Positions 1 through 64,000 of a DNA stretch of 64,000 nt are shown here, in pieces. The translations under genes and the position numbers were made by a program. The notes beneath the pieces are model-generated. The model had not been told where the DNA came from and ran no database searches. It saw only the letters and a program-made list of their open reading frames with translations. This DNA comes from Aquabacterium sp. Its GTDB lineage: Bacteria; Pseudomonadota; Gammaproteobacteria; Burkholderiales; Burkholderiaceae_C. The stretch covers positions 62,001 through 126,000 of the forward strand of contig NZ_JACPYU010000010.1 of NCBI RefSeq assembly GCF_016195855.1, given 5' to 3'. The stretch's first letter is position 1. The number at the start of each line of letters is the position of its first letter.

Positions 1-272
1 GCGCCTTCGTCGATCAGCGACAGGTCCGCCGCCTGGGCCTGGGTCTTCATGGCCAGAAGGTCGGCATCGTTGTCGACCTGGATGCCCAGGTGGTCCACGC
101 CGGTGTGGCCGTGGCCGCGTGTGGAGATCGCAAAGTTGACGGCCGGCTCATCCAGCATCCACTTTGCGTAGTCGGATTCGACACGGGCAGGGGCCGCGCC
201 GAACATCTTGGAATAGAAGTCGATGTTGCGGGCCAGGTCATCGACATGCACGTGGACGTGAAAGCGCTTCAT
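1..272 (-). CDS. ArsI/CadI-like VOC-family dioxygenase, partial
   Basis: The gene runs off the left edge, so only the N-terminal ~90 residues are present. They begin MKRFHVHVHVDDLARNIDFY and include DYAKWMLDEPAVNFAIS and GVDHLGIQVD. This is the first half of the vicinal-oxygen-chelate fold as found in ArsI (C-As lyase) and CadI proteins, and the His residues in the first strand and in DHLGIQ are the expected metal ligands. AAGGAG lies just before the ATG. It follows the ArsR gene by 11 bases, so the two are co-transcribed and probably arsenic-responsive. The cysteine pair of ArsI that binds organoarsenicals would lie outside the window, so ArsI and a generic VOC protein cannot be told apart. 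Confidence 0.8.
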   Translation of the reverse strand, partial: MKRFHVHVHVDDLARNIDFYSKMFGAAPARVESDYAKWMLDEPAVNFAISTRGHGHTGVDHLGIQVDNDADLLAMKTQAQAADLSLIDEG

Positions 273-283
273 GGGGATCTCCT

Positions 284-625
284 TCAGCAGGTGGTGCAGC
301 CACGCGCCGTGTTGGCGGTGGTGGTGGCGGGTGAGCACGCCTGCCCCTGGCAGCAGTGCTCGGTGAGGTAGTGCAGCAAGCCGTTCATGTGCTCGAACGA
401 GGCGCGGTAGATCAGGTGGCGCCCGTCGCGCTCCTGCGAGACCAGGCCGGCGTGCATCAGCTCCTTGAGGTGGAAAGACAGCGAGGTGGCGGGCACCTCC
501 AGCTGCTCTGACAGGGCGCTGGGCGTGAGGCCGTCGAACCCGGCCACGACCAGCGCGCGGAACACCCGCAGGCGCACGGCTTGGGCCAGGGCGGCCAGGG
601 ACTTGATGACGTCTTGCTCTTCCAT
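284..625 (-). CDS. arsR: ArsR-family metalloregulator
   Basis: This 113-residue winged-helix repressor of ArsR/SmtB type has its recognition region around residues 37-60 (SALSEQLEVPATSLSFHLKE), followed by the wing GRHLIYRAS. It lacks the classical ELCVCDL box. Instead the C-terminus carries CCQGQAC (Cys91, Cys92, Cys97). This resembles the C-terminal As(III) site of the Acidithiobacillus-type ArsR, which also uses an adjacent Cys pair plus a third Cys a few residues on. A last Cys pair (110, 113) follows. The ATG abuts a perfect palindrome, which suggests autorepression. The downstream VOC gene fits an organoarsenical/arsenite operon. Confidence 0.9.
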   Translation of the reverse strand: MEEQDVIKSLAALAQAVRLRVFRALVVAGFDGLTPSALSEQLEVPATSLSFHLKELMHAGLVSQERDGRHLIYRASFEHMNGLLHYLTEHCCQGQACSPATTTANTARGCTTC

Positions 626-645
626 ATTTCAATGATAGTTGAAAT
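626..645. promoter_or_regulatory. Probable ArsR operator (perfect palindrome)
   Basis: ATTTCAA-TGATAG-TTGAAAT is a perfect 7-6-7 inverted repeat directly upstream of the arsR start codon. Its shape matches ArsR-family operators. Its place between the start codon and any upstream promoter suggests direct autorepression. Confidence 0.75.
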
Positions 646-956
646 GTTGAGGAGGTCAAGCCCTTTCGGATGTCCATGTCGGGCCGGCAGCATGCGTCGC
701 GTCAGTCTGGCGCGGCGAGATCCGCTGCCCTGAATATGAATTTGGGTATTTCGGTCAAACCCGAAAAATACCTTGGTCATATATTCTCGCTGGCGGGTGT
801 TTATGCGTTAACAGACAGATTCAAATAGGCCTGTGCACCTGGGTGACGTGAATCATCCCCATCTACACGCCCCACGTTATTCTCAATATCTCAAGTTCGG
901 TGCAGGCTGTGCCGAATACTGGGATTCAGATTCGTCCAAAAGGGTGGGGGAGATCT
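646..956. other. Intergenic region between divergent arsR and REC-Hpt genes
   Basis: No credible gene is seen here. The only notable structure is an imperfect inverted repeat at 745-772, GGTATTTCGG-tcaaac-CCGAAAAATACC, with two extra A in the right arm. It could be an operator for the rightward signalling genes or part of their leader. The AT content is locally higher around 730-800, as expected of a promoter region. Confidence 0.4.
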
Positions 957-1781
957 ATGCAGCAGGCACCGCTTCATGTGCTGGTTGTCGAAGACGAGGT
1001 CGTGAACCGCGACGTGGTCTGCCAGATACTGACTTATTTCGGCCACCAGGTGAGCGCCGTCGACAGCGGCCCGGCCGCGTTGAGCGCCGTGCGCGACGCG
1101 CACTACGACATCGTGGTGATGGACTGCCGCATGCACGATATGGACGGCCTGGAAACCACGCGCCGCCTGCGCGCGGGTGAAGCCGGCCCCGGTGGGATCA
1201 GCATCCCCATCATCGCGCTGACCGCGCAGGCTTTCGCCGTGGACCGCGATGCCTGCCTGGCCGTGGGCATGAATGATTTCCTGACCAAGCCGGTGGACAT
1301 CGACCACCTGGCCCTGGCCATCGAGCGTTGGGGCCGCCACCCACGCCATGGTGAGCGGGCCAGCCCGGCGCAAGCCGCGGCCGAATCTGGTGCGCACGGT
1401 GCGGCACCCACGGTGTTTGACCCTTCCGTGCTGGCGGCCTTGCCCATGGTGGCAGATGGCTCGCAGCCGGACTATGGCCGGATCGTGCTGGACCTGTATT
1501 TCAAGTCCCTGCCCGCCCAGCTGAACTCGATCCAGCACGCGGCATCCAGCGGGGACACCCAGACGGTGCAACGCACCGCGCACAGCCTGAAATCGTCCAG
1601 TGCGGCAGTCGGGGCCATGGCCATGGCCGCCTGCGCGGGCGATGCGGAAGTGCAGTTAAGAAGAGGCAACCACGACATGTCGCACCTGCCGAGTCGGTTC
1701 GACAAGGAATACGAAAGGCTTTGCGCCATGCTCGGACGTCCCCATGCCCTCATGCCAGAAAGTGCGGTGAGACCATGCTGA
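957..1781 (+). CDS. Response regulator with receiver and Hpt domains
   Basis: The start ATG at 957 follows a G-rich ribosome binding site (agggtgggggag). Residues ~6-125 form a receiver domain: acidic pair in VVEDE, phospho-acceptor Asp56 in VVMDCRM, conserved Thr in ALTAQ, and Lys in LTKPVD. A linker leads to a C-terminal histidine phosphotransfer domain with the phospho-His in AHSLKSSSAAVGA. Free REC-Hpt proteins usually act as phosphorelay intermediates and accept phosphate from a hybrid kinase. The stop overlaps the start of the REC-EAL gene by 7 bases, so both are translated together and probably belong to one c-di-GMP signalling pathway. The cognate kinase is not adjacent. Confidence 0.85.
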   Translation: MQQAPLHVLVVEDEVVNRDVVCQILTYFGHQVSAVDSGPAALSAVRDAHYDIVVMDCRMHDMDGLETTRRLRAGEAGPGGISIPIIALTAQAFAVDRDACLAVGMNDFLTKPVDIDHLALAIERWGRHPRHGERASPAQAAAESGAHGAAPTVFDPSVLAALPMVADGSQPDYGRIVLDLYFKSLPAQLNSIQHAASSGDTQTVQRTAHSLKSSSAAVGAMAMAACAGDAEVQLRRGNHDMSHLPSRFDKEYERLCAMLGRPHALMPESAVRPC

Positions 1782-3964
1782 AACGCGATGACACCGGCCC
1801 CCGCTTGCTCATCATTGACGATGACCCGCTGTTGCGCGGCATGGCGGCCCACACCCTGCGCCACGCCGGCTTTGAGGTCTGCGAGGCCGAAGACGGCGTG
1901 CAGGGCCTGGCCCTGATCGAGCAGGTGCCCTTCGACCTGCTGCTGCTGGACGTGATGATGCCGCACCTCGATGGCTACGAGGTGTGCAGGCGCTTGCGCC
2001 AGACGCGCTTTGGCAGCCGCGTGCCGGTGCTGATGCTCACGGGCCTCAATGACAGTGCCTCCGTCGAGCTGGCGTATGAAGCCGGGGCCACCGACTTCAT
2101 CTCCAAACCCATCAACTGGACGCTGCTGACGCACCGCGTGCGTTACTCCTTGCGGGCCGGTGTGGCGATCGAATCGGCCAACCGCAGCCGCGAACGGCTG
2201 GAGCGTGCGCACCACATCGCCAACATGGGCAGCTGGGAGTGGGGCGCCGACGGCCAGCACTTTGTCTGCTCGCCCGAGCTGGCGCGCGTGCTGGCGGCGC
2301 CCGATGAGGTGGTCGCGCAAGCGCGCCCCGACGACTTCCTGTCCATCATCGCCGACACCGACCGCGAGACCGTGCGTGCCTTGCGGCTGGCGGCCCTGGT
2401 CGAGGGCGAGCCCTACCAGCTCACCTTCGTCATCCGGCGCTTCGATGGGGAAGTGCGCACCGTGTTCGAGCAGGCTGCTGCCGTCATCGACCACAATGGG
2501 CGGCAGGTGTCGGTGGAGGGCATCACGCAGGACATCACCGACCGCGTGGAAGCCGAAGAGCGCATCAAGCGCCTGGCCCATTACGACGTGCTCACAGGCC
2601 TGCCCAACCGGCAGTTCTTCAGCGAGATGGTCGGCCCCACGCTGGACCGCTCGGCCCGCCTGAGCGCCGGTTGCGCCATGTTGTACATCGACATGGACCG
2701 CTTCAAGAGCGTCAACGATGCCATTGGCTATGCCCAGGGTGACACCGTGTTGCGCCTGATCTCCGGGCGCCTGAAGGCCTCGATCCGCACCTCGGACCTG
2801 GCCATGGATGCGCGTGCACCCAACCAGGAGTCCATGGTGTCGCGTGTGGGGGCCAATGCCTTCACCTTGCTGCTGGTCGACATCGCCGATGACAAGCAGG
2901 CCGCATTGGTGGCCGACCGCCTGCTGCAAGCCATCGCCGAGCCCATTGCCTTCGAGGACCGTGAGCTGGTGCTGACCGCCAGCATTGGCATCGCCCTGTA
3001 TCCACGCGATGCAACCGATGCCGAAGGCCTCACCCGTTGTGCCGAGCAGGCCGCGTATGCCGCCAAGTCAGCGGGCCGGGCGCAGCACCGATTCTTTGAC
3101 GAGGCCATGAACGTGCGGGCCAGTGCGCGCCTGGCGCGGGAAACCGATCTGCGCCATGCCATCACCGCTGGCCAGTTGCGCCTGCACTACCAGGCCAAGG
3201 TGGACGCCGGCAGCGGCCTCATCACGGGCGCGGAAGCGCTGGTGCGCTGGCAGCACCCCGAACGCGGCATGGTCTCGCCCGGGGAGTTCATCCCGCTGGC
3301 TGAAGAGTCCGGCCTGATCCTGCCCCTGACGGACTGGGTGCTGGAGACCGCGTGTGCCGACCTGCGACGGCGTGCCGACATGGGCCTGCGCATGGTGCCG
3401 GTCTCGGTGAACTTGTCCAGCCCCAGCTTTGCCGATGATGGCTTGCGCGCGCAGCTGGAAGCCTTGCTGGCGCGCTACCGGCTGGACCCCTCGTGCCTGG
3501 TGCTGGAAGTGACCGAGTCCTTGCTGATGTCCGATGTGGAGCGGGCCGTGGCGCGTTTGCAGGAGCTGCGCGAGCTGGGCTTCCGTGTGTCGCTGGATGA
3601 CTTTGGCACCGGCTACTCCTCGCTGGGTTACCTCAAGCGCTTCCCCATTGACGAGTTGAAGATCGACCGCTCCTTTGTGACCGATGCGTGGCGCGGTGGG
3701 CGAGATGGCGCCATCGCGGTGTCCGTCATCGCGCTGGGCCGGGCCTTTGGCCTGCAGGTCGTGGCCGAAGGGGTTGAGACCATGGGGCAGTCCACCTTCC
3801 TGCTGGCCCATGGTTGCGCGCAGCAGCAGGGCTTTCTGTTTGCCAAGCCTGTGCCCTCGGTGGACTTCGAGGCCTTGCTGCTGGACAACAAGGTGCTGCC
3901 CCACAAGGCCGAGCAACAGGCCCACCCGGCGCCCAGCACCGGGCCGCGGGCCACGGTCACTTGA
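1775..3964 (+). CDS. REC-PAS-GGDEF(degenerate)-EAL c-di-GMP phosphodiesterase
   Basis: The protein has 729 residues if started at ATG 1775. Domains in order: receiver (LLIIDDDPLLRG, phospho-Asp in LLLLDVMMPHLDG, Lys in ISKPI), a PAS segment ending in ITQDITDRVEAEE, a GGDEF domain and an EAL domain. The GGDEF signature is replaced by VGANAF, so cyclase activity is unlikely and the domain may only bind GTP or act in regulation. The EAL motifs are complete: EALVRW, VSVNLSS, LEVTES, DDFGTGYSSL, KIDRSFV, AEGVET. The output is therefore probably c-di-GMP hydrolysis controlled by phosphorylation. It overlaps the upstream REC-Hpt gene, which may compete for or deliver phosphate. Confidence 0.9.
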   Translation: MLKRDDTGPRLLIIDDDPLLRGMAAHTLRHAGFEVCEAEDGVQGLALIEQVPFDLLLLDVMMPHLDGYEVCRRLRQTRFGSRVPVLMLTGLNDSASVELAYEAGATDFISKPINWTLLTHRVRYSLRAGVAIESANRSRERLERAHHIANMGSWEWGADGQHFVCSPELARVLAAPDEVVAQARPDDFLSIIADTDRETVRALRLAALVEGEPYQLTFVIRRFDGEVRTVFEQAAAVIDHNGRQVSVEGITQDITDRVEAEERIKRLAHYDVLTGLPNRQFFSEMVGPTLDRSARLSAGCAMLYIDMDRFKSVNDAIGYAQGDTVLRLISGRLKASIRTSDLAMDARAPNQESMVSRVGANAFTLLLVDIADDKQAALVADRLLQAIAEPIAFEDRELVLTASIGIALYPRDATDAEGLTRCAEQAAYAAKSAGRAQHRFFDEAMNVRASARLARETDLRHAITAGQLRLHYQAKVDAGSGLITGAEALVRWQHPERGMVSPGEFIPLAEESGLILPLTDWVLETACADLRRRADMGLRMVPVSVNLSSPSFADDGLRAQLEALLARYRLDPSCLVLEVTESLLMSDVERAVARLQELRELGFRVSLDDFGTGYSSLGYLKRFPIDELKIDRSFVTDAWRGGRDGAIAVSVIALGRAFGLQVVAEGVETMGQSTFLLAHGCAQQQGFLFAKPVPSVDFEALLLDNKVLPHKAEQQAHPAPSTGPRATVT

Positions 3965-4520
3965 GGTGGGCGTGCGCCTGGGACGACCCAGGCGGGCTGG
4001 GCTCCGGCACCAGGTTGTGGATGGGCTGTTGGGCCATGAGGTAGGCGTAGATCGCACGCAGATCGGTGTCGTCCAGCCTGGCAAAAGACTGCCAGGGCAT
4101 GGGGGGCGCAATGGGGCGCCCTGATCCCGCATGCTTGCCTTGCCGGATGGCCGCCACGAACTGGTCAGCCGTCCACGCGCCCAGCCCGGTCTCCGTGTCT
4201 GGCGTGAGGTTGGCGGCGTAACTGATGCCCCACGGCCCATGGAAGGCCGTGTTCGTGGCCGAGCCGCCCCAGACCCAGCCACCACGCCCGGCTGGCGGCG
4301 GTGCCAGCTTCATGTCTTGCGGATGGCCGGACAGGCCACGCGAGAAGTCCGGCTCGGGCCCATGGGCGCCCATCTTGAGCGGGGTGTGGCAGTCGGCACA
4401 GCCGATGCCGTGTACCAGGTAGGCGCCGCGCGCCAGTGGGGGTGTCTCGGCGGCGGTGGCCGACAGGCTGATGAGGCTGGCCGCCAGGCCGAGCGCCAGC
4501 CAATCAAGGTGAGCTTGCAT
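3957..4520 (-). CDS. Periplasmic monohaem cytochrome c
   Basis: The 187-residue protein has an N-terminal signal peptide (MQAHLDWLALGLAASL..SATAAE), then one haem c site CADCH near residue 40 and a distal Met in PPMPWQSF that can serve as axial ligand. The C-terminal layout (ADQFVAAIRQGKH.., then LRAIYAYLMAQQP) is that of the class I cytochromes that accompany dehydrogenases. It is downstream of the cupin gene by 20 bases and starts after GGAG. Its 3' end overlaps the convergent EAL gene by 8 bases. The electron donor is unknown. Confidence 0.85.
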   Translation of the reverse strand: MQAHLDWLALGLAASLISLSATAAETPPLARGAYLVHGIGCADCHTPLKMGAHGPEPDFSRGLSGHPQDMKLAPPPAGRGGWVWGGSATNTAFHGPWGISYAANLTPDTETGLGAWTADQFVAAIRQGKHAGSGRPIAPPMPWQSFARLDDTDLRAIYAYLMAQQPIHNLVPEPSPPGSSQAHAHLK

Positions 4521-4540
4521 GATGGGTTCTCCGTGTGGTG

Positions 4541-4918
4541 TCAGCTGTTCCAGGGCAGCGTCAGCTCGACGCCATCTGGCTGGCGGGTCACGACCGGGGT
4601 GGCGGCCAGGATGCCGATCGTCTCCAGCGGCGTGGGGCCGACATTGAAGATCTGGTGATCGCGCCCGGCAGGCAGGATCAAGGTGGCATCTGCGCCAAAG
4701 CGTTGCACCTGGCCATGGCTGTGCACCTCGCCCCAACCGGCCAGGCACAGCACGACCTCATCGCAGTCATGGTGGTGAGGCGGGGTGGCGGCACCGGGGC
4801 TCATGGTCTGGCGCCAGACGGACAACTCGCTCAGGCCATCGGCGTGGCTGGCCAGGGTGATGTGGGCAATGCCGGGAATGGGGCTCGCCTTGGGGCGAGC
4901 GTCGTCGTTGACTTTCAT
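4541..4918 (-). CDS. Small cupin-domain protein
   Basis: The start ATG at 4918 is preceded by GGAGAAACC and gives 125 residues. The cupin motif PPHHHDCDEVVLCLAGWGEVH supplies the His/His/Glu ligands, and LPAGRDHQIFNVG supplies the last His. It is a single-domain metal-binding barrel with no recognisable substrate pocket. It is the first gene of a two-gene operon with a cytochrome c and is divergent from a LysR regulator, which probably controls it. Possible roles are a small dioxygenase or isomerase. Confidence 0.8.
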   Translation of the reverse strand: MKVNDDARPKASPIPGIAHITLASHADGLSELSVWRQTMSPGAATPPHHHDCDEVVLCLAGWGEVHSHGQVQRFGADATLILPAGRDHQIFNVGPTPLETIGILAATPVVTRQPDGVELTLPWNS

Positions 4919-5022
4919 GGTTTCTCCACGTTCGGTTGAGTTGATGAAGGTCCGGGGCGCCTTGGACTGTTGGCAGTATCTGGATTTGCCGCCTGCTTGA
5001 GAACGGGCTTCAGTGTCGTAAC

Positions 5023-5045
5023 ATTGCCGACAAATATTCGGCAAT
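5023..5045. promoter_or_regulatory. Probable LysR operator
   Basis: ATTGCCGA-CAAATAT-TCGGCAAT is a perfect 8-bp inverted repeat with a 7-bp AT-rich spacer. It lies between the divergent cupin/cytochrome operon and the LysR gene, 18 bases before the LysR start. LysR-type regulators commonly bind such dyads in the divergent intergenic region and repress their own gene. Confidence 0.65.
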
Positions 5046-5062
5046 CCATCGTCGGCCACCTC

Positions 5063-5962
5063 ATGAGCACCGGACTACAGCAATTCCTGGCTTTTGCGCA
5101 GACGGCGCGGCGCAGCAGCTTTGCCGAGGCCGCGCGGGACCTGGGCAGCTCGCCTTCCACCATCGCCAAGAGCGTGGCCCGTCTGGAAGAAGGTCTGGGC
5201 GTCAAGCTCTTTCACCGCACCACACGGCGTGTCACCCTCACGCCGGACGGCGAGCGCTTGTTCAAGCGTTGCGAGCGTGTGCTGGCCGAGGTCGAAGACC
5301 TGCAGGCCGAAGCCGCGGGGGCACGCGCCCAGCCCACGGGCACCTTGCGCATCGACGTGCCCATCACCTATGGCCGCCGTTTCGTGCTGCCCTTGCTGGC
5401 CCAACTGGTGCGCGAGCACCCCACCTTGCAGCTGGATGTGCGCTTGCAGGACAGTTACTCGGACATCGTGCGCGATGGCCTGGACCTGGCCATCCGTGTT
5501 GGCACGCTGCGGGACTCCACCTTGATTGCCAAACGCATTGATTCGCAGCAACTCATCGTTGTGGCCAGCCCCGACTACCTGGCCTTACACGGCACGCCCT
5601 CGCGCATCGAAGAGGTCTCGGCCCATGCGGCCGTGCTGTTTCGCCAACCTTCCTCGGGGCGCAACCGGCCATGGCAGTTGCGCCAGGGGCGGCGGCAGGT
5701 GGAGCTGCATCCCGAGCCCAGGGCGATGGTCAACGATGGCGAGGGCATGGTGGCCGCCGCGGTGGGCGGGCTGGGCCTGGCGCAGATCCCTGACTACATG
5801 GCCCGTGATGAACTGGCGTGCGGCCAGCTGGTCGAGGTCCTGCCGGCATGCCGCCCTGCGCCCATGCCCGTCAGCGCGGTCATGCCTTCATCGCGCCTGA
5901 TGCCGCCGCGTGTGCGCCTTGCGCTGGATGCGCTGCAAGCCTTGCGTGACAGGGCGCGTTGA
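5063..5962 (+). CDS. LysR-family transcriptional regulator
   Basis: The 299-residue protein has an N-terminal winged helix-turn-helix (residues ~4-62: FAEAARDLGSSPSTIAKSVARLE, then LGVKLFHRTTRRVTLT) and a periplasmic-binding-like effector domain (FVLPLLAQL, DLAIRVG, LIVVASPDYL, GLAQIPDYM). It belongs to the large AaeR/DmlR-like branch. It is divergent from the cupin/cytochrome c operon, with a palindrome between them, so that operon is its likely target. The inducer cannot be predicted. Confidence 0.9.
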   Translation: MSTGLQQFLAFAQTARRSSFAEAARDLGSSPSTIAKSVARLEEGLGVKLFHRTTRRVTLTPDGERLFKRCERVLAEVEDLQAEAAGARAQPTGTLRIDVPITYGRRFVLPLLAQLVREHPTLQLDVRLQDSYSDIVRDGLDLAIRVGTLRDSTLIAKRIDSQQLIVVASPDYLALHGTPSRIEEVSAHAAVLFRQPSSGRNRPWQLRQGRRQVELHPEPRAMVNDGEGMVAAAVGGLGLAQIPDYMARDELACGQLVEVLPACRPAPMPVSAVMPSSRLMPPRVRLALDALQALRDRAR

Positions 5963-6100
5963 ACCTGCCCCTCAGCCCGTTTGTTCAGAATTTTTCTGCG
6001 GCCTGTCAACCGCTGGCACCAAGGCCCCGTTAAGGAACCATGGCTGAGCAGATCAGCCACCACCAAACCGCCAAACTGGTTCTGTACTGAAAGGTTCATC

Positions 6101-6292
6101 ATGAAAAAGTCGCTCATCATCGCTGCCGCTCTGGGTCTGTTCGCTGCCGCTTCCTTCGCTCAGGCACCTGCTGCCGCTGCCAGCGCCCCGGCTGCTGCTT
6201 CGGCCCCCGCTGCCAAGCACCACAAGGTCAAGCACCACAAGGCCAAGGCTGCTGCCAAGACCGAAGCCGCTGCACCTGCTGCCAGCAAGTAA
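6101..6292 (+). CDS. Small Ala/Lys/His-rich exported protein
   Basis: The 63-residue protein has an obvious signal peptide (MKKSLIIAAALGLFAAASFAQ). The mature part is a low-complexity mix of Ala, Pro, Lys and His, with the near repeat KHHKVKHHKAK. It starts 10 bases after AAAGG and is followed at once by a strong intrinsic terminator, so it is a free-standing, probably highly expressed gene. Similar small basic exported proteins, often annotated as acid-shock-like, are common in Burkholderiales. No function is assigned. Confidence 0.8.
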   Translation: MKKSLIIAAALGLFAAASFAQAPAAAASAPAAASAPAAKHHKVKHHKAKAAAKTEAAAPAASK

Positions 6293-6313
6293 ACCTTTTC
6301 AGGTTTGCACCAG

Positions 6314-6341
6314 AAGGCCGGGCCATGCCCCGGCCTTTTTT
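6314..6341 (+). terminator. Intrinsic terminator after the small exported protein
   Basis: The stem AAGGCCGGG / CCCGGCCTT (9 bp) closes a 6-base loop and is followed by a run of T. It is a textbook rho-independent terminator 22 bases after the stop codon. Confidence 0.9.
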
Positions 6342-6430
6342 CATGGGGCCAAGGGTGACGGCATCACGTGCAGCATGGGCAAAGCCTGCATACTGCAACG
6401 CTGTGTTTGTATCCCTTGTCTGCTGTGCCC

Positions 6431-7312
6431 ATGACCGATTTCACCCACGCCCGTCAACAGGTTGACCAACTGCTGGCCTTGATGCAACTGGATGCCGTGG
6501 GAGGTGACCACTTCCGCGCCCAGAGCGACAACATCGGCACCCCTGCGGTGTTTGGGGGGCAGGTTTTGGGACAGGCCTTGCGGGCCGCCTACCTGACCGT
6601 GGCTGACGACCGGCCTGTACATTCGCTGCATGGCTACTTCCTGCTGCCCGGCGAACACGCCCCCATCGACTATGAAGTGACCCGCGTGCGGGATGGCCGC
6701 AGCTTCAGCATGCGCCGTGTGGTGGCCCGGCAAGGCGAGAACATCATCTTCGAGATGAATGCCTCCTTCCAGACCGCCTCTGATGGTGTCGAGCACCAGG
6801 CAAGCATGCCGCAGGTGGTGGGCCCCGAAGGGCTGCAAAGCGAGCACGCGTTGCGTCAGGCGCTCATCCCGCATCTGCCGCCTTACTTCCATGACAAGAC
6901 CCTGGCGCCGCGCGGGCTCGAATACCGCCCGGTCGAGCCTGTGGACTTGTTGAACCCACCCAAGCGTGAAGGCAGCATCGCCATCTGGGTGCGCGCCATG
7001 GCGCCCTTGCCGGATGACCCCGTCGTGCACCGCGCCTTGCTGGCCTATGGCTCGGACCATGGCCTGCTGCTGGCGGCCATCGCGCCGCACGGCCTGAGCC
7101 TGTTTCGGGGCGAGGTGCGCCTGGCCAGCCTGGACCACGCCATGTGGTTCCACCGTGACTTCCGGCTGGACGACTGGCTGCTGTATGTCTTTGACTCGCC
7201 CAGCGCGGGTGGCGCGCGTGGCTTGTGCCAGGGCCGCTTCTACACACGCGATGGGCAGCTGGTGGCCTCGGTGATGCAGGAGGGCATGGTGCGGCCCTGG
7301 CTCAAGCGCTGA
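6431..7312 (+). CDS. tesB: Acyl-CoA thioesterase II
   Basis: The 293-residue double-hotdog thioesterase hydrolyses medium- and long-chain acyl-CoA to free acid in the cytoplasm. Motifs: FGGQVLGQALRAAYLTV and HSLHGYFLLPG in the first hotdog; YGSDHGLLL, SLDHAMWFHRDF and RGLCQGRFYTRDG in the second. The Asp and Gln of the TesB catalytic set are in the YGSD and CQG segments. The Thr position appears as Ser in SLDHAMW. The start at 6431 follows directly after the upstream gene's terminator. It is transcribed alone. Confidence 0.92.
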   Translation: MTDFTHARQQVDQLLALMQLDAVGGDHFRAQSDNIGTPAVFGGQVLGQALRAAYLTVADDRPVHSLHGYFLLPGEHAPIDYEVTRVRDGRSFSMRRVVARQGENIIFEMNASFQTASDGVEHQASMPQVVGPEGLQSEHALRQALIPHLPPYFHDKTLAPRGLEYRPVEPVDLLNPPKREGSIAIWVRAMAPLPDDPVVHRALLAYGSDHGLLLAAIAPHGLSLFRGEVRLASLDHAMWFHRDFRLDDWLLYVFDSPSAGGARGLCQGRFYTRDGQLVASVMQEGMVRPWLKR

Positions 7313-7415
7313 CGCCCCGCCCGATCTGGTGATATGTTGCTGTGCCCGTGCGGCTTGCCGCAGGGGGCCAGACGCAAGCACAAACTTGCGCTGATCATTC
7401 ATTTCAGAGAGCAAC

Positions 7416-8813
7416 ATGACACCTACCACCGCGACCCCGGGCGCGGCGGCGGACCAGGCCTGTGCGCCTGCGCCGTCCCTTGCCGACCGGCTGCTGGACT
7501 ATCTTCTCGACAACCCGATCAAGTCACTCTCGACGGGCACCCTGGTCTTCGGCGGGCTGCTTGTCCTGATGTACTTCGGGCGCATCGGCTTCATGCCGGA
7601 TGTCAACCTCGAGTCGGCAACGTCTTTGTTGTATGCCGTGGCCCTGCTGGGGCTGTTCATTGGCATCTACACGATGCTGGTGCTGGTCATGCCTGGTTGG
7701 CTGCTGGCGACCGCCCGCACGGTCGCGCGCAACGTAGGACCCTGGCATCTTTTTCTGATTGCACTGGCGTTTGCGGCCATCTGGGCGTTGGCGCTCTTGT
7801 GCCTGTTCGAGCTGATGCCCAATGCGTGGGGCTGGGTACTGGCTGGCGTGATCAGCATCGGATCGCCCATTCTGGGCGTCTGGCTGGATCGTCGCTGGAT
7901 GATGGGCCCCAGTCCTGCCAGCCCCTTGTCCAAATCGACGCCGTACTTCGATGCCTGTACGCGGCCCTGCCAGACCGCCTTGTGGTCGTGTGCGGTGATC
8001 TGGCTGTCAGCCGCCTTGCTGGTTCTGCCGGTGACCTTCATCGTGCTGATCGGCCGCTCTGGCGACATCCGCACGGCCAGTGGTGGGCAGGCGGTGTTCC
8101 TGCTCTTCGTGCTGGTGCTGTCCATTGCGTTCGCCGCCTGGCTGATCGCCAGCATGGAAGGGCGTGGCATGGCCCGATTGGCTGCGGTACTGGCGCCAGC
8201 GCTGCTCGTGCTGGTCTTGAGCGCAACGGGCAACTTCTCTGTGTTCTCCGTGATCGCGGTTCAACTGCTGGGCGTGGGCGAGATCAATGCCGCCAGGGTG
8301 GTGGTGTCGGGCAGGGGGTGTCAGGAGGTCAACGAGGCATTGGGGCAGCGCGTGTGCATGGAAGTTGGCGAGGATAAGGCCACGTCGATTTGCCCCGTGA
8401 CCATCCGCACCCGCATCGGCTCCCAGGTGGTGCTGGAATTTGCCCCGCTGGTTGTGCACAGCGATGAGGCAACGCACGTGAACTCGGTGCACTGGGCATC
8501 CTCGGTGCGCGAGGATGGCGTCCCGAAGGGGCGCTCGCTGGTCCGGCGCGTGATCATCGACAAGGCCCGTGTGCTGAGCTGGCAACCGCTGCCGGGTTTG
8601 GGTGAGCACCAGATCATTGCGCCGCCCCTTTCAGGCCCGGCGCTGGCTCCCCAGATGTCGCCCTTGATGGCCAGCTGGATGGCCTTGTCGCCCTTGATGG
8701 GCAGCGACCAGCAAGTCGATGGCTATATGGCGCCCGACATGACTGGCAAGCCTGACCCCGTGATCGGGCAGGCCTTGCTGGAACGCTGCGGTGTCATGTC
8801 CGCGGGCCGATGA
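7416..8813 (+). CDS. Polytopic membrane protein of unknown function
   Basis: The 465-residue protein is not recognised as a named family. After a polar N-terminus there are about seven hydrophobic segments between residues ~40 and 295 (for example LVFGGLLVLMYFG, LLGLFIGIYTMLVLVM, HLFLIALAFAAIWALAL, VFLLFVLVLSIAFAAWLI). A ~170-residue polar C-terminal region follows, with Cys residues in GRGCQEV, QRVCMEV and TSICPVT. Near the C-terminus a short duplication yields two SPLM segments. GAGAGCAAC precedes the ATG. It is probably an inner-membrane protein with a soluble C-terminal domain. Confidence 0.7.
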   Translation: MTPTTATPGAAADQACAPAPSLADRLLDYLLDNPIKSLSTGTLVFGGLLVLMYFGRIGFMPDVNLESATSLLYAVALLGLFIGIYTMLVLVMPGWLLATARTVARNVGPWHLFLIALAFAAIWALALLCLFELMPNAWGWVLAGVISIGSPILGVWLDRRWMMGPSPASPLSKSTPYFDACTRPCQTALWSCAVIWLSAALLVLPVTFIVLIGRSGDIRTASGGQAVFLLFVLVLSIAFAAWLIASMEGRGMARLAAVLAPALLVLVLSATGNFSVFSVIAVQLLGVGEINAARVVVSGRGCQEVNEALGQRVCMEVGEDKATSICPVTIRTRIGSQVVLEFAPLVVHSDEATHVNSVHWASSVREDGVPKGRSLVRRVIIDKARVLSWQPLPGLGEHQIIAPPLSGPALAPQMSPLMASWMALSPLMGSDQQVDGYMAPDMTGKPDPVIGQALLERCGVMSAGR

Positions 8814-8820
8814 CGCCGGC

Positions 8821-9315
8821 TCAAGGCTTGCTGGGGTGGCCTGCCCGTGGCGCCAGCGGTGTGAAGCGCGCCTGCTGCGCGTCTTGCCCAGGCATGGTCA
8901 CACTCACGATGGCCTTCAGGTCTGGCGTGGGCGCATAGCTGGCCAGGCCCTTGAGCTTGTTGTCGCCATCGGGCTTGAGCGCGGCCGTGACCTTGTGTTT
9001 GCCCGACAGCAGTGTGATGGTGGCACTCGCGCCGGCTGTGGGCTGTTTGGTGCCGGCATGGTCGGTCACATACACCTCGATGGGGCGATCCTTGGCGTCC
9101 TGGCCGGCCTGGTTGACCACCAGCTCCAGGTGCAGTGCGCCCGCCATGCGGAGCTGCCCGCCATGTGGGGTGGTGAGTGTGTCCAGGTAGGCGTCGTCAT
9201 GCGCCAGGCTGATGCCGTGGGCCATCAGGCCAGCCAGGCCCATCAGCCCGATCAGGCCGACGCGGGCAGTGGCCATCCAGGTGCGGCGTGCGGGGTTCAA
9301 GGTGGATGCAGTCAT
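8821..9315 (-). CDS. Exported protein, last gene of the metal efflux operon
   Basis: The 164-residue protein has an N-terminal hydrophobic signal/anchor (ARVGLIGLMGLAGLMAHGISLAHDD) and a small beta-rich mature domain (HGGQLRMAGALHLELVV, IEVYVTDHAG, ATITLLSGKHKVTAAL). The start at 9315 is set by AAGGAG seven bases upstream. It lies 40 bases after the RND pump gene on the same strand and resembles the small periplasmic proteins that end metal RND operons. A role in periplasmic metal or membrane-fusion function is inferred from position only. Confidence 0.7.
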   Translation of the reverse strand: MTASTLNPARRTWMATARVGLIGLMGLAGLMAHGISLAHDDAYLDTLTTPHGGQLRMAGALHLELVVNQAGQDAKDRPIEVYVTDHAGTKQPTAGASATITLLSGKHKVTAALKPDGDNKLKGLASYAPTPDLKAIVSVTMPGQDAQQARFTPLAPRAGHPSKP

Positions 9316-9355
9316 GGTGTTGCTCCTTGTCAAAAGGGGAGGGACGAGGGGGAGG

Positions 9356-12300
9356 TCAGAAGGGCTCGTCTTGCCGGGCGTCCAGCAAGTGTTCAAGGGG
9401 TTGGCGCCCCCACAGCCAGAACATCACGGGCGTGAGCACGGTGTCCAGCAGCGTGGCGCTGATCAGGCCACCGAAGATCACCACAGCCACGGGGTGCAGG
9501 ATCTCCTTGCCTGGCGCGCTGGCCGACATCAACAGCGGCAACAGGGCAAAGGCGGCCACCAGCGCGGTCATCCACACGGGGGTGAGGCGCTCCAGCGAGC
9601 CGCGCACGATCAAGGTCTGGCTGAAGGTCTCGCCTTCGTTGCGGCACAGGTTGATGTAGTGGCTGATCTTGAGGATGCCGTTGCGCGTGGCCACGCCCGT
9701 GAGCGTGATGAAGCCCACCAGGGCCGCGACGGACAAGGGCTGCCCGGACCACCACAGCGCCACCACGCTGCCGACCAGGGCCAGCGGGATGTTGGCCATG
9801 ATGATGGCGGTGAGCACCACCGAGCGGTAGCGGCTGTAGAGCACCATGAAGATCAGGCCCAGCGAGATCAGGCTGAGCCAGGCCATGCGTTGCGAGGCCT
9901 GCTCCTGGGCCTGGAATTGCCCTTCCAGCGCGGTGTTGTAGCCCTCGGGCAGGTGCTGCGCGGCCAGCACCTGGCGGATGTCGGCCACCACGGCGGACAG
10001 GTCGCGGCCATTCGTGTTGGCCGAAATCACGATGCGCCGCCGTGCGTTCTCGCGGTTGATCTGGTTGGGCCCGTCGCCGTCTTCCACACTGGCCACTTGC
10101 GACAAGGGCACATGGCCCGTGGGCGTTTCGATCAGCAGGCTGTCGAGGTGGGTGGCGTCACGCCGGGTGTCGGGCAGGCGCATCACGAGGTCGAAGCGGC
10201 GGTTGCCTTGCGCGATCTGCCCGATGCGCTCGCCCTCGATCAGCTCCTGCAAGGTGCGCAGCAAGGGGCCGGGTGCCACGCCCAGGCGCGAGGCCGCGTC
10301 GTAGTCGATGCGGATCTTGAGTTGCGGTATCAGCACCTGCTTTTCGGTTTGCAGATCGGTCAGGCCGGGCACGGCTTGCAGGCGTGATTGCAGGTCGGCG
10401 GCCAGGCCGCGCAAGGTGTCGAGGTCGTCGCCATAGACCTTCAGCGCAATCTGCGCGCGCACGCCCGAGAGCAGGTGGTCCAGCCGGTGCGAGATGGGTT
10501 GGCCGATGCTGACCGCAGCAGGCAGCGCCGCCAGGCGGGTGCGCAGGTCGGCCATGACCTGCTCGCGCGACCGGTCGGAGGGCTTGAGGTCCACCTCGAT
10601 CTCGGAGGAGTGCACCCCTTCGGCGTGTTCGTCCTGCTCGGCGCGCCCGGTGCGGCGGCCCACTTGTACGACTTCGGGCACGCTGGCGATCAGTTGTTCG
10701 GCCAGGGTGCCGACGCGGTCGGATTCGGCCAGCGAGGTGCCGGGGTTGAGCAAGAGGCTGATGGTCAGTGTGCCTTCGTTGAAGGGCGGCAGGAAGGCGC
10801 GCGGCATCCAGGCCAGCGAGGCCACGGCCGTGATGGCCGCCAGTGCCGACAGCGCCAGCAGCGTGCGGCCATGCGCAAAGGCCCAGTGCAGCACGCCAGT
10901 GTTGATGCGCTTGAGGCCGCGCACCAGCGGGCTGTCATGGGGGCCCTTGGTTTGCCCTTGAACCATTTTGGGCAGCAGGTAAAAGGCGAGCACCGGCGTG
11001 ACGGTGACCGACACCAGCATGCTGGCCAGGATGGACACGATGTAGGCCACGCCCAGTGGCGCGAAGAAACGCCCTTCGATGCCCGGCAGCGCGAACAGCG
11101 GCACGAAGACCAGCACGATGATCAGCGTGGCGTAGACGATGGCCGAGCGCACCTCCAGCGTGGCGCGCGCGATCACCTCGGCCGCGGGCCGGGGCTCGGC
11201 GGCATCGCGGTTGAGCTGCAGGCGGCGCAGCACGTTCTCCACGCCCACCACCGCATCGTCCACCAGCTCGCCAATGGCAATCGCCAGGCCACCCAGTGTC
11301 ATCGTGTTGATGGACAGGCCCATGAAGTGGAACACCAGCGCGGTGACCAGCAGCGACAGCGGGATCGCGCTCAGCGAGATCAAGGTGGTGCGCACATTGA
11401 GCAGGAACATGAACAGCACGATGGCCACCAGCACGGCGCCATCGCGCAGGGCCTCTTCCACGTTGTTCACCGAGTGCGTGATGAAGTCAGCCTGCTTGAA
11501 CAGGAAACGCGGCTCGGCCACCCCGGTGGGGCGTGATCTGGCCAGCTCGCGCAGGGCCTGCTCCACCTCGTGCGTGACGCGCACGCTGTCAGCGCCAGGT
11601 TGCTTTTGCACCGACATGATCACCGCGGGCTTGCCCTGGTAGCTGGCGTCGCCCCGTTTGGTGGCGGCCACGATGCTGACCTTGGCGACCTGCATCAGCA
11701 AGATGGCTTGCCCGTTGCGCACGCCGACGACGACGCGCTGCAGGTCCTCGATGCGGCTGGTGCGCCCGATCTGGCGCACCAGGTACTCGCGGCCATTGGC
11801 CTGCAGAAAGCCCCCGCTGGTGTTGCTGCCGAAGTCCTGCAGGGCCGACGCCAGCTGGGTGCGTTCGATGCCCAGGGCACGCAGTTGCTCCGGCTGCACC
11901 TCCACACGGTATTGCCGCACCTCGCCCCCGATGGGGATGACCTGGGCGACACCCGGGATGGTCAGCAGGCGCGGGCGCATGACCCAGTCGGCGTACTCGC
12001 GCGTCTGCATGGGGCTGACCAGGGCCGGATCGGCGGGCAGGGCAATCAGCAGGATCTCACCCATGATGGACGAGATGGGCCCCAGTTGCGGCGTGATGCC
12101 GGTGGGCAGCTGATCGCGCACCAGGCCCAGGCGCTCATTGACCTGTTGCCGATGGAGGTAGATGTCCGAGCCCCAGTCGAACTCGACGTTGATCACCGAC
12201 AGACCGATACCCGATACCGAGCGCACCCGTGTCACGCCGGGCATGCCGTTGAGGCTGGTCTCGATCGGCAGGGTGACCAGTTGCTCGACTTCTTCCGGGG

Positions 12301-12469
12301 CCATGCCGCCGGCTTCGGTCATCAGCGTCACGGTGGGCTTGTTCAGGTCGGGGAAGACATCGACCGGCATCTGGCTGGCGATGAAGGCGCCATAGAGCAC
12401 CAGCAGCATGGCCAGGGCCAGCACGATCAGGCGTTGCCTGAGGCTGGTGTGGATGAGGGCGTCAAACAT
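9356..12469 (-). CDS. Heavy-metal efflux RND transporter (CzcA/CusA superfamily)
   Basis: The 1037-residue inner-membrane proton/metal antiporter of the HME-RND family starts MFDALIHTSLRQRLIVLALA. It contains DVFPDLNKPTVTLMTEAGG and two repeats of TM helices with large periplasmic loops. The TM4 signature is AIGELVDDAVVGVENVLRR. This differs from the Zn/Co/Cd (DFG..DGA) and Cu/Ag (AIGAMVDAA) signatures, so the substrate is not predictable from it. It lies in the order outer-membrane factor, membrane protein, adaptor, pump, small exported protein. Together these would make a tripartite export complex spanning both membranes. Confidence 0.93.
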   Translation of the reverse strand: MFDALIHTSLRQRLIVLALAMLLVLYGAFIASQMPVDVFPDLNKPTVTLMTEAGGMAPEEVEQLVTLPIETSLNGMPGVTRVRSVSGIGLSVINVEFDWGSDIYLHRQQVNERLGLVRDQLPTGITPQLGPISSIMGEILLIALPADPALVSPMQTREYADWVMRPRLLTIPGVAQVIPIGGEVRQYRVEVQPEQLRALGIERTQLASALQDFGSNTSGGFLQANGREYLVRQIGRTSRIEDLQRVVVGVRNGQAILLMQVAKVSIVAATKRGDASYQGKPAVIMSVQKQPGADSVRVTHEVEQALRELARSRPTGVAEPRFLFKQADFITHSVNNVEEALRDGAVLVAIVLFMFLLNVRTTLISLSAIPLSLLVTALVFHFMGLSINTMTLGGLAIAIGELVDDAVVGVENVLRRLQLNRDAAEPRPAAEVIARATLEVRSAIVYATLIIVLVFVPLFALPGIEGRFFAPLGVAYIVSILASMLVSVTVTPVLAFYLLPKMVQGQTKGPHDSPLVRGLKRINTGVLHWAFAHGRTLLALSALAAITAVASLAWMPRAFLPPFNEGTLTISLLLNPGTSLAESDRVGTLAEQLIASVPEVVQVGRRTGRAEQDEHAEGVHSSEIEVDLKPSDRSREQVMADLRTRLAALPAAVSIGQPISHRLDHLLSGVRAQIALKVYGDDLDTLRGLAADLQSRLQAVPGLTDLQTEKQVLIPQLKIRIDYDAASRLGVAPGPLLRTLQELIEGERIGQIAQGNRRFDLVMRLPDTRRDATHLDSLLIETPTGHVPLSQVASVEDGDGPNQINRENARRRIVISANTNGRDLSAVVADIRQVLAAQHLPEGYNTALEGQFQAQEQASQRMAWLSLISLGLIFMVLYSRYRSVVLTAIIMANIPLALVGSVVALWWSGQPLSVAALVGFITLTGVATRNGILKISHYINLCRNEGETFSQTLIVRGSLERLTPVWMTALVAAFALLPLLMSASAPGKEILHPVAVVIFGGLISATLLDTVLTPVMFWLWGRQPLEHLLDARQDEPF

Positions 12470-12499
12470 GAGGACCTTTCTCGACGCGTGGGGTGCACA

Positions 12500-13672
12500 T
12501 CAGCGGACCTGGGCCAGCAGGCTGGCACCATCGGTGACGATGCGGTCGTGCTCGTGCAGACCTTGTGTCACGACGACACGCAGCGCGTCCAGCGGCGCGG
12601 TGCTGACCACGCGCGGCGCGACGTGCTCCGGTGCGTCGTGCACCCACACGACGGTGTCGCCCGCGCTTCGACGCACCAGCGCGCTGCGCGGGATGGCCAC
12701 GCCCTGGATGGCCTGCGGGCTGCGCACGGTGAGCTGCAGCGTCTGGCCTACGGCCAGGGGCGCGGTGCTGTGGGTGACGCGAAACAGCACGGGCATGGCC
12801 TGCTCGCGCAATTGCTGGCCACCGCCCGCAAAGCGCAGCGTGACCACACCACCAGGCACGGTGGCACTGGCTTCACTCAGGCCGCGGGTCTGGGCCGCGT
12901 CATAGACCAGCGCTTCCACCATCAGGCGGGCCGGGTCGACGATGTCGAACAGCACCTCGCGGGCATCGACCACCTGGCCCAGCACCACGTTGCTGGCGGC
13001 CAGCATGCCGTCGACAGGCGCGATCAGGGCTTCAGGCTGGTTGAGGCTGCCGCGCACGGCGGCGCGGCGCTGTTGCAGCGCGTCGCGCTCGATGCGGGCC
13101 GCGTCGATGTCCTTTTGCGGGATGGCGCCTTCGAGTTGCGCATAGCGGGCCAGCTTGCGCTCGGCCACGGCGTGCTGCGCATCCAGGTCAGCCAGTGCCG
13201 CTTGCTGGTTGCCGCGCTCCAGGCTGCTGCTCACGGGGCGCAGGTAGGCCAGCACCTGGCCTTTGCGCACCGCGGTGCCCAGCACGGGCAGGCCGCTGGG
13301 GCCCGCCTCGATGCGACCGGCCTGGGTGGCCTGCACGCGGCCGCCTGCATTGGGGTCGGGCAGCACCTTGCCGTTGAGCTCCAGCGCCAGGGCATGGGTT
13401 TGCACCTTGGCTGGCACGGTGCGCAGCCCCCATTGGCGCTGCACGGTCTTGGGTAGCCACAGGCTGCCGTCGGGCAGGCGCTGGGGGGCGCTGGCGTCCT
13501 TGAATGAAACGCTGGCCGCCTTGGGGCCGGGCGCGGTGGCGGGCGGGTTGTCGTGGGGTTCGTCGCCATGGGCGTGTGCGGTGCTCGTCAAAGCGAGGCC
13601 GGCCAGCATGAGCAAGGTGGCGGCGCCACGCTGCAGCGTGGGCTGAAGGGGGGGCATGCGGAGGGTCATCAT
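12500..13672 (-). CDS. RND efflux periplasmic adaptor (membrane fusion protein)
   Basis: The 390-residue protein has a signal sequence (LLMLAGLALTSTAHAHG). It shows the adaptor hairpin and barrel-sandwich pattern: GRVQATQAGRIEAG..GQVLAYLRP, then a coiled coil (QQAALADLDAQHAVAERKLA), then IAPVDGMLAASNVVLGQVVDA. It links the RND pump at 9356-12469 to the outer-membrane factor. An alternative ATG occurs one codon in. The His-rich HAHGDEPHDN segment after the signal peptide is typical of metal-related adaptors. Confidence 0.9.
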   Translation of the reverse strand: MMTLRMPPLQPTLQRGAATLLMLAGLALTSTAHAHGDEPHDNPPATAPGPKAASVSFKDASAPQRLPDGSLWLPKTVQRQWGLRTVPAKVQTHALALELNGKVLPDPNAGGRVQATQAGRIEAGPSGLPVLGTAVRKGQVLAYLRPVSSSLERGNQQAALADLDAQHAVAERKLARYAQLEGAIPQKDIDAARIERDALQQRRAAVRGSLNQPEALIAPVDGMLAASNVVLGQVVDAREVLFDIVDPARLMVEALVYDAAQTRGLSEASATVPGGVVTLRFAGGGQQLREQAMPVLFRVTHSTAPLAVGQTLQLTVRSPQAIQGVAIPRSALVRRSAGDTVVWVHDAPEHVAPRVVSTAPLDALRVVVTQGLHEHDRIVTDGASLLAQVR

Positions 13673-13686
13673 GGTAGGGCTTTCTG

Positions 13687-14358
13687 TCAGACCGGGCCGG
13701 TGTGGCTGCTGCTGTGTGTGGCGCTGTGCGTGCCGCGACGTTGCCGGCGGCGAGCCGACAAGGCTGCGGCGGCGCCGAGGGCGATCAGCACGGCCACGCC
13801 TGCGGCCAGCCAGGGCCAGAGCTTGTGTGCCGTACCAGCGGCCTGGGTGGGCTCGCCGCCATGGGCATCGTGTGCGCCGGTCACCAGCGTGGCGTCGAGC
13901 AGGTCGGCGGTGTCACCGCTTTGCACGGTGAAGGTCAGGGGGTAGCGCCCGGGTTTGGCAAACGCGCTGCCCGGCACGGTATAGACGCCGGGGCCTACGG
14001 GCTGGGCGCTGGCCTTGAACGCACCGCTTTCCACGTCGATGCTGGCCTGGGCCACGGGCTCGTTGGTGTCGAGCTGGTCGAGGTAGATGGTCAAGGTGGC
14101 CGGGTGCTGGGCGTCACCCTGATCCAGCACGGCCACCAGCTCGAAGCTGTCGGTCTGTGCGCTGGCACGCGGGGCTTGCTGGGCCGGGGTGCTGGCCGCA
14201 GGCGTGTCGCCATGGTCTTCGCCGCCATGTGACCAGGCGGGGGCGTGGGCGAGCGTCAAGGTCAGGGCGAGAACCAGGGCCAGGGTTGGGGCCAAGCTCA
14301 GGGCCCGGCGCAGAGCCTGGTGTGAAAGGGGGCGGTGCGGGTGCATGGCGGGCTTCAT
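13687..14358 (-). CDS. Metal-operon membrane-anchored periplasmic protein
   Basis: The 223-residue protein has an N-terminal signal/anchor with repeated Leu-Ala-Leu, a His/Asp/Glu-rich motif at the mature start (HGGEDHGDTP), a beta-sandwich middle (TLTIYLDQLDTNEPVAQASIDVE, GVYTVPGSAFAKPGRYPLTFTV) and a C-terminal TM helix (LWPWLAAGVAVLIALGAAAALSA) with a basic tail. Such proteins often occur with HME-RND genes and may capture metal in the periplasm. Its ATG overlaps the stop of the upstream outer-membrane factor gene (ATGA), so the two are translationally coupled. Confidence 0.75.
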   Translation of the reverse strand: MKPAMHPHRPLSHQALRRALSLAPTLALVLALTLTLAHAPAWSHGGEDHGDTPAASTPAQQAPRASAQTDSFELVAVLDQGDAQHPATLTIYLDQLDTNEPVAQASIDVESGAFKASAQPVGPGVYTVPGSAFAKPGRYPLTFTVQSGDTADLLDATLVTGAHDAHGGEPTQAAGTAHKLWPWLAAGVAVLIALGAAAALSARRRQRRGTHSATHSSSHTGPV

Positions 14359-15665
14359 GGTTGGGTGGGCAGCAGACCTTTGGCCTGTTGAAGGTGCGAC
14401 ACGGCGGCCTGGTAGGCGAAGGTCTGGCGGGTGAGCCAGGCCCTGGCTTCGTGGTCGGCGCTGCGCGCGCGAAGCAAGGTGGCGAGATCCTGCTCGCCCA
14501 GGTCGAAGGCGCGTTGGGCCAGCTTCAGGTTGTCGGCCGTCAGGGCGCTGCGCTGCGCGGCCAGCGCTTGCTGGGCCCGGGTGGTGACTAGCTCGGTCTG
14601 TGCGCTTTGCAGGGCCTGCGCCAGCCGTGTGCGTGTCTGTGCCAGTTCGCGGTCGGCCTGGGCCAGTTCGGCCCGTGCGCCGGCGCTGTCCTGGCGCACA
14701 CGGTCGCTGGATGCCAGGGGCACGGTGAGCTTGATGCCCACGGCCTGGTCGTAGGGGCTGAGGGCGTCGCCGCGCTGCGTGGTCCAGCGCAGGGCCAGTT
14801 CGGGGGCATCGCGGCGGCTGTTGTCCAGCAAGGTGAGGCGGCTGTTGGCCAGGTCCACGGCGCGTTGCAGGGCTTGCCATTGCGGGTGGGCCTCCAGCTC
14901 GGTGGCGGCCGTGTCGGTGGAAGCGGCGCCTGGCAAGGTGGCCGGGGCAGGATCGGGGGCGGGCTCGGGCGGCAAGCTGGGCGGTGGTGCCATGCCGGTC
15001 AGGGCCGTGTAGGCCTGCTGGGCTTGCAGCAAGGCGGTGTCCGCATCCAGGGCTTCGGCCTGGGCGCTCAGGCGTTCGGCGTGCGCCAGGTTCGCGTCCA
15101 CACGGGCGACGTCGCCGCTCTGGTAGCGGCGCTGCACGCTCTGCGCCAGGTCGTTGGCGGTTTGCAGGCGCTGCTGGGCGAGCTCGCGTGCGGCACGGGC
15201 CTGGGCAAGTTGCCACCATTGCTCACGCAGCGCGCCGGCCAGCTCCAGCTGGCGCAGGGCCAGGCGGGCTTGCAGTTCGGCCAAGGTGCGCTCGGCATGG
15301 CGTTGGCTGGCGCCTTGCTGGCCAGGCAACCACAAGGGGGAGGCCACCTCGACCTCCCATTCGCGACGCCCCTGGTTCTGTTGCAAGCGGTCGTTCAGGT
15401 GGTTGAGCGACACGGCGGCCGGACCGGGGGTGAGGCTGCGGGCCAGGTCGATGCCGGCCTGGGCCTGGTTCAGCCGCTCGTTCAGCTGGGCGGCCTGGGG
15501 GTCGCGCGCGCTGGCCTGGGCCAGGGCATCGGCCAGGGTGGCCGGTGGTGAGGCAAGCGAGCCGGATGAGGTGGCGGGCAGATCCTGGGCCTGCACGCCC
15601 AGGCTGCCGAGGGTCAGCAGCAGGGGCAGCAGGCGGGCGATCTGGCGCAAGAGACAAGTGCGCAT
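14355..15665 (-). CDS. TolC-family outer membrane factor
   Basis: Starting at 15665 gives 436 residues with a signal peptide (LLPLLLTLGSLGVQAQD). The protein shows the two internally repeated helical hairpins of TolC/CzcC proteins, rich in Ala, Gln and Leu (LNERLNQAQAGIDLARSL, RALTADN-like LTADNLKLAQRAFDLGEQDL). An in-frame longer start exists at 15767 but would add a Pro/Arg-rich stretch ahead of the signal peptide. It is the exit duct for the tripartite pump. The 158-base gap from the upstream His-rich gene holds nothing recognisable. Confidence 0.88.
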   Translation of the reverse strand: MRTCLLRQIARLLPLLLTLGSLGVQAQDLPATSSGSLASPPATLADALAQASARDPQAAQLNERLNQAQAGIDLARSLTPGPAAVSLNHLNDRLQQNQGRREWEVEVASPLWLPGQQGASQRHAERTLAELQARLALRQLELAGALREQWWQLAQARAARELAQQRLQTANDLAQSVQRRYQSGDVARVDANLAHAERLSAQAEALDADTALLQAQQAYTALTGMAPPPSLPPEPAPDPAPATLPGAASTDTAATELEAHPQWQALQRAVDLANSRLTLLDNSRRDAPELALRWTTQRGDALSPYDQAVGIKLTVPLASSDRVRQDSAGARAELAQADRELAQTRTRLAQALQSAQTELVTTRAQQALAAQRSALTADNLKLAQRAFDLGEQDLATLLRARSADHEARAWLTRQTFAYQAAVSHLQQAKGLLPTQP

Positions 15666-15823
15666 GATGGACTGGCGTTGGGCGTGCACGAGGCACGCGG
15701 GGCTTGAGGGGCGCGAGGGGCACGGCGAATGGCCCCGGTCGCGGCCAAGCCGCGCGGAGCCAGACAAAAGGCAACCGCTGGCGCGGACGTGCCTGTCCGG
15801 GCCAGATCAGTTGCCTGGGGGTG

Positions 15824-16279
15824 TCATAGGGTCAGACGCAGAAGGCGAATGACCAGGGGGGGGCCGTGGGCCTGGGGCCGTTGCGGCGCATGTGCGACAG
15901 ACGGGGGGGCTGTCGCCTCGGGCAGCAGGGGGCTGCCGTACAGCAGCAGGACGGGCGCAAAGTCGGCGCCATCCAGGTGCTTGTTGGGGGGCAGGGTGCG
16001 GGCCTCGTCCTGGCAGAACTTGTGGCACGCCACGTGCTCGTCTGCATGGTGGTGGGCCGCGTCGTCTGCATGCAGGTGCCCGTTCAGGTGCCCAGCCTCT
16101 TCCATGTCCTCATGGGCCAGCGCGTGCCCGCCATGTTCGTGGTGGGCAGGCTGGTTTGACGGGGCGTTTTCGGCCAGCACACAGGCGTTGACCGTGCCGC
16201 TGAGCACCGCGAACAGCCACAGCAACAGCAACAGGCCGCAGAAGCGGCGCTGGTGGTGAAGGCTGGGGCGAAACGGCAT
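15824..16279 (-). CDS. His-rich exported protein, first gene of the metal RND operon
   Basis: The 151-residue protein has a hydrophobic N-terminal segment (CGLLLLLWLFAVLSGTVNA) and a strikingly His/Asp/Glu-rich stretch at residues ~44-95 (HHEHGGHALAHEDMEEAGHL, ADDAAHHHADEHVACHKFC). This looks like a metal-binding loop with two nearby Cys. The family is not recognised. It lies immediately behind the MerR-type promoter at 16310-16340, so it is the first product made on induction. A periplasmic metal-chelating or sensing role is inferred. Confidence 0.75.
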   Translation of the reverse strand: MPFRPSLHHQRRFCGLLLLLWLFAVLSGTVNACVLAENAPSNQPAHHEHGGHALAHEDMEEAGHLNGHLHADDAAHHHADEHVACHKFCQDEARTLPPNKHLDGADFAPVLLLYGSPLLPEATAPPSVAHAPQRPQAHGPPLVIRLLRLTL

Positions 16280-16309
16280 GGGCGTGGCGCGATGTGGGCA
16301 GATGTGTTT

Positions 16310-16340
16310 ACTATGAACCCTGACACAGGGGGAAGGTCAA
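16310..16340 (-). promoter_or_regulatory. MerR-family type promoter with 19-bp spacer
   Basis: Read leftward, TTGACC (-35, complement of 16335-16340) and CATAGT (-10, complement of 16310-16315) are separated by 19 bp. This over-long spacer is typical of promoters remodelled by MerR, ZntR or CueR proteins. The spacer contains CCTTCCCCCTG and a CCCTG-ACA-CAGGG dyad, close to copper/zinc MerR operators. It drives the His-rich gene (start 16279) and the RND operon. No MerR-family gene is in the window. Confidence 0.75.
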
Positions 16341-16410
16341 GGCTTTTTTGCAAGCGGCCATCTGACCGCGCTCAAAGCGTAGCGCATCAATGTAATGGAA
16401 ACGCTGCAAA

Positions 16411-17367
16411 ATGGACATCACTATGCAAGCAACTCAATCAATCTGGCGGGCCTGGGGAGCACGGGCCGCCGTTTTGGCCATGGCCGGCCTGCTCGTCGCC
16501 TGTGCGTCCAAACACCCGCCTGCCGAGCCCGTGTTGCAGGGGCCGGTGCCCGGGGCCGCCCAGATGGGGCCACCCGAGCCGGCCGCACCGGGGGTGCCGC
16601 CCAGCGCCGCCGCACAGGTGCAGGCGCAGAAAGAAGCCCAGGCTGCGGTCGAAGAGCTGGAAGACGGCCACGAGGATGAGGCCCGCGCCCTGTTGCGCAA
16701 GGCCGTGAACCTGGACCCGAACAACAAGCTGGCCGTGAGCCTCTTGCGCCAGTTGAACCTGGATCCGGTGAGCCTGTTCGGCCGCGAGTCCTTCAGCTAC
16801 ACGGTCAAGCCGGGGGAGTCCCTGTCGCGGATCGCTGGGCACTTCATGGGCGACATCTACCTGTTCTACGGCCTGGCCCGCTACAACGACATCAAGGTGC
16901 CCAAGCAGGTGGCGGGTGGACAGGTGATCCGGGTGCCGGGCCGCGCGCCCGCGGAGGAGCGTGAGCCTGCGCGTTCGACCGTGAAGCCCGCGCCCAAGTC
17001 ATCCCGTCAAGCCCCGACGCCTGTCGCGCCGCCGGCCGCAGTGATGCCTGCCACGCCTGCTGTGCCCGTTGCGCCTGCAGTGGCCGCGTCGGTGCCGGCT
17101 GTGGTGCCCGTTCCCCCCGCCGCCGAGCCTGCCCCGGCGCCGGCCGTGGACACGGCGGCCGCCGCCAAAGCCAAGGCCGAGGCGCAGCGCCAGAAGCTGA
17201 TCGAGCAGCACACCCAGAAGGCGCGTGCTTCGCTGGCCCGCCAGGATCTGGATGGCGCCATCGCCAACTGGAGCAAGGTGCTGGAGCTGGATCCCGGCAA
17301 TGACACCGCCCGTCTGGAGCGGCAAAAAGCCATCGCCCTGAAGGAAAAGGTCAAGGCTTTGAAGTGA
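16411..17367 (+). CDS. LysM-domain lipoprotein with TPR-like repeats
   Basis: The 318-residue protein has a lipobox LLVACAS, so it is a lipoprotein. A short TPR-like helical pair follows (EELEDGHEDEARALLRKAVNLDPNNKLA). A LysM peptidoglycan-binding domain begins at FSYTVKPGESLSRIAGHFMGD. Then comes a long Pro/Ala linker (residues ~180-245) and a C-terminal TPR unit (ASLARQDLDGAIANWSKVLELDPGND). Its 3' end overlaps by 17 bases the convergent operon that encodes another TPR lipoprotein, a deacetylase with a LysM-like segment and a Ser/Thr kinase. A shared cell-envelope role is likely. Confidence 0.85.
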   Translation: MDITMQATQSIWRAWGARAAVLAMAGLLVACASKHPPAEPVLQGPVPGAAQMGPPEPAAPGVPPSAAAQVQAQKEAQAAVEELEDGHEDEARALLRKAVNLDPNNKLAVSLLRQLNLDPVSLFGRESFSYTVKPGESLSRIAGHFMGDIYLFYGLARYNDIKVPKQVAGGQVIRVPGRAPAEEREPARSTVKPAPKSSRQAPTPVAPPAAVMPATPAVPVAPAVAASVPAVVPVPPAAEPAPAPAVDTAAAAKAKAEAQRQKLIEQHTQKARASLARQDLDGAIANWSKVLELDPGNDTARLERQKAIALKEKVKALK

Positions 17368-18163
17368 GCTGGGTCAGCAGGTGGCGCGCGGCCGCGTGGC
17401 GGGGCAGCAGCTGCAGGCATTTCCTCAGTGCGCCCACCGCGCCGTCCTTGTTGCGCGGGGCCAGGGCTTCGGCCTGGCTGAAGTAGACGTCGGCCAGCAG
17501 CTCGCGTGTTGCGCCATCCTGAGGGCGTGTCTTCAGGCGCTGGTTGAGCAGCGTGATGGCGTCATCGAATTCGCCCTGGCCGGCCAGCAGCGCCGCGTGC
17601 TCCAGGTCATTGCGCTGGGCTGACAAGCTGGTGGCGGTCTGGCCACCGGCCTGCAGGCTGTCTTTTTGCGAGCGGCTGCTCAGCGTCAGGCGGGAGGCCC
17701 GCCCCAGGTGATCGCGCTTGTTGTGCTCGCGCTCGATGGCGCGCAAGGCGTCGGCCGCCGTCTCGTTGTCGGGCTGCAGGGCGAGCACGGCCAGGTAGTG
17801 CGCCATGGCGTCGTCGACCGCACCGCGCTGGCGGGCCGCTTTGGCGGCGCTCAACTCGGTGCTGGCTTCGCGTTCAATCTGTGCGCGCACCTGGGCCAGT
17901 TGCTGGCTGTAGCTGGGCTCACCGGGGCGCAGCACGCTGAGCACTTCCCAATGGGTGGCGGCTTCGGCCAGGTGCCCTTGGGCGGCTTGCGCGCGGGCCC
18001 TCGCCAGTTGTTGTTGCTCGAAGGCGCTTTGTGGCGCGGCCTCGCGCCGTGTGCCGCTGACCGGGGGCGTGGTGGTGCACGCGCTCAGCAGCGCCGCCGC
18101 CAGGCTCAGGGCGAGCACACCGTGGGCCGAGCGGGCAGGGCGCGAGGTGCGGCGCAGCGTCAT
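17351..18163 (-). CDS. TPR-repeat lipoprotein
   Basis: The 270-residue protein has a lipobox LLSACTT after a short signal. The mature part is made of TPR-like helical pairs: ARAQAAQGHLAEAATHWEVLSVLRP, AKAARQRGAVDDAMAHYLAVLALQPDNE, ALLAGQGEFDDAITLLNQRLKTRPQD. It resembles the C-terminal TPR of the convergent LysM lipoprotein in sequence style. Its ATG overlaps the stop of the deacetylase gene (ATGA), so it is translationally coupled as the third gene of the kinase operon. It is probably an envelope scaffold protein. Confidence 0.85.
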   Translation of the reverse strand: MTLRRTSRPARSAHGVLALSLAAALLSACTTTPPVSGTRREAAPQSAFEQQQLARARAQAAQGHLAEAATHWEVLSVLRPGEPSYSQQLAQVRAQIEREASTELSAAKAARQRGAVDDAMAHYLAVLALQPDNETAADALRAIEREHNKRDHLGRASRLTLSSRSQKDSLQAGGQTATSLSAQRNDLEHAALLAGQGEFDDAITLLNQRLKTRPQDGATRELLADVYFSQAEALAPRNKDGAVGALRKCLQLLPRHAAARHLLTQLTSKP

Positions 18164-19203
18164 CGGCCACCTGTTGCGCGGCTGATCTGCAGGCGCGCCT
18201 TGAAGTCCTCCAGGCTCATGTCACCGTAGATCATGGTGCGCCGGAGCATCAGGGGTTCGGAGAAGAAGGCATTGCCGCCCGGGTTCACGGTGGCGGCCAG
18301 CTGGTAACGCTGGCGCGCCATGGTCGTGAGCACGGCCTCGTTGGCGTCGCCATAGGGGTAGGCAAAGTGCGCGATGGGGATGCCCAGCTTTTGCGACAGC
18401 AGCGTTTGCGGTGTGCGGATTTCGTTGAGCAGCGTCTGCTGGTAGGCCTCGTCGGTCTCGTTGGGCTGGCGCTCGATCAGGTTGCGGTGGGTGCGCGAAT
18501 GGGCGGCCACATCGACCAGGCCGGAGCGGCTCATCTCCTGCAGTTCGGCCCAGTCGACGGCGTCGCCGGCACCGATGAAGTCCGTGTACACAAACAAGGT
18601 GGCGGGCAGGCCGTATTGCTTGAGCAGCGGGAAGGCATGGTGGTAGAAGGACGCGTAGCCATCGTCGGCCGTGATCACCACCGAGCGCAAGGGCAGGGCG
18701 CGCTTGCCGTCCAGCCAGTCCCGCAGGTCGGCGAGCTTGAGCACGTGAAACTGGTTGCGCACCAGCCACTCCAGCTGGGCCGCCAGGGCCGTGGTCGACA
18801 CCGTCATCTTGCCGTTGCTGGTGCGGCCGAAGCGGTGGTAGCAGAGGATGGGGACGGTCTGGTAGCGGTCGCTGTACACGCCCAGGGGGTTGCGCTGCGT
18901 GAGCGGGATCACCAGTGTCTGCTGGGCCTGTGGCCCATCGGCGGTGGGGGGCAGCTTGTTGAAGTCCTCGATTTCCCAGTCGCGCTCGGCTGAGCCCAGA
19001 AAGCGCGCGGCCACCTGGCGCAGGGTTTCGCCGGGGGCGCGCTGGTAGATCAACAGCTTGTCGCTGCGGCCGAGCACCTTGCCGGGTGGTGTCGCGCCCG
19101 CCATGGATGCAGGGCCGCCGGTTTGTGGCGAATGAGCGCAGGAGGCCAGCAGCGCCAGCGCCAGCGCGCCAAGCGCGGTCTGCACACGGCGCAAGGCCTG
19201 CAT
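18160..19203 (-). CDS. Polysaccharide deacetylase lipoprotein with LysM-like segment
   Basis: Starting at 19203 gives 347 residues with a signal peptide and lipobox LLASCAH. A LysM-like segment (GETLRQVAARFLGSAERDWEIEDFN) precedes a carbohydrate esterase 4 (NodB) domain: catalytic TADDGY, metal-binding HSRTHRNL, and FAYPYGDAN. The Asp-Asp and His-x3-His metal sites are intact, so it should remove acetyl groups from a polysaccharide or peptidoglycan in the periplasm. An upstream in-frame ATG at 19233 would add ten residues. It lies 48 bases downstream of the kinase gene in one operon. Confidence 0.88.
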   Translation of the reverse strand: MQALRRVQTALGALALALLASCAHSPQTGGPASMAGATPPGKVLGRSDKLLIYQRAPGETLRQVAARFLGSAERDWEIEDFNKLPPTADGPQAQQTLVIPLTQRNPLGVYSDRYQTVPILCYHRFGRTSNGKMTVSTTALAAQLEWLVRNQFHVLKLADLRDWLDGKRALPLRSVVITADDGYASFYHHAFPLLKQYGLPATLFVYTDFIGAGDAVDWAELQEMSRSGLVDVAAHSRTHRNLIERQPNETDEAYQQTLLNEIRTPQTLLSQKLGIPIAHFAYPYGDANEAVLTTMARQRYQLAATVNPGGNAFFSEPLMLRRTMIYGDMSLEDFKARLQISRATGGR

Positions 19204-19251
19204 GACGCGCCAGCCCTGAGTGCAACGCTGCATGTGGGCCCCCCGGTGCGC

Positions 19252-21150
19252 TCAGGCTGCCGCCTTGTGTGGCGGCATGGTGGTGGCCGCGGCCCCAGCT
19301 GCACGGTCCTGCAGGGCCTGGGCCATCTGGTCGAAGGACACGTACAGCTCGCCGAACTCGTCCTTGCGGTGCTCGGCGATGCGGTGGTCGAAACGGCCCT
19401 TGGCGATCTGCTCCATGGAGTCGGCCACCAGCTTGATCGGGCGGGCAAACCAGTTGGCCACGAAGTACATGGCCAGGGCCACGGCCAGCACGGTGACCAC
19501 CACCAGCACGGCCATCAGCGTCATGGACAGGCGCGCCACCTGTGTGAGCGGGGCTTCAGGCAGGCCCAGCACGACACGGCCCAGGCTCTTGCTGGCAAAG
19601 GTGATGGGGGCCTCAAAGCCAATGGCCGTGCCGCTGCCTTTGCCCTGCATGGTGTAGCGCCAGGTCTTGATCTGGCCGGCTTTGTCTCCGAGGGCTTCGC
19701 TGGGTGGGGGCTGGTAAGGCTTGCCCACCAGGGCCCCATTGCTGGCGGCACGCACCACCCCCGCGCGGTCGATGACGGTGACGCTGTCGAAGTCCTTGGT
19801 CTTCATGATCTCCTGCAAGGCCACATCCACCGCCACCCAGTCGTCGGACAGCACGGCCAAGGCGTTCTGCGCCGCGATGAAGCGTGACAGGGCGGCGCCG
19901 TTGTCGGTCACCTGGCTGAGCATGGCCGCGTACTGCCGCTTGGTGGTCACCGTGGCGGTCAGGCCCATGACCACGGCCACGATCAGGCCCATGGTGAGGG
20001 CCCATTTGACCCGCAAGGGGATGATGCGCGGGCGGTTGCGGGCCAGCGCGGCTTCGTCGATCTCGGCCAGCACCTTGACCAGGGCATCGGCCAGCTCCTT
20101 GCCGGACTGAAAGCGCTGCTCGGGCGGCTTGGCCATGCAGCGGTCCACGATGCGGCGCAGGGCCGTGGGCACGTCGGGGCGCAGCTTGTCCAGCGGGGTG
20201 GGCTGCTCCTTGGCGATCTTCAGGGCAATCGACACGATGCTGTCGCCCTGGAACGGCCGCTGGCCGGTGAGCATCTGGTAGAGCACCACACCGGCCGAGA
20301 ACAGGTCGGATCGACCGTCGATCTTGCCGCCCACCGTTTGCTCGGGCGACATGTACTGCGGCGTGCCCAGTACCTCGCCAGAGCGCGTGTGCTGCTCGCC
20401 CTTGGTGTTCTCGACGTGGGCGATGCCGAAGTCGGTCACCTTGATGGTGTGGGCGTCCTTCAGGCGCACGATGTTGCCGGGTTTGATGTCGCGGTGGACG
20501 ATGCCGTGTTTGTGCGCGTAGTCCAGTGCGCGTGCCAGCTGGATGCCCATCACCACGGTGTCGCGGATGGGCAGGGCCTTGCCTTCGCTCAGGATGTCGG
20601 CCAGCGAGGCGCCGTCCAGCAGCTCCATGGCCATATAGGGCCGGTCTTCGATCTCGCCGACGTCATGGACGACCACGATATTGGGGTGCGACAGGCCGCC
20701 GGCCGCACGGGCCTCGCGCAGGAAACGCTCGCGGCAGTCGGTGTCGGCGCACAGCGAGGCGTGCAGGAACTTGATGGCCACGTCGCGCCCGATGCCGGGG
20801 TCGTGTGCCCGGTAGACCGTGGCCATGCCACCACGGCCCAGGCAGTCGCGCACTTCGTAGCGGCCCACCTGGCGCGTGATCAGATCACCAGGGTGTTGCC
20901 CGGCGCCCGGCAGGGTGCCAGGCGGGAGCGTGCCCGGGAGCGTACTGCCGTGGGTGCCAGAAGGCGGCTCGGTGGCGGCAGCGGGCTGAGCGGGGGGCAG
21001 GGTGTCGGCCGCCGCACTCGGTGTCGGGGCCGCCTTGGTCGCGGCCGCTGCGGCGGCAAAGTACCGGGCCTGTTGCGAGACCGGCACAATGATCGTGGCC
21101 TCGCTGTCTTCGTCGGGCAGGTCCTGGCCCTCTGCGTTGGGCTGGTTCAT
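19252..21150 (-). CDS. Transmembrane Ser/Thr protein kinase with periplasmic sensor and HAMP
   Basis: The start at 21150 is chosen because AGGAGAAGG lies just upstream; longer in-frame starts exist at 21177 and 21201. The N-terminal half is a Hanks-type kinase: GRGGMATVYRAHD (P-loop), VAIKFLH, HRDIKPGNIV, DFGIAH, GTPQYMSPEQ. The C-terminal half has a TM helix (VKWALTMGLIVAVVMGLTATV), a ~150-residue periplasmic region, a second TM helix and a HAMP-like segment (ARPIKLVADSMEQIAKGRFDHRI). This sensory architecture is usual for histidine kinases and unusual for Ser/Thr kinases. It is first in an operon with the deacetylase and the TPR lipoprotein. Confidence 0.88.
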   Translation of the reverse strand: MNQPNAEGQDLPDEDSEATIIVPVSQQARYFAAAAAATKAAPTPSAAADTLPPAQPAAATEPPSGTHGSTLPGTLPPGTLPGAGQHPGDLITRQVGRYEVRDCLGRGGMATVYRAHDPGIGRDVAIKFLHASLCADTDCRERFLREARAAGGLSHPNIVVVHDVGEIEDRPYMAMELLDGASLADILSEGKALPIRDTVVMGIQLARALDYAHKHGIVHRDIKPGNIVRLKDAHTIKVTDFGIAHVENTKGEQHTRSGEVLGTPQYMSPEQTVGGKIDGRSDLFSAGVVLYQMLTGQRPFQGDSIVSIALKIAKEQPTPLDKLRPDVPTALRRIVDRCMAKPPEQRFQSGKELADALVKVLAEIDEAALARNRPRIIPLRVKWALTMGLIVAVVMGLTATVTTKRQYAAMLSQVTDNGAALSRFIAAQNALAVLSDDWVAVDVALQEIMKTKDFDSVTVIDRAGVVRAASNGALVGKPYQPPPSEALGDKAGQIKTWRYTMQGKGSGTAIGFEAPITFASKSLGRVVLGLPEAPLTQVARLSMTLMAVLVVVTVLAVALAMYFVANWFARPIKLVADSMEQIAKGRFDHRIAEHRKDEFGELYVSFDQMAQALQDRAAGAAATTMPPHKAAA

Positions 21151-21309
21151 GGGGCCTTCTCCTGGTTTGGTCGTCATGGTGCTTGACGTGATGCGGGTCA
21201 AGTTTTGATGGTCGCAGCAGACTGATCGCGAATCAAGCCCCGCAGATCAAGGATGGTGCAGGGGGGCACGGGTAACATCGCCGCTTCACTGATGTCTGCT
21301 CACCACCCC

Positions 21310-22266
21310 ATGAAATCCCGTTTCCCGCTGAACGCCGCGATGGCCCTGATGGCCGCATGCCCCTCCCTGGCGCTGGCCTGCTCCAGCTGCGGTTGCACCT
21401 TGAACGCCGATTGGGCGAGCCAGGGGTTCACGACGCGCACCGGCCTGAGTGTGGACCTGCGTTATGACTACTTCAACCAGGACGAGTTGCGCACGGGCAC
21501 GGGCCGCTTTGACGCGGGGCAGGTGAGCTACCCGGCCGAGCAGGAAATCCAGCAAAAAACGGCCAACCGCAATACCACCTTGACGCTGGATTACGGCATC
21601 AACGCCGACTGGGGTGTCAGCCTGCAGCTGCCCTACATCAACCGCTACCACGAGACCATCGTGGACGGTGATACGGATGTGTCCACCTCGCGTTCGGGCG
21701 CCTGGGGTGATGCGCGCGTGCTGGGCCGCTACCAGGGCTTTTCACCCGAGCGCAACTGGGGCGTGCAGTTCGGCCTGAAGCTGCCCACGGGCAAGACGAG
21801 CGAGCGCTTCAACGGCGGCCCGCAAGCCGGTGAGGCCCTGGACCGCGGCCTGCAGCCGGGCACAGGCTCGACCGACCTTTTGCTGGGCCTGTACCGCTTT
21901 GGCCCCATCAACCAGCACCTTGACTACTTTGCCCAAGGCCTGCTGCAGCTGCCGCTCACGGCCAAGGACGAGTTCAAGCCCGGCATGGGCATGAACCTGT
22001 CAGCCGGGGTGCGTTATGTGTCGGCGGGCATGGTGGTGCCGCAGTTGCAGCTCAATGCGCGCATCGAGCGGCGCGAGGCCGGTGACAACGCCGATGTCGA
22101 CAACTCCGGCGCCACCCTGGTCTACCTGAGCCCGGGTGCCACTGTGAACCTCACGAACCAGTTCAAGCTGTATGGTTTTTTCCAGGTGCCGGTCTACCAG
22201 CGTGTCAACGGCCTGCAGATCGAGCCGCGCAGCAGCTTCTCGCTGGGCGTGCATTACAGCTATTGA
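21310..22266 (+). CDS. Outer-membrane beta-barrel protein with CSSCGC N-terminus
   Basis: The 318-residue protein has a signal peptide ending around SLALA. The mature protein begins CSSCGCTLNADW and is followed by alternating hydrophobic/polar beta strands (LSVDLRYDYFNQ, TTLTLDYGINADWGVSLQLP, WGVQFGLKLPTGKTSE) ending in an aromatic (SFSLGVHYSY), as in outer-membrane barrels. The clustered cysteines could bind a metal or form disulfides. The convergent neighbour is a TlpA-like thioredoxin, which could maintain them. The function is unknown. Confidence 0.75.
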   Translation: MKSRFPLNAAMALMAACPSLALACSSCGCTLNADWASQGFTTRTGLSVDLRYDYFNQDELRTGTGRFDAGQVSYPAEQEIQQKTANRNTTLTLDYGINADWGVSLQLPYINRYHETIVDGDTDVSTSRSGAWGDARVLGRYQGFSPERNWGVQFGLKLPTGKTSERFNGGPQAGEALDRGLQPGTGSTDLLLGLYRFGPINQHLDYFAQGLLQLPLTAKDEFKPGMGMNLSAGVRYVSAGMVVPQLQLNARIERREAGDNADVDNSGATLVYLSPGATVNLTNQFKLYGFFQVPVYQRVNGLQIEPRSSFSLGVHYSY

Positions 22267-22296
22267 TGCGGCCCGAGGCGTTGCCGCGGCAGCGCT

Positions 22297-22833
22297 TCAC
22301 AACAAGGGCTTGATGACGGCATCCAGCTGGGCCGCATTGAGCCCGGTCTGCACGAACCAGTCCTGCTTGACCAGCTTGCCCTGACGGTCGATCACGGCCG
22401 ACACGGGCATGCGCCAGATGCGGTCAAAGCCGCTGAGCTTGACCTGCGGCATCAGGGCCACGGGGAAGCTCCAGCCCTTGGCCAGCTCGCGCACCTTGGC
22501 CTCGTCGGCGGGCTCGTCCATGCTCAGTGCCAGCACGGCCAGCCCTTGCGCGCGGTGGGCGCGGTAGTAGGCCTCGATCTCGGGCATCTCGGCCCGGCAA
22601 GGCGCGCACCATGAGGCCCAGAAGTTCACCAGCAGCACCTGGCCCTTGAGGGCCTCGCTGGCAAATGGCTGGCCGTCCAGCAAGGCGCCCTTGATCGACA
22701 CGGCGGGGGGCTCGCCCCAGGCGCGTGCCGGCCTGGTCACCATCAAGCCGGCGAAACTGGCCAAACCGGCCAAGGCCTGGCGGCGAGTGTGGTCTTCGCA
22801 GGTGGCATTGGGCGAGGTGAGGTGCGACAGCAT
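22297..22833 (-). CDS. TlpA/ResA-like thiol-disulfide oxidoreductase
   Basis: The 178-residue periplasmic thioredoxin has the active site WASWCAPCRAEMPE, the cis-Pro region MPVSAVIDRQGKLV and an N-terminal signal with a twin Arg (RRQALAGLASFAGL) that could be Tat-type. Proteins of this family reduce disulfides, for example in apocytochrome c or metal-site assembly. It is convergent with the Cys-rich outer-membrane protein gene and downstream of the Crp-family gene on the same strand, with 54 bases between them. Confidence 0.88.
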   Translation of the reverse strand: MLSHLTSPNATCEDHTRRQALAGLASFAGLMVTRPARAWGEPPAVSIKGALLDGQPFASEALKGQVLLVNFWASWCAPCRAEMPEIEAYYRAHRAQGLAVLALSMDEPADEAKVRELAKGWSFPVALMPQVKLSGFDRIWRMPVSAVIDRQGKLVKQDWFVQTGLNAAQLDAVIKPLL

Positions 22834-22887
22834 GATCGGGCAAGGAAGAGAGCCAGGCCGCCAGTGTAGAGCGGGCCGTGGGGCGGC

Positions 22888-23685
22888 TTACTGCGCGCTC
22901 ACGGGCAGCCAGTGGGCAAAGCGCACTTTCTCTTGCAGCGCAAGCAGATGCGTGATCTCGATCTTGTTGTAGGCCATGTCGATCAGGCCATCGGCCTTGA
23001 GCCGTTGCAGCGAGAGATTGACGGTCTGGCGCGACATGCCCAGCATGTCGGCCACTTCGTGCTGCGCCACCGGCAGGCGCAGCCTCACGTCCTGCTTGCC
23101 GGGGGTGTAGAGCTTGGCCATCATCAGCAGCGTGCGCGCAACGCGCAACTCATTGGATTGCAGCGTGCGGCCATCGAGCGCGAAGAGCGCCAGCCTCAAT
23201 TTTTGTGTCAGCAGCAGGCCGAAGTGGAACCAGAGCGAGGGCTGCTCGTGCAGGAGCTGACGCAAGCGCTGGTTGTCCAGCCACAGCAGCAGCGCGGGCG
23301 ATTCGGCGCGGATGTGGTGGGCGCGCGGCAGCTTGTCGTACAGGCCCATTTCACCGAACCAGAAGACCGGGCAGAGGTGCAGCTGCACGGCCTCATCGCC
23401 ATGCTCGCTGCCATCCCGCGCGGACAGTCGCCCCTCCAGCAGGCAGTAGACGCCATCGGTGGCCTCGCCCCTTGAGAACAGGCTCTGGCCTTTGCTCAAA
23501 CGTTTGGTGGAGGCGATGTCCAGCATGCCTTGCTGCATGGCCGGCGGCAGGCTGGCAAACCAGGCGTCCGTGCCGAGGATGTCTTCGATGTAGGTGCGGG
23601 TGACTTGCATGGCGGGCATGCGCTGGCGGTGCGTGCAGGGGGGCGGAAAGGGGCTCATCTTGATGGTGTCGGCGGCCGAATTCAT
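22888..23685 (-). CDS. Crp/Fnr-family transcriptional regulator
   Basis: The protein has up to 265 residues. No clear ribosome binding site singles out the start, and MPAMQV, 22 codons in, is an alternative. It has a cyclic-nucleotide-binding-like beta roll (SKGQSLFSRGEATDGVYCLLEGRLS, FWFGEMGLYDKLPR) and a C-terminal winged helix with recognition helix VADMLGMSRQTVNLSLQRLK. The N-terminal Cys set of Fnr is absent, so oxygen sensing by an Fe-S cluster is unlikely. It is divergent from the LVIVD/DUF305 operon, and a perfect palindrome in between may be its site. Confidence 0.85.
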   Translation of the reverse strand: MNSAADTIKMSPFPPPCTHRQRMPAMQVTRTYIEDILGTDAWFASLPPAMQQGMLDIASTKRLSKGQSLFSRGEATDGVYCLLEGRLSARDGSEHGDEAVQLHLCPVFWFGEMGLYDKLPRAHHIRAESPALLLWLDNQRLRQLLHEQPSLWFHFGLLLTQKLRLALFALDGRTLQSNELRVARTLLMMAKLYTPGKQDVRLRLPVAQHEVADMLGMSRQTVNLSLQRLKADGLIDMAYNKIEITHLLALQEKVRFAHWLPVSAQ

Positions 23686-23707
23686 CTAGGGAAAACCAAT
23701 TGCGCCA

Positions 23708-23724
23708 AGGCCAATGTTTGGCCT
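23708..23724. promoter_or_regulatory. Palindrome between Crp-family gene and LVIVD operon
   Basis: AGGCCAA-TGT-TTGGCCT is a perfect 17-bp inverted repeat. It lies 22 bases upstream of the Crp-family start and 113 bases upstream of the LVIVD start, so it may control both directions. It does not match the TGTGA or TTGAT half-sites of Crp and Fnr, so the assignment to the adjacent regulator is only positional. Confidence 0.5.
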
Positions 23725-23836
23725 GCACGGTCAGTGACGTGGCCTTGATCGCCACCTAGGATCAGCGGCCCGTGTCAGTGGCGCATGCCGGCTTGACCGA
23801 GGTCATGAACAGGTATCCAAACGCAAGAGGACCCCG

Positions 23837-25330
23837 ATGGATAAACGCACGCGCTTTCCCTTTGCAGTCTTGGCGCTGGCCTTGTTGTCTGGCCAGATCT
23901 CGGTGACCCAGGCGGCCGAGGACCGCTCCACGGATGTCAATGTGGCTGTGGCCGCCGCGGTGTGCGGGCCGGGCGACCGGCCTGAGACGGGCTTGCAAGG
24001 CCAGGTGCCGCTGGCAGACCGGCTCAATGGCCGCAGCCGACAAGGCTATGCCTGCAACCTGGCGTTGGTGGGCCAGTACCAGGGCGAAGGCTCGGCCACC
24101 ATCAGCGCGGTGGGTGGGCATTGCGCCTACATGGCCACGTCGGCTTCGGGGCGGGGCAAGAAGGCCTCGCCCGGCGTGCAGGTCATTGACGTGTCCAACC
24201 CTGCCCAGCCCGTCCTGGCCCGCGCGCTGGCCACCCGTGCTTTCGAGCTGGGCACCTGGGAGTCGCTGAAGGTCAATGAGGCGGGCACCATGCTGGCCGG
24301 GGCGGGCGTGGGTACCTTGCTGGGCGCGGGCAAGCTGGACTTGTACGACATCACCGATTGCGCCAACCCCAGGTTGCTCAACAAGTCGGACACGGGGGAC
24401 TCCCTGCCCGTGACCAATGTGGCCCATGAGGGCGAGTGGTCGCCCGATGGCCGGACCTATTGGACATCGGGCCTGGCCGGCGGCACGCTCAGCGCCATCG
24501 ACGTGAGCAACCCCGCCAAGCCCGTGAACATCTACTTCGGTGGCTCGACCATCTTCGTCAACCACGGCATGTCCTTCAATGCCGACGGCACGCGCATGTA
24601 CCTGGCCAGCATCTTTCCGGCAGGGCTGGTCATCCTGGATGTGAGCGACATCCAGAACCGCAAGGCGACGAACCGCCGGGTCAGGCAGATCGCCAAGCTC
24701 ACCTGGCGCGATGGCAGCACCACACAAAGGGCGGTGCCCACGACGATCAAAGGGCGCCCCTATGTGATCGCCATTGATGAAATCGGGGGGGATGGCCTGG
24801 GGGGCGGCATCCGCTTCATCGACATCTCGGACGAGCTCAACCCGGTTGTCGTCTCGCACATCCGCCTGGCCATCCAGCTCAAGGAGAACGCCGACGCGGC
24901 CAAACAGGATGGGCTGGGCAATGGTGTCTTCAAGTACGACGCGCACTACTGCGCGGCAGACCGCCCCATCGAGCCGACTGCATTGGCCTGCGGCTACTTC
25001 CAGTCGGGCATCCGGGTGTTCGACATCCGCGATCCGCTCAAGCCCAAAGAGATTGCCTACTTCAACCCGCCCGCGCAAACAGGCAAGAACGCCTTGCTGC
25101 CCGGTTCCGACCACGTGGCCTCACCCGCGTTTGGCAGCATCCTGGACAAGCAGATCACCGACCCGGCCTTGTTGCAGATGCAGGCCAGCAAGAGCAAGTT
25201 GCCTGATCTGACGGCCGACTGGTGCTCATCGGCGCCCCAGTTCGTCAACGGCCAACTCTGGGCCACCTGCAACGACAACGGCTTCATGGTCTTGAAGTTC
25301 ACACATGGCGTTTATCCACTTGCCCGTTGA
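23837..25330 (+). CDS. Exported LVIVD-repeat beta-propeller protein
   Basis: The 497-residue protein has a signal peptide (FAVLALALLSGQISVTQAAED). It carries several LVIVD-type repeats: GVQVIDVSNPAQPVLA, KLDLYDITDCANPRLL, LSAIDVSNPAKPVNI, LVILDVSDIQNR, IRFIDISDELNPVVV, IRVFDIRDPLKPKEI. Together they would form a periplasmic propeller. No catalytic residues are recognised. Its end overlaps the DUF305 gene by 26 bases, so the two are made together. It is divergent from the Crp-family regulator. Confidence 0.85.
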   Translation: MDKRTRFPFAVLALALLSGQISVTQAAEDRSTDVNVAVAAAVCGPGDRPETGLQGQVPLADRLNGRSRQGYACNLALVGQYQGEGSATISAVGGHCAYMATSASGRGKKASPGVQVIDVSNPAQPVLARALATRAFELGTWESLKVNEAGTMLAGAGVGTLLGAGKLDLYDITDCANPRLLNKSDTGDSLPVTNVAHEGEWSPDGRTYWTSGLAGGTLSAIDVSNPAKPVNIYFGGSTIFVNHGMSFNADGTRMYLASIFPAGLVILDVSDIQNRKATNRRVRQIAKLTWRDGSTTQRAVPTTIKGRPYVIAIDEIGGDGLGGGIRFIDISDELNPVVVSHIRLAIQLKENADAAKQDGLGNGVFKYDAHYCAADRPIEPTALACGYFQSGIRVFDIRDPLKPKEIAYFNPPAQTGKNALLPGSDHVASPAFGSILDKQITDPALLQMQASKSKLPDLTADWCSSAPQFVNGQLWATCNDNGFMVLKFTHGVYPLAR

Positions 25331-25997
25331 GAGCGATCGGCTCAAGACCCTGGCCTTGATGACGATGATCACGCTGGTGGCGGCCGTCGTGGTCGGGGTC
25401 GAGTTCGCGACCATGCCACGGCTGAGGGGCGAGGCCACCTCGACCGCCCCTGTCGGCCCCGAGCATGGCCCCGTCGACATCGGCTTCGCGCAGGACATGT
25501 CCCTGCACCACGAGCAGGCCTTGACCATGGCCCAGATGGCCCTGGCCAAAGGCTCGCCTCGTGTGCGGCAACTCGCGCAGGGCATCGTCAACCAGCAACT
25601 CAAGGAGGTTGGTTACATGCAGGGCTGGTTGATGCTGTGGCAGGCACCCGGCATCGCGCCCACCGACGAGATGCACTGGATGCGCGATGCCTACGGGCGT
25701 TCGCCTCGTCGTGACCCGGCCTATGAGCGCTTCATCGACAACTGCATCCAGGGGCGGGGCATGCCTGGCCTGGCCTCCCCGGCCGAGCTCGACGCGCTGG
25801 CTGCGGTGGCGCAGGCAGAGGCCTTTGATGCCATGTTCCTCGCCTTGATGGTCCGCCACCATCAAGGGGCCGTGGTCATGGCACGCTTCGCATCCGAGTA
25901 TGCGCAGCTGGATGCGGTGCGTGGCTTTGCCCGGGCCGTCAGCGCGGAACAGCAGCAGGAGTTGATGCTGATGCTGAGGTGGTTGAAGACGCATTGA
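25305..25997 (+). CDS. DUF305 (ferritin-like) exported protein
   Basis: The 230-residue protein has an N-terminal TM/signal segment (LALMTMITLVAAVVVGVEF) and the paired His/Met motifs of DUF305: FAQDMSLHHEQALTMAQMAL and FLALMVRHHQGAVVMARF. DUF305 proteins form a four-helix bundle and are often found with copper or other metal functions, the M/H residues being likely ligands. The first codons overlap the end of the LVIVD gene. Confidence 0.88.
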   Translation: MAFIHLPVESDRLKTLALMTMITLVAAVVVGVEFATMPRLRGEATSTAPVGPEHGPVDIGFAQDMSLHHEQALTMAQMALAKGSPRVRQLAQGIVNQQLKEVGYMQGWLMLWQAPGIAPTDEMHWMRDAYGRSPRRDPAYERFIDNCIQGRGMPGLASPAELDALAAVAQAEAFDAMFLALMVRHHQGAVVMARFASEYAQLDAVRGFARAVSAEQQQELMLMLRWLKTH

Positions 25998-26005
25998 GCG
26001 TGGGG

Positions 26006-26036
26006 TGCATCCATGTGCGACGCACCGGCGTAGAGA
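26006..26036 (+). promoter_or_regulatory. Candidate ECF sigma promoter of the DUF4331 operon
   Basis: TGCATCC (26006-26012), an 18-bp spacer and TAGAGA (26031-26036) with GCG immediately before the TA. The same arrangement occurs before the ECF sigma gene (30701) and the SRPBCC gene (33082, minus strand). It lies 50 bases upstream of the DUF4331 start codon. Confidence 0.6.
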
Positions 26037-26085
26037 ACAGGTCGCGACACCCAGACCTTCTTCCTCGCACCTTCAGGAGCCTCTC

Positions 26086-27744
26086 ATGTCACACGCTCGT
26101 CGTCCGGCCTTGCGCCGGCTGTTTGTCTGCACCCTGGCCGCATGCGCCGGCATCACCAGCCTGGATACCGCCCTGGCCTCCAGCCACCGCGAAGCCCCCT
26201 TCATCACCACCTCACCCAAGGTGGACGGCACCGACTTCTACATGTTCATGAGCTACGAGGCCGGCCGCTCGGGCTACGTCACGCTCATTGCCAACTACCA
26301 GCCGCTGCAGGATGCCTACGGCGGCCCCAACTACTTCAAGATGGACCCGAACGCGCTGTACGAGATCCATGTGGACAACAACGGCGATGCGGTCGAGGAC
26401 CTCACCTTCCAGTTCCGCTTCAACAACACGCTGGCCAACAATGGCAAGGGCGTGGAGCTGGCGATCGGCAATGCCAATGTCGCGATCCCGCTGACGCAGG
26501 CCGGCGCCGTCAGCACCGTGGCTGATGGCCACCTCAATGTGGCCGAGACCTATTCCGTCAAGGTGGTGCGTGGCGATCGGCGCAAAGGCACGGTCGGTTT
26601 GTTGACCAAAGTGGGCAGCAGCACGAGCACCCTTGAAAAGCCGGTGGACTACATCGGCGACAAGACCCTGGGCAACAGCACGGCTTACGAGAACTACGCC
26701 CAGCAGCACGTCCACACCGTCACCATCCCGGGTTGCAGCATGCCGGCCAAGGTCTTCGTGGGCCAGCGCCAGGATGGCTTTGCCGTCAACCTGGGCCCGA
26801 TCTTCGACCTGGTCAATGCCACCCCCGCGCAGATCCTCAACCCGGATCTGAAGAACGCCTTCGCGGCCAACTCCATCCAGGACAAGAACGTGACCACGCT
26901 GGCGCTGGAGGTGCACAAGTCCTGCCTGACTTCGGGCAGCGACCCGGTCATCGGCGGCTGGACCACGGCCAGCATGCGCCAGGCACGCCTGCTGGATGGC
27001 TCACCCGCATCGGGCCTGCAGACCACGGACAAGGCCGGTGGCGCCTGGGTGCAGGTGTCCCGCCTGGGCAACCCGCTGGTCAACGAGGTCGTGATCGGTT
27101 TGCGTGACAAGGACAAGTTCAACGCCTCCAAGCCCAAGGACGATCTGCAGTTCGCCACCTATGTGACCAACCCCACCTTGCCCGCCTTGCTGGGCCTGGT
27201 GCTGGTCAATGACACCGCGGGCCTGGCGCCCACCAACCTGCCACGCACCGACCTGGTCTCGGCCTTCCTGACGGGCATCACCGGTTTGAACCGGCCCGCC
27301 AACCTCACCGCGGCGGCCGACGAACTGCGCTTGAACACCGCAGTGGCACCGGTGGCCGAGGGCAGCCAGAACCGCCTGGGTGCGGCAGGCGCCATCCTGG
27401 CTGCGGGCTCGGTGGCCGGTGCCACGGACCTGGCGGGCTTCCCCAATGGCCGCCGGCCCAAGGATGACGTGGTCGACATCGCCCTGGTGGCCATGGTGGG
27501 TGGCTTGTGCGCCATCAATGAAAGCATCGACCTGGGCCTGAGTTCGGTGGTGGTGCCCAAGGTCGGCACGCTGACCTCGACCTGCACGACGGCCTCACTG
27601 ACCGCCACGGCCAAGGCCGCAGGCAGCAATGGCCTGCCCAATGCCGCCAATGTGCACGATGGGGTGGACCAGGCGCAGGTGCCCTTCCTGACGCGCTTTC
27701 CTTACCTGAACACGCCGAACTCCGGTTCGACCCCCAAGCAGTAA
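26086..27744 (+). CDS. DUF4331 family exported protein
   Basis: The start at 26086 follows CAGGAG and gives 552 residues with a signal peptide (CTLAACAGITSLDTALASS). It opens SHREAPFITTSPKVDGTDFY, the hallmark of DUF4331, followed by beta-rich segments such as YEIHVDNNGDAVEDLTFQF and a C-terminal HDGVDQAQVPFLTRFPYLNT. The family is uncharacterised and repeatedly found with TPR and HupE-like genes, as here. It is the first gene of a four-gene operon (DUF4331, lipoprotein, TPR, HupE-like), behind a candidate ECF promoter. Confidence 0.88.
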   Translation: MSHARRPALRRLFVCTLAACAGITSLDTALASSHREAPFITTSPKVDGTDFYMFMSYEAGRSGYVTLIANYQPLQDAYGGPNYFKMDPNALYEIHVDNNGDAVEDLTFQFRFNNTLANNGKGVELAIGNANVAIPLTQAGAVSTVADGHLNVAETYSVKVVRGDRRKGTVGLLTKVGSSTSTLEKPVDYIGDKTLGNSTAYENYAQQHVHTVTIPGCSMPAKVFVGQRQDGFAVNLGPIFDLVNATPAQILNPDLKNAFAANSIQDKNVTTLALEVHKSCLTSGSDPVIGGWTTASMRQARLLDGSPASGLQTTDKAGGAWVQVSRLGNPLVNEVVIGLRDKDKFNASKPKDDLQFATYVTNPTLPALLGLVLVNDTAGLAPTNLPRTDLVSAFLTGITGLNRPANLTAAADELRLNTAVAPVAEGSQNRLGAAGAILAAGSVAGATDLAGFPNGRRPKDDVVDIALVAMVGGLCAINESIDLGLSSVVVPKVGTLTSTCTTASLTATAKAAGSNGLPNAANVHDGVDQAQVPFLTRFPYLNTPNSGSTPKQ

Positions 27745-27754
27745 GGAGCCCGCC

Positions 27755-28033
27755 ATGCATGCCATTTCAAACCTGAAGACGCTGCGTGCGGCCGGTGCCG
27801 TGCTGGGTGTGTTGTTGCTGTCGGCTTGCGGCGGTGGCGGCGGCGGTGCCCCCAGCGCGCAAGCCAGTGCGGACCCCACCGTGCAAGTGGCACCTGCTGC
27901 CAGCAGCAACGCGGCCGTGGCCACCAGCTACACCAGCAGCCTGGCCTCGACCCCGCCGGCCACGACCGACACGCTGGAGCCCTTGCCGGTCCCGGCGTCG
28001 CTGGCCACGGACGACACGGCCGAGCCGGTCTGA
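27755..28033 (+). CDS. Small lipoprotein of the DUF4331 operon
   Basis: The 92-residue protein has signal and lipobox LLLSACGGGGGG, then a short Ala/Thr/Ser-rich mature part with no domain. It lies 10 bases after the DUF4331 gene, with AAGGAG upstream. It is probably a small envelope lipoprotein partner. The glycine run after the lipid-bearing Cys is typical of outer-membrane-bound lipoproteins. Confidence 0.75.
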   Translation: MHAISNLKTLRAAGAVLGVLLLSACGGGGGGAPSAQASADPTVQVAPAASSNAAVATSYTSSLASTPPATTDTLEPLPVPASLATDDTAEPV

Positions 28034-28056
28034 GCCCCGAGCGACAGGAGGGCATC

Positions 28057-29259
28057 ATGCAGTGGGTGGAGGCAAGGCGTGCGAGCGGGCTCCGCGTGGG
28101 CCTGCGGGGCGGGGTGCTCGCCGGGCTGGCCGTGCTGCTGAGCGGGGGCATGCCGGCCCTCGCCGCCCAGCCCCGCGTGCCGCAGCTCGACAGCGAGGTG
28201 GTGGAGGTGCTGCGTGAGCGGCCCTTGTCTGCGCAGGAAAAAGCCTGGCGCGCCTTGCGTGCCCAGGCCCGTGCCAGGCCCACCGATGTGGCGCTGGCCA
28301 CGCAGGTGGCCTGGCAGGCCCTGCGCTGGGCCAGGCAGGACGGCGACCCGCGCTGGCTGGGGCAGGCGCAAGCCGCCTTGACGCCCTGGTGGTCACAGCC
28401 CGCCCCACCCGATGAGGTGCGCCTGTTGCGCGCCACCATCTTGCAAAGCACACATGACTTCGATGCGGCCCTGCGTGATCTGCGCGCCCTGGTGCGGGCC
28501 CGCCCGGATCAGCCGCAAGCCTGGCTGACACTGGCATCGGTGCTGCAGGTGACCGGGCAATACGATGAAGCACAAAGCGCCTGCAACGCGCTCAAGCCAG
28601 CCGGCGCACCCTGGCATGCCCAGGCTTGCGCGCTGGAACTGCACAGCCAGCGTGGGGAGGCGGGGGCTGCGGACGCCGCCCAGCGTGGTCTGGCCGAACT
28701 TGTGACCCGTGCCCCGCGTGAGCTGTCGGGCTACCTCAACCTCATTCGGGCTGAGCTGGCACAGCGTCAAGGCCAGCCAGACAAGGCGGCCGCGCTCTAC
28801 CAGGCCGTGCTGGCCGCTGAGGACGATGCCTACACCCAGGGTGCGTATGCAGACTTGTTGCTGGACCAGGGCCGCGCAGCCGAGGTGGTGAGCCTGCTCA
28901 AAGGCCACGAGCGCAACGACGCTCTGCTGCTGCGCCTGGCGCAGGCCTATGCCGTCACGGGCGATGCGGCACTGGACCGCAGCGTGCAGGCCTTGCGTGC
29001 GCGCTTTGCCGCCGCGCACGAACGTGGTGACAGCGTGCACCGGCGCGAAGAAGCGCGCTTCACGCTGCACCTGCTCAAGCGCCCCCAAGAGGCCTTGAGG
29101 CTGGCGCAACTGAACTGGCAGGTTCAGAAAGAACCAGCAGACGCGCGCATCTTGCTGGAAGCCGCTCAGGCTGCGGGTGAGCCTCAGGCGGCCGATGCGG
29201 TGCGTGCCTTCATGCGCCGCTGGGGCTGGTCTGACAAGCGCCTGGAGGCCTGGCTGTGA
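28057..29259 (+). CDS. TPR-repeat exported protein of the DUF4331 operon
   Basis: The start at 28057 follows ACAGGAGGG and gives 400 residues. A signal peptide (GVLAGLAVLLSGGMPALAAQP) is followed by helical TPR-like repeats: LLRATILQSTHDFDAALRDL, AWLTLASVLQVTGQYDEAQS, YLNLIRAELAQRQGQPDKAA. It probably scaffolds an assembly with the DUF4331 protein in the periplasm. Its stop overlaps the GTG start of the HupE-like gene, so expression is coupled. Confidence 0.82.
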   Translation: MQWVEARRASGLRVGLRGGVLAGLAVLLSGGMPALAAQPRVPQLDSEVVEVLRERPLSAQEKAWRALRAQARARPTDVALATQVAWQALRWARQDGDPRWLGQAQAALTPWWSQPAPPDEVRLLRATILQSTHDFDAALRDLRALVRARPDQPQAWLTLASVLQVTGQYDEAQSACNALKPAGAPWHAQACALELHSQRGEAGAADAAQRGLAELVTRAPRELSGYLNLIRAELAQRQGQPDKAAALYQAVLAAEDDAYTQGAYADLLLDQGRAAEVVSLLKGHERNDALLLRLAQAYAVTGDAALDRSVQALRARFAAAHERGDSVHRREEARFTLHLLKRPQEALRLAQLNWQVQKEPADARILLEAAQAAGEPQAADAVRAFMRRWGWSDKRLEAWL

Positions 29260-30599
29260 AGCACCTGCGCGCCCTCTTGCTGTGCGTGCTGGCCTGGTGC
29301 AGTGCCGGCACGGCCTGGCCCCACAAACCCAGCGACAGCTACATGACCCTGACCGCGCAAGATGGTGGCCAGGTTCTGGTGAACTGGCACGTGGCCCTGC
29401 GCGACCTGGACGGCGAGCTCTCCCTTGATGGCAACGACGATGGCCGGCTCACCTGGGGCGAGGTGCGCGCACGCTGGGCCGACATGCTGGGCTACGTCCG
29501 CCCGCACATGCGCCTCACGCATGCCGGTGTGGCCTGCACCGCGGTGGCCGGCAGCGACCAGGCCCCGGCCGTGATCGCGCACACCGACGGGCAGTACGCG
29601 GTGTTGGCGTGGACCGTGCAATGCCCCTTGTCGGCGGCCCAGCCCTGGTCCGACCTGGATGTGGATTACCGCCTCTTCGCCCTGAGCGACCCCACGCACC
29701 GTGGCATCGTGCGCTGGCGTGTGCAGGGCGCGGGCATGGCCACGGCACGCGAGGTCAGCAGCGTGGTGCTGGGCGTGACACGCACGCAGCACCATGTGAG
29801 CTGGACAGGCTTGCAGGGCGGCGTGCCCTTGTCCACGCAGGCCGATGCCGCTTCGCCCGTGTCGAACATATCGACCACCTCAATGAGCACATCAGCGGCC
29901 CCACCCCGCACGGCGGACAGCGCTTCCGGTAGCGAAACCCATGGTGAAACCCACAGCGCCCTCCTGCTGCGTTACGTGCACGACGGCGTCGACCACATCG
30001 CCGCCGGCATGGACCACATTCTTTTCCTCGTCTCCTTGTTGCTGGTGTCGGTGTGGCGCCGCGCGGAGGCCGGCCCCGGCATGGCCGCCCCACTCGGTTG
30101 GTTGCCACGTGAACAATGGCGCAGCGCGCTGGGCGAGGTCCTGCGCCTGGTCACGGCCTTCACGCTGGCCCATTCCTTGACGCTGGCCCTGGCGGCCTTT
30201 GGCGTGGTGTCGCCGCCTTCGCGCTGGGTCGAGTCCCTGATCGCGTTGAGCGTGCTCGTGGCCGCGCTGGACAACCTCTGGCCACTCTTGCGCGCACCCC
30301 GCTGGATCGTGGTGTTCGGCTTCGGCCTGGTCCACGGCTTCGGCTTTGCTGGCGCCATGCAGGACCTGGGCCTTTCCCGGCAAGACCTGGCCTGGCCGCT
30401 GCTGGGCTTCAACCTGGGCGTCGAGCTGGGGCAGTTGATGCTGGTGGCCCTGGTCCTGCCGCTGGCTTTCTGGTTGCGGCGCACGGCCTTGTACCGCCAG
30501 GCCGTGGTCTTGCCGGGCTCGCTGGCCATTGCCGTGCTGGCCGCGCTGTGGCTGTACCAGCGTGTGGCCGATGTGGCCCTGGGCTGGGTGCCGGGTTGA
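29256..30599 (+). CDS. HupE/UreJ-like membrane protein with EF-hand-like motif
   Basis: The protein has 447 residues from a GTG start in a GTGA overlap. After a signal peptide comes a ~200-residue periplasmic region. That region contains an EF-hand-like loop DLDGELSLDGNDDGRLTWGE (residues ~49-68), in which Asp and Asn residues could bind calcium. A C-terminal membrane domain follows with the HupE/UreJ_2 signature HDGVDHIAAGMDHILFLVSL, and then about six TM helices (LVTAFTLAHSLTLALAAF, FGFGLVHGFGFAGAM). HupE/UreJ proteins are putative nickel/cobalt permeases. A transport role here is inferred. Confidence 0.85.
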   Translation: MKHLRALLLCVLAWCSAGTAWPHKPSDSYMTLTAQDGGQVLVNWHVALRDLDGELSLDGNDDGRLTWGEVRARWADMLGYVRPHMRLTHAGVACTAVAGSDQAPAVIAHTDGQYAVLAWTVQCPLSAAQPWSDLDVDYRLFALSDPTHRGIVRWRVQGAGMATAREVSSVVLGVTRTQHHVSWTGLQGGVPLSTQADAASPVSNISTTSMSTSAAPPRTADSASGSETHGETHSALLLRYVHDGVDHIAAGMDHILFLVSLLLVSVWRRAEAGPGMAAPLGWLPREQWRSALGEVLRLVTAFTLAHSLTLALAAFGVVSPPSRWVESLIALSVLVAALDNLWPLLRAPRWIVVFGFGLVHGFGFAGAMQDLGLSRQDLAWPLLGFNLGVELGQLMLVALVLPLAFWLRRTALYRQAVVLPGSLAIAVLAALWLYQRVADVALGWVPG

Positions 30600-30601
30600 G
30601 C

Positions 30602-30621
30602 GCCTGATCGGCTGATCAGGC
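30602..30621 (+). other. Hairpin after the HupE-like gene
   Basis: GCCTGATC-ggct-GATCAGGC is an 8-bp perfect stem with a 4-base loop, two bases after the stop codon. There is no T run, so it is at best a rho-dependent or mRNA-stabilising structure. Confidence 0.4.
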
Positions 30622-30635
30622 CGAATCTGGCTCAA

Positions 30636-30663
30636 GCGGGCCCAGGCGGGCCCAGGCGGGCTC
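30636..30663 (+). repeat. 10-bp tandem repeat
   Basis: GCGGGCCCAG occurs twice in direct tandem, followed by a partial third copy GCGGGCTCA. It lies between the DUF4331 operon and the ECF sigma promoter. It is short and possibly just slippage. Confidence 0.6.
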
Positions 30664-30700
30664 ATCTGCCGATAAAGCCATGATGGCGAAAGGGGTAGCG

Positions 30701-30731
30701 TGAATCCACGCGGTATGAAAGGGCGTAAGGA
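30701..30731 (+). promoter_or_regulatory. Candidate ECF sigma autoregulated promoter
   Basis: TGAATCC (30701-30707), an 18-bp spacer and TAAGGA (30726-30731), with GCG immediately before the TA. This resembles the TGATCC...CGTA promoters of ChrR-linked ECF sigma factors. It lies upstream of the sigma gene (start 30828), which would make it self-activating. Confidence 0.6.
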
Positions 30732-30827
30732 ATCGAGGCATTTGCCAAACACAGTCAGGCGCGCCCATGATTCAATTCAGACTGCCGAGCCAGCCCTGCC
30801 CAAGCCCAGCCTTGTCGGGACCTTCCC

Positions 30828-31547
30828 ATGACCGATCTTTCTGATCTGAACGCCTGCGTGGACGACCTCGAAGCCGAGTGGCTCGACGCTGCGTCTGAAG
30901 AGGCGTGCGCGGAGGCTCCCCCCTTGCGGCCCCCCCCGACCGCCAACGAGGTGCAGCTGCAGGTCTGGTTGTCGCGCGTGGTGCGCCAGGACGAAGCCGC
31001 GCTGGCCGATCTGTACCGCGCGACGGTGGGCCGTGTGTATGGCCTGGCCCTGCGCATCGTGCGCAACCCCGCGCTGGCCGAAGAAGTGGCTGAAGACACC
31101 TTCTGGCAGGTCTGGCGGCAGGCCCCCCGTTTTGATCCGCAGCGCGGCACGGCCCTGGCCTGGGTGCTGACCATCGCCCGCAGCCGTGCGCTGGACGCCC
31201 TGCGTGCCCGCACCCGTGCGCAAGCCGACACCGTGTCGGCTGATGCGCTGGGCGACGCGCTGGATGCGCAGCGCCTGCACAGCGATCACGCCGACAACCC
31301 GCATGACCTGCTGGCATCCATGCAAAGCCATGAACAACTGCATGGCGCCTTGCGTCAGCTGGAGGCGGTGCCGCGGCAACTCGTGGCCCTGGCCTTCTTC
31401 AAAGGCCTGACCCATGAAGAAATCGCCGGGCAGACCGGCCTGCCGCTGGGCACGGTCAAGTCCCATATCCGACGCGCCCTGACGGTCCTGCGCAAGTGGT
31501 TGACCCCAGGCTGCGACCACGTGGCCAATCCGTATGATGCGGCGTGA
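30828..31547 (+). CDS. ECF-type RNA polymerase sigma factor
   Basis: The 239-residue protein has sigma region 2 (LADLYRATVGRVYGLALRIVRN, AEEVAEDTFWQVWRQAPRFD, ALAWVLTIARSRALD) and region 4 (VALAFFKGLTHEEIAGQTGL, GTVKSHIRRALTVLRKWL). An acidic N-terminal extension of ~45 residues (DLEAEWLDAASEEACAEAPP) is unusual for this class. Its end overlaps or abuts a ChrR-like cupin gene, the standard partner of ECF11-type sigma factors that respond to singlet oxygen or peroxides. Confidence 0.92.
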   Translation: MTDLSDLNACVDDLEAEWLDAASEEACAEAPPLRPPPTANEVQLQVWLSRVVRQDEAALADLYRATVGRVYGLALRIVRNPALAEEVAEDTFWQVWRQAPRFDPQRGTALAWVLTIARSRALDALRARTRAQADTVSADALGDALDAQRLHSDHADNPHDLLASMQSHEQLHGALRQLEAVPRQLVALAFFKGLTHEEIAGQTGLPLGTVKSHIRRALTVLRKWLTPGCDHVANPYDAA

Positions 31548-31557
31548 GGACCACGAC

Positions 31558-32472
31558 ATGAAGCCCTTGACACCCTCGCCTACCCCCCCGTCCATCATGT
31601 CCGGCACCGCCAGCTCCGCCTTGATCGGCCCGGCCGAGTTCGAGCCGCAGACGCTGCCCGGTGTGGCGCCGCTGGCCGCGCTGGGCCTGGCGCCCACGCT
31701 GGCCACGGCCTTGAGCCCGATCGAGCCCGACGCCGCCCAGGATGCCCGCCTGCGCGGCAAGCTGCTGGCGCGCGTGGCCCGCAGTGCCGCCGCCAACCGC
31801 CCCTTTGTGACCACGCGTGTGCACGATGGCGAGTGGCTGATGCTCGCCCCCGGCGTGCAGCAACGCCCGCTGCATGCCGATGACGCCGCGCAGAGCAGCT
31901 TGCTGCAATGGCAGGCCGATGCCGCATGCAGCCTGCCTGCCACGGGCCAGGCCCATGAGTGCCTGGTGCTGCAAGGCGAAGTCCATGTCAACGGGCAGGC
32001 CCTGCATGAACAGGACTACCTGCTGTGCCCCCCGCAAGAAAACGAGCAGGGGCCCCTGCGCCTGCAGGCCAGCGCCGGCACACGGCTGTACTGGCGCTGC
32101 ATCGAGCCTGGTGAAGAGGCCTTTGGCCGCACGGCGATGCCGCATCTGGCCCGCGCCAACGACATGGCCTGGGAGCCGCTGCGCCGTGGTGTGCAGATCA
32201 AGCCCTTGTATGCCGAGGGGGACCGCATCTCGATGCTGGTGCAGTTTGAGCCCGGCGCCAGCGTGCCGGCACATGGCCACGGCCATGGCGAAGAATGTCT
32301 GATGGTGGCCGGCGACCTCTTCCTGGGCGATGTGCTCTTGTGCCAGGGGGACTTCCAGTTCGCCCCGCGCGGCACGGGGCACGGCGCGCTGCAATCGGAC
32401 GTGGGCTGCGTGCTGTACTTCCACGGCGCCATCGACCCCGCGGTGGTGGACCCCAGCGTGCGCCCTGGCTGA
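31558..32472 (+). CDS. ChrR-like bicupin anti-sigma factor
   Basis: The start at 31558 is preferred because GTGAGGA lies upstream; an earlier in-frame ATG at 31534 overlaps the sigma gene. The ~304-residue protein has two cupin halves. The first (HECLVLQGEVHVNGQALHEQD) is partly degenerate. The second keeps a full ligand set: PAHGHGHGEECLMVAGDLF, then FAPRGTGHG. Classical ChrR has an N-terminal zinc anti-sigma domain with a H-x3-C-x2-C motif, and this is not seen. Residues 1-90 are instead Pro/Ala-rich with helices (ARLRGKLLARVARSAAANR). It probably inhibits the adjacent sigma factor until oxidised. Confidence 0.75.
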   Translation: MKPLTPSPTPPSIMSGTASSALIGPAEFEPQTLPGVAPLAALGLAPTLATALSPIEPDAAQDARLRGKLLARVARSAAANRPFVTTRVHDGEWLMLAPGVQQRPLHADDAAQSSLLQWQADAACSLPATGQAHECLVLQGEVHVNGQALHEQDYLLCPPQENEQGPLRLQASAGTRLYWRCIEPGEEAFGRTAMPHLARANDMAWEPLRRGVQIKPLYAEGDRISMLVQFEPGASVPAHGHGHGEECLMVAGDLFLGDVLLCQGDFQFAPRGTGHGALQSDVGCVLYFHGAIDPAVVDPSVRPG

Positions 32473-32505
32473 TCCCGTCGATCGACCGGCTCGGCTCGGC
32501 CTGGA

Positions 32506-33021
32506 TCAGGCCGGGCCACCTCGCCAGTTGGCGATCTCTGACACCGTGCAATGCAGGCGCCGGGCCATGCCGATGGCGCCTGCGCGCATCACCGTGAAGT
32601 GGTTCCAGGCGAACAGGCCGCGCAACAGCGGGGCGAAGCGGCGCATCCACGGGCGGGTCAACTCGACTTGATAGCGGTAGGTGACGTCCACCACATCGGG
32701 GGCGACCGGGTCGATCAGCCACAGTCCATGCCCGCGCAGATCGCCGCTGGACTGGCCCTCGATCTCGCCGTGGCCATCGGGGTGGCGCTCCGTGCGGGTA
32801 TTGAGCGCGTCGATGGTCAACTGGTAGCCCAGCGCGGTCTGCCAGGTCAGTTGCGCATGTGTGCCCGTCTGCCCGGGGGCCGAGCGCTTGAGGATCTTCA
32901 CCTCGCGCACATGCGGCCACCATTGCGGCCAGCCTTCCAGGTGGGTGAGCAAGGCCCACACCTGCGGCGCGGGACAATGCAGGCGCCAGCGGCTGATGAG
33001 CACAAAGCGGGTCGGGGACAT
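32506..33021 (-). CDS. SRPBCC (polyketide cyclase-like) protein
   Basis: The 171-residue START/SRPBCC-fold protein has the usual opening strand and helix (ISRWRLHCPAPQVWALLTHLEGWPQWWPHV), a middle antiparallel sheet and the C-terminal long helix (FAWNHFTVMRAGAIGMARRL). It probably binds a hydrophobic ligand. It is convergent with the bicupin gene and has the third copy of the ECF promoter pattern upstream, so it is probably part of the same regulon. Confidence 0.82.
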   Translation of the reverse strand: MSPTRFVLISRWRLHCPAPQVWALLTHLEGWPQWWPHVREVKILKRSAPGQTGTHAQLTWQTALGYQLTIDALNTRTERHPDGHGEIEGQSSGDLRGHGLWLIDPVAPDVVDVTYRYQVELTRPWMRRFAPLLRGLFAWNHFTVMRAGAIGMARRLHCTVSEIANWRGGPA

Positions 33022-33051
33022 GCAGGGGCGATCACAAAGAGGGCAACCCTC

Positions 33052-33082
33052 TTCATACGCTGGTCGTGTCGGGCTGGATGCA
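33052..33082 (-). promoter_or_regulatory. Candidate ECF sigma promoter of the SRPBCC gene
   Basis: Read leftward: TGCATCC (33082-33076), an 18-bp spacer and TATGAA (33057-33052), with GCG immediately before the TA. The start codon at 33021 is 30 bases downstream. It is the third instance of the pattern found at 26006 and 30701. Confidence 0.6.
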
Positions 33083-33126
33083 ATGTGTGCAAAGTGCTGT
33101 GGCCAGGGCGTTTGGCGTGAGGCTTG

Positions 33127-34176
33127 TCACGGCTTGGCCGCGACCGACGAACGATCTGCCTGCTGCACGGTGGCAAACGGCACCCGCTCCATCAGGTAAC
33201 ACAGGCAGTCCTGTCGCACCACCTGTTCGTCCAGCGTCAGCATGGCGGGCATGGCCGGGCGCTTGAGGCGCAGGGTGCCGTCGCCCGTGTCGAAGAAGGT
33301 GTGGGCCACGTCCTGCCCGGCTTCGTCGCGCACATCCAGTGGCATGGCCAGAGCGGTGTCGCCAAAGGCCGCGCCAGCATTCAGCTCCACGAAATTGAGG
33401 TGGTCCAGCTGGGCCTTGAGGTTCAGCGGGCGCTGCGGTGTGCCAAAGCCGAAGTCGACATCGGGCGCCACTTTCACCAGGGCCACGGTGTGGTACAGGT
33501 CGATGTCGGGCTCACGCACGCCATGTTCGGGGAAGGCGGCCAGATGCAGGCAGGCCTCGATGAAACGGGCGGCGGCGGCCTCGTTGGCCGGGTGGCCGGG
33601 CTTGCCGCACTCCACCGCCACGGAGGGGCACAGCGGGGCGAAGGCCGCGGTCTGTGAGCCCTGCGGCCCCCGGAACCACACCACCGTGCGGGTCAGCAGC
33701 AAGGCCAGGTGCAGCGTGGCCGCATCCAGTTGGCTGACCACGCTGTAGTGCGGGTTCAGGCCGGTGTTGTTGTGGATGTCGATGCTGGCAAACAGGCCGC
33801 GTTGCAGCATGATGGCTTGCACCTCGCGCGCGATGGCCGCCTCCGGGGTGCCGGCATGCACCACGGTGCCGGGCCAGATGCGGTTGTAGTCGGGCTGCGT
33901 GTCCAGCCGACGCATGCCGGTTTGCGCGGCCGAGACATTGCCGATGAACAGGCTCATGGCCCGAGGCAACTCGCGCCCGGCATGGGCCTTGAGCACCTGC
34001 TGGATGGCCACCAGGCCCACGTCCTCGTTGCCATGCAGCAGCACGGACACGAAGAGCTCGGGTGTGCGCCGGCCAGGCAGGTGGATCAGGGTGGGGCCGT
34101 CGATGAGCTGGTGCAGGTCGCGCGCGGTGGCGTCCAGAAAACCATCGGGCAGGGCGGTGAGGCGGGTGAGCTTCAT
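33127..34176 (-). CDS. M14-family succinylglutamate desuccinylase/aspartoacylase-like amidohydrolase
   Basis: Starting at 34176 gives 349 residues. The zinc site is clear: LLHGNED (His48, Glu51) and SIDIHNNTG (His135). The catalytic Glu189 is in SVAVECGKPG, and PDYNRIWPG matches the substrate-binding segment of AstE/ASPA. The enzyme should cleave an N-acyl amino acid or similar amide. The ast pathway genes are absent. Instead it lies 17 bases downstream of a GCS2-like ligase, so the substrate may be the product of that enzyme. Confidence 0.82.
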   Translation of the reverse strand: MKLTRLTALPDGFLDATARDLHQLIDGPTLIHLPGRRTPELFVSVLLHGNEDVGLVAIQQVLKAHAGRELPRAMSLFIGNVSAAQTGMRRLDTQPDYNRIWPGTVVHAGTPEAAIAREVQAIMLQRGLFASIDIHNNTGLNPHYSVVSQLDAATLHLALLLTRTVVWFRGPQGSQTAAFAPLCPSVAVECGKPGHPANEAAAARFIEACLHLAAFPEHGVREPDIDLYHTVALVKVAPDVDFGFGTPQRPLNLKAQLDHLNFVELNAGAAFGDTALAMPLDVRDEAGQDVAHTFFDTGDGTLRLKRPAMPAMLTLDEQVVRQDCLCYLMERVPFATVQQADRSSVAAKP

Positions 34177-34193
34177 GGATGTCAAAGAGGCTG

Positions 34194-35624
34194 TCAAAGA
34201 GGCCATTCGTGCACAGGCAGGCCGCTGCGCTGGTTGGCCAGGTAGTCGGCAGTGAGTTTGAACAGGTCGCCATGCCGGGCATGGTGCGCCAGTTGCCAGG
34301 CTGCGCCGTTGCGGTGGGTGCGCAGTCGCACGGCCAGCACGTCCAGGTAACGCTCGATGTCTTGCGAGGCCAGGCCTTGTTGCTGCAGGCCTTCGCGGGC
34401 CATGGGCAGCAGGTCGATGAGGATGTCGGCGGCGCAGCGGGTGCGGCCATCCAGCCAGCTCAGCGGGGCATCCAGGCCTTCGCGGGCGGCACGGTAGAAG
34501 TTGTCGCGCGCGGGCGCAAAGGGCAGCAAGGCCTCGGGTGGTGTGGCGCCCAGCGCCAGCATGTGGACCACGCCGTAGTAGAAGGCGGCGTTGGCGATCA
34601 TGTCGATGATGCTGGGGCCGGCCGCCATCACGCGCTGTTCGATGCGCAGATGGGGTTGACGGCTGTCGTTGAAGCCGATCAGCAGGCGATTCCAGCGCCA
34701 GATGGTGCCGTTGTGCAGGCGCAGGTGGGTGAAGGCGCTGTCGGGCGTGTCGCTGCAAAGCGGCAGCAGCACTGGGTAGCGGCGGGCGTTGTCGGCAAAG
34801 TAATCGGTGGGGTCGCTGCCCAGGTAGCCCTCACCAAAGCCAACGCGCCGGCCTTGTGCATGCTGGTCGCTGCCGCAGTCCACGGCCTGCTCGAACAGCG
34901 GCACGCGCGTCTCGTGCCACAGGCTGTGCCCGAACAGGAAGGGCGAGTTGGCCGACAAGGCCAGCAAGGGCCCGCTCAGGATCATCGAGGCGTTCATGTG
35001 CCGGCTGATCTGCGCGGCGGGCACCTGCAGGTGCACCTGGAAGGACGTGGTGGCCGCCTCCAGCATGACGTCGGCATGGCTGGTGTGCAAGTGCGGCTCA
35101 CCTGGCCGGTGTGAGGCGATGTCCAGCGTGATCGGGCGGCCCTGGCGGGCCTTGAACACCTGCTGGTTGAGCGCGACATAACGCTTGGAGGGCGTCATGG
35201 TCGACAGGTTCAGGTCGGTCTCGCGCAGCGTGGGCAGGGTGCCGATGGCCACGGCCGTGGCTTCCTCGTCGTGCGCCGTTTGCAGGCAGCGCGCCCAGGT
35301 CTGGCTCAGGCCCTGCTCCAGCCGGGACAAGGCCAGGCCCGTGAGCGGTTGCGGCTCACCATTGAGCTCGATGTTGAAGCGCGAGAGTTCGGCCACCACC
35401 AGTGGGTCGGCCATGCGGGCCAGAAAGGCCTGGTTGCAGGGGATGGGGCAGAAGTGGCGGTCCAGCAGCCAGGCTTCCAGCTCGAAGCCGGCCACGCGGG
35501 CATCTGCCGCGAAACCGCCTTGTGCAAAGGTGGCTTGTGCCAGCCGGGTTTCGTCGGCCAGCCGCTGGCTGAATCGGGTGTGATCCTGCTCGGTGAAGCG
35601 GGTTGAGGTGATCTCCTGGCCCAT
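34194..35624 (-). CDS. Glutamate-cysteine ligase (GCS2)-like carboxylate-amine ligase
   Basis: The 476-residue protein has the GCS2 core: VAGFELEAWLLD (glutamate and Mg site), FNIELNGEP, and a later ATP/metal region around LRIEQRVMAAGPSI. GCS2/YbdK-type enzymes join a glutamate-like carboxylate to an amine with ATP. True GshA is typically elsewhere in the genome, so this is probably a specialised paralogue. It forms an operon with the M14 amidohydrolase. The pair looks like synthesis and hydrolysis, or synthesis and trimming, of one amide. Confidence 0.8.
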   Translation of the reverse strand: MGQEITSTRFTEQDHTRFSQRLADETRLAQATFAQGGFAADARVAGFELEAWLLDRHFCPIPCNQAFLARMADPLVVAELSRFNIELNGEPQPLTGLALSRLEQGLSQTWARCLQTAHDEEATAVAIGTLPTLRETDLNLSTMTPSKRYVALNQQVFKARQGRPITLDIASHRPGEPHLHTSHADVMLEAATTSFQVHLQVPAAQISRHMNASMILSGPLLALSANSPFLFGHSLWHETRVPLFEQAVDCGSDQHAQGRRVGFGEGYLGSDPTDYFADNARRYPVLLPLCSDTPDSAFTHLRLHNGTIWRWNRLLIGFNDSRQPHLRIEQRVMAAGPSIIDMIANAAFYYGVVHMLALGATPPEALLPFAPARDNFYRAAREGLDAPLSWLDGRTRCAADILIDLLPMAREGLQQQGLASQDIERYLDVLAVRLRTHRNGAAWQLAHHARHGDLFKLTADYLANQRSGLPVHEWPL

Positions 35625-35710
35625 GAGGTGGTGATGGCGGTGAACAAGCTTGCATCATCGCCATTTGCGGGCGCGGGATCACGCGATAACCGTACCGGGC
35701 TTGAGGCGTA

Positions 35711-38671
35711 TCAAGTTGCCTGCCTGGTTGGCGCGCCCGTGACAAGGGCTTGCCGGATGCGGTCGATTTCGCGGAACAGGTCGCCAGCGGCCAGCGGCTT
35801 GGTGAGGTAACCGTCAAAGCCCGCTTCCAGCGCATCGTCGATCTGCGTCTGCATGGCATTGGCCGACACCGCCACGCACGGGGTGGCGTGCAGCAGCGGG
35901 TCGGCGCGCACCATCTGCAGGACCTGCACGCCGTTCAGGCCGGGCATCATCATGTCGATCAGCAGGATGTCGGGGTGCCATTGCCGCGCCTGCGCCAGGC
36001 CACTGAGGCCGTCTTCGTTCACGCTCAGCTGCAAGTCGGGGCGCAATTGCCCGTATGCCAGCAGCAATGCTCGGTTGGCGGCCTCGTCGTCGATGTAGAG
36101 CACCTTTGTGCTGGGGCCGGCTGTTGGCGACGCGTGTGCGGCTTCGGGCCAGGCCGGGGGCGAAAGAGAGGCAGATGGGGTGGCATCGTCGGGCGTCTGA
36201 CACAGCGGCAACTCGATGCGGAAGGCGCTGCCCAGCCCTTCCTGGCTTTGCACACTCAGATGGCCGCCCATCAGCTCGATCAGGCTGCGCGTGATGACCA
36301 GGCCGATGCCGGTGCCCTCGATGGCGGACTGCTCTCGCCCCAGGCGGTTGAAGGGCTGAAACAGTTGGGCGATCTGCTGCGGGTTCATGCCCAGTCCGGT
36401 GTCCTGCACGATCAGGCCCAGCACAGGGCCCGCCACTTCCGCACGCACGCTGACCTGGCCGCCCGGGCGGTTGTACTTGATGGCGTTGGACATCAGGTTG
36501 AGCAGCACCTGTTTGAGCCGCGTGCGGTCCCCGCGTATGCAAGGCAGGGGCACCTCGGGCAGATCGAGGCTCAGCGCCACGCTGGCTGCGGCCGCCTGGA
36601 CCCGCATCTCGCGCACGCCCTCGCGGGCGACCTCGCAGGCGTCCACATCGCTGTGCTCGATCTTCAGGCTGCCCGACTCCAGCCGCGACACGTCCAGCAG
36701 GTCGTCGATGAGCGCCAGCAGATGGCCGCCGGCTTGCATGATGTGCTGCAGCCACTCGCGTTGCCGTCCCGCCAAGGGCTGTTGCCGGTCGAGTTGCAGG
36801 ATCTGTGAAAAGCCCAGGATGGCGTTGAGCGGGGTGCGCAGCTCGTGGCTCATGCGCGCCACGAACTCGCTCTTGGCCAGGTTGGCCCGCTCGGCCAGGT
36901 CCTTGGCGACCAGTGCGGCTTCCGCGCGCCGGCGGTCGGTGATGTCGCGCACCACGACGCTGGACAAAGTTTCACCCAAGGCGTCCGAGTAGGTCACGGT
37001 GGAGATCTCCGCGTCGAACAGGCTGCCGTCACCACGGCGCATGGTGATCTCGCCTTGCGCGTGACCGGCTTGCCGGCGTTGCTGCATCAGCGCCGCCACC
37101 CTGGGGTCGTGTTCATCAGTCAGATCCCGGCGATGGCGCTGGCACAACTCGGCTTCCGTGAGGCCGAAGATGGCGCAGGCCGCCTGGTTGGCACTCAGGA
37201 TGTCGCCCTCGATCGAGGTGATCATCACGCCGTTCATGCTGTTTTCGTACAGCATGCGGTAGCGGCTTTCGCTGCGGGCCAGGGTCTGGGCCATGCGTTT
37301 GCGCGCGGTGATGTCGGCAAAGGTCACCACCACCTGGCGCAAGGTCTGGTCCGCCGTGAACTCCGGGTAGGCATTGCACAGCACCCACTCCGGCTCCTGC
37401 GCACCAGGGCGTTGCACCCCCACCACCAGATCGCCCACGGCCTGCCCGGATCGGATCACCTGGGCCACCGGGTACTCGTCGATGGTCATGTGGGTGCCAT
37501 CTTCGTGCAGGAAGCACCAGGCCGGGTCGATCACGGCGCGGCCTTGCATCTGCTCGGCGCTCAGGCCCAGCAGCCGGCACGCCTGTGGGTTGCTGCGCAG
37601 CACCTTGCCATCGGCGCTGTGCACCACCACCCCGGCCATCAGGTGGTCGATGAGGAAGCGCTGCTCTGCTTCGCTGGCCTGGAGCGCTTGCGCGGCGAGT
37701 TGCGCTTCCGCGTTCCAGCTTCGCTGGCGCGCGAGCGTGAAGCGGTAGCCCATGAAGCCGCCCAGAAACAGCAGGCCGATCAACACAAAGGGCACGCGCG
37801 CCTGTTGCCACCACAGGCGCTGGATGTCGGCCACGGGCATGGCCACGAACACCGTGATCGGGAAATGCGCCATGCGGCGGAACACATTGCTGAACGCGCT
37901 GCCCGCCAGCTGGTTGGGCCCTTCGACCTTGCCTTCCAGCGGGAACTGGTTCTGCGCAAGGTAGCGCGTCAGCGCGCCATCCCGCGGTTCTCCATAGACG
38001 GTTTCCAGGGGGGCGCTGGCAGGGATGGGATAGCGGGTGAGCAGGTAGCGGTCATCACGGATCAGCCCGATGGTGGCGTTCGGGGTGACGGGGGCGCCAC
38101 GCCAGAAGGTCTGCATGAAGTCCACGGGCATGGAAGACACGATGAAGCCCAGGACTTGCCCCTGCGTGTCCTTGAGCACATAGCGCACAGGGAAAATCCA
38201 TTGCCCGGTCACGGCACCACGCAAAGGGCGGCCCAGATCCATGCGGGTGTCGGCATCGAGCGTGCTCAGGAAATACTGGAACGCCGCTTCGTGAGCCAGG
38301 GAGGGCAGGGGGCCTGCCCGGGCCGGTGAGGAGGCTTGCAACTGGCCATCGGGGGCCACCAGGTGAACCGCCAGCGTTTCGGGGTGCAGGGCATGAAAGC
38401 GTTGCACCAGCTGCTGGGCGTGCTCGGGGTGTGTGAGCCGGTTGGCCGAGACCAGGTCCTGGGCCAGCCCCCTGAGGCCGGCTTCCACCTGCGTGAAGTA
38501 GCGGTCCAGCGCCGTTTCCGAGATATGCAGGGCGGCCTGCATCTGGCGCACCTGCTCCTGCTGGGTTGCCTGCCAGGCGTGCCAGCCAAACAGGCCGGCA
38601 AAACCAAGCAGCAGCAGGCCGAGCAGCACGGCCAGACGGGTCAACAGGCGGGTGGAGCTGGGTTCGTTCAT
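35711..38671 (-). CDS. Hybrid sensor histidine kinase (PDC-PAS-PAS-HisKA-HATPase-REC)
   Basis: Starting at 38671 gives 986 residues. It has TM1 (LAVLLGLLLLGFAGLFGWHAW), a periplasmic PDC/dCache-type sensor, TM2 (VPFVLIGLLFLGGFMGYRF), two PAS domains, HisKA with phospho-His in MSHELRTPLNAILG, HATPase (NLMSNAIKYN, DTGLGM, GTGIGL) and a C-terminal receiver (YIDDEAANRA, phospho-Asp in ILLIDMMMPG, YLTKPL). Hybrid kinases normally need an Hpt carrier. The REC-Hpt protein at 957-1781 is a candidate in the window but is distant. Confidence 0.92.
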   Translation of the reverse strand: MNEPSSTRLLTRLAVLLGLLLLGFAGLFGWHAWQATQQEQVRQMQAALHISETALDRYFTQVEAGLRGLAQDLVSANRLTHPEHAQQLVQRFHALHPETLAVHLVAPDGQLQASSPARAGPLPSLAHEAAFQYFLSTLDADTRMDLGRPLRGAVTGQWIFPVRYVLKDTQGQVLGFIVSSMPVDFMQTFWRGAPVTPNATIGLIRDDRYLLTRYPIPASAPLETVYGEPRDGALTRYLAQNQFPLEGKVEGPNQLAGSAFSNVFRRMAHFPITVFVAMPVADIQRLWWQQARVPFVLIGLLFLGGFMGYRFTLARQRSWNAEAQLAAQALQASEAEQRFLIDHLMAGVVVHSADGKVLRSNPQACRLLGLSAEQMQGRAVIDPAWCFLHEDGTHMTIDEYPVAQVIRSGQAVGDLVVGVQRPGAQEPEWVLCNAYPEFTADQTLRQVVVTFADITARKRMAQTLARSESRYRMLYENSMNGVMITSIEGDILSANQAACAIFGLTEAELCQRHRRDLTDEHDPRVAALMQQRRQAGHAQGEITMRRGDGSLFDAEISTVTYSDALGETLSSVVVRDITDRRRAEAALVAKDLAERANLAKSEFVARMSHELRTPLNAILGFSQILQLDRQQPLAGRQREWLQHIMQAGGHLLALIDDLLDVSRLESGSLKIEHSDVDACEVAREGVREMRVQAAAASVALSLDLPEVPLPCIRGDRTRLKQVLLNLMSNAIKYNRPGGQVSVRAEVAGPVLGLIVQDTGLGMNPQQIAQLFQPFNRLGREQSAIEGTGIGLVITRSLIELMGGHLSVQSQEGLGSAFRIELPLCQTPDDATPSASLSPPAWPEAAHASPTAGPSTKVLYIDDEAANRALLLAYGQLRPDLQLSVNEDGLSGLAQARQWHPDILLIDMMMPGLNGVQVLQMVRADPLLHATPCVAVSANAMQTQIDDALEAGFDGYLTKPLAAGDLFREIDRIRQALVTGAPTRQAT

Positions 38672-38786
38672 GGATGCTACAGACGACCCCGATGAGTTGA
38701 TCTGGACCGGCGAGACTCGCCACATTGCCCGATTGTCGATATATCTGTGCTGGTGACAAGAGGGGGGGCGGCAGGCACAAAGACAA

Positions 38787-38818
38787 ATGCCGACACCGTC
38801 GTGAAACGGTACCGGCAT
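38787..38818 (-). terminator. Probable terminator of the OmpW-like gene
   Basis: An imperfect hairpin with 13-base arms starting ATGCCGGTACCGT on the minus strand is followed by a T-rich stretch (TTGTCTTTG). It lies 75 bases downstream of the OmpW-like stop codon. Confidence 0.5.
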
Positions 38819-38892
38819 TCGGGGCTCAAGCCCAGGACTTGCGTTTGCCCTGCCGAGGCGACCTGCGACAGCGACCAAGCCTTGAAAAACAG

Positions 38893-39588
38893 TCAGTAGC
38901 GGTAGTTCAGGCCGATGTTGGCACTCGGCAGGAAGGTGATGTGGCCCACGGCGTCATGGATCTCGGCCGTCTTGGCGTCCACATCAGTCTGGGTGACGGT
39001 GTAGCCGCTGTAGGTCTTGCCCACGATGTTGGTGTCGGTATCGAGCTTGGCCCGCCCGATCGACACGCCCACATCGGCGATGAAACCCATGCCGGCGGCG
39101 CGGGGTTGGTGGCCCCAGCCCAGACCGATGTAAGGCATGGTTGCAGGGAACTTCATTTGCAGGTTGAAATAGTCGGCCGACGAGGGCGTGATGGTCTGGC
39201 CGTTGACGGTGATGGACGAGTTGCCATCAAAGCGGGAGTTCAGATCCAGCTGGGCCTTGTTGAAGGTCAGCCCGCCGGTCAGCCGAAAGCGCCCACCAAA
39301 GGGAAAGTAGTCGGCGAACAGGCCGAAGCGGTTGTATTGCGCCTTGGTGTCGAAACCCACGCCCGACACCGAATGCGTGCGCCGCACGGTGCCCATGGTG
39401 CCCGCATCGGCGCGCAGCCCCAGCTTCTCGTTGACCGTGATGGCGTAACCGGCCACCACCCCAGGCAGGCCCACGCTCACGTAGGACTCGCCGGCGTAGG
39501 CCGAGATGGCGGCCATGCTGAACATCAGGCCGCTGAGGGCGGCAGCGCTCAGGACAGCGCGCGGGGCGGTCAGGCGTGGGTTCAGCAT
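38893..39588 (-). CDS. Outer-membrane beta-barrel protein (OmpW-like)
   Basis: The start at 39588 follows GAGGAGAG and gives 231 residues. It has a signal peptide (SGLMFSMAAISAYAGES) and beta strands throughout (YVSVGLPGVVAGYAITVNE, NRFGLFADYFPFGGRFRLTGGLTF, MPYIGLGWGH), ending NIGLNYRY with a C-terminal aromatic. It is a small outer-membrane barrel, possibly OmpW-type. It is transcribed alone, with a probable hairpin terminator. Confidence 0.8.
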   Translation of the reverse strand: MLNPRLTAPRAVLSAAALSGLMFSMAAISAYAGESYVSVGLPGVVAGYAITVNEKLGLRADAGTMGTVRRTHSVSGVGFDTKAQYNRFGLFADYFPFGGRFRLTGGLTFNKAQLDLNSRFDGNSSITVNGQTITPSSADYFNLQMKFPATMPYIGLGWGHQPRAAGMGFIADVGVSIGRAKLDTDTNIVGKTYSGYTVTQTDVDAKTAEIHDAVGHITFLPSANIGLNYRY

Positions 39589-39775
39589 GGGGCTCTCCTC
39601 GAAAGGGCTTGTTGAGTGCCGTTGCACCATGCAATATGGCGCATCACGGGAAGCCGAACTTTAGTCAGGCCCGCGGTGGGGCAGTCGTGGCTCAAGGCGG
39701 TGTTTGTTTGCGCTTATCAGGCTTTAGGTCAGGGCACTTGCTGCCGAAATTGGCTGATCCTCCTTCTTCATTGAC

Positions 39776-41887
39776 ATGGCCCTTCACACCCCGACGATGC
39801 TCCTGATGATCATGGTGGTCAGCGCCGTCACGGGTGCGGCCATCGCCGTGATCGCATACCGGCGCCACCCGGATCTGCTGCTGTGGTCGACGGCGCTGGC
39901 GCTGCATGGCCTGGGTTATGCGCTTTACTGCCTGCGCGGGCTGATCCCCGACTTTCTGTCCATCGTGGTGGCCAATATGGCCATTGCGGCCGCGTTTGCC
40001 CTGTTTGGCGAGGGCTTGTACCGGTTCCAGGCACGCCAGCCTGTTCGATGGCTGCTGTGGTTGCCCGTGCCCTTGAGCCTGCTGGGCTTCAGTCTGCTTC
40101 TTCACGATCAGCGTGCGCGCTTCATGCTGGCTGGTTTGCTGGTCAGTGCCCAGTCGCTGGTCTTGCTGGTGACCTTGTGGCAGCGGCGACGTGTCACGCC
40201 CGGGCGTGGCCAGTACATCCTGGCCACCGGCTTGACCCTGGTCCTGAGTGTGATGTTGCTGCGCGTGCTCGGCATGTTCCTGGGCGAGGTTCACATCGCC
40301 GCGGTGGGGGACTCCCACCCCGTGCAGAGCGCCACCTTCGTGATCTCCTTGGTGGGGCTGCTCTTGCTGGCCATTGGCCTGGTGATGATGAACCAGGAGC
40401 ACGCCGAGCAGGCGCTGCAAAACGAGCGCGGGGCCGAGCAGTTCCGCAGCCAGATCCTGGAGTTGCTGACCAGTGGCCTGCCCTTGCGGCAGGTGCTGGT
40501 GGCCATGGTGCAAGGCATCGAGCGCCTGCACCCGGGCATGCTGTGCAGCGTGGTGCTGCTGGACCGACAAGGCCGCCATCTGGCAGAAAGCGTGTCGCCC
40601 AGCCTGCCCGATTTTTACAGCGCGGCCATCAACGGCCTGGAGATTGGCGAAGGCGTGGGCTCGTGCGGCACCGCCGCCTTCAAGGGGCAAAGGGTGGTGG
40701 TCGAGGACATCGCGCATCATCCCTACTGGGCCGACTACAAAGCCCTGGCGGCGCGGGCTCGCCTGGGGGCGTGCTGGTCGCAACCTATCCTGTCATCGGG
40801 GGGCAAGGTGCTGGGCACTTTCGGCATCTACCACCGCGAGCCCCATGCCCCCTCACCAGCCGATATCCAGCTCATCGAGCAATCGGCTGCTCTGGCCAGC
40901 ATCGCCATCGAGCGCAGCCGGGAAGCGCAGGAGCTCAAACAGAGCGAGGCGCGCTACCGCTGCCTGATCAACTCGGCCAACGAAGGCATCTGCGTGGTGC
41001 AGGGCGACCTCATCCGCTTTGCCAATCCCAAGCTGTGCGAGCTGGCCGGCTACCCCGAGAACGTGATCCTGGGGCGTTCCTTCCTGGACTTTGTCCACGA
41101 GGACGACAGCGACCTGGTGGTGCGCAACCGGCGCAAACGCCTGGCCGGTATTGATGGCGATTTCAAATACCCGGTGCGGGTGCTCACGCGTGAGCATGGC
41201 GTGCGCTGGTTCGAGTTGAGTGGCACCAGCTTCGAGTGGGAAGGGCAGCCCGCCACCTTGAACTTCCTCACCGACATCACCGACCGTGTGCAGATGGAAG
41301 AGCGCGTGCGGCAGTTCGCCTACCACGATGCCCTCACCGGCCTGCCCAACCGCCGCCTGCTGATGGACCGGCTGGGGCTGGCAATGGCGCGCCACAAACG
41401 CACGGGCCAGCATGGCGCCTTGATGTTCCTGGACCTGGACAACTTCAAGCCGCTCAATGACCGCCATGGGCACGATGCGGGCGACCTGCTGCTGGTGGAA
41501 GTGGCCCATCGCCTCAAAGGCCTGGTGCGCGAGTCCGACACCGTGGCCCGCTTTGGTGGGGATGAGTTCGTCGTGATCCTGGGTGACCTGGATGCCGGTG
41601 AAGACGCGGCCCGCGCCCATGCCATGAGCGTGGCCGACAAGATCCTGAGCACGCTGTCAGAGCCCTATCACCTGCGCCTGCCCAGGCCGGATGGGGATCA
41701 CGCGGTGATCGAGCACCACTGCAGCGCCAGTATTGGCGTGGCGCTGTTCCTGGGCGAGCCGGGCACCGAAGACGATTGCATCAAGCAAGCCGATGGCGCC
41801 ATGTACCAGGCCAAACAGGCCGGGCGCCACACGGTCAGACTCAGCGAGCCGCCACGCAAGGCGGCGCCCGTTCAGCTTCAGGCCTGA
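39776..41887 (+). CDS. Membrane diguanylate cyclase (7TM-GAF-PAS-GGDEF)
   Basis: The 703-residue protein has an N-terminal membrane region of about seven helices (residues ~5-210), a GAF domain (SVVLLDRQGRHLAESVSP, GSCGTAAFKGQRVVVEDI), a PAS domain ending in LTDITDRVQMEE and a C-terminal GGDEF domain with intact FGGDEFVVIL. Catalytic c-di-GMP synthesis is expected. No EAL domain is present. GAF and PAS point to ligand- or redox-dependent control. Confidence 0.92.
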   Translation: MALHTPTMLLMIMVVSAVTGAAIAVIAYRRHPDLLLWSTALALHGLGYALYCLRGLIPDFLSIVVANMAIAAAFALFGEGLYRFQARQPVRWLLWLPVPLSLLGFSLLLHDQRARFMLAGLLVSAQSLVLLVTLWQRRRVTPGRGQYILATGLTLVLSVMLLRVLGMFLGEVHIAAVGDSHPVQSATFVISLVGLLLLAIGLVMMNQEHAEQALQNERGAEQFRSQILELLTSGLPLRQVLVAMVQGIERLHPGMLCSVVLLDRQGRHLAESVSPSLPDFYSAAINGLEIGEGVGSCGTAAFKGQRVVVEDIAHHPYWADYKALAARARLGACWSQPILSSGGKVLGTFGIYHREPHAPSPADIQLIEQSAALASIAIERSREAQELKQSEARYRCLINSANEGICVVQGDLIRFANPKLCELAGYPENVILGRSFLDFVHEDDSDLVVRNRRKRLAGIDGDFKYPVRVLTREHGVRWFELSGTSFEWEGQPATLNFLTDITDRVQMEERVRQFAYHDALTGLPNRRLLMDRLGLAMARHKRTGQHGALMFLDLDNFKPLNDRHGHDAGDLLLVEVAHRLKGLVRESDTVARFGGDEFVVILGDLDAGEDAARAHAMSVADKILSTLSEPYHLRLPRPDGDHAVIEHHCSASIGVALFLGEPGTEDDCIKQADGAMYQAKQAGRHTVRLSEPPRKAAPVQLQA

Positions 41888-41899
41888 TCGCCTGCCTCA

Positions 41900-44182
41900 T
41901 CAGGCCGCACGCAGCGTCCTGGCGGCCTCCACCATGTTGCGCAAGGCCGGGATCACCTCCGCCCATTGACGTGTCTTGAGCCCGCAGTCCGGGTTCACCC
42001 ACAGGCGCTCGGCCGGGATGCGTTCGGCGGCCTTGCGCATCAGTTGCACGATGTGCGCTTGTGTGGGGATGTTGGGCGAGTGGATGTCGTACACACCGGG
42101 CCCGATCTCGTTGGGATACTGGAAATGCTCGAAGGCATCGAGCAACTCCATGTCCGAGCGCGAGGTCTCGATGGTGATCACGTCGGCGTCCATGTCGGCA
42201 ATGGCCGCGATGATGTCGTTGAACTCCGAATAGCACATGTGCGTGTGGACCTGGGTGTCGTCCTGCACGCCATTGGCCGAGATGCGGAAAGCCTGCACGG
42301 CCCAGTCCAGATAGGTCTTCCACTGCGACTGGCGCAGCGGCAGGCCTTCGCGCAAGGCGGCCTCGTCGATCTGGATGACGCGCACACCGGCCTGCTCCAG
42401 ATCCTGCACCTCCTGGCGGATGGCCAGCGCCAGTTGCAAACAGGTGTCGGCACGGGGCTGGTCATCCCGCACGAAAGACCAGTTCAGCATGGTCACCGGG
42501 CCGGTCAGCATGCCCTTCATGGGCTTGGTGGTCAGCGACTGGGCATAACGTGTCCAGCCTACCGTCATGGCCTGCGGGCGGCTGATGTCGCCAAACAGGA
42601 TGGGCGGCTTGACGCAGCGCGAGCCATAGGATTGCACCCAGCCGAACTGGCTGAAGGCGTAACCGTCGAGCTGTTCGCCGAAGTACTCGACCATGTCGTT
42701 GCGCTCGGCCTCACCGTGCACCAGCACGTCCAGGCCCAGGTCCTCCTGCTCTTTCACGCTGCGGGCGATCTCGGCGTGCATGGCGGCCTGGTAGCCGGCT
42801 TCATCCAGCTCGCCGGCCTTGTACTGGCTGCGTGCATGGCGGATCTCGGGTGTTTGCGGGAAGGAGCCGATGGTGGTGGTCGGGTAGGGCGGCAGCTTCA
42901 GCAGGGCCGCCTGCTGGCGGGCGCGCACGGCATAGGGGTTGTGGCGGCGGCCCAGCGCCGGTGTGATGCGGGCCAGTGCGGCCTGCACCTCAGGCTTGTG
43001 CACACGCGGTGAGGTGCGGCGCGAGGCCATGGCCGCGGCATTCTCTGCCAGTTGGGCCTGGACGGCTGCGCGGCCCTGCGTCAAGGCCGTGGCCAGGCAA
43101 CGTAGCTCATCGAGCTTTTGCAAGGCAAAGGCCAGCCACGATCGCAACTCGGCATCGAGCCTGTGTTCGCTGTTCAAGTCCACCGGCACGTGCAGCAGCG
43201 AACACGAGGGCGCCAGCCACAGGCGCTCACCCAGCTTGGCGTGCACGGGCTCCAGCCAGGCCAGCGTGGCTTGCAGGTCGGTGCGCCAGATGTTGCGCCC
43301 ATTGACCACACCGAGTGACAGCACCTTGTGCGATGGCAGCAGGTTCAGCACGGGCGCCAGCTCATCGCGTGCGTTGATGGCGTCCAGATGCAGGCCAGCC
43401 ACTGGCAGCGTGCAGGCCAGGTGCAGGTTCTCACGCAGGGGCCCGAAGTAGGTGGTCAGCAGCAGCTTGACGCGGCAGGCCTTGAGCTGGTGGTAGGCCA
43501 GGCTCAAGGCGTGGCGCCAGTCGGTGTCCAGCTCGGTCACCAGAACGGGCTCGTCGATCTGCACCCACTCGACACCGTGCGCGGCCAGCAAGTCCAGCAG
43601 CTGCGCGTAGACAGGCAGCAGGCGCTCCAGCAAGGCCAGCTTGTTGGACGCATCCTTGGCCTTGCCCAGCCACAGGTAGGTGACCGGGCCGATCAGCACG
43701 GGCCTGGCCTTGACGCCCTGGCTGTGGGCCTCATCGAGTTGGGCCAGCAAGCGGGTGGCGTCCAGCTTGAAGGTGGTGCCCGTCGCGAACTCGGGCACGA
43801 TGTAGTGGTAATTGGTGTCGAACCACTTGGTCATCTCGCCGGCCTGCACGCCGCCGCCGCCACAGCACTCGCTGTGGCTGGCCGTGCGGCCACGGGCCAC
43901 GCGGAAGGCGTTGTCCAGCGCATCGCCATGGAAGTCGCGCACGCGCTCGGGCAGGTTGCCCAGCGTGAAGCTCATGTCCAGCACCTGGTCGTAGAAGGCG
44001 AAGTCGCCCACGGGCACCTGGTCCAGGCCGCTTTGCGCCTGCCAGTGCTGCTGGCGCAACTGGGCGCCCACCGCCAGCAAGTCCTCGCGCGGTGTCTGCC
44101 CCTTCCAGTACGACTCCAGCGCGAACTTGAGCTCACGCTTGGCGCCGATGCGAGGAAAACCCAGGTTGTGTGTCGTGACCAT
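41900..44182 (-). CDS. metE: Cobalamin-independent methionine synthase
   Basis: The 760-residue protein transfers the methyl group of 5-methyltetrahydropteroyl-tri-glutamate to homocysteine. The N-terminal half starts [20 protein letters not shown], and the C-terminal half holds the zinc ligands in [10 protein letters not shown] and NPDCGLKTR and the conserved [15 protein letters not shown]. It is full length. It is divergent from metR, 111 bases apart, as in most proteobacteria, and so is probably activated by MetR with homocysteine. Confidence 0.97.
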
Positions 44183-44293
44183 GTTTCGTCTTTCTGTGGA
44201 TCTTGTTCAAAACGAAGGCGATGGTAGGGATCACGATCCATGAAGTAAAATGGTATTAATTCAGCGATCCATTACTTTCATTCATGATTTGCC

Positions 44294-45175
44294 ATGATCG
44301 AGCGCATCCACCTGAGCATCGTTCGCGAGGTTGACCGCCAAGGCTCGCTGACGGCGGCGGCCCAGGTGCTGTGCCTGACGCAGTCGGCGCTCAGCCACAC
44401 CGTGAAGAAGCTGGAGCAGCAACTGGGCACGGACATCTGGTTGCGCGAGGGCCGCAGCCTGCGCCTGACCCAGGCTGGCCAGTACCTGCTGGCCGTGGCC
44501 AACCGTGTGCTGCCGCAACTGGAGCAGGCACAGGATCGCCTGCATCAGTTCGCGCAAGGCGAGCGTGGCACCCTGCGCATCGGCATGGAGTGCCACCCGT
44601 GTTACCAGTGGCTGCTCAAGGTCGTGTCGCCCTACCTGGCGCAATGGCCCGATGTGGATGTGGACGTCAAACAGAAGTTCCAGTTCGGCGGCATCGGGGC
44701 CTTGTTCGCCTACGAGATCGACCTGCTGGTGACACCTGACCCGCTGTACAAGCCCGGCCTGTGTTTTGAAGCGGTCTTTGATTACGAGCAGGTGCTGGTG
44801 GTGGGGCCGGGACACCCTTTGGCCAGGGCGCGCCATGTCGAGCCGGCCCAGCTGGCCGACGAGGTGCTGATCACCTACCCGGTGGCGCCTGACCGGTTGG
44901 ATGTGTTCAACCAGTTCCTCACGCCGGCAGGCATTGCACCCAGGCGCCACAAGACCATTGAGACAACCGACATCATGTTGCAGATGGTGGCCAGTGGCCG
45001 CGGCGTGGCCGCCTTGCCGCGCTGGCTGGTCAAGGACTACGCGCGCAGCATGCCCGTCACACCGGTGAAGCTGGGCCGCAAGGGCATTGCCAAGCAGATC
45101 TTCCTGGGCTGGCGCGAAGCGGATGCCGACATCGACTACCTGCAGGCCTTCGTGAAGCTGGCCCACGGTGCCTGA
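44294..45175 (+). CDS. metR: LysR-family regulator MetR
   Basis: The 293-residue LysR protein has its HTH at residues ~3-60 (REVDRQGSLTAAAQVLCLTQSALSHTVKKLE) and an effector domain with the MetR-like opening RIGMECHPCYQWLLKV. Its position divergent from metE supports the assignment. The intergenic region holds an imperfect dyad, with TGAAGTAAAATGG at 44241-44253 and CCATTACTTTCA at 44269-44280, that may be its site. Confidence 0.93.
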   Translation: MIERIHLSIVREVDRQGSLTAAAQVLCLTQSALSHTVKKLEQQLGTDIWLREGRSLRLTQAGQYLLAVANRVLPQLEQAQDRLHQFAQGERGTLRIGMECHPCYQWLLKVVSPYLAQWPDVDVDVKQKFQFGGIGALFAYEIDLLVTPDPLYKPGLCFEAVFDYEQVLVVGPGHPLARARHVEPAQLADEVLITYPVAPDRLDVFNQFLTPAGIAPRRHKTIETTDIMLQMVASGRGVAALPRWLVKDYARSMPVTPVKLGRKGIAKQIFLGWREADADIDYLQAFVKLAHGA

Positions 45176-45192
45176 GCGCGATACGATGGGCC

Positions 45193-45789
45193 ATGGCTGC
45201 CACGCAAACCACGCTTGCCCACGACGTTCGTGAAGAGCCCCATCTGGTGGGGGATCTGGCCATCTGGCTGGTGATCCTGGCCGAGCTGCTCACCTTCGGC
45301 ATCCTCTTTCTGGCCTATGCCTTCACGCGGGCACGCCATGTGGCCTTGTTCAATGAATCGCAGCGCACCCTGGACTTGCACTCGGGCGTGGTCAACACCC
45401 TGCTGCTGATCTCGGGCAGCTGGTGCGTGGCCCGCGCGGTGCAGGCCGTGCGCGGTGATGACAGCACACAAGGGGGGCGCTGGCTGATCGGGTCCCTGCT
45501 GTGTGGCAGCGGCTTCGTGCTCATGAAGGTCACCGAGTTCGCGGCCAAGCTCCATGCCGGCATCGACCTGTCGACCAACGACTTCTACATGCTGTACTTC
45601 ATGCTGACCGCCTTCCACTTCCTGCATGTGGTGGCCGGCATGGTGATCCTGGCGATCTTGCTTGTGCGGACCGGGCAGGGCGCATATGGCCGCCACGATT
45701 GCCACTCGCTGGAAACCGGTGCCGCTTTCTGGCACATGGTCGACCTGCTGTGGATCGTGTTGTTCCCGCTGGTCTACGTCATGCGCTGA
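45193..45789 (+). CDS. NorE-like haem-copper oxidase subunit III family protein
   Basis: The 198-residue membrane protein has five TM helices of the cytochrome c oxidase subunit III fold (LAIWLVILAELLTFGILFLAY, LLLISGSWCVARAV, FLHVVAGMVILAILLV, HMVDLLWIVLFPLVYVM). The length and the lone two-gene setting with a NorF-like protein match NorE, an accessory of nitric oxide reductase. No norCB genes are present in the window. Confidence 0.82.
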   Translation: MAATQTTLAHDVREEPHLVGDLAIWLVILAELLTFGILFLAYAFTRARHVALFNESQRTLDLHSGVVNTLLLISGSWCVARAVQAVRGDDSTQGGRWLIGSLLCGSGFVLMKVTEFAAKLHAGIDLSTNDFYMLYFMLTAFHFLHVVAGMVILAILLVRTGQGAYGRHDCHSLETGAAFWHMVDLLWIVLFPLVYVMR

Positions 45790-45815
45790 TGGATGCGTTG
45801 AACCCCGGAGCTGCC

Positions 45816-46088
45816 ATGCTGAACAACAAGATCAACCGCATCTGGCTGGCCCTGGTGGTGGCCACGCTCATCACCTTCAGCCTGGGGGAAAGCGGCCTGT
45901 CCGGCCGGGCCGGCATCGCACCCGTGTTGCTGATGTTTGCGCTGGCCTATGGCAAGGGCATGCTGGTGATCCTGGACTTCATGGAGCTGCGCCATGCCCC
46001 TGCGCTGTGGCGGCGCTTGATGGTGGGCTGGCTGACCCTGGTGCTCGTGGCGATCGTGCTGGCCTACTGGCTGGGCAGTCGCTGGTGA
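45816..46088 (+). CDS. NorF-like small membrane protein (subunit IV-like)
   Basis: Starting at 45816 after GGAG gives 90 residues. An in-frame ATG at 45789 overlaps the NorE-like stop (TGATG) and is an alternative. It has three TM helices (WLALVVATLITFSLGE, VLLMFALAYGKGMLVILDF, LVLVAIVLAYWLG). It resembles prokaryotic subunit IV / NorF proteins. It is in operon with the NorE-like gene. Confidence 0.75.
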   Translation: MLNNKINRIWLALVVATLITFSLGESGLSGRAGIAPVLLMFALAYGKGMLVILDFMELRHAPALWRRLMVGWLTLVLVAIVLAYWLGSRW

Positions 46089-46283
46089 GGGGCGATTTTC
46101 TTCCAGCTCACTAGGAACAACCCGGTCCCACTTAAGGGGACTGTGCGAGGGTGTTGACAGGCGCCACAATCGCGTACATGAAGCGCAGCGCTCGAGCCCG
46201 GATGGGGGTCTCTGGTCGTTGGCAGCGATGCTTACCGCAACGAGTTCGGCCGCTTCAACAATAAATAATCACAGGGAAACATC

Positions 46284-47204
46284 ATGGGCGCCCATCTCGC
46301 CGTTGGCAGGTCATGCCATGCCTCATCCAGTCAGCAGTGGTCAACGCAGCGGGCGTTGACTGAGTTCAACCGTGGCCGGCTCAGCCCGGCAACACCTGGT
46401 GACAATGTGCCAGCCGAGCTCCAGCGCGCGCATGACATGGCCTTGCTGGAGCACGACTTCCTGGAGCATGAGCGGCGGCTGATTACTGTGCGTGCTGCCC
46501 AGGCGCCTCATGAGCCGGCCGCCTTCGCCGCCTGGTTCGATGCCCTGAAAGAGAGCGGGCCGGGGCAGTTCGACCCCTTGTTCGAGTTCCTCGCCGAGCG
46601 CGCCACGCTGGCGCAGCTGCGTTGGTTCATCCAGCAGGAAGTCGCAGGGGAGGCCGGGTTCGACGACCTGGTGGCCCTGACGCAAGTGCGCATGCCCGAG
46701 CGTGCCAAGCTGGAGCTGGCCCGCAACTACTGGGATGAAATGGGGCGAGGCAAATCGGGCGCCATGCACGGCCCGATGCTGGCCACCGTGGCCCGCATCC
46801 TGGAGGTGGATGGCAGCGACGGCGAGGGCATCGTGCCTGAGTCCCAGGCCTTGTGCAATGTCCTGGTCGGCCTGAGCTACAACCGGCGTTATGCCTTTCA
46901 TGCCCTGGGTGCGCTGGGGGCCATCGAGCTAACCGCACCCACCCGCGCGGTCAAGGTGGTGCAGGCGTTCGACCGACTGGGCATCGACCGTGCCGCCAGC
47001 CACTACTTCCGCCTGCATGCGGTGGTGGACCTCGCGCATGCACAAACCTGGCGCGATGAGGTGCTGATCCCGGTGGTCACCGAGCGCCCCGAGGTCGCCC
47101 GGTTCATCGCCGAAGGGGCCCTGATGAGGCTGCAGGCGGGCGCGCGCACCTATGAACGCTATCGCCGGGAGTTCGGCCTGGCTGATCACGCGCTGCAGGC
47201 TTGA
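46284..47204 (+). CDS. Haem-oxygenase-like putative di-iron oxidase of the NRPS cluster
   Basis: The 306-residue protein follows CAGGGA. Its all-helical pattern and conserved acidic/His motifs fit the iron-containing redox enzyme (haem-oxygenase-like di-iron oxidase) superfamily: QQEVAGEAGFDD (Glu119, Glu123), NYWDEMGRGKSGAMHG (Glu152, His162), and YFRLHAVVDLAHAQTW (Asp249, His252). Members of that superfamily oxidise amines, amino acids or fatty acids with O2. Its stop codon is directly followed by the NRPS ATG, so the two are coupled. The substrate is probably an amino acid or the carrier-bound intermediate; this is inference. Confidence 0.72.
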   Translation: MGAHLAVGRSCHASSSQQWSTQRALTEFNRGRLSPATPGDNVPAELQRAHDMALLEHDFLEHERRLITVRAAQAPHEPAAFAAWFDALKESGPGQFDPLFEFLAERATLAQLRWFIQQEVAGEAGFDDLVALTQVRMPERAKLELARNYWDEMGRGKSGAMHGPMLATVARILEVDGSDGEGIVPESQALCNVLVGLSYNRRYAFHALGALGAIELTAPTRAVKVVQAFDRLGIDRAASHYFRLHAVVDLAHAQTWRDEVLIPVVTERPEVARFIAEGALMRLQAGARTYERYRREFGLADHALQA

Positions 47205-50200
47205 ATGCGCACCGGCCTCATTGGTGAGGGCGCGCTGGCGCTCCGGTGCCTTCATGCCCTGTGCGCGCGCGGCTTGACGCCCTCGCTGGTGTGCTCGCCC
47301 GATGGCTCCTTGGCTGAGGCCGCAGCAGGGCTGGCCATCGCCCACGTCAGCGAGCGCGGCGCTTGGGCCTCGCGCCTGACCGATGGCGGCCTCGACTACC
47401 TCTTCAGCGTTCGCAACCCCTGGATACTGTCTCCTCAAGAGTTGGCCTGCGTGACGGGCATGGCCGTCAATTTCCATGACAGCCTGTTGCCTCGTTATGC
47501 CGGCATGCATGCCACGACCTGGGCCTTGCTTCATGGCGAGCAAGCGCACGGCATCACCTGGCATGAGATCACACCCGGCATTGACGCCGGGCGCGTGCTG
47601 GCACAGCGGCGCCTGGCCGTGTCCCCGCAAGACACGGCCTTCACGCTCAACACGCGGTGCTTTGATGCGGCAGCTGAAGCATTTGATCAGCTGCTGGACG
47701 ACCTTCATCAGCGGGCCTGGCGGCCCGAGCCGCAGCAAGGCGTTCGCAGTTACTTCGGGGCCCGTCAGCGCCCGCCTGCGCAAGCGGTGATCGACCCCGC
47801 AGGCACGGCCGCATCGGTGCGGGATCTGGTGCGGTCGCTGGACTTTGGCCTGGGCGCCAATCCTTTGGCGCTGCCCAAGCTGGCGCTGGGTGAGCGTTAC
47901 CTGCTGGTCCGCCACGCGGAGATTGTGCCGGGGCCGGGCACGGCCAGTCCGGGGGCGTTGCTTGAGCTGGCCCCCACCACTTGGCGGCTGGGCACGGCAT
48001 CGGGGGATGTGGCGCTGTCGGGCTTTTGCGAGCTGAATGGGCGTGCCATTTCACCAGCGGCGCTGATCGATCTGATCTCGCCCCACCAGGGCAAGACGCT
48101 GCGCAGTTTGCCGGACGCCGCACGCGCACAGCTCACGGCCATGCATGAGCGGGTGTGCTGGCGTGAACCGGCATGGGTGTCCTGTCTGGCGCGGGGGGTA
48201 CAGGCGGTCTCGTATCCCGGCTTGCCTTTGCCCACGTCGGCGCCACCACCCCCCGCATTGCAGCGCTTGCCCTTGATGCGATCGCGCCGTGCGCTCGCCA
48301 AGGTGCCGGCGTCCCAACAACAGGCCTGGGTTCAGGCGGCCTGGGCGCTGTACCTGGCGCGCGTGAACCGCGAGGCTGAGTTCGACATCGGCTTGGTGAG
48401 GCCACAGGCGCTCACGCAGGGCATGGGTCTGTTCGCGGCCATCGTGCCCTGGCGCGTGAGTTACGACCCCGCACTGACATTTGAAGCGTGGCTGGGGCGA
48501 GCCCAGCAGGGTGTCCGCCAGCGTGTGGACATGGACACCTTTGCCCTGGATCTGCTGGCCCGCACGCCCGGTTTGCATGGCCCATCGGTCTGGCCTGACC
48601 GATGGCCGGTCGCCATGCAGATCGGTGGCGATCACCCACCGGCTTTGGCCGCGCATGCCGCCCTGGTCTTGTGCGTGCCTGACGACGCGGGTGAGCTGAG
48701 TGTGCTGGCCCCACCTGATTGGCCGGGCCCCTTGCTGGATGCCCTGGATGAGCATGTGGCCGCCTTGATTCATGCCAGCCTGGCCACACCGGCGCAGCCC
48801 ATTTCCCGGCTGCCCCTGATGGACCAGGCCACGCGCGAGCGCATGCTCGTCGGCTGGAACGCCACGCGCACGGCCATTCCGGCGCAGTGCATGCACACCT
48901 TGTTCGCCGAGCAGGTTCAGCGCAGTCCCCATGCCCCGGCTGCACGATGTGGCCATGCCGTGTTGAGCTACGCCGAGCTGGATGCGCGCTCGGATCATCT
49001 GGCGCGACGGCTGATCGCGCGTGGCGTGCAGCCCGGCGAGCTGGTGGCCTTGTCCGTCAGGCGCAGCTTCGATGTCCTGACCGGCATGCTGGGCATCATG
49101 AAAGCAGGCGCTGCCTACGTGCCCATGGATGCCGGCACGCCAAGGGCCCGTATCGAGTCCCTGCTGGCGCAAAGCGGGGCGCGTGTCGTGGTGACACATG
49201 AACCCGCGCGTCAGGCGCTGGTCTTTCTGGGCGAGGCGCTCCTGGTCATCCAGGGTGGGGCGCCACCCGCGGTGTCGGCCCGGGCCGCGTGGCCTGATGT
49301 GAGCCCGCAAGACCTGGTCTATTGCGTCTTCACCTCCGGGTCCACCGGGCAGCCCAAGGGGGTTGAAGTGGCCCACCGGTCCCTGGTCAACCACGCCCGG
49401 GCTGTTCGCGCGGTCTACCGCCTCGGTGAAGGTGAGCGCACCCTCTTGTCTGCACCCATCGGCTTTGACGTGGCGGCCGAGCAGATCTACCCGGCGCTGA
49501 TCGGCGGCGCCGAGATCGTCATCCGGCCAGATGACCTGTTCGAATCGCTGGATCGATTTGACCAGTTCGTGCGGGCCAACCACCTCTCCGTGCTGACTTT
49601 GCCAACGGCACTCTGGCACGAGTGGGTGCGTTACCTGGCAGCGCACCAGCGCCAGGTGCCGCCCAGCTTGAAGGCCGTGGGCGTGGGCACGGAAAAGGTG
49701 TTGGGCGAGTACCTGGCTCAATGGCAAAGCCTGGGTGGTGCGGCGGCCAGCTTCATCCAGGGTTACGGCCCCACCGAAGCGACCATCACCAGCACCATGT
49801 ATGTGCATGAGGGCGTGGTGGACGTCGACCGCGCCTTGCCCATCGGCCGGCCGCTGCCCAACACCGAAATCTACGTGCTGGACCAGCAGGGGGAGCCCGT
49901 TCCCGTCGGCATCGAGGGTGAGATCCACATTGGCGGCTTGGGCCTGGCCAGGGGCTATCTGGGCCGCCCGGACCTGACGGCCCACAGCTTCGTGCCCCAC
50001 CCCTTCAGCCCTGACCCACAGGCCCGGCTATACAAGACCGGCGACATCGGCCGCTTCGAGGCAGACGGGCAGTTGGTTTACGTGGGCCGGGCAGACTTCC
50101 AGGTCAAGGTGCGCGGGCATCGGGTCGAGTTGGGCGAGATCGAAGCAGCGCTGCGCCAGCATGCGGAGGTGCGCGATGCGCTTGTGCTGTTGAGGGAAGA

Positions 50201-50864
50201 CGCGCCTGGTGTGAAGTGCCTGGTGGCCTATGTCCTTGCCCTGGACGGGGGGCAGCCCCAGTCGCTTGCGCTGGATGCGCATTGCAGGGCCTGCCTGCCT
50301 GTTTACATGGTGCCCCAGTCCTTCATCGTGCTGGACCGGTTTCCGGTCACGGGCCATGGCAAGGTCGATCGGCGTGCGCTGCCTGCACCAGCGCCGCTTG
50401 TCAGGCCATCGGCCCAGCCTGCGTGTTACCGCGATGACATCGAGCTCATCGTGGCGAAAGCCTTCTCGCGCGCCTTGCCCGGTGTGGCTGCGCAGCCCGA
50501 CCAGAGCTTCTTTGATCTGGGCGGCGATTCGCTGGCGGCCATGGGTTTGATCACGCAACTGGAGTCAGCGCTGTCTGTCCGGCTCTCCTTGAGCGAGTTG
50601 TTGGCGGCGCCCTCGGTGGCGGCCTTGTCTGCCCATCTTCGCGCGGGCAGCAAGGGGGGGGCGCCGCTGATCATGCAGTTGCGTGCGGGGCATGGCACGC
50701 CGATATGGTTGTTTGCTGGGGTCTTGTTGTACGAGCCTTTCGCTCGGGCCATGACGGGGCCCAACCCCATCTACGTGGTCTCGCTGCCGTCGAGGAGGCC
50801 ATGGTGCGCAGCGGTGCCTCCTTGCCAGGTCTGGCCGAGCTGGCCGCAAGCTATATGGCGGTGA
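47205..50864 (+). CDS. Single-module NRPS: formyltransferase, half-C, A, T, truncated TE
   Basis: The protein has 1219 residues, immediately after the oxidase gene. Residues ~1-300 are a formyltransferase with the Asn89-His91-Asp127 triad (AVNFHDSLLPRYAG, ITWHEITPGIDAG). Residues ~340-530 look like only the second half of a condensation domain, with no HHxxxDG. An adenylation domain follows (FTSGSTGQPKG, GYGPTEATIT, YKTGDIG, GHGKVDRR). A carrier domain has Ser1109 in LGGDSL. The thioesterase begins at ~1145 (LRAGHGTPIWLFAGVLLY) but is broken by a frameshift near 50785, giving the stop at 50864. The intact form would continue to 51508. Confidence 0.85.
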   Translation: MRTGLIGEGALALRCLHALCARGLTPSLVCSPDGSLAEAAAGLAIAHVSERGAWASRLTDGGLDYLFSVRNPWILSPQELACVTGMAVNFHDSLLPRYAGMHATTWALLHGEQAHGITWHEITPGIDAGRVLAQRRLAVSPQDTAFTLNTRCFDAAAEAFDQLLDDLHQRAWRPEPQQGVRSYFGARQRPPAQAVIDPAGTAASVRDLVRSLDFGLGANPLALPKLALGERYLLVRHAEIVPGPGTASPGALLELAPTTWRLGTASGDVALSGFCELNGRAISPAALIDLISPHQGKTLRSLPDAARAQLTAMHERVCWREPAWVSCLARGVQAVSYPGLPLPTSAPPPPALQRLPLMRSRRALAKVPASQQQAWVQAAWALYLARVNREAEFDIGLVRPQALTQGMGLFAAIVPWRVSYDPALTFEAWLGRAQQGVRQRVDMDTFALDLLARTPGLHGPSVWPDRWPVAMQIGGDHPPALAAHAALVLCVPDDAGELSVLAPPDWPGPLLDALDEHVAALIHASLATPAQPISRLPLMDQATRERMLVGWNATRTAIPAQCMHTLFAEQVQRSPHAPAARCGHAVLSYAELDARSDHLARRLIARGVQPGELVALSVRRSFDVLTGMLGIMKAGAAYVPMDAGTPRARIESLLAQSGARVVVTHEPARQALVFLGEALLVIQGGAPPAVSARAAWPDVSPQDLVYCVFTSGSTGQPKGVEVAHRSLVNHARAVRAVYRLGEGERTLLSAPIGFDVAAEQIYPALIGGAEIVIRPDDLFESLDRFDQFVRANHLSVLTLPTALWHEWVRYLAAHQRQVPPSLKAVGVGTEKVLGEYLAQWQSLGGAAASFIQGYGPTEATITSTMYVHEGVVDVDRALPIGRPLPNTEIYVLDQQGEPVPVGIEGEIHIGGLGLARGYLGRPDLTAHSFVPHPFSPDPQARLYKTGDIGRFEADGQLVYVGRADFQVKVRGHRVELGEIEAALRQHAEVRDALVLLREDAPGVKCLVAYVLALDGGQPQSLALDAHCRACLPVYMVPQSFIVLDRFPVTGHGKVDRRALPAPAPLVRPSAQPACYRDDIELIVAKAFSRALPGVAAQPDQSFFDLGGDSLAAMGLITQLESALSVRLSLSELLAAPSVAALSAHLRAGSKGGAPLIMQLRAGHGTPIWLFAGVLLYEPFARAMTGPNPIYVVSLPSRRPWCAAVPPCQVWPSWPQAIWR

Positions 50865-51508
50865 TGCAGCGTTACACCCCGCATGGCCCTTACGTCATTG
50901 GCGGCTTCTCCGTTGGCGGGGCCATTGCCTACGAAGTCAGCAGGCAATTGACCGAGCAGGGTGAGCGTGTCGAGCAGATGGTCATGATCGACACCTGCCT
51001 GCCCGGCGCGTTGGGCCCAGGGACACTGGGGCGAGGCCCCCAAGCCTGGTTGACCAGGCAGTGGCACGCCTTGACCCAGAGCGGGTGGCGCGTGCTCCTG
51101 GCCCGTGGGATGCGGCTGGTCGAAGCGGCCAGGCAGGCCGGCCCGCCCGACCCCGGCGACAGCGAACGCCGCCGCATGCACGCGCACATGATGGCCGAGT
51201 TTGCGCGTGTGCTGAGCGCGTTTGAACAAAGCCTGCAGCCGTATCACGGTGCGGTGGTGCTGTACCGGTCTCGTGGCGAGGATGCCTACCGCAGCGTGGC
51301 CCCCGGCCATGGCTTTGCCCACATGGTGCGTGGCCCATGGGCTCAGGTCGAGATCGATGGGGACCACATGGGCATGATGGCGCCCGGCCATGTCGAGGCC
51401 ATCGCCGCAGACCTCAGCGCGCGCCTGAATCCCTCATCCCATGCGGTGGCGCAGGCGCCTGCTTCTACCGCGGCCCACCCTTCATTTCATCAGGAGGCCC
51501 TGACATGA
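50801..51508 (+). pseudogene. Thioesterase domain fragment after the NRPS frameshift
   Basis: The continuation of the NRPS thioesterase lies in the -1 phase relative to the main gene. The nucleophile motif GGFSVGGAIAYE, Asp in MIDTCLP and His in EIDGDHMGMM are all present, so the catalytic triad would be complete. An ATG at 50801 with GAGGAGG just upstream could let this part be translated separately, but it would lack the first strands of the hydrolase fold. It overlaps the NRPS stop and ends in an ATGA overlap with the methyltransferase gene. It may also reflect a sequencing error. Confidence 0.75.
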
Positions 51509-52431
51509 ACCAGGCCTTGGTCCATCTCGGCCGGCGCTTGCGCCAGGCTGGCTACCACTTCACTACCACCACCCCTGCCACGCACGAGCGCGTGCTGGCC
51601 CGGGGCCTTGACGAGCGCGCCCCAGGTGGGCTGCGCCTGGCGAGCGACCTGCGCGACGTCTTCGGTTGGAGCCGCCCGTTTGAGGCTTCGCTCCTGGGCG
51701 ATGAACTGCTGGGCTTGTTGGACCAGGCTGGTGAACTGCACCGCGTGGGGGCACATTACCGATCCGGGCTGCGTTTTTCCAGCTTGGGTGATTTGTTGCT
51801 GGCCCATTCGGCCTACCCCACCACGGCGGCCGACAGCATCTTCTTCGGGCCCGACACCTACCGGTTCTGCGCCCTGCTGGATCGTTTGGCCACCCAGGCC
51901 GATGTGGTGGCGGACATCGGGTGTGGCTCTGGCGCGGGCGGGCTGTGGCTGGCCTGTGCGCAGCCTCGGCGCGAGGTGATCCTCACGGACATCAACGTGC
52001 GTGCGCTCGACGTGGCGTGTGCCAACGCCGCGATGGCAGGCATCGAGGTGCGCACCGTGCAAAGCGACCTGTTCGCGGCCTTGCCCGAGCTGCCCGACCT
52101 GTGCGCGGCCAACCCGCCCTATATGCGCGACACCCAGCAACGGGCCTATCGCGATGGGGGCGGGCGGCATGGTGAAGGCCTGTCCATGCGCATCGTGCGC
52201 GAGTGGCTGATGCGCGCCAGGGCCGGCCAGTCGCTGGTCCTGTACACCGGCAGTGCGATCGTGGCCGGGGTGGACGCCATCCGTGCGCAGGTCACTGCGC
52301 TGGCGGCGCAGCAATCGGTGCAACTGGACTACCTGGAGATCGACCCCGATGTGTTCGGCGAAGAGTTGTCGCTGGCCACCTATGCCGATGTGGAGCGGAT
52401 CGCGGCGGTGGGGATGCGGCTGACGCGCTGA
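51505..52431 (+). CDS. SAM-dependent methyltransferase (NPPY type) of the NRPS cluster
   Basis: The start at 51505 overlaps the thioesterase stop (ATGA) and follows CAGGAGG, giving 308 residues. The SAM site is VVADIGCGSGAGGLW, with ILTDINVRALDVACANA, and the catalytic motif is AANPPYMRD. This is the Asn-Pro-Pro-Tyr pattern of N-methyltransferases such as PrmC. The ~100-residue N-terminal domain resembles no family I can name. It may N-methylate the NRPS product, although a housekeeping role cannot be excluded from the sequence alone. Confidence 0.8.
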   Translation: MNQALVHLGRRLRQAGYHFTTTTPATHERVLARGLDERAPGGLRLASDLRDVFGWSRPFEASLLGDELLGLLDQAGELHRVGAHYRSGLRFSSLGDLLLAHSAYPTTAADSIFFGPDTYRFCALLDRLATQADVVADIGCGSGAGGLWLACAQPRREVILTDINVRALDVACANAAMAGIEVRTVQSDLFAALPELPDLCAANPPYMRDTQQRAYRDGGGRHGEGLSMRIVREWLMRARAGQSLVLYTGSAIVAGVDAIRAQVTALAAQQSVQLDYLEIDPDVFGEELSLATYADVERIAAVGMRLTR

Positions 52432-52460
52432 GCCCGGTGGCCCCGGCTCAGGCCGGGCTC
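52430..52460. terminator. Possible bidirectional hairpin
   Basis: GAGCCCGG (52430-52437) and CCGGGCTC (52453-52460) form an 8-bp stem between the convergent methyltransferase and GGDEF-EAL genes. There is no T run, and the right arm lies within the end of the GGDEF-EAL gene, so a terminator role is weak. Confidence 0.35.
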
Positions 52461-55222
52461 AGTTGCAGCGACTCGAATTGCGCGACCGGCAGCGGCTTGC
52501 TGAAGTAAAAGCCCTGGTAGCTGAAACAGCCCAGTGCGGCCAGCGCATCGCGTTGTGCGGCGGTTTCCACGCCCTCGGCGATCACGGACAGGCCCAGGCT
52601 GTTGCCCAGCGCCACCACCATCTTGGCAATCGCCGTGTCATTGGGGTCCACCAGGATGTCGCGCACAAAGCTGCGGTCGATCTTGAGCTGGTCCAGGGGC
52701 AGGCGCTTGAGGTAGGACAGCGATGAAAAGCCCGTGCCGAAGTCATCGAGCGAGAAGCTCACCCCCAGCGCCTTGATCGCCGTCATCTTGGCAATGGTGG
52801 CCTCGATGTTGGTGACCAGCAGGCTCTCGGTGAGCTCCAGCATCAGCCTGTGCGGTGGCGCACCGGTGCGTGCCAGCACGTCCTTGACCTGCTCGACAAA
52901 GCCGTCGCCGTGCATCTGGCGGGCGCTGACGTTGACCGAGATCTTCAGGTGCGCCTTGTCGGGCCGCTGGGCCCAGTCATGCAACTGCCGGCACGCGGTC
53001 TCCAGCACCCAGGCACCCAGGGGCAGGATCAAGCCCGTCTCTTCGGCCAGCGGGATGAACTCGGCGGGTGAGACCATGCCTCGCAGCGGGTCCAGCCAGC
53101 GCACCAGGGCCTCCACGCCCAGTATCTGCTGGGCTTCATTGACCTGGGCCTGGTAGTGCAGCTCGAAATGCTGCTGTGTCAGCGCGTCGCGCAGGCGGGC
53201 TTCCAGCGCCACGCGGGCGCTGATCTTGGCCTGCATCTGCGGGTCGAAGAAGCACAGCGTCTTGCGCCCGGCTGCCTTGGCCTGGTACATGGCCAGGTCG
53301 GCGCGTTTCAAAGGCTCGGTCGCGCTCTCGGGCTTGTCGCCAAACAAGGTGATGCCGATGCTGGCCGTGCCATGGTGGGCAATGCCTTCGAGGTGACTGG
53401 GTTTGTTCAGCGCGGCGAGGATCTTCTCGGCCACCTGCCTGGCCTGGGTGGCGGCTTCATCGAGATGGACGCTCAGGTGCTCCAGCAGCACGACAAACTC
53501 GTCGCCGCCCAGGCGCGCCACCGTGTCGCCGCAGCGGATGCTGGCGCTCAGGCGGTCGGCCACCTCCACCAGAAAGAGGTCGCCCTTGTCGTGCCCCAGG
53601 GTGTCGTTGAGCGTCTTGAAGTCATCCAGATCGATGTAGACCAGCGCGCCCAGCCACTGGTGGCGAACGCTGCTGGCAATGGACTGCTGCAGCCGGTCCA
53701 TCAGCAGGCGCCGGTTGGGCAGGTAGGTCAGCGGGTCGGTGTAGGCCAGTTGCTGGATCTGCTCGGCCACGGCTTTTTGATCGGTGATGTCGCGGGTCAC
53801 GGTCAGCACGCAGGGCTCGCCCGCCAGCGTGATCCGGGTGGACGAGACCAGCGCGCTGAAGACCCGGCCATGCTTGTCCCGGCGTTCGACCTCCAGGTCC
53901 TGGCAGTGCCCGTCGGGGCCGAGCGCCTCGACCAGCGCCGCCCGGTCCGCGGCGGTCCAGATGCCCAGCGATTCCGCGCTTTGCCCGAAGGTCTCCTCGC
54001 GCTGCCAGCCATAGACACGGGTGAAGCCATCGTTGACGTCGATGAAGTGGCCATCGGACACACGGCCAATGCTCACCGCGTCGGGGTTGGTGCGGAACGC
54101 CGTTCTGTACAGCGTTTCGCTTTCATTGAGGGCGGCTTGCCGCTCGGCGAGTGCGGCGATCAGGCTGTTGATGGCCTCGATCAGGCTGTTGATCTCCTTG
54201 CTGCGGGTGAGCGGCAAGGGCTGGAGTGGCCCGCCGCCATGGCGCAGGACGGTCAAGGCTTGTTCGGTCTGTTGCAGCGGCGCCAGCTCGCTGGTGAGCA
54301 TCCACCAGATCAAGGTGCTGGCCAGCAGCGTCAGGCCCAGGGCGGTCAGCCAGATCTGCCGCTGCATGGCGGTGATGGGCGCAAAGGCCTCGGCTGTCGG
54401 GATCTGAACGGCCACGTACCAGCCTGCTGACGGGATCTGCTTGATGGACGAAAACACCTCCACGCCAGCGGCGTTCACGAAGGTGGCGTTGCCTTCAAAG
54501 CCGGCGATGAAACGATCTGCCCAGGGCCTGACCCCGGGGCCTGGCAAGGCCTCCAGAACACGTTGCTTGCGGGCATCGGTGACGATGACGCGATGGCGGG
54601 CGTCCACCAGCAGGTAATTGCCCACCTTGCTGATCTGGCTGTAGTTGGACGAGTCCAGAAAGCTCGACTGGCTCAGGTTGATGACGCCGACCAGCGCACC
54701 GACGATGTGTTGCCCGTCCCGAATGGGCGTGGCCAGGGCAAGCGCCGGGGCGCCGATCTTGCGGCCCATCACCGGGCGGCCAAAGCTGGTCTTGCCGTTT
54801 CGGAGCGCTTCCTGGAGGTAGTCGCGGTCCATGTAGCTGGTGCCCTGCCTTTGTGCGGACAGAGGCAGCGAGGCCAGGGCGATGCCGTCTGCCCGGGTCA
54901 CGAACGTGCCGCCGTTGAACAGGCTTTGAAAGATCAGGTGTTGCGCCAGCTTGTGTTGAAGCAGCGTGGGGTCACGCAGGTCGGTGGTATTCAGGCTGGC
55001 GGCCACGCGCTCGATCGAGCGTTGGCGCTCCTGCAACTGGTTGTCGATGTTGGCGGCAATGATGGCCGCCGTGCCGATCTGCTGCGCGCCCAGCACTTCG
55101 CTCAGGTCGTGTTGCAAGGCCCGACCGGTGATCAGGGCCAGCGACCAGATGATGGCCAGCAAGATCGCCAGCGTCAGCAGCGTGACCCGCGTTTTCAGCG
55201 AATGCCCGCGAAAGCCCAACAT
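52448..55222 (-). CDS. Membrane GGDEF-EAL protein with Cache and PAS domains
   Basis: The 924-residue protein has TM1 (LLTLAILLAIIWSLALITG), a large periplasmic dCache-type sensor (residues ~45-290), TM2 (LTALGLTLLASTLIWWML), a PAS domain ending VTRDITDQKAVAEQ, GGDEF with intact LGGDEFVVLL, and EAL with VEALVRW, LELTES, DDFGTGFSSL and KIDRSFV. Both catalytic motifs are intact, so it could make or break down c-di-GMP depending on signal. Confidence 0.93.
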   Translation of the reverse strand: MLGFRGHSLKTRVTLLTLAILLAIIWSLALITGRALQHDLSEVLGAQQIGTAAIIAANIDNQLQERQRSIERVAASLNTTDLRDPTLLQHKLAQHLIFQSLFNGGTFVTRADGIALASLPLSAQRQGTSYMDRDYLQEALRNGKTSFGRPVMGRKIGAPALALATPIRDGQHIVGALVGVINLSQSSFLDSSNYSQISKVGNYLLVDARHRVIVTDARKQRVLEALPGPGVRPWADRFIAGFEGNATFVNAAGVEVFSSIKQIPSAGWYVAVQIPTAEAFAPITAMQRQIWLTALGLTLLASTLIWWMLTSELAPLQQTEQALTVLRHGGGPLQPLPLTRSKEINSLIEAINSLIAALAERQAALNESETLYRTAFRTNPDAVSIGRVSDGHFIDVNDGFTRVYGWQREETFGQSAESLGIWTAADRAALVEALGPDGHCQDLEVERRDKHGRVFSALVSSTRITLAGEPCVLTVTRDITDQKAVAEQIQQLAYTDPLTYLPNRRLLMDRLQQSIASSVRHQWLGALVYIDLDDFKTLNDTLGHDKGDLFLVEVADRLSASIRCGDTVARLGGDEFVVLLEHLSVHLDEAATQARQVAEKILAALNKPSHLEGIAHHGTASIGITLFGDKPESATEPLKRADLAMYQAKAAGRKTLCFFDPQMQAKISARVALEARLRDALTQQHFELHYQAQVNEAQQILGVEALVRWLDPLRGMVSPAEFIPLAEETGLILPLGAWVLETACRQLHDWAQRPDKAHLKISVNVSARQMHGDGFVEQVKDVLARTGAPPHRLMLELTESLLVTNIEATIAKMTAIKALGVSFSLDDFGTGFSSLSYLKRLPLDQLKIDRSFVRDILVDPNDTAIAKMVVALGNSLGLSVIAEGVETAAQRDALAALGCFSYQGFYFSKPLPVAQFESLQLSPA

Positions 55223-55456
55223 GGACGCCCCCTCTTTCTCTGGTTCAGGGATGTGTCAGCGGATCGAGGCCTCGTCAGTACGTCACGTCACCCCTGCCTT
55301 GAAGCGCCATGCGGCGCGAACCTGCGCATCCCGATTTGCACCAGGATGGCCCTGAAAGGGTAATCGAACAAATTTTTCAATTAGACCGGTTTAGCGGCAC
55401 GGACACCAGTCTTCTTTGTGGATGGGCGGCGGGCGCATCCCCCGCCGCCATGGGGC

Positions 55457-56269
55457 TCACAGCTTGAAGTCGTAGTCGATTGTCAGCGGGGCATGGTCGC
55501 TGAACCACTGTTCCTTGAACACGGCGGCCTGCCGGGCGGTCTCGGCCAGCGCGGGCGTGGCCAGGTGGTAGTCGATGCGCCACCCCACGTTCTTGGCGCG
55601 GGCCTGGCCTCGGTTGCTCCACCATGTGTAGCACGCGTCGGTGGTGTCGGGGTGCAGGCGGCGGTAGACGTCGACCAGGCGCGTGTCGCCAGCCGGGTCC
55701 AGCAGCTTCGTCATCCAGGCGCGTTCTTCAGGCAGGAAGCCGCTGTTCTTGAGGTTGCCCTTCCAGTTCTTCAGGTCGGCTTCCTGGTGCGCAATGTTGA
55801 CGTCACCGATCAGGATGAATTCGCGCTCGCCTCGCAAGGAGGTCAGGTGGGGGTAAATGACGTCAAGGAAGCGGTACTTGGCCTCCTGGCGTTCTTCCGA
55901 GCTGGAGCCACTGGGGAAGTAGCAGCTGATGATGGACAGCTTGCGCCCGGGTTTGTCGAAGCGCAGCTCCACATAGCGGCCTTCCGGGTCGAACTCGCCG
56001 CTGGGGTCCTGGCCGCCCAGGCCGATGATCACGTCCGACGGCTCGTGCTTCGTGTACAGCCCGACGCCGGAGTAGCCCTTCTTTTCTGCATGATGGAAGT
56101 GCCCGTTCATGCCGGCCATGGCTTTGAGGGGGGCGGGCATGTCGTCGACATGGACCTTGAGTTCCTGCACGCCCATACAATCGGCAGACATGGCTTCAGC
56201 CCAGGGCACGAGCCCCTTGGTGGCGGCAGATCGGATGCCGTTGAGGTTGAGTGAGACCAGACGAAACAC
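55457..56269 (-). CDS. xth: Exodeoxyribonuclease III
   Basis: The 270-residue enzyme is the base-excision-repair AP endonuclease/3'-exonuclease of the Xth/ExoIII family. Motifs: SLNLNGIRSA, GVQELKVH (metal-binding Glu), GDVNIAHQEADL, WRIDYHLATP, WFSDHAPL (catalytic His). It is divergent from pyrE with only 15 bases between start codons, a common arrangement in Burkholderiales. Confidence 0.95.
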   Translation of the reverse strand: MFRLVSLNLNGIRSAATKGLVPWAEAMSADCMGVQELKVHVDDMPAPLKAMAGMNGHFHHAEKKGYSGVGLYTKHEPSDVIIGLGGQDPSGEFDPEGRYVELRFDKPGRKLSIISCYFPSGSSSEERQEAKYRFLDVIYPHLTSLRGEREFILIGDVNIAHQEADLKNWKGNLKNSGFLPEERAWMTKLLDPAGDTRLVDVYRRLHPDTTDACYTWWSNRGQARAKNVGWRIDYHLATPALAETARQAAVFKEQWFSDHAPLTIDYDFKL

Positions 56270-56284
56270 GAGATACCCATTGAT

Positions 56285-56962
56285 ATGAGCAACACCTCTT
56301 CAAACGACACGTTGGCCCAGGACTTCGTGGCCTTCGCAGTGCAATCCAAGGTGCTGCGGTTCGGGGAATTCAAGACCAAGGCCGGGCGCCTGTCGCCCTA
56401 TTTCTTCAATGCCGGCTTGTTCGATGACGGCGCCAAGCTGGGCCGCCTGGCGCAATTCTATGCACGTCGGCTGATTGCGTCCGGCGTCGAGTTCGACATG
56501 CTCTTCGGCCCGGCCTACAAGGGCATCACCCTGGCGGCGGCCGTGTCCATCGAGCTGGCGCGCCTGGGCCACAACAAGCCCTTTGCCTACAACCGCAAGG
56601 AAGCCAAGGACCACGGCGAAGGCGGCACCCTGGTGGGCGCGCCCGTGCAAGGCCGTGTGCTGATCATCGACGACGTGATTTCCGCAGGCACCTCGGTGCG
56701 TGAGTCGATTGACCTGATTCTGAAGGCGGGCGCCAAGCCGGCTGGTGTCACCATTGCCCTGGATCGCCAGGAAAAGGCCACGGCCAATGGGCAGGACGCC
56801 AATGAAAGCGCCGTGCAGCAAGTGGAACAGCACTACGGTCTGCCCGTTGTTGCCATCGCCACGCTGGCCGATTTGCTGCAGTATCTGCAGACGGAGTCCG
56901 ACCCTGCCTTGACCGCCTTCCATCCCGCTGTGCTGGCATACCGTCAACGCTATGGCGTCTGA
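56285..56962 (+). CDS. pyrE: Orotate phosphoribosyltransferase
   Basis: The 225-residue protein converts orotate and PRPP to orotidine 5'-phosphate in pyrimidine synthesis. The PRPP loop VLIIDDVISAGTSVRE is intact, and the FAYNRKEAKDHGEGG segment carries the catalytic Lys and loop residues. It is full length. It is divergent from xth. Confidence 0.96.
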   Translation: MSNTSSNDTLAQDFVAFAVQSKVLRFGEFKTKAGRLSPYFFNAGLFDDGAKLGRLAQFYARRLIASGVEFDMLFGPAYKGITLAAAVSIELARLGHNKPFAYNRKEAKDHGEGGTLVGAPVQGRVLIIDDVISAGTSVRESIDLILKAGAKPAGVTIALDRQEKATANGQDANESAVQQVEQHYGLPVVAIATLADLLQYLQTESDPALTAFHPAVLAYRQRYGV

Positions 56963-57011
56963 TCCGTTGAAAGAGCAGGATCAGTTCACAATAAGCGGAT
57001 AAAGGTGCGCG

Positions 57012-57758
57012 ATGCACGCGCCACACCACGGAGCCATGATGAGGTTTGAGCCGGGAGCCCTTGAACGCTTGACCATGCCCCAGATTGGGGCGAGGCTGGT
57101 CGCGGCGTGCATGCTGGCCTTGGCGCCCTGCGCGTTCGCGGCCTCCTCGTCATCGGGCAACACGGCCAATGCGGCCGGCATCTACTCCTGTGTGGACTCG
57201 ACCGGCAAGCGGCTCACCTCGGATCGCCCGATCCCGGAGTGCCTGGACCGCGAGCAGCGCGTGCTCAACAAGGATGGCTCGCAGCGCAAGACCCTGCCGC
57301 CGCGCATGAATGCCGAGGAGCGGGCCGCGGCAGAAGAGCGCCAGCGCCAGAAGGCCCTGGCCGAAGCCACCCTGAAAGACGCCGTGCGGCGTGACCGCAA
57401 CCTGATGCTGCGCTACCCCAATGAGTCGGTACACAGCAAGGCGCGCGAGTCTGCGCTGGATGACCTGCGCCGCGGCATTGCCGCCTCCGAGCTGCACCTC
57501 AAGGAGTTGCAGGAAGACCGCAAGCCCCTGACGGCCGAGACCGAGTTCTACAAGGGCCGGCGCCTGCCCTACAAGCTCAAGAGCAAGCTGGAGGCCAACG
57601 ATGCCCAGCAGCAAGCCCAGAAAGACATCATTGCGCAGCAGACGGCCGAAATCGCCCGTGTGAATGCGCTGTATGACGCCGAACTGACCCGCCTCAAGCG
57701 CCTGTGGGCCGGGGCCACACCAGGGACGTCGGGCGACGGGGCTTCTGTGCCCCGTTGA
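57012..57758 (+). CDS. DUF4124-domain exported protein
   Basis: The 248-residue protein has the N-terminal signal region around LVAACMLALAPCAFAAS and the DUF4124 motif GIYSCVDSTGKRLTSDRPIPECLDRE. A long charged helical region follows (AEERAAAEERQRQKALAEAT, then LKLKELQEDRK-like repeats), which may be coiled coil. An alternative ATG at 57036 or 57039 lies closer to GGAG. It follows pyrE by 49 bases. The function is unknown, and periplasmic location is inferred. Confidence 0.8.
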   Translation: MHAPHHGAMMRFEPGALERLTMPQIGARLVAACMLALAPCAFAASSSSGNTANAAGIYSCVDSTGKRLTSDRPIPECLDREQRVLNKDGSQRKTLPPRMNAEERAAAEERQRQKALAEATLKDAVRRDRNLMLRYPNESVHSKARESALDDLRRGIAASELHLKELQEDRKPLTAETEFYKGRRLPYKLKSKLEANDAQQQAQKDIIAQQTAEIARVNALYDAELTRLKRLWAGATPGTSGDGASVPR

Positions 57759-57780
57759 GTGGCCTTCGCCGCTGCGCGCT

Positions 57781-58230
57781 TCAGCTCGCCAGCATCACCG
57801 CACGCCAGGTGTAGCCCAGCGCCACGGCGCAAACCAGCAGCACGCTCAAGCCCCCCAGCAGGCCCGTGTCTTCTGGCTCGACCGTGCGCAGGCGGCTGCG
57901 CGCGATCTCACGGTGGATCATGAACACCGGCAGCGTGGCGCTGAAGGCGATCAGCAAGGAGGCTGGAAAGTACCAGCCGTAGCCGCCCATCTTCAGGCGG
58001 CGCGCCTCGGTCAGCATCCAGCGCCAGACCACCGCGAACACAAACATGATGTCCACCGTGATGAAGCGGCTGGCCGCGTTGAGCAGCGTGTCCTGCCAGA
58101 AGTGCACGTTGCCCTGCACCACGCCCAGGGCCAGATAAGGCTTGAGTTGCGAGGCGGTGCCCGCCAGGGCGGCCACGGCGATCAATGCGTAAAGCGCACA
58201 CAGCGCGGTTTGCCGACGTGTCATGGTCAT
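57781..58230 (-). CDS. DUF2834-like membrane protein
   Basis: The 149-residue protein has four TM helices (ALCALYALIAVAALAGT, FITVDIMFVFAVVWRWML, WYFPASLLIAFSATLPVFM, LSVLLVCAVALGYTWRAVML). It starts in an ATGA overlap with the AraC gene and is the last gene of the operon. The middle segment VQGNVHFWQDTLLNAASRF is typical of DUF2834 proteins. The function is unknown. Confidence 0.72.
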   Translation of the reverse strand: MTMTRRQTALCALYALIAVAALAGTASQLKPYLALGVVQGNVHFWQDTLLNAASRFITVDIMFVFAVVWRWMLTEARRLKMGGYGWYFPASLLIAFSATLPVFMIHREIARSRLRTVEPEDTGLLGGLSVLLVCAVALGYTWRAVMLAS

Positions 58231-59303
58231 GGAGAGGGTGGTGTGACGGTTGGGTTGGCGGATGCGTCCGTGATGGCAGAGCCGGTGCGCCGTTGCGAGG
58301 GTGTCTGCCCGGTGGCGCGCTTGAAGGCCCGGGTGAAGGCGGCGGCGTCGGCAAAACCGGCGGCATGCGCCACCTGCGCGATGGACTTGTCGGTCTCCAG
58401 CAGCAGGACCTCGGCGTATTCAACGCCCACCTCGGTGCGCAGCTGCGGCAGCGTCGTGCCCTCGTCTTTCAGCCGGCGGCTGAGCGTGCGGGGCGACATG
58501 GCCAGGACCTGCGCCAGGGCGTCAGCGTCCAGGATCTGCTTCTGGCGCACGGCCGTCTGCAGGCGGCGCTTGACCTCCTGCGTGGTGGGCTTCATGTCGA
58601 CGCGGGCCTGGCTCTGCTGCTCCAGCGTGGCCTTCATCAGCATGTGCGAGGCGCGGCTGCGGGCAATCAGCGGGATGCTCAGATCCTGCCGGGGCAGCAC
58701 CACCTTGTTTTGCCGCGCGTTGAACACGAACTTCACACCAAAGGCCGCTTCGTACTCGGCCGGGTCCCCCATGGGGCTGTGCATCAGGTAGACCGTGCCG
58801 CCGGAGATGGGCTGGGTCAGGAAGGGCATGATCTTGAGCGGGGCCGTCACCACCGTCTCGGTGAAGAAGTCATTGATGTCGCCAAAGTCGTACTGGCGTT
58901 CGATGATCATGTGCACTTCGTCGCCCACATCCTGGCGGCGCATGCTGTAGGCCGGCATCACCAGGCTCGCATACTTCAAGGCGCCTTGCAGCGCCTCACC
59001 CAGGTTGGCCGAGGTGATGGCCAGCATGCCCACGGGGCCGTGTGTGGTCAGCGGGAAGTGCGCCATGAAGGTGACCAGCGGCGGCGGGCCGGGCGGGCAC
59101 AGCTTCAGGAAGTACACCAGCGCCTGCTGCATCTGCTTGCCATTGATGGTCTGCCAGGGCATGAAGGGCCGGGGCAGGTCGATGCCGCAGTAGCGGTACA
59201 GGGCTTCGACGTCCTGGTGCAATTCCCTGGCGAGCGATTCCCCGATCTCCAGGTACTGGATGGGGAAGGTCAGGCTCTTGAGGATGCGGTCTGGGCTCAC
59301 CAT
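58227..59303 (-). CDS. AraC-family regulator (OruR/arabinose-type N-domain)
   Basis: The 358-residue protein has an AraC HTH pair in the last ~95 residues (ADALAQVLAMSPRTLSRRLKDEG, IAQVAHAAGFADAAAFTRAFKRATGQTP) and an N-terminal domain (residues 1-210) of the type found in OruR-like regulators. It lies between a DUF2306 gene and a DUF2834 gene in one tight operon, with a 13-base gap upstream and a 4-base overlap downstream, so it probably controls those membrane genes. Confidence 0.88.
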   Translation of the reverse strand: MVSPDRILKSLTFPIQYLEIGESLARELHQDVEALYRYCGIDLPRPFMPWQTINGKQMQQALVYFLKLCPPGPPPLVTFMAHFPLTTHGPVGMLAITSANLGEALQGALKYASLVMPAYSMRRQDVGDEVHMIIERQYDFGDINDFFTETVVTAPLKIMPFLTQPISGGTVYLMHSPMGDPAEYEAAFGVKFVFNARQNKVVLPRQDLSIPLIARSRASHMLMKATLEQQSQARVDMKPTTQEVKRRLQTAVRQKQILDADALAQVLAMSPRTLSRRLKDEGTTLPQLRTEVGVEYAEVLLLETDKSIAQVAHAAGFADAAAFTRAFKRATGQTPSQRRTGSAITDASANPTVTPPSP

Positions 59304-59316
59304 GGGCGGGTCGTGT

Positions 59317-60897
59317 TCAGCGGGCCAGTTTACTGTGCGTGGCTTCGCTGTAGATGGCGTACACGAAGGCGCCGATCAGCAGCATCCATTGGCCATAACT
59401 GGCCAGGCGGAACACATGGCCCGTCTGCACGAACTGCGCATCAAAGCCCATCGCGCCGAGCGCGGGCAGGGCCCAGTAGAAGCTGGGTGTGGCCACCAGG
59501 CAGGCGATCACGAACAAGCCCCACTCCTTGGCCCAGGCGGCCTGGCGCCGGCGCAGGGCCCATGCGAGCAGGGCGGCAAACAGCAGGGTCGTGGTGCCGC
59601 CAAACACATACAGCGCGCCGCCGGATACCGTGGCAAAGCTGGGCAGGCCCATCTGCATGCCCCAGTGCACCAGCACGGCACCCACCACCGCGCCACCGGC
59701 AGCCAGTGCCCAGGCGCTTGCGTCCATGATGCGGGCCGCGGCCTGTTGCGTGGCAAAGGCCGTCCACAGCAGGCGCGCGCCACCCAGCAGGCCCAGCAGC
59801 GTGGCCAGTGCGAACAAGGTGCGTGTTGGCGCGTGGCCGGCGATCACCGCGTCTTCCATCTGGATGACGCCGGCGGGGATCAGTGTGGCCGCGTTGGCCG
59901 CCTGGCCCAGGCCGGGGTTCAGCATGTAGTGCTGCACCGTGCTGACACCCGCTGCCAGCAGCACAGGCAGGCCCAGCAGCGCCAGGGTGCGGCCCAGCCG
60001 AGCTTGCCCCGTGAAGGCCTGTGCGACCTTCGCCATGGACTTGGCCGAGCGGCCGTCCTGCGCCCAGCGGTTGAGGGTGAACAGGCCGTAGCCGATCATC
60101 ACGCACAGCGGCACCAGCACGCCGGTGACGGCGTAGTTGGCCTCCAGTTGGCGCAACTCGGGCGCCGCGGCACCGAAGGCCAGCCAGCCATAACGCTGGA
60201 TGGGGGCGGTCAGCAACATGCCGTAGTTCAGGCACATCCAGGCCTGGTGCTGGGCAATTTGCTTGCGCCACATCGAATAGACGGCCATCCACAAACTGAC
60301 CGTCACGCCGATGGCCAGGCCCCACAGGCCCACGTAGAAGGTGAGCTGGTCGTAGATGTCGGCAATGGGCGTGCGCACCAGGTAGACCATCGAGGCGACC
60401 ATCGCGGACTGCGCGGCCAGCAGGTAGATGGCGCCAAACGTGCGGTGCCACAGCGGAAAGCGACGGCGGAAGGCAGGCCAGAACTGCAAGGCACCAAACA
60501 GCATGCAGGTGCCGCCCAGCACGTTGTGCACGGACAGCACGATGCCATTGGCCTTGGGCATGGTGGCGTAGTGGATCAGCGGCTCGCTCAGGCCGTTCTT
60601 GCCATAAGCATAGGTGGGTGAACTGACGCGGCTGAGCAGGGCCAGCATGATGCTGGAGTGCGCGGCGATCTCGCGCGTGTCGCCCACGGTCTGGCCGGCT
60701 TCGGCGGCGCGCTGCATGGCCACGCGCTTGGCGGCGATCTCGGCATTGCCTGCGCTGCGGTAGTTCACGATGCCGGCGTCAATGGCGGCCAGGCCATACA
60801 GCAGCATGGCCAGGGTCAGGGCCACGGCCAGGGCGCGCAGCAGCCAGGCGCGCCACGGCGCGGCAGGAGACAGGGGGATCGGGGCGGTCAGGCTCAT
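59317..60897 (-). CDS. Polytopic membrane protein (DUF2306-like)
   Basis: The 526-residue inner-membrane protein has about 12 hydrophobic segments. An N-terminal TM is followed by a periplasmic region, then repeated helices (HNVLGGTCMLFGALQFWPAF, FYVGLWGLAIGVTVSLWMAV). The HNVLGG...HRTFGAIYLL and QHQAWM segments match DUF2306, where the His residues may bind haem. It heads the operon with an AraC regulator and the DUF2834 gene. The function is not known. Confidence 0.75.
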   Translation of the reverse strand: MSLTAPIPLSPAAPWRAWLLRALAVALTLAMLLYGLAAIDAGIVNYRSAGNAEIAAKRVAMQRAAEAGQTVGDTREIAAHSSIMLALLSRVSSPTYAYGKNGLSEPLIHYATMPKANGIVLSVHNVLGGTCMLFGALQFWPAFRRRFPLWHRTFGAIYLLAAQSAMVASMVYLVRTPIADIYDQLTFYVGLWGLAIGVTVSLWMAVYSMWRKQIAQHQAWMCLNYGMLLTAPIQRYGWLAFGAAAPELRQLEANYAVTGVLVPLCVMIGYGLFTLNRWAQDGRSAKSMAKVAQAFTGQARLGRTLALLGLPVLLAAGVSTVQHYMLNPGLGQAANAATLIPAGVIQMEDAVIAGHAPTRTLFALATLLGLLGGARLLWTAFATQQAAARIMDASAWALAAGGAVVGAVLVHWGMQMGLPSFATVSGGALYVFGGTTTLLFAALLAWALRRRQAAWAKEWGLFVIACLVATPSFYWALPALGAMGFDAQFVQTGHVFRLASYGQWMLLIGAFVYAIYSEATHSKLAR

Positions 60898-61010
60898 GGT
60901 GCGGGCGGGGCGAGCGTCAGGGTGACGTCATCCTAGGGACGATGCCAGTGCCCTGCGCGCCAATGCCATGCCGGACTCGCCAATGTGCGAGCCCGGTATG
61001 GCGGACCGGA

Positions 61011-62504
<1,494 letters not shown>

Positions 62505-62509
62505 GGGCG

Positions 62510-63379
62510 TCAGGCGGGGTGTCGCGTAGGTTGAGGGGTCAAGGGGCGGTAGGCATTGGCGAAGTCTTCTCGCCAGCGGGCTACCAGGGCCCGGTTGTCG
62601 TGTTGCCAGGGGTGGAAGCTGGGCTTGAGGAAAGCCCACCAGTGCGGCAGGGTGTGCCAGAGGATGCCCTCGTGGCCGAACCAGAAGCGCAAGGCGCTGC
62701 CCCAGGTCTTGCGTTTGAAGAACTGGCCGTCCTTGAGCAGCATCATCGTGCTTTGCACGAAGGCATACACCAGGAACTCCAGCGAGATCAGCAGGTACAG
62801 GGCCACGCGGCGCAGGTAGCCGCCGCCCATCGCACGGTAGGTGTCGATGGCCACGGCCTTGTGCTCGGACTCCTCGGCCGCATGCCACAGCCAGATGGTG
62901 CGCATGGTCGGGTCCATGCCTTCAGACCAGCTTTGGTGGCGCAGCAAGCCGTCACCCAGGATGGCCGTGAAGTGCTCGTAAGCCACCGTGATCGACAGCT
63001 TGGTGAGCGGGTCGAAAAACGCCGTGTAGCGGATGACCCGCTCCAGCGCGTGTTCGACCCAGGGCGTGTAGCCCTTGGACACGAGGAAGTCGTTGTACTG
63101 CTGGTGCAGATGGCGGTGCGTGGCTTCCTGGCCGGCAAAGTGCTTGATGTCTTGTGACAGCTCGGTGAGGCCTTGCGCCGCCACCTCCTTGGCGAAGTGG
63201 CGCACGCTGTCGATGAAGAACTGCTCGCCCACCGGGAACATGAACGACAGCGCGTTCAGCAATTGCGAACGGTAGGCATCGTGGTTGTTCCAGTAGATCG
63301 GAAAGCCCTGACTGATGTCCACATCGAGGTGGCGCACGGTCATGCCGTCCGAGTGGAGGGGCGCAGCGGTGGTGTTCAT
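62510..63379 (-). CDS. Ferritin-like predicted metal-dependent hydrolase between gatA and gatB
   Basis: The 289-residue protein carries two di-iron-type motifs: Glu85-x2-His88 in [10 protein letters not shown] and Glu170-x2-His173 in [10 protein letters not shown]. Possible additional ligands are Glu52 (VGEQFF) and Glu135 (AYEHF). Helices are amphipathic, and a hydrophobic stretch ([20 protein letters not shown]) suggests membrane association. It matches the family annotated as predicted metal-dependent hydrolase (PF10118-type). It sits tightly between gatA and gatB, an unusual insertion into the amidotransferase operon. Confidence 0.82.
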
Positions 63380-63385
63380 GGCAGC

Positions 63386-64000
63386 TTATGACAGGCTGGT
63401 CGGGCGGCGCTGGTGCCAGTCGGTGGCTTGCTGGAAGGCGTGCGCCGTGTGCAGCAACCCGGCCTCTTGCCAGTAGTTGCCGATCAGTTGCAAACCCACT
63501 GGCAAACCGTGTTCACCAAAACCACAAGGCACGCTCATGCCGGGCAGGCCCGCCAGCGAAGCAGGCAGCGTGAAGATGTCGGCCAGGTACTCGGCCACCG
63601 GGTCTGTTTGCGAACCGATGGGGCGCGCCACACTGGGTGAAACGGGGCCGGCGATCACGTCGCACACCTTGAAGGCCGCCTGGAAGTCATCCGCGATCAT
63701 GCGCCGCAGCTTCTGGGCCTGCAAGTAATAGGCATCGTAATAACCATGCGACAGCACATAGGTGCCGATCATGATGCGGCGCTTGACCTCGGCACCGAAG
63801 CCTTCTGCACGGGTCTTTCGGTACATGTCGTTGAGATCGCCGTACTTGGCTGCACGATGGCCGAACTTGACGCCATCAAAGCGGCTCAGGTTGGACGAGG
63901 CCTCGGCCGGCGCGATGATGTAGTACACGGGGATGGACAACTCGGTGCGCGGCAGGCTGATGTTTACCAGCGTGGCGCCCATGGTTTCGAGTTGTGCCAG
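63386..64000 (-). CDS. gatA: Amidotransferase subunit A, C-terminal part (continues past right edge)
   Basis: Only the C-terminal ~200 residues are in the window. The sequence reads [53 protein letters not shown] and [17 protein letters not shown], then [14 protein letters not shown] at the end. These are all GatA segments near the amidase C-terminus. The catalytic Ser-cisSer-Lys set lies beyond the window. It is followed by the di-iron-like gene with a 6-base gap. Confidence 0.95.

Follow-up and report, generated by a model that had tools for sequence, protein, structure and literature searches.

The locus raises the question whether three promoter-like sites, upstream of a DUF4331 operon, an ECF sigma factor gene and an SRPBCC gene, are read by that very sigma factor and thus join these genes in one regulon. 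The window, i.e., the whole stretch of 64,000 nucleotides that was analyzed, contains the following features:

26006..26032, plus strand: predicted promoter P1, TGCATCC-N16-CGTA, 5' of the DUF4331 operon
26086..27744, plus strand: DUF4331 protein, 552 aa (PF14224, 478 bits; signal-peptide-like start, judged by eye)
27755..28033, plus strand: small lipoprotein-like protein, 92 aa (open reading frame without a Pfam match; lipobox seen by eye)
28057..29259, plus strand: TPR-repeat protein (PF14559 and other TPR models)
29256..30599, plus strand: HupE/UreJ_2-type membrane protein (PF13795, 169 bits)
30701..30727, plus strand: predicted promoter P2, TGAATCC-N16-CGTA, 5' of the sigma gene (putative autoregulation)
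30828..31547, plus strand: SigK-like ECF sigma factor (Sigma70_r2, r4_2)
31558..32472, plus strand: double-cupin protein, predicted anti-sigma factor (Cupin_7, 85 bits; alternative start at 31534)
32506..33021, minus strand: SRPBCC/Polyketide_cyc protein (PF03364, 41 bits)
33056..33082, minus strand: predicted promoter P3, TGCATCC-N16-CGTA, 5' of the SRPBCC gene

The likely answer is that RNA polymerase carrying the SigK-like sigma factor reads P1, P2, and P3. The cupin protein would keep the sigma factor inactive via a reduced helical segment at its N-terminus, and would release it once the cupin domain has sensed a metal, an oxidant or a small ligand. Free sigma factor would then transcribe its own gene together with the cupin gene, the DUF4331-TPR-HupE operon, and the SRPBCC gene, resulting in a regulon that is small and mostly local, amplifies itself, and probably encodes cell envelope and periplasmic proteins. 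The sites, their conservation beside the sigma clade, and the gene order are the sequence-based part of this model, and control by the cupin protein is what we infer.

The 27 b motif TGMATCC-N15-GCGTA matches exactly at 26006 (plus strand), 30701 (plus strand), and 33082 (minus strand), at all three places named in the original prediction, the ranges of which extended 4 b beyond the motif. The distances between the motif end and the start codon are 53 b for the DUF4331 gene, 100 b for the sigma gene, and 34 b for the SRPBCC gene. A scan of the whole genome of 4.88 Mb, as had been proposed together with the prediction, retrieved only these three exact matches, all at this locus, and none for the pattern read backwards; the chance expectation for the window is 0.02 exact matches. 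When up to one mismatch was allowed, the genome contained 26 matches to the motif and 10 to its reversed form. The window has no excess of near misses, because only 4 matches with up to two mismatches were found versus 9.5 expected.

The pattern had been picked after the sites were seen, and therefore two less pattern-bound tests were applied. The first was a weight matrix trained with 83 sites from other loci (the window and the relatives L057 and L058 were excluded), which had still been gathered with a less strict version of this pattern. The top three scores in the 64 kb window were those of the three sites, with 23.2, 22.0, and 15.1 bits, the lowest belonging to P2, and no score higher than 8 bits was found in the rest of the window. 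In 60 Markov copies of the window, the best score averaged 11.1 and reached 18.9 at most, and the third score was never higher than 13.2. Therefore, the sigma site alone is within reach of chance, while the three sites jointly are beyond it. The second test was an unseeded dyad count, again without the window and two near relatives, in which ATCC-N16-CGTA ranked first, with 40 of 64 sigma upstream regions versus 1 of 62 controls.

The motif is also conserved beside related sigma genes. In 80 loci selected by sigma homology, TGMATCC and CGTA are separated by 16 b in 84 cases and by 17 b in 20 cases, while every other spacing from 10 to 23 b occurs 0 to 2 times. Two positions that the search had not fixed are nevertheless conserved in the 84 sites, i.e., R after ATCC (97%) and G before CGTA (79%), leading to the consensus TG[C/a]ATCC-R-N14-G-CGTA. 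A nearby site was found for 45 of 84 sigma gene starts and 15 of 25 DUF4331 gene starts, but for only 20 of 902 other genes. No site was assigned to the remaining 39 sigma and 10 DUF4331 genes and to 10 of 15 SRPBCC genes, some of which lie downstream within the sigma operon; the gene starts in the relatives' loci are crude, and the site-to-gene distances inherit that error. Among 120 sampled genomes of the family, the 70 genomes with a SigK-like sigma factor contain 317 sites (reversed control 16), compared to 39 sites (control 12) in the 50 genomes without one, a background of about one match per genome. In the near relative L057 the three-site arrangement around the cupin-type sigma gene is conserved: all 11 core bases of P1 are retained, compared to 7 of its 16 spacer bases, and the counterparts of P2 and P3 are TGCATCC-N17-CGTA and TGCATCT-N16-CGTA, respectively. 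The three sites are very probably promoters specific for the sigma factor, as judged from sequence comparisons. The proposed local, autoregulated sigma regulon is supported by the genome-wide uniqueness of the sites, the spacing peak beside sigma genes, and the dyad count. The original prediction had also regarded the genes as otherwise unrelated members of one stress regulon; a joint regulon was upheld, but the genes are not wholly unrelated, as sigma, cupin, DUF4331, TPR, HupE, and SRPBCC genes are recurrent neighbors in other bacteria.

DUF4331 is hereby tied to a predicted regulon, and its gene is close to a sigma gene of the window type in 25 of 81 stretches. The structure model of the protein is poor (mean pLDDT 64.6) and had no match in the PDB that reached an E-value of 0.001; therefore, no function is claimed for DUF4331. 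The sole match of its sequence to solved structures had an E-value of 0.92, and no mention of DUF4331 was found in the literature searched. A search with Rfam at gathering scores yielded no match between 22000 and 36000.

The prediction that the cupin protein is the anti-sigma factor has only three grounds, i.e., the position of its gene, its fold, and a short helix. In its structure model (pLDDT 88.7) two cupin barrels are preceded by short helices at the N-terminus, and the best Foldseek match is ChrR (3o14, E 8.2e-15). The C-terminal cupin retains HGHGHGEE and a later GH (alignment read by eye), equivalent to the metal ligands H-x-H, E, and H given in PMC6852236. An unlikely alternative is that the protein is an enzyme or a co-activator, with the sigma factor being under the control of its own synthesis or of a different protein. 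It would be in line with the model, which has only short helices ahead of the cupins, compared to the zinc-bound helical domain of ChrR, and with a further cupin gene just 5' of the sigma gene in four genomes of the family. However, a cupin gene directly follows the sigma gene in 56 of 81 stretches, and an LR.RLL.RV-like segment recurs across single- and double-cupin versions, both of which argue for an anti-sigma function. If so, the cupin with its minimal helix would represent a small variant of anti-sigma action.

By its sequence the sigma factor is SigK-like and separate from the true ECF11 sigma factors. The best NCBIfam model is PRK09646 (SigK), with 157 bits, below the cut-off of 226, and the aligned sigma family matched SigK (4nqw, 145.7 bits) best among solved structures, followed by RpoE (2q1z, 122.3 bits). 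In a phylogenetic tree, from which two rows had been removed (L099, no sigma called; L052, internal stop), 11 true ECF11 sigma factors are on one side of a branch with 100/100 support, and the sigma factor of the window is outside of this clade and also outside of the RskA-type clade. The label "cupin" requires 20 changes on the tree, which is partly an artefact of the neighbor rule, as L069 and L106, the two of 26 rows so labelled that were compared with the gene maps, were classed as being without a cupin gene, yet it is present in their maps; therefore, the claim is limited to the separation of the RskA and ECF11 rows from the sigma factor of the window.

SigK of Mycobacterium tuberculosis has been assigned to ECF18 and SigK of Yersinia to ECF19 (PMC7509140). 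SigK-RskA resembles the system of the window in that SigK is its nearest solved sigma factor, but the partner is a cupin protein instead of RskA. The RskA-type SigK-like sigma factors of the family share TGMATCC-N16-CGTA in part, with the motif within 500 b upstream in 7 of 20 cases, and therefore the second SigK-like sigma factor of the genome (RskA-type, contig C28) could in principle read the sites. That they are read mainly by this sigma factor, or by both, is nevertheless improbable: the 14 kb around its locus contain no exact site, the site right before the gene upstream of it has two mismatches, and a site with one mismatch lies about 2 kb further off within an open reading frame, while the three sites of the window surround the cupin-type sigma gene, an arrangement also present in L057.

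The original prediction had linked the locus to ChrR-associated ECF sigma factors, and an ECF11 RpoE system responding to singlet oxygen or organic peroxide would have some features in common with it. RpoE-ChrR systems (ECF11; Rhodobacter sphaeroides, Pseudomonas syringae PSPTO_1043, Shewanella oneidensis RpoE2) also have a cupin in the partner, and PMC5507510, PMC4336711, and PMC6852236 describe the same ATCC-N16-CGTA arrangement and autoregulation. However, this link was not retained and is very improbable. In addition to the position of the sigma factor in the tree and its best match to SigK, the ChrR model TIGR02451 scored only 27.1 bits with the partner, versus a cut-off of 124.5, and covered the cupin part only. 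The zinc-binding anti-sigma domain of R. sphaeroides ChrR involves His6, His31, Cys35, and Cys38 (PMC6852236); residues 1-88 of the partner contain neither His nor Cys, and residues 1-96 from the alternative start contain no Cys and one His, and therefore it has no zinc anti-sigma site. The promoters differ as well. True rpoE-chrR pairs of related genomes, i.e., 11 of 12 ChrR-model matches, have TGATC[CT]-N16-CGTA in 11/11 and TGMATCC in 0/11 cases, and conversely TGATCC-N16-CGTA occurs 4 times versus 81 times TGMATCC in the 67 loci fetched with a window-type sigma gene. Hence, a single base in the -35 region, which is one base shorter in ECF11 pairs, separates the two look-alike codes. A ChrR match over the cut-off is present in 11 of 120 genomes of the family, the genome of the window not being among them, and neither a photolyase nor a CFA synthase is among the ten window proteins scanned.

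A chance match to a pattern fitted by eye was rejected for the set of three sites and is extremely improbable, in spite of the lack of enriched near misses and the modest score of P2, in view of the exact-match scan, the spacing counts, the conserved free positions, the weight matrix, and the dyad count. For P1 and P3 chance is rendered very improbable by the conservation in independent loci, and P2 is the weakest of the three.

A fourth genomic motif match is located 5' of bufA2-bufB, a BufA2 bufferin operon, and represents a copper lead of moderate strength. Known bufferin (gig) operons lie beside ECF sigma genes that are accompanied by NrsF or by a membrane protein predicted to be an anti-sigma factor, in contrast to the window genome, in which any control would come from a distant locus. 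For gigPABT-rpoQ of Cupriavidus metallidurans, control by RpoQ is assumed rather than shown (PMC10304878), and according to a survey of Buf1 and Buf2 the bufferin-2 clusters include neither sigma nor NrsF genes (PMC12452194). A classical DUF2282 (Buf1) gene was rejected as the fourth target, the genome's single DUF2282 match being elsewhere (contig C20). Tentatively, there might be a widespread SigK-like clade in which the membrane protein RskA is replaced by a soluble sensor that has one or two cupins and a minimal helix for sigma binding. This clade would use the SigK-type promoter of its RskA-type relatives, which differs by one base from that of ECF11, to control the DUF4331-TPR-HupE envelope module and, distantly in some genomes, bufferin-2 operons. 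This would point to a copper or metal response. The conserved motif provides a promoter code, amenable to testing, for a sigma clade of many environmental beta- and gammaproteobacteria.

As a general target, bufferin-2 was only partly borne out. Of 28 BufA2 loci from 25 genomes of the family, an exact site is located no more than 500 b upstream of the match in 7, and the number rises to 10 when up to one mismatch is tolerated, compared to 0 on the opposite strand. A second sample comprised 50 of 59 listed genomes with the window-type sigma clade and yielded 25 BufA2 genes over the cut-off, 23 of them with loci. Two of these 23 loci have exact sites and 7 have sites with up to one mismatch (one locus, L274, was cut at a contig end and recounted), and the opposite-strand and downstream controls, counted before that correction, gave 0. 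The BufA2 site of the nearest relative has a spacer of 17 b and CGTC.

All three promoter-like sites of the original prediction are present exactly as given there, and they belong to the following arrangement:

26006-26032, plus strand, motif site P1, before the DUF4331 operon
30701-30727, plus strand, motif site P2, before the sigma gene
30828-31547, plus strand, SigK-like ECF sigma gene
31558-32472 (alternative start 31534), plus strand, double-cupin partner, predicted anti-sigma
33082-33056, minus strand, motif site P3, before the SRPBCC gene

The genome-wide scan proposed with them revealed only three exact matches to TGMATCC-N15-GCGTA (M is A or C) in 4.88 Mb, all within this 7 kb (3 observed in the window versus 0.02 expected), and the pattern read backwards has no match across the 4.88 Mb genome. 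Releasing the last fixed G (TGMATCC-N16-CGTA) adds a single genomic match. A weight matrix trained on 83 sites from other loci, which had been gathered by a relaxed form of the same pattern, ranked exactly P1, P2 and P3 at the top in the window. The sigma site P2 scored lowest (15.1 bits); among 60 Markov copies of the window the highest best score was 18.9 bits and the highest third score 13.2.

The window sigma was aligned with seven related sigmas, and 80 named loci (1.34 Mb) were fetched by sigma homology, the best 80 of at least 566. In these best 80, TGMATCC-Nx-CGTA has 84 occurrences with x=16 (53 loci) and 20 with x=17 (17 loci); each other spacing from 10 to 23 has 0-2, while controls with a reversed -10 gave 0-5 matches and with a reversed -35 none. 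Two positions left unfixed in the search are conserved among 84 N16 sites, drawn from the window plus loci L057-L123, namely, a purine after ATCC (97%) and a G before CGTA (79%), and P1, P2 and P3 conform at both. An unseeded count of 4-mer/gap/4-mer dyads upstream of sigma, from which the window, L057 and L058 were excluded, had ATCC-N16-CGTA as the commonest combination, in 40/64 loci versus 1/62 controls. The near relative L057, an Aquabacterium MAG, has a site at all three corresponding places: at P1 11/11 core bases but 7/16 spacer bases are kept, at P2 the spacer is 17 b, and at P3 the -35 reads TGCATCT. At two further loci (L169 10027-10090, L170 8393-8475) the interval separating the sigma operon from its neighbor holds divergent motif copies on opposite strands, spaced by 10 to 29 b.

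The family sample comprised 120 genomes, with SigK-like sigmas called at E up to 1e-20. The 70 genomes with such a sigma contain 317 sites (mean 4.5, 7 genomes without any; reversed control 16), and the 50 genomes without one contain 39 (mean 0.8, 30 without any; control 12). Judged by its sequence, the window sigma is SigK-like. In a tree of 111 sigmas it lies outside the branch that sets apart 20 RskA-type sigmas (100/93). The neighbors of the 30 best family sigma loci are RskA-type in 20 and cupin in 10. The motif is found within 500 b upstream in 7/20 RskA-type sigmas, and in 4/10 cupin-type sigmas (7/10 within 1.5 kb), the window's own counted. Because RskA-type sigmas also carry it, the motif is assigned to the wider SigK-like group, beyond the cupin-type clade alone. 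The genome has a second SigK-like sigma (contig C28, L166 3865-6177, minus strand) with an anti-sigma of the general type, RskA-like by eye (NF052375, 93.5 bits, under the cut-off of 100). The gene upstream of it, which we take to be DUF4394, has no NCBIfam match, and the only form of the motif in front of it carries 2 mismatches.

The original prediction had likened the sites to promoters of ChrR-linked ECF sigmas, the ECF11 group. Published ECF11 promoters (PMC5507510, PMC4336711) read TGATCC-N16-CGTA; the two codes have ATCC-N16-CGTA in common, and a one-base insertion at the TG step distinguishes them. In the family sample chrR gave 12 matches over the cut-off, in 11/120 genomes. The 1.5 kb upstream of chrR, which holds its sigma gene and promoter, contained TGATC[CT]-N16-CGTA in 11/11 loci examined of these 12 matches, and TGMATCC in 0/11. 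With this different -35, and with the 11 ECF11 sigmas on one side of a 100/100 branch of the 111-sigma tree and the window sigma outside, assignment of the window system to ChrR/ECF11 is rejected as very unlikely. One genome, G116, contains both systems. Among the titles listed by literature searches, in most cases a subset of the matching papers, none described this promoter or a cupin-linked SigK; the string TGCATCC occurs once in a listed paper, PMC6411747.

Sites were assigned to a called gene when -250 to +350 b from its start. This applied to 94/112 relaxed motif sites, and 75/112 lie outside called genes, versus 19% intergenic sequence. Assigned sites were found for 45/84 sigma, 15/25 DUF4331, 5/15 SRPBCC, 7/70 cupin, 2/20 TPR and 0/14 HupE2 genes, and for 20/902 of all others. 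DUF4331, of which no mention was found in the papers searched, recurs near sigma with TPR and HupE/UreJ in Methylomonas and Thiogranum; a Phycisphaerales MAG has it there together with TPR. Several loci (e.g., L119, L126, L129) show a divergent arrangement of DUF4331 and sigma in which both strands carry a site. SRPBCC either stands as a target of its own or, as in Accumulibacter, comes third in the sigma operon. Directly before P1, at 23837-25997, lie genes for an LVIVD-repeat protein and a DUF305 protein (CopM-like, 88.7 bits, cut-off 90) without a motif of their own, possibly a metal-handling neighbor. In Curvibacter gracilis (L088 9653-20357) a sigma-cupin pair is accompanied by a nearby second set with several motif sites, whose gene clusters have members from other loci matching globin, DUF3034, ferritin-like protein and cytochrome c.

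The sole other genomic TGMATCC-N16-CGTA lies about 100 b before a bufferin operon:

contig C17 (L167), 1834-3138, minus strand, bufA2-bufB (BufA2 at 104.9 bits and BufB at 395, each above its cut-off)

An exact site precedes 7/28 family BufA2 genes, and one with up to 1 mismatch 10/28 (2/23 and 7/23 in genomes of the window sigma clade), the control regions run had 0 sites, and the nearest relative's bufA2 site is altered. Such sites are more frequent before BufA2 genes than in controls, but not general, and bufA2-bufB is retained as a lead, a candidate target.

The structure model of the partner (pLDDT 88.7, first 30 residues low-confidence) places helices at 25-28, 45-51 and 59-79 ahead of two cupin barrels, and its closest solved structure is ChrR (3o14). 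In aligned relatives a comparable short segment leads into one or two cupins. In ChrR, according to PMC6852236, sigma is bound by the helical domain, and the response depends on the cupin; by analogy, the short N-terminal segment is likely the sigma-binding part. Residues 1-88 (from 31558) contain no His or Cys; with translation from 31534 instead, the extra residues include one His but again no Cys. By eye in the alignment, the H-x-H/E/H metal pattern is intact in the C-terminal cupin and missing from the first; many relatives, unlike the window protein, keep HRH and EE in the first cupin. Four family genomes (G030, G062, G007, G118; L252-L255) have an extra cupin gene just upstream of sigma, besides the partner cupin; the motif stands directly before this extra gene in G030, G062 and G007, and no site was found in G118.
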